Positions 1-34,409 of a stretch of 34,409 bases of DNA are shown piece after piece. The first letter of the stretch is position 1. Each line of letters begins with the position of its first letter. The stretch is from assembly GCA_028291365.1 (NCBI GenBank), contig JAQGIE010000269.1, forward strand, positions 1-34,409, written 5' to 3'. The notes beneath the pieces were generated by a model, which saw only the letters and a list, made by a program, of their open reading frames with translations, did not search any database and had not been told where the DNA came from. Both the position numbers and the translations under genes were made by a program. The DNA comes from Rhodospirillales bacterium. Its GTDB lineage: Bacteria; Pseudomonadota; Alphaproteobacteria; BOG-932; Roseiterribacteraceae.

Positions 1-201
1 AGCGGCAAAGCCGCACTGCTGCGCGCGGGCGACGGAAGCTTCTGGCGCCTGCGCGTCGACGGCGCACAACTCGGCCATGAAAGCTCGGTCTATCTCGGCA
101 GTGGCGTTCCGCGCCGCACGGTCGTACTGACGCTCACCGGAACGTCCGAGGACGGCGAGACCGTGGTCAAATGGGCGCTGAAGCGCGACAAGAAAACCTG
201 A
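1..201 (+). CDS. C-terminal end of a probable heparinase II/III-family protein (partial)
   Basis: The window opens inside a reading frame whose last 66 residues are visible, ending with TGA at 199-201. The residues form beta-rich sequence with the pattern [19 protein letters not shown] and end in [10 protein letters not shown]. This resembles the C-terminal beta-sandwich of heparinase II/III-like proteins, which often lie directly upstream of purH in alphaproteobacteria. That assignment rests on the tail motif and gene order only, because the catalytic alpha/alpha-toroid lies outside the window. The 44-bp gap to the purH start suggests co-transcription. It could instead be another beta-sandwich-terminated polysaccharide lyase. 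Confidence 0.6.
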
Positions 202-245
202 AGACAAGATTTGGCCGGACTCTTCAATCTCGACCGAGCGAAACA

Positions 246-1823
246 ATGACCAACGATCTGGTTCAAATTCGGCGCGCGCTGCTGTCGGTGTCCGACAAGA
301 CCGGGCTGGTCGAGTTCGCGCGCAGCCTTGCCGCGCACGGCGTCGAGCTGCTTTCGACCGGCGGCACCTACAAGTCGCTGAAGGAGGCCGGCCTCGCCGT
401 CACCGAAGTCTCGGCGCATACCGGCTTTCCTGAAATCATGGATGGTCGCGTCAAGACGCTGCATCCGCGCGTCCATGGCGGCATTCTCGGCCGCCGCGAC
501 ACGCACGCCGCCGAAATGACCACGCACGACATTCCGCCGATCGATCTGGTGGTGGTGAATCTGTATCCGTTCGAAGCCACGGTGGCTCGCGGTGCGTCGT
601 ACGAAGACACGATCGAGAATATCGACATTGGCGGCCCGGCGATGATCCGCTCGGCGGCGAAGAACCATGATTTCGTCAGCGTCGTGGTCGAGCCGGCACA
701 ATATGACGAACTGATCGCCGCGATGGACGCGAACAAGGGTTCGACCGACCTGGCGCTGCGCCGGCGTTTCGCCGCCGCCGCCTATGCCCGCACCGGCGCA
801 TACGATGCTGCGATCTCGACCTGGTTCGCGCGCGAGTTGAAGGATCCCTTCCCGACGCGCTTCGTCACCGCCGGCACGCGCGCCCAGACGCTGCGCTACG
901 GCGAGAACCCGCATCAGCAGGCCGCCTTCTACCGCGACGGCAGCGACCGTCCCGGCGTCGCCACCGCGACCCAGCTGCAGGGCAAGGAGCTCAGCTACAA
1001 CAACCTCAACGACACCGACGCCGCGTTCGAGCTCGCCGCCGAGTTCGAGCGTCCCGCCGTCGCCATCATCAAGCACGCCAATCCGTGCGGGGTCGCGCAA
1101 GGCGACTCGCTGGTGAGTGCGTATGCGCAGGCGCTGCGCTGCGACCCGGTCAGCGCCTTCGGCGGCATCGTCGCGATCAATTGCACGCTCGACGGCCCCA
1201 CCGCGGCCGAGATCGCCAAACTCTTCGCCGAAGTCGTGGTGGCGCCCGCGCTCGACGACGAGGCGAAGCAGTTTCTGCGCAGCAAGAAGAATCTGCGCGT
1301 GCTGGTGACCGGTGCGATGCCGGATCCGGCAGCACCGGGAACGATGCTGAAAATGCTGTCGGGCGGTTTTCTCGTACAGTCGCGCGACGCCGGCCGGATC
1401 GCGCGCAGCGACCTGAAAGTCGTGACCAGACGCGCGCCCACCGAACACGAGCTGGACGATCTGCTGTTCGCCTTCCGCGTCGCCAAGCACGTCAAATCGA
1501 ACGCGATCGTCTATGCCAAGGACGGCGCCACGGTCGGCATCGGCGCGGGCCAGATGAGCCGCGTCGACTCCTCGCGCATTGCGGCGTGGAAGGCCGGCGA
1601 AGCGGCCAAGGCAGCGGGGCTTGCGGAGTCGCTCGCCAAAGGCTCGGTGGTGGCTTCGGACGCGTTCTTCCCGTTCGCCGACGGGCTGCTCGCCGCCGCC
1701 GAAGCGGGCGCGACTGCAGTGATCCAGCCGGGCGGATCAGTGCGCGACCAAGAAGTGATCGCAGCTGCCGATGATGCGGGGCTCGCGATGGTGTTCACCG
1801 GGATGCGCCACTTCCGCCATTGA
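246..1823 (+). CDS. purH: Bifunctional AICAR formyltransferase / IMP cyclohydrolase PurH
   Basis: PurH catalyses the last two steps of de novo IMP synthesis: formyl transfer from 10-formyl-THF to AICAR, then ring closure. The product is 525 residues, the normal family length. The N-terminal MGS-like cyclohydrolase domain shows STGGT at 37-41 and K70-TLHPRVHGG. The transformylase part has RYGENPHQ at 217-224, [11 protein letters not shown] at 250-260 and the catalytic KHANPCG at 276-282, followed by DPVSAFGG. An in-frame ATG at 171 would overlap the preceding gene, so the ATG at 246 is chosen; it gives the expected N-terminus, with [13 protein letters not shown] starting at residue 9. It is convergent with the histidine kinase gene, with only 32 bp between the two stops. 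Confidence 0.97.
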
Positions 1824-1830
1824 TGAAGCT

Positions 1831-1854
1831 CCCCCGCGAAGCTTGTCCCGGGGG
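1831..1854. terminator. GC-rich hairpin between convergent purH and histidine kinase
   Basis: CCCCCG at 1831-1836 pairs with CGGGGG at 1849-1854 around a 12-nt loop that contains AAGCTT. It fills almost the whole gap between the two convergent stop codons. There is no clear T-run on either side, so it may be a weak bidirectional terminator or a small palindromic repeat. Confidence 0.4.
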
Positions 1855-1855
1855 A

Positions 1856-3688
1856 TTAAGCAAAACCGAACATGCCGCGACGCCGCTCGTCGGCGGCGCT
1901 GGCCGACGCGGCCAACGGCAGCAGGATCGACACGGTGGTGCCGACGCCATGCTCGGTTTGGATCTCGAGGCGGCCGCCATGCTGCTTGATCAGCGCTTCG
2001 GCGAGCGGCAGGCCCAGCCCCACGCCTTCGAACGAACGTGACAGCGACGCGTCGATCTGGCCGAACGGCGACAGCGCGATGGCGACGCCTGCGGCGGTCA
2101 TGCCGATGCCGGTATCGATCACCTCGAGCCGCGCCAGATCGAGTTGGTCGATGGTCAGGCGAACATCGACGCGGCCACCAGGCTTGTTGAACTTGATCGC
2201 GTTGGAAATGATCGCACGCAGCGCCTGGCGCAGCTTCTGGCCTTCGATCATCACGGCCACCGGCGCGGCGGGTCCTTCATAGAAGAGTTCGACCAACGCT
2301 TCTTCCGCGTCGGCCTGCGCGGCCGACACACAGGCCGACGCCAGACGTCCGAGATCCTGAACGTCGAATTTCAGCATTTCGCCGCCACCTTCGACCTTGG
2401 TCAGCAGCAGCACCTTGTCGACCACATCGGCAAGACGCTTGCCGCCGCGCAGCACTTCCTGAGACCAGTCTTCGTAGTCTTCATGGCCGAGCGGGCCGTA
2501 GGGCGCCTGGTCGAGCATTTCCGAAAAGCCGATCATCGCGTGCAGCGGCGTGCGCAGCTCGTGGCTCATCGTTTCGAGGAACTGCGACTTGGCGGCGCTG
2601 ATGCTTTCGGCCATCGCCTTGGCACGAACCAGCTGCAGCTCGCGTTGCTTGAGTTCGCTGACGTCGCTCCAGAACAGGAACACGTCGCCTTCGACCGTGG
2701 TCGAACGCGCGACGCGGATCCAGCGATCGTCCTCGAGCTGCAGTTCGGCGTCCCCGATGCAGGCCTCGTGCGGAAACACGTCGATGAATCGCTCGCCGAC
2801 GATGGGGCTGCCGGCGGGCCGCGGAAAGAAACCGCGCGCCTGCGCGTTGGCGAGCACGACGCGGTCGTCGCGATCGAGCAGCACGACGCCCTGGCGCGCA
2901 TTTTCGAGCGCATCGATGAGGCGCCGTTCGGCCGAGCGGCGGAAGGCGCGTTCGCGCTCGACCAGCTCGCGAATATTCGCCTGCATGACCTGCATCGAGT
3001 GCAGCAGGATGCCGGTCTCGTCGCTGCCGCCTTGCGGGATGGGCGCTTCGAAATCGCCGGCGGCCACACGGTCGGCCGCCGCCGCCGCCTGGCGCAGCGG
3101 ACGCAGAATGAGAAAGGCGAGCCAGATCGTGACGGCGCAGGACAGCACCAGCGCACCGAGCGTGGCGGCGCCGGCGAATTTGAAACTGCGGCTGCTCGCC
3201 CGCACCGCTTCGGCGCGCTCCTTGAACGCGTCGGCGAGCGTGTATTCGACCAGCAGGTCAATCCGCGCGAATAACGGCTCGGCCTGCTCACGCAACACAG
3301 CCGGGTCTTCCCCGGCGCGGCGCCGATCCTCCCAAAGCTGCAAGGTCGTGCCGATCTCGGTCGCGGCACGGCGGGCGCGTTCAGACAGCGCACGTTCGGC
3401 GGCGATCCGCACGTCCTGCCGCAGCGTATCGATGAGCTCGTTGGCATCGGCGCTGCGCGCCTGCTCCCGGGTGGTCATGCGCGCTTGCAAACGGGCGAAA
3501 CTCGCCGCGGCCGAGCGCGCGAAATTCACCGATTGCAGCGTACCGTCGAACGTGTCGACCACGACCTTGCCGGCGAAACGAATTTCTTCCAGGCAATAGG
3601 CACCCAGCCCACCCGTGATCGCACTCATCGCCAGGAAAGCGGCGAAAATCTTGGCGCGAAGCGAGCCGAGGAATCGGCCTGTCGACAT
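1856..3688 (-). CDS. Membrane-bound sensor histidine kinase (HAMP-PAS-HisKA-HATPase)
   Basis: A 610-residue inner-membrane sensor kinase. A transmembrane helix near 12-32 is followed by an Ala/Arg-rich, probably helical periplasmic sensor (about 35-170) and a second helix near 172-196. Then come HAMP (about 195-245), a PAS-like fold (about 255-345), HisKA with H376 in SHELRTPLH, and the ATPase domain with N496 (SNAIKFN), DTGIGM at 525-530 and GVGLGL at 555-560. All catalytic motifs are intact and there is no receiver domain. No response regulator lies nearby, so it is an orphan kinase; the partner and signal cannot be named. The Hpt protein at 18727-19125 is a conceivable relay partner but is far away. 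Confidence 0.93.
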   Translation of the reverse strand: MSTGRFLGSLRAKIFAAFLAMSAITGGLGAYCLEEIRFAGKVVVDTFDGTLQSVNFARSAAASFARLQARMTTREQARSADANELIDTLRQDVRIAAERALSERARRAATEIGTTLQLWEDRRRAGEDPAVLREQAEPLFARIDLLVEYTLADAFKERAEAVRASSRSFKFAGAATLGALVLSCAVTIWLAFLILRPLRQAAAAADRVAAGDFEAPIPQGGSDETGILLHSMQVMQANIRELVERERAFRRSAERRLIDALENARQGVVLLDRDDRVVLANAQARGFFPRPAGSPIVGERFIDVFPHEACIGDAELQLEDDRWIRVARSTTVEGDVFLFWSDVSELKQRELQLVRAKAMAESISAAKSQFLETMSHELRTPLHAMIGFSEMLDQAPYGPLGHEDYEDWSQEVLRGGKRLADVVDKVLLLTKVEGGGEMLKFDVQDLGRLASACVSAAQADAEEALVELFYEGPAAPVAVMIEGQKLRQALRAIISNAIKFNKPGGRVDVRLTIDQLDLARLEVIDTGIGMTAAGVAIALSPFGQIDASLSRSFEGVGLGLPLAEALIKQHGGRLEIQTEHGVGTTVSILLPLAASASAADERRRGMFGFA

Positions 3689-3751
3689 GGCCCGGACTTG
3701 GCCAGAGCAGCGTCAACGTGGCGTTAAGATCGCGGGCGGCGGATGAACATG

Positions 3752-4174
3752 TCAGCGGGAGGCGCGCTGTTCGATTTCGTTCTTCAAGGAAGCGCTCGGC
3801 TGGGCCGACGGTCTGGCTTCTACTTTCACGTTGGCGGTGCCGGTCTTGGGGCCGATGCCCAGTTTCGAAGCCGCCGCCGGCGACAGATCGATCACGTGTT
3901 TCGAGCGGCCGAACGGCCCGCGATCATTGATGCGGACTTCGACCGACTTCCCCGTGTGCTTGTTGGTGACCATGGCCTTGCTGCCCAGTGGCAGCGTCCG
4001 CGATGCGGCGGTCAGGGCAGCGGGATCGTGCTTCTCGCCCGACGCGGTCTTCTTACCCGCGAGCGTCGCGGCGTAGCGCGTGGCTTGCCCGTACTCCACC
4101 AGCGCTGTCTCGGCGGCAGCGGGCAGCGGCAGAAAAAGCAGGCAGGCGGTGACAAGGCGTGCTCGTGGTGGCAA
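3752..4174 (-). CDS. Short RlpA-like double-psi beta-barrel protein, exported
   Basis: A 140-residue protein with a signal peptide (cleavage near AAAE, residue 22) and one double-psi beta-barrel domain. The family pattern is visible: [32 protein letters not shown] and [19 protein letters not shown]. RlpA proteins act on peptidoglycan, often on denuded glycan strands at the septum. It has no SPOR domain, so septal targeting by glycan binding is not expected. Where most relatives have TAAH, this one reads TAAS, so lytic activity is uncertain. The start is a TTG, supported by GGGAGGG about 4 nt upstream (4179-4185 on the + strand). The gene lies downstream of uppP and the small unknown gene on the same strand. 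Confidence 0.85.
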
Positions 4175-4224
4175 TGCGCCCTCCCAGGAGTCAGGCGTCG
4201 AACGCCGAACGCGCGCCGATGTTC

Positions 4225-4488
4225 CTATTCGCCATTCTTCGGCCGCGGGTCCTCGGCGGCGATCTTGAGCAGGATCTGGCGAATCGTGTGGCGCATCTCG
4301 TCGCGCGCCATCGGATTGGCGGGCGCCGGAACGTCCCCCGCTTCGAGATCAGCCAGGATGCGATCCATCTCTTCGCGCACCTTGCTGCGATAGTCGGCGC
4401 CGAAGCGGGCGCGGAAATAAAGCTGCAGGCCGAGGCCTGCGAGCAGTTCGAGCGCGGCGATGCGCCCGTCGAGACGATCGAAATTCAT
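4225..4488 (-). CDS. Small conserved-looking protein of unknown function (87 aa)
   Basis: I do not recognise a named family. The product is 87 residues, begins [16 protein letters not shown], is probably mostly helical and has no signal peptide or strong membrane segment. A charged centre ([20 protein letters not shown]) is followed by a Pro/Ala linker and a second amphipathic helix. An excellent GGAGGAG ribosome-binding site sits about 8 nt before the ATG, which argues that it is real. It lies between uppP and the RlpA-like gene on the same strand, so it may share transcripts with them, though a hairpin after uppP could separate it. Confidence 0.75.
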
Positions 4489-4616
4489 GTGGTCCAGCTC
4501 CTCCCGGGCGAAAGCCAGGCGGCAATGTTCAGCGCATAGCGACTTGCATCGTCGCGCGCCCGCGGTTCGTCAAGCATGCCGCGCCCCGGCGCTTCGGCAG
4601 GCCACCAAACATGAAT

Positions 4617-4638
4617 CTAGTGCGATTCCTCGCACTAG
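4617..4638 (-). terminator. Intrinsic terminator candidate of uppP
   Basis: CTAGTGCGA at 4617-4625 and TCGCACTAG at 4630-4638 form a perfect 9-bp stem with a 4-nt loop. The uppP stop codon (4635-4637) is inside the stem. In the minus direction the stem is followed by ATTCATGTTTGG, moderately T-rich. Confidence 0.6.
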
Positions 4639-5438
4639 ACCGCGTGGGTCGCCAGCAACAGCAGCATGAAGCTGCCCAATGCGATGCGGTACCAGGCAAA
4701 CGGCGCGAAGCCGTGCTTGCCGACGAATTCGACGAAGGCACGCACCACGAACAGCGCGACGACGAAGGCGACCGCAAAGCCGATGGCGATCGCGATGCCG
4801 CCGTCCGCCGACAGCGTCTCGCGGTTCTTGTAGACGTCGTAGACGGTGGCGCCGAGCATGGTCGGAATGGCGAGGAAGAACGAGAACTCCGCCGCCGCCT
4901 TGCGTTCGACGCCCAACAGCAGCGCGCCCAGAATCGTCGCGCCCGAACGCGACGTGCCCGGGATCATCGCGAGGCACTGCACGAAGCCGATCTTGAGCGC
5001 CAGCGCGGGCGAGAAATCTTCGACCCGCTGCACCCGCGCCGTTGGGCGCGAGCGCTCGATCACCAGGATCAGAATGCCGCCGACGATCAAGGCGATCGAC
5101 ACGACCCAGGGCGAGAACAGAACTTCCTTGATGTATTTGTGCAGCACGACGCCGATCACCGCCGCCGGCAGGAACGCCAGCACGATCGCGACGATGAAGC
5201 GGCGCGCCCCGGGATCGCGCGGCGCGTCGAGCACTTCGCGCAGCAAGCGTCGGAAATAGATAACGACGACCGCGAGGATCGCGCCCAGCTGGATCGCGAC
5301 CTCGAACACCTTGCCGGGCGGGCCTTCAAAGCCCGTCAGATATTCCAGCAGGATCAAGTGACCGGTTGATGAGACCGGCAGGAATTCCGTCAGCCCCTCG
5401 ATGAAGCCGAGCAGCAGAACGTCGAACAGTGCGCCCAT
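4635..5438 (-). CDS. uppP: Undecaprenyl-diphosphatase UppP (BacA)
   Basis: UppP dephosphorylates undecaprenyl diphosphate at the inner membrane, recycling the lipid carrier for peptidoglycan and other envelope glycans. The protein has 267 residues and several hydrophobic helices. Both signature motifs are present: E14-GLTE18-FLPVSSTGH27 near the N-terminus and IPGTSRSGAT at 159-168, with the catalytic Arg at 164. Length and motif spacing match the family. A hairpin overlaps its stop codon, and its upstream region (5439-5530) holds an inverted repeat that could lie in the promoter or leader. The nearby RlpA-like and fzlA genes fit an envelope and division setting. Confidence 0.97.
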   Translation of the reverse strand: MGALFDVLLLGFIEGLTEFLPVSSTGHLILLEYLTGFEGPPGKVFEVAIQLGAILAVVVIYFRRLLREVLDAPRDPGARRFIVAIVLAFLPAAVIGVVLHKYIKEVLFSPWVVSIALIVGGILILVIERSRPTARVQRVEDFSPALALKIGFVQCLAMIPGTSRSGATILGALLLGVERKAAAEFSFFLAIPTMLGATVYDVYKNRETLSADGGIAIAIGFAVAFVVALFVVRAFVEFVGKHGFAPFAWYRIALGSFMLLLLATHAV

Positions 5439-5447
5439 CTAGTTTCC

Positions 5448-5500
5448 CAATTGCGAGATTCGAAGGTGCATGTGGCGAGCTCGGACGAACTTCGCAATTG
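5448..5500. repeat. Imperfect inverted repeat upstream of uppP
   Basis: The arms at 5448-5462 and 5486-5500 are complementary at 13 of 15 positions (CAATTGCGA..TTCG and CGAA..TCGCAATTG). The repeat begins 10 bp before the uppP start, so in the leftward transcript it would be in the leader or promoter. Its arms contain a CGAACTTCGC core that resembles the next hairpin at 5530-5600. Confidence 0.55.
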
Positions 5501-5529
5501 ATAAGGAGACTGGCCGTTTATTCATTCGG

Positions 5530-5600
5530 GTGTGCTTTTTGGATTTGAAGTTCGCTCGGGTGCTCGACCCCAGATAGGGCGAACTTCAAATCCAGCACAC
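5530..5600. repeat. Long hairpin downstream of the pentapeptide gene
   Basis: A perfect 15-bp stem is formed by 5541-5555 (GGATTTGAAGTTCGC) and 5579-5593. An outer 6-bp stem, GTGTGC at 5530-5535 with GCACAC at 5595-5600, extends it across a small asymmetric T5/A bulge. It lies 10 bp after the stop of the leftward pentapeptide gene and may terminate it, but no T-run follows in that direction. It may instead be a palindromic repeat unit. Confidence 0.65.
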
Positions 5601-5610
5601 CAGCGCGCCG

Positions 5611-6105
5611 TCACCAGCCGGGGATTCCGAAGAACTGGTCGAACAAGCTGGGCGCCTCCCACTCGGTCACGCAGCGTCCGATCGAACCGGCGGCGCACAC
5701 GCGACCGTCGGGGAAGATCGTGCCGCCAAGCTGCGCGCGATCGAAATCGGCGCCCGAGATGTTCGCGTTGGTGAGGTCGGCGCCCATCAGGTTGGCGCGC
5801 GTGAAGTCGGCGCTGCTCAGATCGGCGTTGACCAGCCGCGCGCCCGAGAGCGTCGCGCCTGCGAAATCAGCACCGACGAAATTGGCGCCTTCGAAATTGT
5901 TGCTCATCAGAGTCGCGCCGCGCAGGTCGGCGCGCGCGAAGACCATGCCGGGCACGTCGCGTCCGACGACCGAGGCACGCTGCAGCGAGCCGCCCGAACA
6001 GTCGCCGTTTCGCGCGACGACGCAGGCGCTTTGCGGGTTGGGGAGCTCGGAGGCGCAGCCCGCGAGCGCCAGGGCAGACAACAGAGCAAGAGCGGCGACG
6101 CGCAT
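5611..6105 (-). CDS. Pentapeptide-repeat lipoprotein
   Basis: A 164-residue probable lipoprotein: a hydrophobic signal ends in lipobox LAGC with Cys17. Residues about 55-130 carry a run of A(D/N)LXX-type pentapeptides (ADLRG, ANFVG, ADFAG, ADLSS, ADFTR, ADLTN), expected to fold as a right-handed quadrilateral beta-helix. Cysteines flank the repeat block (C28, C36 and two near the C-terminus), so disulfides are possible in the periplasm. The function is unknown; the best-known soluble pentapeptide proteins mimic DNA, but a lipid-anchored one is unlikely to. An AGGA motif precedes the ATG. It diverges from gltD. Confidence 0.88.
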   Translation of the reverse strand: MRVAALALLSALALAGCASELPNPQSACVVARNGDCSGGSLQRASVVGRDVPGMVFARADLRGATLMSNNFEGANFVGADFAGATLSGARLVNADLSSADFTRANLMGADLTNANISGADFDRAQLGGTIFPDGRVCAAGSIGRCVTEWEAPSLFDQFFGIPGW

Positions 6106-6369
6106 GGGATTCGTCCTGGTTCAAAGCAGAGCGCGCGGACTACAGCCGAACCGGCTGCGTCGAACAAGCCCAGGCCTCTAGGTCCATTCCGGCCCTATAT
6201 TTCGGTCGAAGATCGGCGAATCCGGTCCATGCGCGGGATGGGATGCTGATAATAGGGAACATATGCTGTCGCATTGGCCATTTAGTGCTGGACCGCGGCC
6301 GGATCCTGAACGATACCGACCGTCCCCGCCGTCAGGGCGAAATAAGGAATCGGCCGAGGACCCCGTTTT
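6106..6369. other. Divergent intergenic region upstream of gltD
   Basis: This 264-bp gap separates the divergent pentapeptide gene and gltD and must hold both promoters. A GATAAT at about 6246-6251 could be a -10 element, but I see no convincing -35 partner. GAGGA at 6356-6360 is a good ribosome-binding site 9 nt before the gltD ATG. No clear palindrome is visible. Confidence 0.4.
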
Positions 6370-7812
6370 ATGGCGACGAAAATGCTGACCTTCCCGCAGG
6401 TCGAGCGGATCACGCCGGAGAAGCGTGCCGCGGCCGAGCGTCGCGACGATTTCGGCGAGATCTATCGCGAATACGCCCGGTCCCAGGCCGAGAGCCAGGC
6501 CAGCCGCTGCTCGCAATGCGGGGTGCCGTTCTGCCAGGTCCATTGCCCGCTCGGGAATTTCATCCCCGACTGGCTGAAGCTGACCGCCGAGAACCGGCTG
6601 CAGGAAGCCTATGAAGTCTCGGCCGCGACCAACACCTTCCCCGAGATCTGTGGCCGCATCTGCCCGCAGGACCGGCTGTGCGAAGGCAATTGCACGATCG
6701 AGCAGTCGGGCCACGGCACGGTCACGATCGGTTCGGTCGAGCGCTTCATCACCGAGACCGCTTTCGTCGAAGGCTGGGTGGCGCCCCGGATGCCGCTGCA
6801 CGAGCGCGCCCAGTCGGTCGGCATCGTCGGCGCCGGTCCTGCCGGCCTCGCCGCCGCCGAAGCGCTGCGCGCCGACGGCTACAAGGTCACGGTCTATGAT
6901 CGCTATGACCGGGTCGGCGGTCTGATGATTTACGGCATTCCCAATTTCAAGCTCGAGAAGAGCGTGGTTCAGCGCCGTGAAGCGTTGCTGCGGGCGCAGG
7001 GAATCGAGTTCCGGCTCAATTTCGAAGTCGGCCGCGACGCGACGTTGGATGAGTTGCGTCGCAAGCACGACGCCGTGCTCGTGGCCGCCGGCGTGTACGA
7101 AGCCCGCGCGCTGCGCGTGCCGGGTGTCGGCGCCAAGAACGTCGTCGCGGCGCTCGACTATCTGACCTCGTCGAACCGGCGCGGGCTGGGCGACGCGGTC
7201 GAAGCCGAAGACCTCGACGCCAGCGGCAAGCGCGTCGTGGTGATCGGCGGCGGCGACACCGCGATGGATTGCGTGCGCACCGCCGTGCGCCAGGGCGCCA
7301 GCGCGGTCACCTGTCTCTATCGCCGCGACCGCGCCAACATGCCGGGCAGCCAGCGCGAAGTCGCCCATGCCGAAGAAGAAGGCGTGGTGTTCGAATGGCT
7401 GGCGGCGCCGCAAGGCTTCGACGCGGGCCGCAGCCAGAAACTCAAGAGCGTGCGCGCGCATCGGATGCATCTCGGCATCGCCGATGTCAGCGGACGCCAG
7501 ACACCCGAACCGCTCGACGGCGGCGAATTCACGCTCGACGCCGATCTCGCAATTCTGGCGCTGGGATTCGACCCCGAAGATTTCACCACTGGTCTCGGCG
7601 CCATCGAGTTGCGCACCAGCCGCTGGGGCACCGTGCTGGTCGACCATAAGAGCATGATGTCGAATCTCGACGGCGTCTTCGCCGCCGGCGACGCGGTGCG
7701 CGGCGCCAGCCTCGTGGTCTGGGCGATCAAGGACGGCCGCGACGCCGCCGAATCCATCCGCCGCTATCTCGAAGCCAAAGCCCGCGACCAGCTCGCCGCC
7801 GCGGCGGAGTGA
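6370..7812 (+). CDS. gltD: Glutamate synthase (NADPH) small subunit GltD
   Basis: The beta subunit of GOGAT oxidises NADPH via FAD and passes electrons through [4Fe-4S] clusters to the large subunit. It has 480 residues. Two N-terminal cysteine groups are present: C47, C50, C55, C59 and C94, C98, C104, C108. The FAD-binding GAGPAG lies near residue 155, and the pyridine-nucleotide site VIGGGDTAMD lies at 291-300. Close to the C-terminus is FAAGDAVRGASLVVWAI, the usual FAD-contact segment of this flavoprotein family. gltB follows in the same direction, but a reverse-oriented GxxExxY gene separates them, so gltB probably has its own promoter. Confidence 0.96.
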   Translation: MATKMLTFPQVERITPEKRAAAERRDDFGEIYREYARSQAESQASRCSQCGVPFCQVHCPLGNFIPDWLKLTAENRLQEAYEVSAATNTFPEICGRICPQDRLCEGNCTIEQSGHGTVTIGSVERFITETAFVEGWVAPRMPLHERAQSVGIVGAGPAGLAAAEALRADGYKVTVYDRYDRVGGLMIYGIPNFKLEKSVVQRREALLRAQGIEFRLNFEVGRDATLDELRRKHDAVLVAAGVYEARALRVPGVGAKNVVAALDYLTSSNRRGLGDAVEAEDLDASGKRVVVIGGGDTAMDCVRTAVRQGASAVTCLYRRDRANMPGSQREVAHAEEEGVVFEWLAAPQGFDAGRSQKLKSVRAHRMHLGIADVSGRQTPEPLDGGEFTLDADLAILALGFDPEDFTTGLGAIELRTSRWGTVLVDHKSMMSNLDGVFAAGDAVRGASLVVWAIKDGRDAAESIRRYLEAKARDQLAAAAE

Positions 7813-7823
7813 GCGCGATGCGT

Positions 7824-8201
7824 CTAGAGATAATTGTTCACGACTCGCTTGATACCGTCGCGAAGCGGAATTGCATTGAAGTTCAGCAGCAGCCCAACGC
7901 GGCGCTTGCTGAGCTTGAGGTATGTCAGCAGCTGCGCCGTGTGGACGGGCAAAAGCCGATCGACAGTTTTGATTTCCACGATGACGCAGTCATCAACCAG
8001 CAGGTCGACTCGGTACCCGACACCCAATTGGATGTCCTTGTAGCGGAGCGGCACACCGAACTGCCGAAGCGCCTTGGCGCCCCGCAACTGAAGTTCGTGG
8101 CTCAGGCAAAGCTCGTACGTTTTCTCGAGCAAACCGGGGCCAAGTTCCCGGTGGACCTCAAAAGCGGCGCCGAGAATTCGTTCGGTCACGGGGTCGGCCA
8201 T
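7824..8201 (-). CDS. GxxExxY protein (PD-(D/E)XK-like fold)
   Basis: The start at 8201 gives a 125-residue protein beginning MADPVTERILGAAFEVHRELGPG, the usual family beginning. An ATG 48 bp upstream would add residues encoded by the adjacent repeat and is less likely. The name-giving GLLEKTY motif is at 23-29. D66 in YRVDLLVD and E76-I-K78 in VIVEIKT fit the PD-(D/E)XK nuclease-fold core. The biological role is not established; these genes are often found beside CACAGAG-type repeats, and one lies directly upstream here (8211-8283). It sits backwards between gltD (stop 11 bp away) and gltB, which suggests insertion into an ancestral gltD-gltB unit. Confidence 0.9.
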   Translation of the reverse strand: MADPVTERILGAAFEVHRELGPGLLEKTYELCLSHELQLRGAKALRQFGVPLRYKDIQLGVGYRVDLLVDDCVIVEIKTVDRLLPVHTAQLLTYLKLSKRRVGLLLNFNAIPLRDGIKRVVNNYL

Positions 8202-8210
8202 CGACCTAAG

Positions 8211-8283
8211 TTCACCACAGAGAACACAGAGAAAAGATCGATATTTCATCGTTCTCTTCGTTCTCCGCGTTCTCTGTGGTTAA
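8211..8283. repeat. CACAGAG-type palindromic repeat beside the GxxExxY gene
   Basis: ACCACAGAGAAC at 8214-8225 and its exact complement at 8269-8280 form a 12-bp stem. Further CACAGAG and TTCTCT units lie inside. It begins 9 bp upstream of the GxxExxY start and lies in the gltB promoter region. A related, longer copy is at 14555-14744. Confidence 0.75.
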
Positions 8284-8340
8284 TTATACCGGCTTCGCCG
8301 GGCGGCCTTTCCGTCAGCGTCCAGACCTAGGGACCCGCGT

Positions 8341-11300
8341 ATGCTCGAAGACAATTACGTCGCCCGCTTCCGCGCCAATCGGGCGCTGCTTGAAGAGGCC
8401 GGCATCGACACGCAGGAACACGACGCATGCGGCGTCGGTTTCATTGCGTCGCTCGACGGCAAGCCGCGTCGGGCGGTAGTGGAAATCGCGATCGAAGCGC
8501 TGGCGGCTTTGTGGCATCGCGGCGCGGTCGACGCCGACGGCAAGACCGGCGACGGCGCCGGCATTCATGTTCAGATCCCGCAGGATTTCTTTCGCGACTG
8601 GATCACCGCCACCGGACGCGACGTGCGCAACGGGCCGATCGCGGTCGGCCAGGTATTTCTGCCGCGCACCGATTACGACGCGCAGGAACGCGCGCGCTCG
8701 ATCGTCGAGACCGAGATCCTCGCGCACGGCCACTTCGTCTATGGCTGGCGCCAGGTGCCGATCGACACCGGGATCATCGGCGAAAAAGCCAATGCGACGC
8801 GGCCCGAGATCGAACAGATCATGTTCGCGCCGGCCGCCAGCGTCGCCGCTGACGAAGACGCGTTCGAACGCGACCTCTACGTCATCCGCCGCCGCATCGA
8901 GAATGCATGCCGCAAGGACGGCATCGCCGACTTCTATATCTGCACGCTGTCGTGCCGCTCGATCGTCTACAAAGGCATGTTTCTGGCGGCGCAGCTCACC
9001 GATTTTTATCCCGACCTCACCGATCCGCGCTTCGAATCCAATTTCGCCATCTATCACCAGCGCTATTCGACCAACACCTTCCCGACCTGGTCGCTGGCGC
9101 AGCCGTTTCGCATGCTTGCCCATAACGGCGAGATCAACACGCTGAAGGGCAACCGCAACTGGATGGCCGCACACGAGCCGCGCATGTATGCGGAGCAGTT
9201 CGGCGCGCACATGGAAGACCTCAAGCCGGTGATCCAGCCGGGCGGGTCGGATTCGGCGGCGCTCGACAACGTGTTCGAGATCCTCGCGCGCGCCGGGCGC
9301 AACGCGCCGATGGTCAAGACGATGCTGGTGCCCGAAGCGGCCTACGCCAACCCGTCAGTGCCGACGTCGCATCGCGATCTCTACAGCTACGCCAATTCGG
9401 TGATGGAGCCGTGGGATGGTCCCGCCGCACTTGCGATGTATGACGGCCGCTGGGTCGTCGGCGGCATGGATCGCAACGGGCTGCGCCCGATGCGCTACAC
9501 GATCACCGGCGACGGCTTGATCGTGCTCGGCTCAGAAACCGGCATGGTCAAGATCGACGAAGCGACCCTGGTCGAAAAAGGCCGCGTCGGGCCGGGCCAG
9601 ATGATCGCGCTCGATCTTGCCCACGGAAAACTTTATCGCGACCGCGAGATCAAAGACCTGCTCGCTTCGTCCAAGCCGTACGGTTCGTGGATCCAGAACA
9701 TCACGCGGCTCGACGAGCTGGTGAAGAAGGCCGCGTTGACGCAGCCGAGCGAACTCAACCGCGAGCAGTTGCGCCGGCGCCAGATCGCATTCGGCGTCAC
9801 CGTCGAAGAACTCGAAACCATCCTGCATCCCATGGTCGACGAGGCGAAGGAGCCGGTCGGCTCGATGGGCGACGACACGCCGCTCGCGGTGCTGTCCGAC
9901 ACGTATCGCGGCCTGCACCATTATTTCCGACAGAATTTCAGCCAGGTCACCAACCCGCCGATCGACAGTCTGCGCGAGCGGCGCGTGATGACCTTGCGTA
10001 CGCGGCTGGGCAATCTGGGCAATATTCTCGACGAGGATGACAGCCAGACACGGCTGCTGCAGCTCGACAGTCCGGTGCTGACCAGCGCCGAGTTCCGCGC
10101 CTTGCGCGACTATATGGGCGCGACCGCGGCCGAGGTCGACACGACCTTCGACGCGCAGGCGGGCGAACACGCGCTGCGTGACGCACTGAAACGCCTGCGC
10201 CAGGATTGCGAAGACGCGGTGCGCGGCGGCGCCACGCATCTGATCCTCACCGACGAGCATCTCTCGGCCACGCGCGCGCCGATCCCGGCGATCCTCGCGA
10301 CCGCTGCCGCGCATACGCACCTGATCCGCCAGAGCCTGCGCACCTTCACCTCGCTCAATGTGCGTTCGGGCGAGTGCATGGACGTGCATCATTTCGCGGT
10401 GCTGATCGGCGTCGGCGCCACCACCGTGAACGCCTATCTGGCGCAGGAGGCGATCGCCGACCGGCATCGCCGCGGCCTGTTCGGCGATCTTCCGCTCGAA
10501 ACCTGCACCTCGCGTTTCAAGAAGGCGATCGACGAGGGGCTGCTCAAAGTCATGTCCAAGATGGGCATTGCGGTGATCAGTTCGTATCGCGGCGGCTGCA
10601 ATTTCGAAGCGATCGGCCTGTCACGCTCGCTGGTCGCCGAGTATCTCCCCAACTGCGTCAGCCGCATCTCGGGCATCGGCCTTACCGGCATCCAGCGCCG
10701 CGTTCTGGCGCAGCATGAGCGCGCCTTCGACCAGACCGTCGCGTCGCTGCCGATCGGCGGCTTTTACAAATACCGCAAGGGCGGCGAGCGGCATGCCTGG
10801 GAAGCCGGGCTGATCCACACGCTGCAGCATGCGGTGGCAACCGACAGCTATTCGACCTTCAAGAAATACAGCGAAGCGACGCGCAGCCGCGCTGCCATCG
10901 CGATCCGCGACCTGATCGATTTCCGTCCGCCCGTCAAAGGCGTGCCGCTGGAAGAAGTCGAGTCGATTACGGCGCTGCGCAAGCGCTTCATCACGCCGGG
11001 CATGTCGCTGGGCGCGTTGGGACCCGAGGCGCATGGCACGCTGAACGTCGCGATGAACCGCATCGGCGCCAAGAGCGACAGCGGCGAAGGCGGCGAAGAT
11101 CCGGCGCGCTTCAAGCCCGACCGCAACGGCGACAACTGGAACAGCGCGATCAAGCAGATCGCGTCGGGACGGTTTGGCGTCACGGCGGAATATCTGAACC
11201 AGTGCCGCGAAATCGAAATCAAGGTCGCGCAGGGCGCCAAGCCCGGCGAAGGCGGCCAGCTGCCTTGCTTCAAAGTGACCGAGATGATCGCGCTGCTGCG

Positions 11301-12870
11301 GCACGCCACGCCGGGCGTGATGCTGATCAGCCCGCCGCCGCATCACGACATCTATTCGATCGAAGATCTGGCGCAGCTCATCTATGACCTGAAGCAGATC
11401 AATCCCGACGCGCGCGTCTGCGTGAAGCTGGTGTCGCGCTCGGGCATCGGCACGATCGCGGCGGGCGTCGCCAAGGCCGGCGCCGACGTCATTCTGGTGT
11501 CGGGCCATGTCGGCGGCACCGGCGCAAGCCCGCAGACCTCGATCAAATATGCCGGCGTGCCGTGGGAGATGGGCCTGTCCGAGGTCCACCAGATCCTCAC
11601 GCTGAACCGACTGCGCCATCGCGTGCGGCTGCGTACCGACGGCGGCATCAAGACCGGCCGCGACGTGGTGATCGCAGCGATGCTGGGCGCGGAAGAGTTC
11701 GGCGTTGGCACCGCGGCCTTGGTCGCGATGGGCTGCATCATGGTGCGCCAGTGCCATTCCAACACCTGCCCGGTCGGGGTCTGCACCCAGGATGAGGCAC
11801 TGCGCGAGCGGTTCACCGGCACGCCCGAGAAAGTCGTCAACCTCTTCAGCTTCATCGCCGAAGAGACGCGCGAGATCCTGGCGTCGCTGGGCGCGCGCTC
11901 GCTCAATGACGTAATCGGTCGTGCCGACCTGCTGCGCCAGGTCAACCGCGGCGCCAGCGATCTCGACGATCTGGATTTGAATCCGCTGCTGGTGCGGGCC
12001 GATCCAGGCGGGCATGCGATGTACTGCACGATCGAAGGGCGCAATCCGGTGCCCGACACGCTCGACGCGCAGATCATTGCGGATTCGGGACCGCTCTTCT
12101 CGCACGGCGAAAAGATGCAGCTCGCCTACAACAGCCGCAATACCTACCGCGCCATCGGCACGCGCATGTCGTCGATGATCGTGCGCAAGTTCGGCATGAC
12201 GGGCCTCGCCGACGGCCACGTCACGGTGCGGCTGCGCGGCACCGCGGGCCAGTCGCTCGGCGCCTTCGCGGTGCAGGGGCTGAAGCTCGAAGTGTTCGGC
12301 GATGCCAACGATTATGTCGGCAAGGGCCTGTCGGGCGGCACCATCGTGGTGCGGCCGATGACGGCATCACCGCTCGTGTCGAACCAGAACACGATCATCG
12401 GCAACACCGTGATGTACGGCGCGACGGCTGGGAAACTCTTTGCCGCGGGCCAGGCGGGCGAGCGTTTCTGCGTGCGCAATTCGGGCGCCATCGCCGTGGT
12501 CGAAGGCTGCGGCTCGAATGGCTGCGAATATATGACCGGCGGCACCGCGGTGATCCTGGGATCGACCGGCGACAATTTCGCGGCCGGCATGACCGGCGGC
12601 ATGGCCTTCGTGCTCGACGAGAGCGGCGACTTTCCGATCCGCGTCAACGAGGAGTCGGTGATCTACCAGCGCATCGAAGTGCCGTACTGGGAGGATCTGC
12701 TGCGCGGCTTGATCGAAGACCACGTGGCGCAGACCCAGTCGCGTTTCGGCGAGCGCGTGCTGTACGACTGGGCGGTGATGCGCGGGAAGTTCTGGCAGAT
12801 CGTGCCGAAAGAAATCATCAGCCGGCTCAACGTGCCGGTGCGGCTCGAAGCAGCCCTGTCGGCTGAATAG
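8341..12870 (+). CDS. gltB: Glutamate synthase large subunit GltB
   Basis: The alpha subunit of GOGAT hydrolyses glutamine and transfers the ammonia to 2-oxoglutarate. The 1,509-residue product is full length. A 29-residue propeptide precedes C30 in HDAC30GVGF, the N-terminal nucleophile of the class II glutaminase domain (about 30-430). A central domain follows, then the FMN-binding synthase barrel (about 820-1200). The 3Fe-4S ligands are C1138, C1143 and C1148 in QCHSNTCPVGVC. The C-terminal GXGXG beta-helix runs from about 1260 to 1450. The start has only a weak AGGGAC upstream. The 139-bp gap after the GxxExxY gene contains a CACAGAG palindrome that could affect its promoter. Confidence 0.98.
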   Translation: MLEDNYVARFRANRALLEEAGIDTQEHDACGVGFIASLDGKPRRAVVEIAIEALAALWHRGAVDADGKTGDGAGIHVQIPQDFFRDWITATGRDVRNGPIAVGQVFLPRTDYDAQERARSIVETEILAHGHFVYGWRQVPIDTGIIGEKANATRPEIEQIMFAPAASVAADEDAFERDLYVIRRRIENACRKDGIADFYICTLSCRSIVYKGMFLAAQLTDFYPDLTDPRFESNFAIYHQRYSTNTFPTWSLAQPFRMLAHNGEINTLKGNRNWMAAHEPRMYAEQFGAHMEDLKPVIQPGGSDSAALDNVFEILARAGRNAPMVKTMLVPEAAYANPSVPTSHRDLYSYANSVMEPWDGPAALAMYDGRWVVGGMDRNGLRPMRYTITGDGLIVLGSETGMVKIDEATLVEKGRVGPGQMIALDLAHGKLYRDREIKDLLASSKPYGSWIQNITRLDELVKKAALTQPSELNREQLRRRQIAFGVTVEELETILHPMVDEAKEPVGSMGDDTPLAVLSDTYRGLHHYFRQNFSQVTNPPIDSLRERRVMTLRTRLGNLGNILDEDDSQTRLLQLDSPVLTSAEFRALRDYMGATAAEVDTTFDAQAGEHALRDALKRLRQDCEDAVRGGATHLILTDEHLSATRAPIPAILATAAAHTHLIRQSLRTFTSLNVRSGECMDVHHFAVLIGVGATTVNAYLAQEAIADRHRRGLFGDLPLETCTSRFKKAIDEGLLKVMSKMGIAVISSYRGGCNFEAIGLSRSLVAEYLPNCVSRISGIGLTGIQRRVLAQHERAFDQTVASLPIGGFYKYRKGGERHAWEAGLIHTLQHAVATDSYSTFKKYSEATRSRAAIAIRDLIDFRPPVKGVPLEEVESITALRKRFITPGMSLGALGPEAHGTLNVAMNRIGAKSDSGEGGEDPARFKPDRNGDNWNSAIKQIASGRFGVTAEYLNQCREIEIKVAQGAKPGEGGQLPCFKVTEMIALLRHATPGVMLISPPPHHDIYSIEDLAQLIYDLKQINPDARVCVKLVSRSGIGTIAAGVAKAGADVILVSGHVGGTGASPQTSIKYAGVPWEMGLSEVHQILTLNRLRHRVRLRTDGGIKTGRDVVIAAMLGAEEFGVGTAALVAMGCIMVRQCHSNTCPVGVCTQDEALRERFTGTPEKVVNLFSFIAEETREILASLGARSLNDVIGRADLLRQVNRGASDLDDLDLNPLLVRADPGGHAMYCTIEGRNPVPDTLDAQIIADSGPLFSHGEKMQLAYNSRNTYRAIGTRMSSMIVRKFGMTGLADGHVTVRLRGTAGQSLGAFAVQGLKLEVFGDANDYVGKGLSGGTIVVRPMTASPLVSNQNTIIGNTVMYGATAGKLFAAGQAGERFCVRNSGAIAVVEGCGSNGCEYMTGGTAVILGSTGDNFAAGMTGGMAFVLDESGDFPIRVNEESVIYQRIEVPYWEDLLRGLIEDHVAQTQSRFGERVLYDWAVMRGKFWQIVPKEIISRLNVPVRLEAALSAE

Positions 12871-12895
12871 CTCTCGGCCGAATAAAAGCGAACGC

Positions 12896-12920
12896 GCCCC
12901 CATTCGCGCGGGATGGGGGC
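12896..12920 (+). terminator. Terminator candidate after gltB
   Basis: GCCCCCAT at 12896-12903 pairs perfectly with ATGGGGGC at 12913-12920 around a 9-nt loop, 25 bp past the gltB stop. A pyrimidine-rich stretch (CATTCTGCTTCT) follows. It may also serve the convergent DUF892 gene. Confidence 0.6.
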
Positions 12921-12945
12921 CCGCTCATTCTGCTTCTGCGCCCGG

Positions 12946-13647
12946 CTATTCGGCCGCGCGCCTGGTCTTTGTCGCGCTGCGTTTGGCGCCTTGCTTGGAC
13001 TGCCGGCCGGCCGAACGGCTGCCGCGGCCGGACGAGGCGCCGCCCCGACGGTCACCACGACCGCGTGAACCCTCGTCCCCGGACTGCTCGCCCTGCACTT
13101 CGAGCCCCTCTTCCTCCTCTTCTTCCTCCTCTTCCTCTTCCTCCTCTTCGCCTTCCTCATAGGAGAGGGCGGCCGGGTTGACTTCGTTCTCGGCGAGTTC
13201 GGTCAGGCGCTGGTCGAACGCGCGCTCTTCTTCCAGCGTTTCGTGCAGCAATTCCCCGGCGTGCTCTTCGCCCAACGCCTTGGCATAGGCGGCGAGCGTG
13301 CCGTACGCGGCGATCTCGTAATGCTCGGCTTTCTGCTGCGCGGCGATGATCGCGGCGTCGAGCAGTTCGGGCTCGAGACCTTGGTCGTACAACTCCTTCA
13401 TCTCCTCGGTCAGGCCCTGCATCGCGTGGCAGGTCTTGGCGCGCGGCGCGGTATCGAGTTCTTCGAACACCTGTTCAAGCCGTTCGATCTGGCCCTGGCT
13501 TTCTTCCATATGTTCTTCAAAAGCCGCGTGCAGACCCTCATGCTGGATTTTCTTCAGCGTTCGCGCCATGGCTTTGACGCCGAGCTTCTCGGCCGAATAG
13601 GCGTTGCGCAGTTCTTCGATCAACAGATCCCGCATCTCTTTGGCCAT
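12946..13647 (-). CDS. DUF892/YciF-type ferritin-like protein with poly-Glu and basic tail
   Basis: Residues 1 to about 160 are a DUF892 (YciE/YciF-like) four-helix domain. Carboxylates and histidines typical of the di-iron ferritin-like fold are visible (EELRNAYSAE, EEHMEESQGQIERLEQVF, AEHYEIAAYGTL, LHETLEEE). Such proteins are linked to stress and stationary phase, but the reaction is uncertain. The protein then continues for about 70 residues: YEEG, 14 consecutive Glu (13108-13149), GLEVQGEQ and an Arg/Gly/Ser/Lys-rich end (RGRGDRRGG, GRQSKQGAKRSATKTRR). An acidic block followed by a basic, DNA-binding-like tail is unusual for the family. AGGAG precedes the ATG. It diverges from fzlA. Confidence 0.9.
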   Translation of the reverse strand: MAKEMRDLLIEELRNAYSAEKLGVKAMARTLKKIQHEGLHAAFEEHMEESQGQIERLEQVFEELDTAPRAKTCHAMQGLTEEMKELYDQGLEPELLDAAIIAAQQKAEHYEIAAYGTLAAYAKALGEEHAGELLHETLEEERAFDQRLTELAENEVNPAALSYEEGEEEEEEEEEEEEEEGLEVQGEQSGDEGSRGRGDRRGGASSGRGSRSAGRQSKQGAKRSATKTRRAAE

Positions 13648-13768
13648 AGATGCATCTCCTACGTTTGGGGCGGAATGTCAGATTTGTGCGGGGGGCGTCC
13701 GCGTGCGTTGAACGAGCGCGCCCGGCAGCGGTTCCGATCGGCGCCGAATCGGATAAAGTCGCGCGCGC

Positions 13769-14440
13769 GTGTCGCGGCTTCTCTTCCATCTCTGGCTCTC
13801 ACCCTTCTCGCGCAAGGTGCGCGTCCTGCTGGCCGAGAAGGGGCTGCCATTCGAGCTCAAGGTCGAAAAGACCTGGGAGCGGAGAACCGAATTTCTGGCG
13901 ATGAATCCGGCCGGCGACGTGCCGGTGCTGATCGAGCCGGACGGCACCACGCTGACCGACAGCCAGGTCATCGCCGAATGGATCGACGAGACTCAGGGGC
14001 AACCGTCATTGATCGGCCCCGATCCGCTGCAGCGCGCTGAAACCCGGCGCCTGGTGCAGTGGTTCGACGGCAAGTTCAACCAGGAAGTGACCGACAATCT
14101 GGTCGGGGAGCGCGTGATGAAGCGCTTCCTCAAGCTGGGCGAGCCGCACGCGCCGGCGATCCGCGCCGGCCTCGCCAACATTCACTACCATCTCGACTAT
14201 ATCGGATGGCTTGCGGAACGCCGGACCTGGCTTGCCGGCGATGATTTCTCGCTCGCCGACATCGCAGCGGCGTCGCACCTGTCGTGCGTCGACTATATCG
14301 GCGACGTGCCGTGGGAGCAGCACGACGCGGCCAAGGACTGGTACGCGCGCGTCAAATCACGGCCGAGCTTCCGCCCCATCCTGGCCGATCACATTCCAGG
14401 CCTGTCGCCACCGGGTCACTACGCCGATCTCGATTTCTGA
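13769..14440 (+). CDS. fzlA: GST-fold protein FzlA, FtsZ-binding
   Basis: A 223-residue glutathione S-transferase-fold protein. Residues 1-80 form the thioredoxin-like part (LSPFSRKVRVLLAEKGLPFEL, NPAGDVPVL, TDSQVIAEWIDE). The helical part carries ANIHYHLDYIGWLAERRTWLAGD, FSLADIAAASHLSCVDYIGDVPW, SRPSFRPILADHIPG and the C-terminal YADLDF. This combination, especially the HLDYIGWLAERR segment and the DF end, matches FzlA, which binds FtsZ filaments in alphaproteobacteria and supports constriction; catalytic GST activity is not expected. The start is the GTG at 13769, with only a modest purine stretch (GGATAAAG) about 10 nt upstream. Confidence 0.85.
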   Translation: MSRLLFHLWLSPFSRKVRVLLAEKGLPFELKVEKTWERRTEFLAMNPAGDVPVLIEPDGTTLTDSQVIAEWIDETQGQPSLIGPDPLQRAETRRLVQWFDGKFNQEVTDNLVGERVMKRFLKLGEPHAPAIRAGLANIHYHLDYIGWLAERRTWLAGDDFSLADIAAASHLSCVDYIGDVPWEQHDAAKDWYARVKSRPSFRPILADHIPGLSPPGHYADLDF

Positions 14441-14456
14441 GTCGGCCAAAGCTGGT

Positions 14457-14474
14457 CCGATCCAATTGGATCGG
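14457..14474. terminator. Perfect palindrome after fzlA
   Basis: CCGATCCAATTGGATCGG is an 18-bp perfect palindrome, giving a 7-bp stem and AATT loop, 16 bp after the fzlA stop. No T-run follows, so it may be a weak terminator or part of the adjoining repeat. Confidence 0.45.
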
Positions 14475-14500
14475 GGGCAGGCTTTCGCGGGAAAACGCGC
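14475..14500 (+). repeat. REP-like repeat, half copy (copy 1)
   Basis: This 26-bp stretch matches 31113-31138 at all but two positions; the shared core is TTCGCGGGAA.ACGCGC. Only the right half of the hairpin seen at 31085-31139 is present here. A third, more diverged relative lies at 27450-27498. Confidence 0.65.
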
Positions 14501-14504
14501 TCGT

Positions 14505-14803
14505 AGGGTGTTGAAAATCCTGTCGCAGCCGCGCCGGCTCGGCGTTCGTAAGATTTCACCACAGAGGACTCAGAGATACGCAGAGAACACAGAGGCACCC
14601 GTCCCTGTGGCGCGATGCGCATCGTCCTCGATTGATTTCCTGGACGCGCGCTTTGCGCGTCGATCAAAACCGAGCCTGGTCGGAATGATCGGTCGTCTCA
14701 GTCCCTCTGTGTTCTCCCCGTTCTCTGCGTTCTCTGTGATAAAGGGCTTCGATCTCTGTTGAAGAAAATCCCCGCAGAGCGGTGCTGCATTTTTCAACAG
14801 CCT
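14505..14803. mobile_element. MITE-like element with TGTTGAAAA inverted ends
   Basis: AGGGTGTTGAAAA at 14505-14517 and the complement of AGGCTGTTGAAAA at 14791-14803 are inverted ends differing at one of 13 positions. The TGTTGAAAA-type end is common on insertion sequences. The about 300-bp interior has no credible gene and instead holds the long CACAGAG inverted repeat. I cannot define a target-site duplication. Together with 14457-14500 it fills the 460-bp gene-free stretch between fzlA and the SIMPL-like gene. Confidence 0.55.
14555..14744. repeat. CACAGAG inverted repeat, long copy
   Basis: The left arm (14555-14597) starts TTCACCACAGAGGACTCAGAG and contains CGCAGAGAACACAGAGG. The right arm (14701-14744) is its imperfect complement (CCTCTGTGTTCTC...TTCTCTGCGTTCTCTGTG). 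The roughly 100 bp between them has a hairpin (GACGCGC...GCGCGTC at about 14643-14661) but no GxxExxY gene. Confidence 0.75.
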
Positions 14804-14900
14804 GCTAGTCGCTCCGAGGCGACAAACCGTCGGCCCGGCGTCAAATTCTCGCCACGCGCTCCGACCAGCCTCAGGCGTCTCTGAAAAAAGGATCCGCCCC

Positions 14901-15623
14901 ATGAAACGCGCCCTCGCCGCCTTTGTCGGTTTCGCCTTTTTCGGTTTCTGGGGCCTCTGCCTGTTCGCGGCGCCTGCCATGGCGCAGCAATTCGCGCCCA
15001 ATCCGATCCAGGATCAGGTCGTGTTGAATCTCGCGGTCGAGGATTGGGTGCCGACGCAGACCGCGCGTGTCGTGCTGAATGCCGACGCGGCGATCCAGGG
15101 CGCCGACGCGGGCAAAACGCGCGACGAGTTGCTGGCAGCGGCCAAGAAAACCGCGCCCGGCGACTGGCGCATCGTGCGCTTCGATCGATCGACCGATCCG
15201 GCCGGCCTGGAACGCTGGAGCGCGTCGCTCGAAACGCGCCTCGCTGAAAGCGCGCTGGGCGGGCTGGCCGATCGCGCCAAGCAGAGTTCGCGGCCGGGCC
15301 TGCAGATCTCCGTGGCGCAGATCGATTTCACGCCGACGCTCGCTGAATCCGAAGCGGCGCGCGCCAAGCTGCGCGAAGCTTTGTACAAGCGCGCATCCGA
15401 AGAGTTGCAGCGGCTGAACGCGGTCGCGAATGATCGCAAATTCCGCCTGGCGCGGATCGATTTCGGCACCGTGCAGATGCAGCCGCATCCGATGCAGGCC
15501 CGCAACATGGCGGCTGCCGCGCCGGGCGCGGATTTCAAAGCGGCCGGCGGCGAGATGGAACTGTCGCAGAAGGCGACGATGCACGCGAACGTCACGTTCT
15601 CGGCCAACGCGCCGAAGGACTAG
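14901..15623 (+). CDS. Periplasmic protein, SIMPL/DUF541-like (tentative)
   Basis: A 240-residue exported protein with a long signal peptide (MKRALAAFVGF... to AMAQ, residues 1-29). The mature part alternates short strands with an Ala-rich helix (SEAARAKLREALYKRASEELQRLN, about 150-175), like the SIMPL (DUF541) fold in which a helix of Ala/Glu repeats packs on a sheet. The match is by pattern and not by a diagnostic motif, so I hold it loosely. AAGGAT lies about 8 nt before the ATG. It follows the repeat-filled gap and converges with the DUF805 gene across a pair of small hairpins. The function is unknown. Confidence 0.75.
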   Translation: MKRALAAFVGFAFFGFWGLCLFAAPAMAQQFAPNPIQDQVVLNLAVEDWVPTQTARVVLNADAAIQGADAGKTRDELLAAAKKTAPGDWRIVRFDRSTDPAGLERWSASLETRLAESALGGLADRAKQSSRPGLQISVAQIDFTPTLAESEAARAKLREALYKRASEELQRLNAVANDRKFRLARIDFGTVQMQPHPMQARNMAAAAPGADFKAAGGEMELSQKATMHANVTFSANAPKD

Positions 15624-15651
15624 ATCAGGCGCGCAGCGCCATCTGAAAATC

Positions 15652-15696
15652 GGGAGGCGTTTCGCGCCTAAAGGGGAGGCGCTGACGCGCCTAAAG
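15652..15696. repeat. Tandem repeat of two small hairpins between convergent genes
   Basis: Two adjacent units (15652-15673 and 15674-15696) share GGGAGGCG...CGCGCCTAAAG. Each folds as AGGCG pairing with CGCCT. The DUF805 stop codon (15668-15670) lies in the first unit and its last residues are encoded by the array. They may act as a bidirectional terminator. Confidence 0.6.
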
Positions 15697-16147
15697 GGTC
15701 AGGGCCGTACTGGTTCGGGCCCGTCACGCCTTTGCGGATGCCGAGCGCGACGATCAGATAGATCAAGAGCACAAGCGACGCGAGCGTGGCCGCAAACATG
15801 ACGCTGACATAGAGCGACGGCGGCTGCATGCCGCTTTCCTGCGCCAGCTTGACCGGTGCCGCCGCGAACGTGGCAACCAGCATCAGCGCCAGCAGCGCGC
15901 ATTCGAGATACACGAAGCTGCGTCCCGACTTGCCGCGATCGTGGAAGCGCTTCACGCCGACGGCGAAGGCCGGCCACAAGATGGCGACCTGCCAGACCAT
16001 GATGATCGTGCCTTCCGTGCCGGCAAAGGCATCGGCGAAATAGGCGACGATCAGCAGCACGAGCGACAGAAAGACGAAACGCACCCAATAGTCGCTGCGC
16101 GACGCGCGACCCTGGAACGAGAACCACAGCTTCGGCAGGTTCTGCAT
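15668..16147 (-). CDS. DUF805 inner-membrane protein
   Basis: A 159-residue membrane protein of the DUF805 (YhaH-like) family. The cytoplasmic start FSFQGRASRSDYWVRF is the family hallmark. Four hydrophobic segments follow (about 24-42, 48-63, 80-97 and 113-136), and RFHDRGKSG is conserved after the second. The end NQYGPDPLG is also typical. No biochemical role is established for the family. It begins 7 bp after the DedA stop on the same strand and is almost certainly co-transcribed with it. Confidence 0.92.
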   Translation of the reverse strand: MQNLPKLWFSFQGRASRSDYWVRFVFLSLVLLIVAYFADAFAGTEGTIIMVWQVAILWPAFAVGVKRFHDRGKSGRSFVYLECALLALMLVATFAAAPVKLAQESGMQPPSLYVSVMFAATLASLVLLIYLIVALGIRKGVTGPNQYGPDPLGASAPPL

Positions 16148-16154
16148 CGGATCT

Positions 16155-16850
16155 TTACCGAGTGCCGCTGGCGCGCTTCTTTTCGCGATAGGCTTCGAGT
16201 TCGGCGATGGTCGCCGCTGCGGCGACCGCGGGGTCGATCTTCTCGCGTCCGTTGCGACGCCGCAGATAGAAGAAACAAGCGGCCGCAGCGATCGCGAGTA
16301 CGCCGACCAGAATGATCTTGGCCAACGGCTTGTCAGATTTACGCGAGATCTCCAGAACCCACATCGTCACCGCCGCAGGCGCGAGCATGACCGGCACCCA
16401 CACGATCGCCGACAGCACGTTGGCGGCCTGGAAGGCGCGATGCGGCATGTGCAGCATGCCGGCCGTCAGCGGCACGATCGCACGCAGTGGGCCGAGAAAG
16501 CGGCAGAGCGCGATCGATAACGTCCCGTGCTTGATGAAGAACAGCTCGCCTTTGGCAAGCAGATGCGGGCGGTTTCGGAACGGCCACATCTGCGACAGGC
16601 GATCGCCCAGCGTGCGCCCCATCCAGTAGGACACCGCGTCGCCGGCAGCGGCGCCGATGATCGAACACAGCACGATGGGCCAGAAATCGAGCGTCCCCTG
16701 TTGGATGAGGCCGCCGACCGCAAAGAGGAGCGCCGTCGTGGGAAAGAACAGGCCGACGAAGGCCAAGCTCTCGCCAAAGGCGAGGAGGCCCATGATCGGA
16801 CCGGCCCACATGGCGTGGTCGCGGATGAACTCGTGAAGGGAATGCAGCAT
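16155..16850 (-). CDS. DedA-family membrane protein
   Basis: A 231-residue member of the DedA/SNARE-associated family of inner-membrane proteins, several of which flip undecaprenyl phosphate or phospholipids. Key positions are present: E27 in FGESLAFVGLFFP, D71 in GAAAGDAVSYWMGR, and the re-entrant segment CRFLGPLRAIVPLTAGML with R117 and R123. The C-terminal extension after the last helix is rich in Arg, Lys and Glu. The start ATG has little Shine-Dalgarno signal. It diverges from the phosphatase gene across 141 bp. With uppP in the window, a lipid-carrier role is possible but unproven. Confidence 0.92.
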   Translation of the reverse strand: MLHSLHEFIRDHAMWAGPIMGLLAFGESLAFVGLFFPTTALLFAVGGLIQQGTLDFWPIVLCSIIGAAAGDAVSYWMGRTLGDRLSQMWPFRNRPHLLAKGELFFIKHGTLSIALCRFLGPLRAIVPLTAGMLHMPHRAFQAANVLSAIVWVPVMLAPAAVTMWVLEISRKSDKPLAKIILVGVLAIAAAACFFYLRRRNGREKIDPAVAAAATIAELEAYREKKRASGTR

Positions 16851-16991
16851 GGGTATCTAGTGGTGACAGTAACCGGCCCAGAGAAGCGGGATAAGAAAAA
16901 TGCGAGGTAAATATATGGCGGCATCTCGCCGCTCGACGGCGCGCTCCGATCGGCCTACTTGGCCCGACCTTCTCTTCACGGTTGTTTTAGT

Positions 16992-17561
16992 ATGCCAATT
17001 CCCTTTCACCTGACCGTTTGCGGCCTGCACGAGCTCGAAGGAGCCTGCGATCCGCACGCGACTCACGTGCTTTCGATTCTCGATCCGGGCATGCCGCAGC
17101 CGGCCCCGTTCGCCCGCTGGCCCGCCCATGCCCGGCTGGAGCTGCGATTCGACGACGTGATCGAGGACGTGCCGGGCTTTCAGCCACCCACCGCCGACCA
17201 TGTCGCCCAGGTGCTGGAATTCGGGCGTTCGCTCGAGGCTGAACGGAACGGGCATCTCCTGGTCCATTGCTATGCCGGCATCTCGCGCTCGGCTGCCTCG
17301 ATGTATCTGATGCTGGCCCAGGCCCGCCCTGACCGCCCGCCGGCCGAGTTGCTGGCCGAGGTGGCGCGCATCCGGCCGCAGATCTGGCCGAATCTGCGCA
17401 TCGTCGAGCTCGGCGACGCGGCGCTGGGCCGCCACGGCGCCTTGGTCGAGCCCCTCGCCGCGCACTATGCACGGCGTCTGAAAATCGAGGCGTCGCTCAA
17501 CGACGTCATGCGGCGACTCGGCCGCGCCAGAGAGATCGCGCTCGCCCGTACGGTTCGCTAA
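16992..17561 (+). CDS. Dual-specificity/tyrosine phosphatase-like protein
   Basis: Starting at the ATG at 16992, the product has 189 residues and no signal peptide. The Cys-based phosphatase loop CX5R is intact: HC93-YAGIS-R99-S. An Asp pair at 54-55 (RFDDVIED) could supply the general acid. The fold resembles the small alphaproteobacterial tyrosine-phosphatase-like group more than low-molecular-weight phosphatases. The substrate is unknown. An ATG 33 bp upstream would add 11 residues with no family-like pattern. No clear ribosome-binding site is present. The LpxR-like gene follows 37 bp later on the same strand. Confidence 0.88.
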   Translation: MPIPFHLTVCGLHELEGACDPHATHVLSILDPGMPQPAPFARWPAHARLELRFDDVIEDVPGFQPPTADHVAQVLEFGRSLEAERNGHLLVHCYAGISRSAASMYLMLAQARPDRPPAELLAEVARIRPQIWPNLRIVELGDAALGRHGALVEPLAAHYARRLKIEASLNDVMRRLGRAREIALARTVR

Positions 17562-17598
17562 GCGAACCATCTGGGCGCACCGGCATTCCTTGGGCGTC

Positions 17599-18669
17599 AT
17601 GAAAAACACACAAGTTCTCGTCGCGTCCGCCGCGCTCGCGCTCGTCGCCGCCCTTCCCTCAGCCCGTGCCGAGGAAGGCGGCGGCACCTTCTCGGTCCTG
17701 GTCGAGAACGACTTCTTCGGTGAAAAGCACACCGACAAGCACTACACCCAGGGCATCCGCTTCGTGTGGACGCCGTCAAAGAGCGAGATTTACCCGTGGG
17801 GCGGCGACCAGGGCGTGGCGGCGAATCTGGCCCGGCTGGTGCCGGGCTTCGTGCCTGAAGACGCCAAAGCGAAGGTCCGCGTCGCCTACGCGCTGGGCCA
17901 GAGCATCTTCACCCCGACCGATCTGCGCCGCGTCATTCCCGATCCCAACGATCGCCCGTATGCCGGCTGGCTCTATGGCGGCATCACGCTGGTCAGCGAG
18001 GTCAATCGCGACCAGCAGGATCGCCTGACGCAGTTCGATGCCGTCGGTATCGATCTCGGCGTCGTCGGGCCGGCGGCGCTGGCCAAGCAGACGCAGCAGG
18101 GCTTCCACCGTTTCCTCGGCGGCGACCAGGTGATTCCGAAAGGCTGGGATCGCCAGCTCAAGGACGAGCCCGGCATCCTGATCAGCTACGACAAGAAGTG
18201 GCGCTTCGTGGTGCCGATTTTCAGCCGGGACGCCAAGGACTTCTCGCTCGATGCGACGCCGGCGATCGGTGCCAATGTCGGCAACGTCTATACCGGCGCA
18301 TCGACCGGAATCATGTTCCGCTTCGGCCAGAGCCTGCCCGACGATTACGGCCCGCCGCGCATTCGTCCCGGCCTCACCGGCTCGGACTTCATCGAACGGC
18401 CGGTGCAGGACCGCAATTTCCTCGGCTGGTATCTGTTTGCCGGCGTCGAAGGCCGCGCCGTGCTGCAGAACATCTTTCTCGACGGCAACAGCTTCCGCAG
18501 CAGCCCGCATGTCGACAAACGTCACTTCGTCGCCGACTTCCAGACCGGCATCGCTTTGCTCGTGGGCGGCGTTCGCATCAGCTACACGCAGATCCTGCGC
18601 ACGCGCGAATTCGACAAGCAGCACGGCAACGACAATTTCGGCGCGATCGGACTCAGCGCGAATTTCTGA
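17599..18669 (+). CDS. LpxR-like outer-membrane lipid A deacylase family (DUF2219)
   Basis: A 356-residue predicted outer-membrane barrel with a cleaved signal (MKNTQVLVASAALALVAALPSARA). The family pattern is clear: VENDFFGEKHTDKHYTQGIRF (Asn, Asp and Thr at positions equivalent to the LpxR active site), DRPYAGWLYGG, and QGFHRFLGG..PKGWDRQLKDEPGI with the catalytic-type His and Glu. The protein ends in Phe, as barrels do. LpxR removes the 3'-acyloxyacyl group of lipid A; activity here is inferred from residue conservation. A TTG 9 bp upstream is a weaker start. A hairpin follows at 18677-18692. Confidence 0.9.
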   Translation: MKNTQVLVASAALALVAALPSARAEEGGGTFSVLVENDFFGEKHTDKHYTQGIRFVWTPSKSEIYPWGGDQGVAANLARLVPGFVPEDAKAKVRVAYALGQSIFTPTDLRRVIPDPNDRPYAGWLYGGITLVSEVNRDQQDRLTQFDAVGIDLGVVGPAALAKQTQQGFHRFLGGDQVIPKGWDRQLKDEPGILISYDKKWRFVVPIFSRDAKDFSLDATPAIGANVGNVYTGASTGIMFRFGQSLPDDYGPPRIRPGLTGSDFIERPVQDRNFLGWYLFAGVEGRAVLQNIFLDGNSFRSSPHVDKRHFVADFQTGIALLVGGVRISYTQILRTREFDKQHGNDNFGAIGLSANF

Positions 18670-18676
18670 TTTCATT

Positions 18677-18692
18677 CCCCGCGCAAGCGGGG
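18677..18692 (+). terminator. Compact hairpin after the LpxR-like gene
   Basis: CCCCGC at 18677-18682 pairs with GCGGGG at 18687-18692 around GCAA, 7 bp past the stop. No T-run follows. The unit resembles short CCCGC-GCGGG repeats common in alphaproteobacterial intergenic DNA, so repeat versus terminator is open. Confidence 0.5.
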
Positions 18693-18726
18693 ATCCATCT
18701 CACCAACGCCGTGCCGGCAACGTCGT

Positions 18727-19125
18727 TCAGGCGCCCGGCCGGCCGTAGCGCTGGCGGAACTGCGCCCAGCTCGCTTCGGCCATGGTGCGCAGGTCGCGCG
18801 CGAGCGTGACGGCGCGGGCGCGGTCGCCGCTTTCGATCGCCTGCTCGACGCGCCGTCCATGCCGTTCGATGCCGCGAAAGCCGAACGTGCTCGAGGTGCC
18901 GATGATGGCGTGGATCTGTCGTGCCAGCGTGTCGAGATCGCCGGCGGCGGCGAGCGCCTCGACCCGTTCGAGCTGCAGGCGCGCGTTGCGGAAATAACCG
19001 CCGAGCAGTGCATCCGCTTCGGCCTTGTCGGTCAGTTCGCGAATGGCCTCGATCGGCGACGGATCGAACAGACCGCGATCGGCGACCGCAGCACCGGTTC
19101 GGAGCGAGGAAGATGAGCTGCGCAT
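18727..19125 (-). CDS. Orphan Hpt-domain protein
   Basis: A 132-residue cytoplasmic protein whose helices fit a histidine phosphotransfer domain. The phosphoacceptor is H72 in LARQIHAIIGTSSTFGF, followed by ...IERHGRRVEQAIESGD. Usual Hpt motifs read H-x-x-K-G; here the Lys is Ile, which may change phosphotransfer kinetics or partner choice. The first 20 residues are Ser-rich and probably disordered. No kinase or receiver gene is adjacent, so it is an orphan relay component. A 16-bp hairpin lies 18 bp upstream of the start. Confidence 0.82.
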   Translation of the reverse strand: MRSSSSSLRTGAAVADRGLFDPSPIEAIRELTDKAEADALLGGYFRNARLQLERVEALAAAGDLDTLARQIHAIIGTSSTFGFRGIERHGRRVEQAIESGDRARAVTLARDLRTMAEASWAQFRQRYGRPGA

Positions 19126-19143
19126 GGCTGCTTAACGCAACGC

Positions 19144-19183
19144 GAACGACATCGTCCGAATTTGCAGTTCGGAGATGTCGTTC
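19144..19183. repeat. Long hairpin upstream of the Hpt gene
   Basis: GAACGACATC (19144-19153) and TCCGAA (19155-19160), with one bulged G between, pair with TTCGGA (19168-19173) and GATGTCGTTC (19174-19183). This gives a 16-bp stem and a 7-nt loop. A second dyad (TCACATC 19182-19188, GATGTGA 19200-19206) overlaps its edge. In the leftward direction it would be in the Hpt leader or promoter. Confidence 0.65.
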
Positions 19184-19275
19184 ACATCACACACATTTTG
19201 ATGTGACCGCATGCGCTGTGCATTAGCAAAACGCGCACCGTTCGAGGTGATGTGCGGTGTTTCGCTAGAACAGAT

Positions 19276-19302
19276 CGGCGTCGGTAAATTGCACCGACGC
19301 CG
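19276..19302 (-). terminator. Terminator of the lepA-small protein unit
   Basis: CGGCGTCGGT at 19276-19285 and ACCGACGCCG at 19293-19302 form a perfect 10-bp stem with a 7-nt loop, 6 bp past the stop of the small acidic gene. In the minus direction ATCTGTTCTAG follows. Confidence 0.65.
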
Positions 19303-19308
19303 CAAAGA

Positions 19309-19563
19309 TTACTGAGTCGGCGCCGCGTCGAGCTCGGCCAGCATCTCGTCGACCCAGGCCGGGTCCTTCGCCTTGCGCAGCACCGCAGCGAGCAACAACA
19401 CGCCGCCCGGCACTTCGGCGTCATCGGGATAGTCCGGCAGCACCATCCACATTTCGCCGTTGGCATCGACGACCAGCGCCGCCTGATCGGGACCGAGTAC
19501 GGTCTCGTCCAAATCCTCGTCCTCGAAGTCGAGGTCGATTTCGTGTTCTTCGTCTTTTGCCAT
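19309..19563 (-). CDS. Small acidic protein downstream of lepA, unknown
   Basis: An 84-residue soluble protein whose first 20 residues are mostly Asp/Glu (MAKDEEHEIDLDFEDEDLDE). A compact part follows (QAALVVDANGEMWMVLPDY...GGVLLLAAVLRKAKDPAWVDEMLAEL). I do not recognise a named family. A strong GGAGGA lies upstream of the ATG, and the gene starts 18 bp after lepA on the same strand, so it is very likely co-transcribed and ends at the hairpin at 19276-19302. A role linked to LepA or translation is only guilt by association. Confidence 0.8.
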   Translation of the reverse strand: MAKDEEHEIDLDFEDEDLDETVLGPDQAALVVDANGEMWMVLPDYPDDAEVPGGVLLLAAVLRKAKDPAWVDEMLAELDAAPTQ

Positions 19564-19581
19564 CGATTCCTCCGAGGTTCT

Positions 19582-21390
19582 CTAGTTCTGATCGCCCATG
19601 CGCAGCGCAGCAATGAACGCGCTCTGCGGGATTTCGACTTCGCCGAACTGCCGCATGCGCTTTTTGCCCTCTTTCTGCTTGTCGAGAAGCTTGCGCTTGC
19701 GGCTGATGTCGCCGCCATAACATTTCGCGGTGACGTCCTTGCGCATGGCGCTGACCGTCTCGCGCGCGATCACCTTGCCGCCGATCGCGGCCTGGATCGC
19801 GATCTTGAACAGCTGCTTGGGAATCAGCTCCTTCAGCCGCTCGCACAGGTGGCGGCCGCGGCGCTCGGCCTGGCCGCGATGGACCACCATCGACAACGCG
19901 TCGACCGGGTCGTTGTTCACCAGGATGGACAGTTTGACGAGGTCGCCCTCTTCGTAGCTGTCGATCGTGTAATCGAAACTGGCATAGCCGCGGCTGATCG
20001 ATTTCAGACGATCGTAGAAGTCGAACACGACTTCGTTGAGCGGCAGCTTGTAGATCAGCATGGCGCGCGCGCCGGCATAGGTCATTTCGATCTGACTGCC
20101 GCGGCGCTCCTGGCACAGCGCCAGGATCGGGCCGAGATATTCGTCGGGCGTGAAGATCGTCGCGCGGATCCACGGCTCTTCGATGTGATCGATCTTCATC
20201 ACATCCGGCATGTCGGCCGGATTGTAGAGTTCCTTCATCGAGCCGTCGGTCTGGTGCACGCGGTAGACCACCGACGGCGCGGTCGCGATCAGGTCGATAT
20301 CGAATTCGCGCTCGAGCCGCTCCTGGATGATTTCCATGTGCAGCAGCCCCAGAAAGCCGCAGCGGAAACCAAAGCCCAGCGCCGCCGAGCTTTCGGCTTC
20401 GAAATGGAAGCTCGAATCGTTGAGCGCGAGGCGGCCGAGACTGTCGCGCAGATGTTCGAACTGCGCCGCGTCGACCGGGAACAACGAACAGAACACGACC
20501 GGGATCGACGGCTTGAAGCCGGGCAGCGGTTCGGGCGCGAGGCGACGCTCGTCGGTGATCGTGTCGCCGACCTTGGTGTCGCTGATCTCTTTGATGCCGG
20601 CGGTGATGAAACCCATCTCGCCGGGCCCGAGCTGGTCGATGATCACGCGCTTGGGCGTGAACATGCCGACCCGGTCGATGTCGCGCGTCGCGCCTGTCTG
20701 CATGAAGCGGATCTTCTGACCGGCCCTCAACGAACCATCGACCACGCGCACCAGAATCACGACGCCGAGATAGGCGTCGTACCAGGAATCCACGAGCAGC
20801 GCCTTGGTCGGCGCGGTCGCGTCGCCTTTGGGCGACGGCAGGCGCATCACGATCGCTTCGAGCAGATCGGGAATGCCGAGCCCGGTCTTGCCCGACACTT
20901 CGACCGCGTTTGAGGCGTCGATGCCGATCACGTCCTCGACCTGCTGCTTGACGCGGTCGGGTTCGGCGGCAGGCAGGTCGATCTTGTTGATGACCGGCAC
21001 GATTTCATGATTGGCGTCGATCGCCTGGTACACGTTGGCCAGGGTCTGCGCTTCGACGCCCTGGGTGGCGTCCACCACCAGCAGCGAGCCCTCGCACGCG
21101 GCGAGCGAGCGCGAGACTTCGTAGGCGAAGTCGACATGGCCGGGCGTGTCCATCAGGTTGAACTGATAGTCCTTGCCGTCCTTGGCCTTGTAGGCGAGGC
21201 GCACGGTCTGCGCCTTGATGGTGATGCCCCGCTCCCGCTCGATATCCATCGAGTCCAGCACCTGGCCGCGCATCTCGCGCTTTTCCAACCCGCCGCAAAT
21301 TTCGATCAACCGGTCGGCGAGCGTGCTCTTGCCGTGATCGATATGCGCGATGATCGCGAAATTGCGGATGTGGGAAAGGTCAGTTGCCAT
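19582..21390 (-). CDS. lepA: Elongation factor 4 (LepA)
   Basis: A 602-residue translational GTPase that acts on stalled or mis-positioned ribosomes. GTP-binding motifs are intact: AHIDHGKST at 15-23, the switch region around [15 protein letters not shown] at 81-85 and NKID at 135-138. The LepA-specific C-terminal region is complete, including [14 protein letters not shown] and the basic end [35 protein letters not shown]. Length equals the family norm. Its ATG has no good ribosome-binding site close by; instead a 13-bp hairpin lies 14 bp upstream (21405-21434). Its arm carries AAGGAG, so translation may depend on leader structure. Confidence 0.98.
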
Positions 21391-21404
21391 GGCGGCGCGA
21401 ACCT

Positions 21405-21434
21405 AAGGAGTTTCCGCCCTCGCGGAAACTCCTT
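21405..21434. terminator. 13-bp hairpin between ampG and lepA
   Basis: AAGGAGTTTCCGC (21405-21417) pairs perfectly with GCGGAAACTCCTT (21422-21434) around a CCTC loop. In the + direction CTTTTG follows, like an intrinsic terminator, although no rightward gene ends here. In the leftward direction it lies in the lepA leader, after the ampG stop. Confidence 0.6.
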
Positions 21435-21532
21435 CTTTTGCCCGGTTTCGCCCGCGCCCAGCGCAGCCGGCCGGCGAACGGCGCCCCGCTTCAATGAGGG
21501 TCGAACTTCCGTCCGCGGCCGCACGCCGCAGG

Positions 21533-22822
21533 CTAGCTGGCAACCGCTTGAATCTGCGGCCGCAACCACACCAAAAGCACCAGCGCCGGTAGGCCGCCCA
21601 CGGCGGCAACGCCGAAATAGGGCGCCCAATCGAGCCAGGCCGCGAGAAACCCTGCAGGGGCGACCAGCAGATCGCGCGTGAATGCGGCCAGGGCCGACAG
21701 AAGCGCGTACTGGGTCGCGGTGTAGGCGCGATTGCACAGCAGCGACAGGAAGGCGAGGAAGCCTGCGTCGCCCATGCCGCGCGCAAGATTTTCGCACCCG
21801 ACTGCCGCGTAAAAAAGCGGCAAGTCGTGCCCGCGCGTCGCGAGCAGGCTGAACAGGCCGACCGACATGGCCGAGCCGACACCGCAGACGAGCAGCATGC
21901 GCCAGGCGCCAAAGCGCGTCACCAACGCGCCGCCGATCAACACGCCGACAATCGTCGCCGCCACCCCGAAGATCTTCGAAGCATTCGCGATCTCGATCTT
22001 GGTGAAGCCGACGCCGACATAGAAGGCGGACGACATCACGCCCTGCAGCTGGTCGGGCAATTTGTAGAGCACGATGAAGAGCAGGATGGCGGCCCAGCGC
22101 TGCCTCGTCGTGAATTCGGCGAACGGCTCGATCACCGCGAGCCGCAGCCACTCGCCGAATCCGCTCGCGGCCATGCGCGGCCGAATCTGGCGCGGTTCCG
22201 ACATGGTGAGCGTGGTCACGACCGCCACCAAGAGGACACAGGCCATCGCGGCGTAGGTTTGGGCCCACGTAAGTACGCTGGCGAGATACAGCGCGCCGGC
22301 GCCCGACATGAGCATGGCGAAGCGATAGCCGGTGACATAGGCGCCGCCGCCGGCACCCTGCTGCCACGGCTCGAGCGATTCGATGCGCCACGCATCGACG
22401 ATGATGTCCTGCGTCGCGGCGAAGAAGGCGGTCACCAGCGCGAGCAGCGCGACCAGCGTGATGTCGGTCGTCGGATCGATCAGGCCGAGGGCGACGATCG
22501 ACGCAGCCAGCGCGATCTGGACCGGCAGCAGCCAACCGCGACGGCGGCCCAGCCAGCGCGTCAGGCCCGGCAACCGCAAATGGTCAATCAGCGGCGCCCA
22601 CGCCCATTTCAGCGTGTAGGGCGCCAGCACGAGCGCGAACAAGCCGATCGACTGCCGTGAGATGCCGGACTCCGCAAGCCGAACGCCCAACGTCGCGCCG
22701 ACCAAGCCCAGCGGCAGGCCGCTGCCAATCGCGAGCAACACGACAGTCAACACTTTGCGGTCGAGATAGACGGTCCAGGTGGAACGGGGCGGCGCCGACT
22801 CGGGCAGGGGATTCGCGGTCAC
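21533..22822 (-). CDS. AmpG-like MFS permease
   Basis: A 429-residue inner-membrane transporter with about 12 hydrophobic segments. AmpG-type features include SGLPLGLVGATLGVRLAESGIS, LKWAWAPLIDH, GRRRGWLLPVQ, ATQDIIVDAWRIE and YKLPDQLQGVMSSAFYVGVGFTKIEIA. AmpG imports anhydro-muropeptides for peptidoglycan recycling; substrate here is inferred from family. The start is a GTG with no clear ribosome-binding site. Its stop is 142 bp before lepA on the same strand, separated by the 21405-21434 hairpin. It diverges from the membrane protein at 22921 across 98 bp. Confidence 0.9.
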   Translation of the reverse strand: MTANPLPESAPPRSTWTVYLDRKVLTVVLLAIGSGLPLGLVGATLGVRLAESGISRQSIGLFALVLAPYTLKWAWAPLIDHLRLPGLTRWLGRRRGWLLPVQIALAASIVALGLIDPTTDITLVALLALVTAFFAATQDIIVDAWRIESLEPWQQGAGGGAYVTGYRFAMLMSGAGALYLASVLTWAQTYAAMACVLLVAVVTTLTMSEPRQIRPRMAASGFGEWLRLAVIEPFAEFTTRQRWAAILLFIVLYKLPDQLQGVMSSAFYVGVGFTKIEIANASKIFGVAATIVGVLIGGALVTRFGAWRMLLVCGVGSAMSVGLFSLLATRGHDLPLFYAAVGCENLARGMGDAGFLAFLSLLCNRAYTATQYALLSALAAFTRDLLVAPAGFLAAWLDWAPYFGVAAVGGLPALVLLVWLRPQIQAVAS

Positions 22823-22920
22823 GGCGCGACGGTATCAGGCGGACAGTCTGCGCTGCACTGCGGAACTCGCACCTGTGGTTGGGCCTTTTCTCGACGGCAC
22901 CGAATCCCGGAGGCGCACAC

Positions 22921-24555
22921 GTGACTGTTCTCGATGCCGGCCGGCCAAGCGGCCGGGCCCTGCCCTTTACCGCGATCTCGATCGCACTTGCCTGGACCGC
23001 GCTACTGATTCCGATCTGGCTTCCGGCCGCGCCGCCGACGCTCGACGGACCAATCCACGCCGACATCGTGCGGATTCTGCTCGCGCTCGAGCGCGGCGAT
23101 GGGGCCATCGCGTCGTTCTTTCACACGTCGTGGGCGCCCGAACCGAATCTGTCGATCTACGCGCTGTGGTTGGGGTTGGCGCATCTGGTGCCGAGCGCGA
23201 TCGCCGAGAAGCTGATCCTGTCGCTCTATGCGCTGCTGCTCGCCGCGTCGGCGCCGATCTTCCTGCGCATCGCCTGCGGACGGTGGCCGCGCAACCCGGT
23301 CGCGTGGCTCGCCACCGCGCCTTTCGCGTTCAGCGCGCCGTTCTGGTTCGGCTTCTACAATTTCGTCATCAGCCTGCCGCTGTTCGTGATCGCCACCGCG
23401 CTGTCGCTCCGCTTTGTCGAACGGCCCACCGCGCGCATCGGCGTCGCGCTCGCGCTGGTGTCGCTGATGACCTATTTCACCCACGTCATGTCGTTCGCCG
23501 CGCTCGGCGTCGCCTGGATGGCGCTGCTGCCGTGGGTCGCCGTGACCCGGCTGAACGCGGCGACCCGGCTGCGCCAGACGGCGCTGCGGATCGGCGCGGC
23601 CGCGATCGTATTTGCCCCCACCCTGCTGCTGTTGTTCCTGTTCCTGTGGCGCAATCGCGGCGAGACGCTGACCTATGCCGGCCGCGCCGAGGGATTGGCC
23701 GAACGGATCCAGGCGCTCGCGACTCTGTCGTCGCTGTTCGCCACCGGTCTCGCCGAGGGCGCCATCGTGGCGCTGCTGTTGCTGTTGCTGGTCGTCGCGG
23801 CGCTGCCGGCGCTGAGACGGGCACAGCCGCTCGCCATCGACGCGCTGCCGATCGCGGCGCTGCTGCTGGCCTTCGCCGCGCTGGTCGTGCCCGACCGTCT
23901 GTTCGGCGGCGGCTATACCGCAATCCGCATCCAGCTGTACCCGTATCTGCTTTTCGCGCTGTGGTTCGCAGCGCGGGCGCCGTCCGTGTGGCTCGACCGG
24001 CGCCAGCGCGCGCTGGGCGAAGCGGCGGCCGCGCTGCTGCTGCTGCTCGCGTGGGTCGACGGCCGCGCGGCGTTGCGCATGAGCCAGCAGGTCGAAACCG
24101 TCATCCGCGCAACCGCCAGCCTGCAAGCGGGAAAATCGGTGCTGCCGGTCATGTTCAACCCGAACGGTCGCGACGCCAACGGCGCCAAGCTCGCGCGCGG
24201 CGTGCCGTTCCTGATGAACGTCGGCTCGCGCGTCGCGGTGGCGCATGACGCGATCAATCTGCGCATGCACCAGGCCAACACGCTGAACTTCCCGGTGCAC
24301 TATCAGGAGCCGGCGAATCCATACCAGATGGGGATTCTGCACACGGCGCTGTGGAAGGACTCGATCACCCCATCCGACCTGCGCGGCTTGCGGCACGACA
24401 TCGACGCCTATGGTCGCGTCGATACGGTACTGGCGTTCGGGTTGGAGCCGGACAGCGACGATCCGCGCTTGGCGGCCTTGCGCCGCGAACTCAGCGGCTG
24501 GCACGAGCAGCGGGATTCGTCGCTGCCCGGCACCATCCTGTTCAGCCGAACTTGA
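22921..24555 (+). CDS. Large polytopic membrane protein, GT-C-like topology, unknown
   Basis: The start is the GTG at 22921, chosen because GGAGG (22909-22913) lies 7 nt upstream; a longer upstream frame would overlap ampG antisense. The 544-residue product has about 10 hydrophobic helices over the first 390 residues, then a soluble C-terminal domain of about 150 residues. A DGPIHADIVRIL segment sits in the first loop and HTSWAPEPNLSIY soon after. Acidic first loops, many helices and a C-terminal soluble domain recall GT-C glycosyltransferases, but no diagnostic motif confirms this. The gene is alone, with no glycan operon beside it. Confidence 0.82.
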   Translation: MTVLDAGRPSGRALPFTAISIALAWTALLIPIWLPAAPPTLDGPIHADIVRILLALERGDGAIASFFHTSWAPEPNLSIYALWLGLAHLVPSAIAEKLILSLYALLLAASAPIFLRIACGRWPRNPVAWLATAPFAFSAPFWFGFYNFVISLPLFVIATALSLRFVERPTARIGVALALVSLMTYFTHVMSFAALGVAWMALLPWVAVTRLNAATRLRQTALRIGAAAIVFAPTLLLLFLFLWRNRGETLTYAGRAEGLAERIQALATLSSLFATGLAEGAIVALLLLLLVVAALPALRRAQPLAIDALPIAALLLAFAALVVPDRLFGGGYTAIRIQLYPYLLFALWFAARAPSVWLDRRQRALGEAAAALLLLLAWVDGRAALRMSQQVETVIRATASLQAGKSVLPVMFNPNGRDANGAKLARGVPFLMNVGSRVAVAHDAINLRMHQANTLNFPVHYQEPANPYQMGILHTALWKDSITPSDLRGLRHDIDAYGRVDTVLAFGLEPDSDDPRLAALRRELSGWHEQRDSSLPGTILFSRT

Positions 24556-24677
24556 GCAACCCAATCTGAGTCGGGCGAACATCGAACTCGGGTCGTTCAA
24601 TATTCCAGCATTTCAGCCGGGAACTTCCGAGGGTGAACTCGCGTCTCCACAACACGTCACCGGCCGAGGAGCGCGTC

Positions 24678-25019
24678 GTGCCTGATCCCGATTTCGAAGA
24701 TTGCATCGACGCGTGCGATGATTGTGCCTCGATCTGTCTGGAGGCGCTGACCCAGCAGTGCCTGCCGGCAGGCGGTCCGCATGTCGAACCGCGCCATGTC
24801 GTGCTGATGCTCGATTGTGTCGATATCTGCCGCACCGCTGCCGACTTCATGCGGCGTGGGTCTCCGAACCATGCGCGTGTCTGCGCCGCCTGCGCCGAGA
24901 GTTGCGACGCCTGCGCTGCAAGCTGCGCCAAGCTCGACGACATGGAAGAGTGCGTCGAGGCATGCCGCGACTGCGCCGAGATATGCCGCGAAATGGCGGG
25001 GCTGCGAACGCCCGGCTGA
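24678..25019 (+). CDS. Cys-rich four-helix bundle copper-storage protein (Csp-like)
   Basis: The GTG at 24678 is preferred: GAGGAG lies 6 nt upstream and the product then begins MPDPDFEDCIDACDDC. A GTG at 24633 would add 15 unpatterned residues. The 113-residue protein has 16 Cys (9, 13, 16, 20, 28, 47, 51, 69, 72, 76, 79, 83, 92, 96, 99, 103), mostly as CxxxCxxC along helices. This is the DUF326/Csp pattern, where thiols lining a four-helix bundle bind many Cu(I) ions. There is no signal peptide, so it is cytosolic. A cueR-type regulator follows 39 bp downstream, which strongly supports a copper role. Confidence 0.9.
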   Translation: MPDPDFEDCIDACDDCASICLEALTQQCLPAGGPHVEPRHVVLMLDCVDICRTAADFMRRGSPNHARVCAACAESCDACAASCAKLDDMEECVEACRDCAEICREMAGLRTPG

Positions 25020-25058
25020 GCTTTGCTCCACGTGCAGCGCCGGGATACGCTGCACCGC

Positions 25059-25490
25059 ATGAATATCGGGGAAGCAGCAGAGGCGTCCGGCGTCTCGGAA
25101 AAGATGATCCGGCATTACGAGTCGATCGGGCTGATCGCGAAACCGGCGCGCAGCGGTGCCGGCTATCGCACCTTCGATGCGCGCAACGTGCACGAGCTGC
25201 GTTTCGTCAGCCGCGCGCGGTCGCTGGGCTTCTCGCTCGAAGAGATTCGCCGCCTGCTGAAACTATGGCGCGACGACCGGCGCAGCAGCGCCGAAGTTCG
25301 CCGCATCGCGCAAGGCCACGCCGACGAACTGGGCAGTCGCATCGAAGCAATGCGCGCGATGCAGCGCGCGCTGCTCGACCTCGTCGCCTGCTGCCGCGGC
25401 GATGCGCGTCCCGAATGTCCGATCCTCGACGACCTCGCGGCGATCGATGGCGCTCCCACCCGGCGCAAAGGCGGCGCGCCGAAACGCTAG
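25059..25490 (+). CDS. cueR: Cu(I)-responsive MerR-family regulator CueR
   Basis: A 143-residue MerR regulator starting MNIGEAAEASGVSEKMIRHYE; an upstream in-frame start would add 12 residues with no family match. The winged HTH covers 1-70 and a dimerisation helix about 75-108. The metal loop has C112 and C120 (CCRGDARPECPIL), matching the position and spacing of E. coli CueR, and S77 favours monovalent Cu(I)/Ag(I) over divalent ions. Such proteins activate promoters with a long (19-20 bp) spacer. I looked upstream of the csp gene and found no convincing CueR dyad, so the operator may be elsewhere. Confidence 0.9.
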   Translation: MNIGEAAEASGVSEKMIRHYESIGLIAKPARSGAGYRTFDARNVHELRFVSRARSLGFSLEEIRRLLKLWRDDRRSSAEVRRIAQGHADELGSRIEAMRAMQRALLDLVACCRGDARPECPILDDLAAIDGAPTRRKGGAPKR

Positions 25491-25605
25491 CCTCCGTACA
25501 ATGTTGCGAGCGGCGAATACGAACACCGCGAACCACTCGCACCAGCACTCTTCTTGCGCCGCGCGCGTGCTTCGGCCATCAAGCTGCGAAAAAGGGCAAG
25601 CAGGG

Positions 25606-26886
25606 ATGCTCCCGTTGCGGCACCGTTTGATCGTCTCCTTGGTCGTGACTGCGTGGCTCGCCGCGCTGCCGCTGCGCGCGCAGGCGCAAGCGGCCGACGA
25701 CGATTTTCGCAGCCGCCTGATGGCGCAGGGCGTCGAGCTGGGCGCGACCTACATCAACGAAGTGCTGGGCGTGGTCGATGGCGGGTACCATCGCGACGCG
25801 ATCTATGCGGGGCGGCTCGAGGCGACGCTCGATATCGATACGCAGACGCTGTTCGGCTGGGATGGCGGCCTGCTGCACGCGACCGGCTACCAGCTGCATG
25901 GGCGGGGCCTCAGCTATTGCTGCCTCAACAACTTGCTGCCGGTAAGCAATATCGAGGCGCGGCGCGCGACCCGCCTTTTCACCTTGTGGGCGCAGCAGAG
26001 TTTTGCCGGCGGCCAGGCGTCGCTGCGCGTCGGCCAGATCGCCGCCGATGACGAGTTCTTCACCAGCCGCATCGCCGTGCCGTTCATCAACGGCACGTTC
26101 GGCTGGCCCACCATCATGGTCGGCGCTACGCCGAGCGGCGGCGCCGCATTCCCGATCGCAGCCCCGGGCATGCGGTTGCGGGTCGCCGCCGACGCCAACC
26201 GCTCGATTCTCGCGGCCGTGTTCGCGGGCGATCCGGCCGGCAACTACAGCACGGTGGAGCCCGAGTTCCGCAATCGTGACGGCACCAAATTCAGCCTCAG
26301 CGGCGGCGTGCTGGCGATGATTGAAGGCCAGTACAACGTCACGCCGGACAGCGATCCGGGCCGACCGCCGGCGGCGTACAAACTCGGCCTGTGGGTGCAG
26401 ACCGGTGACCGCAAGCTCGACATGTTCGGCGACACCGGCAAGCGCGGCCCAAGCTGGGGCGCCTACGCGATCGCCGAGCGCAGGATCTGGCGCCCCAATG
26501 GCGCCGAGGGCGATACAGGGCTCAGCTTCTTCGCGCGCATCTCGGCGGGCGCGTCGGAACCGCAGCCCGTGCGCTTCTATGTCGATGCGGGCCTGTCGTA
26601 TCGCGGACCCTTCGATCGCGCCGAGGACATGCTCGGCCTCGCCTTCGCCTACAACAAACTCAGCGACACGTTGCAACGCGCCGACCGCGAGCTGGGCATT
26701 CCGGCGCGCGACGCCGAAGCGGTGATCGAGTTGACCTACCAGTTCGCCGTGGCGAGCTGGCTCATTGTGCAACCCGACCTGCAATATGTGATCCGGCCCG
26801 GCGGCGGCCTGCTCGACCCCAACATGCCGACGCGACGCATCGCCAACGCGACCGTCGCCGGCTTGCGGACGACGGTGCGCTTCTAA
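25606..26886 (+). CDS. OprB-like carbohydrate-selective porin
   Basis: A 426-residue outer-membrane protein starting at ATG 25606. The signal peptide is MLPLRHRLIVSLVVTAWLAALPLRAQAQA. The mature part has the OprB family course: RLEATLDIDTQTLFGWDGGLLHATGYQLHGRGLS, SFAGGQASLRVGQIAADDEFF, VAADANRSILAAVFAGDP, YKLGLWVQTGDR and the end VAGLRTTVRF with terminal Phe. These porins pass sugars; the substrate is unknown. A longer frame to 25402 would overlap cueR and is rejected. Its TAA stop (26884-26886) overlaps the TAG stop of the opposing gene by two bases. A copper link through the neighbouring cueR is only positional. Confidence 0.9.
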   Translation: MLPLRHRLIVSLVVTAWLAALPLRAQAQAADDDFRSRLMAQGVELGATYINEVLGVVDGGYHRDAIYAGRLEATLDIDTQTLFGWDGGLLHATGYQLHGRGLSYCCLNNLLPVSNIEARRATRLFTLWAQQSFAGGQASLRVGQIAADDEFFTSRIAVPFINGTFGWPTIMVGATPSGGAAFPIAAPGMRLRVAADANRSILAAVFAGDPAGNYSTVEPEFRNRDGTKFSLSGGVLAMIEGQYNVTPDSDPGRPPAAYKLGLWVQTGDRKLDMFGDTGKRGPSWGAYAIAERRIWRPNGAEGDTGLSFFARISAGASEPQPVRFYVDAGLSYRGPFDRAEDMLGLAFAYNKLSDTLQRADRELGIPARDAEAVIELTYQFAVASWLIVQPDLQYVIRPGGGLLDPNMPTRRIANATVAGLRTTVRF

Positions 26887-27365
26887 CCCGCCGTGCGCGG
26901 CGCGGCGTGCAGCAACGTCGTCGTCATGCCTTCGATCAGCGTGGTGAAATTCGGATCGTCAGCGGTTCCCGCCAGGCTCGCCTGGCCGAACACCGCATGC
27001 TGAAACTTCCCGTCGAGAAACAGTTTCGCTTCGGCACTGACCTGGCGATGGATGCCGAACGCACGCTCGACCGCCGAGCGCGCCGGGCCGATATAACGCA
27101 CCGCGCCGCCCGCATACGGGTTGGCGTGAAAGTGCCATTCGATGCGGTTGGGCGGCATTGCGCCTTGCGGCGCCGTCTCGAACGCCATGTCGCGCGGCGC
27201 CACATGCTCGACCCCCAGCAGGATGGCGCGCGGCAAGTCGTCGCCGCGCAAGCCCGGCACCCCGCCCTCGGCCACGACGATGTCGAACGACGTCGCGCGC
27301 GCCGCGACGGGCGCCAATGCCAGCGCTGCCGATAAAGCCGCCGGGAGCAGAAAATCGATCCGCAT
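26883..27365 (-). CDS. Exported protein of unknown function (160 aa)
   Basis: A 160-residue protein with a signal peptide (MRIDFLLPAALSAALALAPVAARAT, cleavage near residue 24). The mature part has short strands (IVVAEGGVPGLRGDDLPRAILLG, NRIEWHFHANPYAGGAVRYIG, KLFLDGKFQHAVFGQASL) and no cysteines. I do not recognise a family. The frame stays open upstream to 27863, but that extension is Arg/Pro-rich shadow sequence overlapping another gene, so the ATG at 27363-27365, right before a good signal peptide, is taken as the start. No Shine-Dalgarno is visible. It is convergent with the porin gene, sharing stop-codon bases. Confidence 0.75.
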   Translation of the reverse strand: MRIDFLLPAALSAALALAPVAARATSFDIVVAEGGVPGLRGDDLPRAILLGVEHVAPRDMAFETAPQGAMPPNRIEWHFHANPYAGGAVRYIGPARSAVERAFGIHRQVSAEAKLFLDGKFQHAVFGQASLAGTADDPNFTTLIEGMTTTLLHAAPRTAG

Positions 27366-27409
27366 GACAGACAGACTAGCGCGCTCCGGGCGCGTGGCCA
27401 GCGCCATGA

Positions 27410-27456
27410 CCCGATCAAGTGATCGGGCCCTGCGCCAGCTTTTTTTGATTTGGCGC
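27410..27456 (+). repeat. Two stacked hairpins with a T7 run
   Basis: CCCGATCA (27410-27417) pairs with TGATCGGG (27420-27427). Right after it GCGCCA (27432-27437) pairs with TGGCGC (27451-27456) around a loop containing seven T. It lies between two leftward genes; in the + direction the first hairpin plus T-run looks like a terminator, although no rightward gene ends there. Confidence 0.6.
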
Positions 27457-27498
27457 GTTTCCCCTCCGCGAACCGGCACCCGCTCGGCAGGAAAACGC
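27447..27498. repeat. REP-like repeat (copy 2)
   Basis: The left half (GATTTGGCGC.TTTCCC..CCGCGAACCG) closely matches 31080-31107. The right arm AGGAAAACGC (27489-27498) pairs with GCGTTTCC at 27455-27462. It starts inside the second hairpin and ends one base before the stop of the 96-residue gene. Confidence 0.65.
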
Positions 27499-27499
27499 A

Positions 27500-27790
27500 C
27501 TAGCGTGGCGCGAAGACCGGCTCGAATCCGCACGCTTCGACCTCGCAGGCGATCGCCTGCTGCAGGCTTGCGACCTGCGCGTCGTCGAGGGGCGAGCTGC
27601 GCGCCCCATCCCAGCGCGGATCGCCCGGGATCGAGACGATCAGCTTCCTGCCGCCGAAAGTCGGGTAGCAAAGCAGGGTCTTGCGGCGGCCCGCCGCCAT
27701 GCAGACGAGCTGGCTCGGCCGTTTCGCGCGCTGGAGCGCGATGGTGAAACCGGGCCGAACCGGTGCGGCGATCGGACCAACTGTCTGCAT
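27500..27790 (-). CDS. Small protein of unknown function (96 aa)
   Basis: A 96-residue soluble protein with no signal peptide. The central part (RRKTLLCYPTFGGRKLIVSIPGDPRWDGARSSPLDDAQVASLQQAIACEVEACGFEPVFAPR) has a plausible strand-turn-helix pattern and four Cys. I do not recognise a family. It diverges from the MarR-GNAT gene across 75 bp, and the perfect dyad at 27849-27865 lies in that gap, so the two may be co-regulated. The ATG has no strong ribosome-binding site, which leaves the start uncertain. Confidence 0.6.
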   Translation of the reverse strand: MQTVGPIAAPVRPGFTIALQRAKRPSQLVCMAAGRRKTLLCYPTFGGRKLIVSIPGDPRWDGARSSPLDDAQVASLQQAIACEVEACGFEPVFAPR

Positions 27791-27848
27791 GTCCGTCGCG
27801 AACGCCAGGGTCCGACTGTAGTTCCGGTCTGGACTCCGGCAAGCGATC

Positions 27849-27865
27849 GGTTGACGCTGTCAACC
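27849..27865. promoter_or_regulatory. Perfect dyad at the MarR-GNAT start, operator candidate
   Basis: GGTTGACGCTGTCAACC has perfect 7-bp arms and a 3-bp spacer and ends on the base before the ATG at 27866. MarR proteins usually bind such dyads and repress their own genes, so autoregulation is likely. The 96-residue gene diverges 58 bp away and may share it. Confidence 0.65.
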
Positions 27866-28804
27866 ATGGCTCGCACCAGGACCGCCCTCGCCGATCGCGA
27901 CGTCGCCGAACTTCGCCGCTTCAATCGCTGGTGGACGCGCCGCATCGGCGCGCTCGACGCCAAGCATCTCGGCACCGACTTTTCGTTAGCGGAGTCGCGG
28001 ATCCTGTATGAGCTCGCGCATCGCGAACGACCCAGCGCCAGCGAGCTGGCGAGCGCGCTCGACCTCGACGCCGGCTATCTCAGCCGCATCCTGCAGCGCT
28101 TCCGCAACGACGGGTTGCTCGACCGCGTCACGTCGGACGCGGATTTACGACGGCAGCACCTCGCGCTCACCGAACGCGGCCGCGCCGCGTTCGCACCGCT
28201 CGACCAGCGCGCGCGCGACGCGATGGCAAGCCTGCTGGCGCCGCTGGAGCAGGACGGGCGTGAACGGTTGCGCGCAGCGTTGCGCGATCTCGAACATCTG
28301 CTCGGCGAGCGCAAGCCGGAGGCCGCGCCGTACATGCTGCGCCCGCCCGCGCCGGGCGATCTCGGCTGGGTAGTGCAGCGGCACGGCGCGCTCTACGCCG
28401 CGGAATATGGCTGGGACGTGCGGTTCGAGGCGCTGGTGGCCGAGATCGTCGCGGGCTTCGGCACGCAGCATGATCCCGCGCGCGAGCGTTGCTGGATCGC
28501 CGAGCGCGACGGCGTGCCCGTCGGCAGCATCTTTCTGGTGCGCAAATCGACGACCATGGCGCAGCTTCGGCTGCTGCTCGTCGAACCAGGCGCGCGCGGC
28601 TCCGGCATCGGCGCGCGGCTGGTCGAGGAATGCGTGCGCTTCGCGCGGCAGGCCGGCTACAAGCGCATCCAGCTATGGACCAACGACGTGCTGAAATCGG
28701 CGCGGCGCATCTATGAAGACGCCGGTTTCAACCTCGTCGAATCGAAAGCGCATACCAGCTTCGGCAAGAAGCTCGTGGCGCAGACCTGGGAAATGAAACT
28801 CTAG
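27866..28804 (+). CDS. MarR-family regulator fused to a GNAT acetyltransferase
   Basis: A 312-residue bifunctional protein. Residues 10-150 form a MarR winged helix (FSLAESRILYEL, SASELASALDLDAGYLSRILQRFRNDGLL and the wing DLRRQHLALTERG). Residues 157-305 form a GNAT domain whose acetyl-CoA loop is RGSGIG at 244-249; YEDAGFN near 283 is the usual C-terminal motif. MarR-GNAT fusions are a known architecture, but the acetyl acceptor and ligand are unknown. The ATG directly abuts the 27849-27865 dyad, leaving no room for a Shine-Dalgarno, so the message may be leaderless. Its TAG stop overlaps the opposing TAG (28801-28803) within CTAG. Confidence 0.92.
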   Translation: MARTRTALADRDVAELRRFNRWWTRRIGALDAKHLGTDFSLAESRILYELAHRERPSASELASALDLDAGYLSRILQRFRNDGLLDRVTSDADLRRQHLALTERGRAAFAPLDQRARDAMASLLAPLEQDGRERLRAALRDLEHLLGERKPEAAPYMLRPPAPGDLGWVVQRHGALYAAEYGWDVRFEALVAEIVAGFGTQHDPARERCWIAERDGVPVGSIFLVRKSTTMAQLRLLLVEPGARGSGIGARLVEECVRFARQAGYKRIQLWTNDVLKSARRIYEDAGFNLVESKAHTSFGKKLVAQTWEMKL

Positions 28805-29142
28805 ATATCCGCGGTGCGCCGCTCCGACAGGCGAATCCAACCCGAGATCGTCTTGATCAGGGTCCAGACCCAGACGGCGGCGAGCAGCAGCAGCGAGAGC
28901 GGAATGCCGATCAGCGTGACCGCAAGCACGCCGGCGATGCAGCTCAGCACCAGACCCCAGAAGAAGATTCGGATCTGGTCGCGGAAATGGCTTTCAACGT
29001 AGGTGCCGCGCGCATCATTGAGCTTGAGGAAGGCGATCGCGGCGCCGACGATGCCGCTCAGTCCGCTGGTGATCAGCCACAGCGCGTAGCAGGCATAGAC
29101 GACCTGAGCCCAGGTACGCAGACGGTCTTCGGTGTCGTTCAT
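28801..29142 (-). CDS. DUF4870-like small membrane protein
   Basis: A 113-residue inner-membrane protein. Three hydrophobic helices (about 12-40, 58-80 and 82-98) flank a loop containing LKLNDARGTYVESHFRDQIRIFFW, the pattern of the DUF4870/Tic20-like group. The function is unknown. GGAGG lies 5 nt before the ATG. The palindrome GTGAGCGCTCAC is 72 bp upstream (29214-29225), in a position fit for an operator. It converges with the MarR-GNAT gene, the two stops sharing CTAG. Confidence 0.85.
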   Translation of the reverse strand: MNDTEDRLRTWAQVVYACYALWLITSGLSGIVGAAIAFLKLNDARGTYVESHFRDQIRIFFWGLVLSCIAGVLAVTLIGIPLSLLLLAAVWVWTLIKTISGWIRLSERRTADI

Positions 29143-29213
29143 GCGGCCTCCATTCGGCGCGATGCTACACGCCCCGAAAGAGAAAAAGAACGACGCGAAG
29201 TTTGGTTCTGTCA

Positions 29214-29225
29214 GTGAGCGCTCAC
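29214..29225. promoter_or_regulatory. Palindromic operator candidate (TetR-like)
   Basis: GTGAGCGCTCAC is a 12-bp perfect palindrome between the EamA gene end and the DUF4870-like gene. On the minus strand it overlaps a CTGACA that could be a -35 box. TGAGCGCTCA-type half sites are common TetR-family targets; no TetR gene is in the window. Confidence 0.5.
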
Positions 29226-29247
29226 CACCGGCGCAGGCGTTCGTGCA

Positions 29248-30150
29248 TCAGATCGAAGCCTTGCTTGCGGCCCTGCGGCCGAGCGCGCCCGACGCCAACG
29301 GAACGCCAAGGCTGATCAGGATCGTGCCGGCCCATTCGATCGGCGTCGGCACTTCGCCCAGGATCGGGATGGCCGCCAACAGCGTCAGCACCGGAACCAG
29401 CGATGCAAACGGCGCCAGACGCGCTGGCCCCAGCAGCGCCAGCGCGCGGTTCCAGCCGATCAGCGCCAGCAACGAAACGATCGCGCCTTGATAGACCGCC
29501 TGGAACAGCACCGACTGCAGCGACGCCTCGAACAAGGTCGGGTGCAGGAACAGCACATAGACCGGCAGGTAGAAGGCTGCCGACAACACCGAAACGATCG
29601 CGGTCGCATGCAGCGACGACAGGCCGGCGCGCCGGTTCACCAGCGAGTACATCGCGTACATCGCCGACGCCGACAGCAGCAGGATCTGGCCGAACAATTG
29701 GGACGAGGATTGGCCGATTCCTTCAACGCCGACGATCGCAGCGGCGCCGAGAAAGATCAGCGCCAGTCCGACGCCGTGCCAACGCGACGGGCGTTCGCCG
29801 AGAAACACGGCGCCGAGCAGCGTCACCCACAGCGGCAGCACGCCGGCAATCAGCGCGCCGCCTTGGCCCGCGGGCGCCAGGCTCAACCCGCCCGCTGCAA
29901 CCAGCACGTAGGGCGCGCCCGCGGTCGCCGCGAGCACCAGCACGGTGCCGAGTCCCAATCTTCGTACCGCCAAACCCTGGCGCAGCACGATCGGCAACAT
30001 GACCAGCGCCGCGACTGCGAACCGCACTGCGACGAGATCGAACACGCTCATCGATCGCGTCACGCCGAAGCGCGTCGCGATCTGCCAGCTCGCCCACAGA
30101 AAAATGGTGAAGACGGCCCAGGCGATTCCGAGCCAGAGCTGCTTCTTCAT
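29248..30150 (-). CDS. EamA-family (DMT) transporter, second of a tandem pair
   Basis: A 300-residue inner-membrane protein with about 10 helices and two EamA repeats. It begins MKKQLWLGIAWAVFTIFLWASWQIATRFG. Recognisable pieces are GGALIAGVLPLWVTLLGAVFLGERPSRWHGVGLALIFLGAAAIVG and LAPFASLVPVLTLLAAIPILGE. Such carriers export metabolites or amino acids; the substrate is unknown. The ATG overlaps the TGA of the upstream EamA gene as ATGA, so translation is coupled. The frame continues open upstream but only as shadow of the partner gene. It is close in sequence to that partner. Confidence 0.9.
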   Translation of the reverse strand: MKKQLWLGIAWAVFTIFLWASWQIATRFGVTRSMSVFDLVAVRFAVAALVMLPIVLRQGLAVRRLGLGTVLVLAATAGAPYVLVAAGGLSLAPAGQGGALIAGVLPLWVTLLGAVFLGERPSRWHGVGLALIFLGAAAIVGVEGIGQSSSQLFGQILLLSASAMYAMYSLVNRRAGLSSLHATAIVSVLSAAFYLPVYVLFLHPTLFEASLQSVLFQAVYQGAIVSLLALIGWNRALALLGPARLAPFASLVPVLTLLAAIPILGEVPTPIEWAGTILISLGVPLASGALGRRAASKASI

Positions 30151-31064
30151 GCGGGCCGGTCGAGTGCGCCGGTCGCCAGCGGCACGCCGCAGCTGATCAG
30201 CAACGTGCCGATCCATTCGGCCGGGGTTGGACTCTCGCCGAGCGCGGGAATTGCCGCGAGCAGCGCCAGCACCGGCGCCAGTGCCGCAAACGGCGAGGCG
30301 CGCGAGGGGCCGAGCAACTCGACCGCGCGATTCCAGGTCAGCATCGCCAGCACGCCGGCGAACGCACCTTGATAGAGGGCGTGGAAGAAGACGCCGTCGA
30401 TCGGCATCGCCGGCAGCGACGGATGCAGGAACAGCACGTAGATCGGCAGATAGAAGATCGCCGACAAGGACGAGACGATCGCAACCGCATGCATCGCCGT
30501 CAGGCCCGAACCGCGCAAAATCACCGTGTAGATGGCCCACATCAGCCCGGCTGCGATCAGCAGCGCCTGGCCCAGCAGACGTTCGCTGCTGCCTCCGAGA
30601 CTTTCAAAGCCGACGATCGCCAGCGCGCCCATGAAGATCATCGCCAGTCCGATCTGGCGCGGACGCGACGGGCGCTCGCCGAGAAACATGATGCCGAGCA
30701 GTGCCACCCATAGCGGCATCACACCCGGCGTCAGCGCACCGCCCTGCGCCGCCGGGGCGAGGCTGAGACCGCTGACGCAGACGAGCAGATAGGGCGCGCC
30801 CGCGCCCGCCACCAAGGCCAACACGCGCGCCGCGCCGAGACGCGCGAAACCGAAGCCATGCCGCAGCACGATCGGGAAGGTCAGGATGGCGGCGGTGCCG
30901 AAGCGCAGCGCCACCACGTCGGTCGGCTTCAGCGAATGCAGCACGCCAAGCCGCGTCACGATGAACCACGAGCCCCAGATCGAGACGGTAAACAAGGCCA
31001 GCGCGACGCCTGCCGCGACTCGTTTCCTGTCGGTCGTCGATCCTTCCCGCTGCATGCTGCTCAT
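30147..31064 (-). CDS. EamA-family (DMT) transporter, first of a tandem pair
   Basis: A 305-residue, 10-helix inner-membrane protein. It starts MSSMQREGSTTDRKRVAAGVALALFTVSIWGSWFIVTRLG; an ATG 9 bp downstream is an alternative. It aligns almost without gaps with its neighbour: for example GGALTPGVMPLWVALLGIMFLGERPSR here against GGALIAGVLPLWVTLLGAVFLGERPSR there, and LPIYVLFLHPSL against LPVYVLFLHPTL. The pair therefore arose by tandem duplication. Upstream lies a repeat and then the acnA terminator, so the pair probably has its own promoter. Confidence 0.9.
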   Translation of the reverse strand: MSSMQREGSTTDRKRVAAGVALALFTVSIWGSWFIVTRLGVLHSLKPTDVVALRFGTAAILTFPIVLRHGFGFARLGAARVLALVAGAGAPYLLVCVSGLSLAPAAQGGALTPGVMPLWVALLGIMFLGERPSRPRQIGLAMIFMGALAIVGFESLGGSSERLLGQALLIAAGLMWAIYTVILRGSGLTAMHAVAIVSSLSAIFYLPIYVLFLHPSLPAMPIDGVFFHALYQGAFAGVLAMLTWNRAVELLGPSRASPFAALAPVLALLAAIPALGESPTPAEWIGTLLISCGVPLATGALDRPA

Positions 31065-31079
31065 GCTTTCTAACTTTTA

Positions 31080-31139
31080 GATTTGGCGCTTTTCCCTCCG
31101 CGAACCGATACCGGGCAGGCCTTCGCGGGAACACGCGCC
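31080..31139. repeat. REP-like repeat, fullest copy (copy 3)
   Basis: The left arm (31085-31104, GGCGCTTTTCCCTCCGCGAA) and right arm (31122-31139, TTCGCGGGAACACGCGCC) pair with small gaps. The left half matches 27447-27475 and the right half matches 14475-14500. It lies directly upstream of the EamA pair. Another hairpin, GGCCGA/TCGGCC at 31141-31157, follows. Confidence 0.7.
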
Positions 31140-31166
31140 AGGCCGATCGATTCGGCCGCAAACGAA

Positions 31167-31196
31167 ACGAGGCGCCCCGTTGCCGGAGCGCCTCGT
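31167..31196 (-). terminator. Intrinsic terminator of acnA
   Basis: ACGAGGCGC (31167-31175) and GCGCCTCGT (31188-31196) form a perfect 9-bp stem with a 12-nt loop, 27 bp past the acnA stop. In the minus direction the tail reads TTCGTTTG, T-rich. Confidence 0.7.
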
Positions 31197-31223
31197 CCAG
31201 TGAGTCCGGTGCGGTCGCGACGC

Positions 31224-33929
<2,706 letters not shown>

Positions 33930-34083
33930 GGTGTCTCTCCATCGAACGAGCGGGCTAGCGGCAGGATAGCTAGCTGCTACAACCTATCGGCGGGGAGATC
34001 AAGTCGCGCTTCGCAGTTGCGGTAACGGCAGGGGGGATATGAAAAGGGTGGCTGGGCCGCCGCCCCTCTCTCGGACCGTTCCG

Positions 34084-34392
34084 TCACTGATCCTGCTGGA
34101 TGCCGAAGCGCGGGTCGATTTCGACCTCGACCGGCTTGCCGTCCTTGACGGCATGCGCCTTGAAACCGTGCTTCAGGACCTGAACGTCGGTGATCTGACT
34201 ATACCCGGCCTTCTCCAGCTGCTGCTGCGCGACGAGAGCGGGCTCCTTGAAATTGTCGCTGTTCTCGCCGTAGTCCGTGGAGGGTGAGAACGCCAGGGCA
34301 GCCGAGGAGACCCCGACGAAGAGGGTCGCCGCGAGGAGCGGCACGCTCAGGAGGGCGGCGCGGGTCGAGGGGATGCGCGAATTCACATGCAT
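34084..34392 (-). CDS. Small exported protein, PepSY-like (tentative)
   Basis: A 102-residue exported protein. The signal peptide runs to about residue 34 (STRAALLSVPLLAATLFVGVSSAALA). The mature part VAQQQLEKAGYSQITDVQVLKHGFKAHAVKDGKPVEVEIDPRFGI is a helix followed by three strands, the shape of a single PepSY-type module. That assignment is by pattern only. GGAG lies 7 nt before the ATG. It is 154 bp upstream of acnA on the same strand; that gap should hold the acnA promoter, but I see no clear box in it. Confidence 0.75.
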   Translation of the reverse strand: MHVNSRIPSTRAALLSVPLLAATLFVGVSSAALAFSPSTDYGENSDNFKEPALVAQQQLEKAGYSQITDVQVLKHGFKAHAVKDGKPVEVEIDPRFGIQQDQ

Positions 34393-34409
34393 GGGGAAAC
34401 TCCATCAGT

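What the first reader, a model, noticed from the sequence alone, without database searches (positions are those of the whole stretch)
27849..27865. Perfect 17-bp dyad ending at the start codon of a MarR-GNAT fusion
GGTTGAC-GCT-GTCAACC abuts the ATG. A repressor bound there would block transcription or initiation, and the position leaves no space for a ribosome-binding site, implying a leaderless message. The divergent 96-residue gene may be a co-regulated target and hence a clue to the enzyme's substrate.
Basis: partly seen in the sequence, partly recalled or inferred. Interest (0 to 1): 0.5.

Follow-up and report, generated by a model that had tools for sequence, protein, structure and literature searches.

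The report
Self-repression switch of a repressor-enzyme fusion
The palindrome is most likely where a fused repressor-and-acetyltransferase protein shuts off its own gene, and the same switch with its built-in promoter sits in front of related genes in distantly related bacteria, which makes the unknown trigger of this enzyme straightforward to look for.

Summary
The dyad is real (27849-27865; ATG at 27866). As a bare dyad it is not rare, but it is the genome's only perfect TTGAC-N3-GTCAA. Upstream of 87 orthologues, 59 carry that core with at most one mismatch (shuffles: 0.27), under eight phylum labels; in a second sample, all Pseudomonadota, 24 of 29 do. It is half of a tandem operator: the consensus TAGTTGAC-N3-GTCAACTA occurs twice, 21 bp apart; the window's upstream copy (27827-27845) is degenerate. 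A promoter is embedded: -35 in site 1, 17-bp spacer, -10 (NAnnnT) inside site 2. In 26 of 73 non-redundant loci, the window included, a start codon lies 4-9 nt after the -10, so a leaderless message is likely here. Ten GNAT-only relatives lack the operator. Most likely the MarR-GNAT fusion represses its own promoter and little else, and a ligand, probably the enzyme's own amine substrate (inferred), lifts repression. The divergent 96-residue gene is real but genus-restricted, so it says little about substrate; an EamA exporter directly downstream in some relatives is a better clue. Binding, transcription start and ligand are untested. My literature searches found no description of this operator.

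The parts
27849..27865 (.). the reported perfect dyad, core of operator site 2
27848..27866 (.). operator site 2 (19-mer of the matrix, 18.8 bits), covers the proposed -10 and the first base of the ATG
27827..27845 (.). operator site 1, degenerate (-0.7 bits), exactly 21 bp upstream of site 2, contains the proposed -35; conserved block in the same-genus orthologue
27830..27835 (+). proposed -35 element TGGACT (weak)
   Evidence: inferred from the family register
27853..27858 (+). proposed -10 element GACGCT (weak; A2 and T6 kept)
   Evidence: inferred from the family register
27866..28804 (+). MarR-GNAT fusion gene, 312 aa, start codon 7 nt after the proposed -10
27866..28306 (+). MarR winged-helix half (residues 1-147; modelled recognition helix 69-81)
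28328..28801 (+). GNAT half (about residues 155-312)
27500..27790 (-). divergent 96-aa gene, genus-restricted, no family found; possible co-regulated gene

Best explanation
The dyad is the promoter-proximal half of a tandem operator through which the MarR-GNAT fusion represses its own gene. Two palindromes lie 21 bp apart (two helical turns, so presumably two dimers on one face of the DNA). Site 1 holds the -35, site 2 holds the -10 and reaches the start codon, so bound protein would exclude RNA polymerase. Transcription most likely starts at or next to the A of the ATG, giving a leaderless mRNA. The regulon is essentially this one gene, plus perhaps the divergent 96-aa gene here and a downstream EamA exporter in some relatives. 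Inferred further: a ligand, most simply the amine that the GNAT domain acetylates, releases the repressor; more enzyme is made, the ligand is consumed and repression returns. Shown by sequence: operator conservation, 21-bp pairing, promoter register, start-codon distance, absence with the MarR domain. Inferred: binding, repression, transcription start, ligand.
For: 59 of 87 orthologues with at most 1 mismatch, shuffles 0.27, none perfect in 592 control windows; second sample 24 of 29, and 15 of 18 after removing near-copies, none over 80% identical to the first set. All 35 pairs above both cut-offs exactly 21 bp apart; 14 of 16 in the second sample. NAnnnT at the -10 register in 55 of 73, and in 26 of 39 where site 2 is weak against 0-3 at twelve other registers. 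Third centre base T in 27 of 31 site 2 against 6 of 31 site 1. Start codon 4-9 nt after the -10 in 26 of 73, 19 of them without another candidate. Site of 10 bits or more in 73 of 79 fusions, 3 of 829 control windows, 0 of 10 GNAT-only loci. Recognition helix and wing nearly invariant in 77 proteins.
Against: No binding, transcription or ligand data. The window's site 1 is degenerate and both promoter boxes are weak. 58 of the first-set sites trained the matrix. 6 of 79 fusions lack a 10-bit site and two loci of the second sample have none (L171 and L174). Natural TTGAC/TTGCC variation of the operator is not matched by a clear change in the recognition helix; only a conservative I/L difference at residue 75 ranks ninth, and relatedness was not controlled. 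Over all 73 loci the register at -7 also scores 20, inside the palindrome. Six of the ten GNAT-only loci are distant (31-42%).
Confidence: 0.78

Rival explanations
1. The dyad is the operator of another, unlinked repressor; the fusion protein binds elsewhere.
For: Sequence alone cannot name the binder; no binding data exist.
Against: The site goes with the MarR half: 73 of 79 fusions have it, 0 of 10 GNAT-only loci. In 46 genomes the full consensus has 47 places, 28 of them the gene's own site (matched by letters, counted by eye), reversed control 57, so there is no wider regulon of another factor.
Confidence: 0.12
2. The dyad acts as RNA: a 7-bp hairpin just before the start codon that tunes translation or decay.
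For: The transcribed strand could fold into a 7-bp stem if transcription began upstream of it.
Against: Letters, not only pairing, are conserved: the ten core positions keep their letter in 83-98% of symmetrised training sites (training sites were chosen by the core, so this is an upper estimate). The sites come in pairs at 21 bp, a helical spacing, and lie at varying distance from the start codon. No Rfam family in the window.
Confidence: 0.05
3. The protein binds the site but activates its own gene or, chiefly, controls the divergent 96-aa gene.
For: The divergent gene is conserved in the genus and the gap is only 75 bp, 39 of them under the operators.
Against: The sites cover -35 and -10 of the fusion gene's own promoter, a repressor position; the 96-aa gene is in 2 of 385 class genomes, own included, while the operator is family-wide.
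Confidence: 0.04
4. The dyad is a chance palindrome.
For: Nine perfect 7+3+7 dyads occur in the window, shuffles 1-6.
Against: Conservation in 59 of 87 and 24 of 29 orthologues and exact 21-bp pairing.
Confidence: 0.01

Closest known systems
CrtR of Corynebacterium glutamicum, MarR family (PMC5401885; passages read)
   Same: MarR-type autorepressor with perhaps a single genomic site; its own transcript is reported leaderless; site overlaps promoter elements
   Different: Stand-alone regulator without enzyme domain; main target is a divergent crt operon; different motif (TTAA); isoprenoid pyrophosphates as ligands (title and passages)
Typical MarR operators (statement in PMC5401885: palindromes of 16-20 bp often overlapping -10 and -35)
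   Same: Palindrome size and promoter overlap
   Different: Here two sites at fixed 21 bp with both promoter boxes embedded, recognisable under eight phylum labels
Enzyme-repressor fusions such as PutA or BirA (recalled, no call)
   Same: Enzyme and autorepressor in one polypeptide
   Different: Different DNA-binding and catalytic domains; their ligands are known
Proteins annotated 'bifunctional helix-turn-helix transcriptional regulator/GNAT family N-acetyltransferase' or 'helix-turn-helix domain-containing GNAT family N-acetyltransferase'
   Same: Same architecture; plasmid relatives at 40-54% identity carry these labels where annotated
   Different: No operator, ligand or substrate found in the papers searched

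Membership tests
MarR family regulator | MarR winged-helix domain | tested here: met
   Pfam MarR_2 39.5 bits (cut-off 27), MarR 33.1 (24.6); model helices and wing
MarR family regulator | dimer binding to a palindromic operator | not testable with these tools
   conserved palindrome found; dimer and binding not tested
MarR family regulator | release by a ligand | not testable with these tools
   -
GNAT acetyltransferase | GNAT fold and acetyl-CoA loop | tested here: met
   Pfam Acetyltransf_1 56.7 bits (cut-off 20.7); Foldseek top 50 all acetyltransferases; R244, G247, G249 conserved, (loop motif recalled)
GNAT acetyltransferase | acetylation of a substrate | not testable with these tools
   -
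Autogenous operator | site conserved before orthologues | tested here: met
Autogenous operator | site absent where the DNA-binding domain is absent | tested here: met
   0 of 10 GNAT-only loci
Autogenous operator | operator letters change together with recognition-helix residues | tested here: inconclusive
   only I75/L, rank nine; 31 against 12 loci, relatedness not controlled
Leaderless gene | -10 element about 5-9 nt before the start codon, no Shine-Dalgarno motif | tested here: met
   7 nt in window and L006; the bases before the ATG are the dyad
Leaderless gene | transcript begins at the start codon | not testable with these tools
   -
RNA hairpin regulator | pairing conserved while letters vary | tested here: not met
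   letters conserved; no Rfam match

The most novel reading that the evidence does not exclude
The fusion gene with its 40-bp operator-promoter is a portable one-gene sense-and-detoxify module: repressor, the enzyme that destroys the inducer, promoter and operator travel together between phyla and need no host factor beyond RNA polymerase and ribosomes, the leaderless form not even a ribosome-binding site.
Probability: 0.35. Interest if true: 0.7.

Novelty: new variant of a known kind. Interest (0 to 1): 0.5.

Why it matters
An operator readable at letter level in orthologues under eight phylum labels is unusual, since regulatory sites normally drift fast (general knowledge). It gives a direct assay for an enzyme of unknown substrate: put the 40-bp operator-promoter before a reporter and look for compounds that switch it on; the inducer should point to the substrate. 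It also offers a compact repressor-operator pair and a natural series for comparing leaderless and leadered versions of one promoter.

Tried and rejected
Divergent gene as a family-level target: rejected, genus-restricted. Wider regulon: not supported (47 places in 46 genomes at up to 2 mismatches, at most 3 per genome, control 57; 14 of the 46 have none at that stringency, the window's genome among them). One string recurring in 7 of those genomes lies, in the one checked (L136), in the tmRNA gene. Operator/helix covariation: inconclusive. The window dyad as site 1 (a -35): rejected by eye; transcription would start inside the gene with no in-frame start before the conserved domain, and the hexamer 23 bp on lacks T6. 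Substrate from fold: generic GNATs only. Conserved neighbours: apart from EamA none recurrent; the largest BLAST cluster (20 loci, 12 shown) was discarded because the rows shown are mostly minus-strand frames overlapping or abutting the gene itself; upstream neighbours diverse. One search read four minus-strand loci (L007, L008, L011, L012) in the wrong orientation; one search corrected this and later counts use the correction. One search's Shine-Dalgarno control used one start per locus where the count used all; redone with the same starts.

Rows left out: L014 and L015 (29% identical fusions) from all operator counts; 9 of 88 loci as 80% or more identical; 6 of those 79 without a 10-bit site are outside the promoter counts; 29 of 39 matching other genomes were examined (locus cap), 4 of the other 10 being GNAT-only and used; L093 (frame stops early) and L112 not in alignment A3; A4 also omits L006-L012, L089, L102; 3 of 78 upstream neighbours not sent to Pfam.

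Full report
The observation. GGTTGAC-GCT-GTCAACC stands at 27849-27865 and the ATG of a 312-residue MarR-GNAT fusion follows at 27866. A perfect 7+3+7 dyad is not rare in this window: there are nine, against 1-6 in ten shuffles. The case rests on sequence and relatives. In the 4.37-Mb genome it is the only perfect TTGACNNNGTCAA listed and the only full match to GGTTGACNNNGTCAACC (16 places with up to 2 mismatches, reversed control 10).

Orthologues. The protein scan kept 80 loci from named genomes (capped at 80 of 330) and a class-wide sample gave seven more full-length relatives (L006-L012). In about 121 bases upstream the best match to TTGACNNNGTCAA has 0 mismatches in 31, 1 in 28, 2 in 14, 3 in 7 and 4 in 7 of 87; shuffles give 0, 0.27 and 3.45 for 0, 1 and 2, and none of 592 windows elsewhere in the same loci is perfect. 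A matrix from 58 of these sites, window and L006 left out, reads TAGTTGAC-WNW-GTCAACTA. Sites with at most one mismatch occur under seven phylum labels besides Pseudomonadota: Gemmatimonadota 8 of 9, Acidobacteriota 4 of 4, Actinomycetota 4 of 6, Myxococcota 3 of 3, Chloroflexota 2 of 4, Cyanobacteriota 1 of 1, Bacillota 1 of 1; Thermomicrobiota 0 of 1 (labels, which follow submitters' titles, many of them metagenome bins).

Second sample. In a phylum-wide draw 40 of 398 genomes match at 1e-50, own included, four of them by the GNAT half only. The 29 new full-length loci examined give 24 with at most one mismatch. None is 80% or more identical to the first set; after removing near-copies it is 15 of 18. 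All are Pseudomonadota, so the cross-phylum claim rests on the first set. L171 and L174 have no site.

Tandem sites. In the first set all 35 pairs above both cut-offs are exactly 21 bp apart, and in 56 of 88 loci the second-best site lies 21 bp from the best; in the second sample 14 of 16. In the window and L006 the second-best site is also exactly 21 bp upstream, though degenerate (-0.7 and 0.2 bits), and it is a conserved block in their alignment while the DNA just upstream of it has an indel.

Embedded promoter. If the TTGAC of site 1 belongs to the -35, the hexamer after a 17-bp spacer falls inside site 2. Of 73 non-redundant loci with a site of at least 10 bits, 55 have A at its position 2 and T at position 6; where site 2 is not palindromic (under 5 bits) 26 of 39 still do, against 0-3 at the twelve other registers tested. 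Over all 73, the next best register, at -7 and thus inside the palindrome, scores 20. The third centre base of site 2 is T in 27 of 31 pairs, of site 1 in 6 of 31. Second sample: 18 of 27. For the window this predicts TGGACT (27830-27835), 17 bp, GACGCT (27853-27858), both weak.

Leaderless start. In 26 of 73 loci an ATG or GTG lies 4-9 nt after the -10, 7 nt in both window and L006; 19 of the 26 have no other ATG/GTG candidate, 44 loci have only other distances and 3 none. ATG distances pile up at 5-9 (25 of them), one each at 10 and 12, none at 13-17, then resume at 18. Of the 44, 25 have a Shine-Dalgarno-like motif against 10.7 for shuffled letters at the same starts. So the leaderless inference fits this locus but not the whole family.

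Who binds. Of 79 non-redundant fusions 73 have a site of 10 bits or more, against 3 of 829 control windows; 10 of 10 GNAT-only loci have none within 250 bp upstream (best -2.2 bits): four at 55-58% identity over the GNAT and six at 31-42%, the latter perhaps only distant kin. D68, G70, Y71, S73, R74 around the modelled recognition helix (69-81) and D93, R95 of the wing are each kept in at least 74 of 77 proteins. Against: TTGAC/TTGCC variation of the operator is not matched by a clear change there; the best helix column is a conservative I/L at 75, ninth overall, and kinship was not controlled.

Regulon. In 46 genomes the full consensus with up to 2 mismatches has 47 places, at most 3 per genome, in 32 genomes, reversed control 57. 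By matching letters, counted by eye, 28 are the gene's own site, 7 are one repeated string that in the one case checked is in the tmRNA gene, 12 are scattered. The design looks like a regulon of one. The recurrent extra is an EamA-type exporter directly downstream: 10 of 79 loci by clustering, three of them as frames whose called start lies inside the fusion gene, and 7 of 24 co-directional neighbours within 400 bp by Pfam. Upstream neighbours are diverse, the commonest family in 3 of 75.

Divergent gene. The 96-residue frame is 76% identical and also divergent in a same-genus genome but in only 2 of 385 class genomes, own included, and matches no Pfam or NCBIfam family at E 0.1. The operators take up 39 of the 75-bp gap, so co-regulation is plausible; it does not identify the substrate.

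Structure and kin. AlphaFold2 gives a confident MarR winged helix and GNAT domain with a poor link (mean pLDDT 91.3, pTM 0.59); dimer and domain orientation are not predicted. Foldseek lists acetyltransferases of many kinds. The protein tree mixes phyla (21 label changes for 9 groups, least possible 8, shuffled mean 28.0; starred branches force at least 3 for Pseudomonadota and 3 for Gemmatimonadota), but many forks are weak, the bootstrap had not settled and the tool warns that this is no proof of transfer. Twenty-two plasmid records carry a relative, 20 of them over most of its length.

Mechanism and standing. Shown by sequence: a conserved tandem operator merged with the promoter and tied to the MarR domain. 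Inferred: two dimers excluding polymerase, and release by a ligand that the GNAT domain removes. In kind this is MarR autorepression combined with the enzyme-repressor logic of PutA or BirA (recalled); CrtR (passages read) is the nearest described single-site MarR autoregulator with a leaderless transcript. Eight searches of open-licence PMC papers listed none that I recognised as describing operator, ligand or substrate of such fusions; beyond listings I read passages of two papers. Interest is moderate: strong evidence for an ordinary class of circuit in an unusually well conserved and directly testable form.

Noticed in passing
window 29248-31064, minus strand: Two neighbouring EamA-type transporter genes lie a few hundred bases beyond the fusion gene in convergent orientation; EamA genes also recur directly downstream of orthologues, but no operator copy was found here.
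   Followed up: partly
L136 1501-1519: TAGTTGCCAACGACAACTA, which recurs in 7 alphaproteobacterial genomes, lies in the tmRNA gene in the one locus checked; a trap for operator scans.
   Followed up: yes
L177-L180: Four genomes have a GNAT 55-58% identical to the window's GNAT half but without the MarR half and without operator; domain loss or the unfused ancestor.
   Followed up: partly
L131 (G129 C117:19288-19306): A myxobacterial genome has a second near-consensus site away from its known fusion gene; a paralogue or a true second target is possible.
   Followed up: no
L015 1300-1402: A 29% identical fusion has TAGTTGCATAAAGCAACTT upstream, close to the TTGC variant of the operator, so the operator code may be older than the set studied.
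   Followed up: no
window 24633-25019 and 25023-25490, plus strand: A cysteine-rich DUF326 protein followed by a MerR-type regulator, then an OprB porin at 25402-26886.
   Followed up: no
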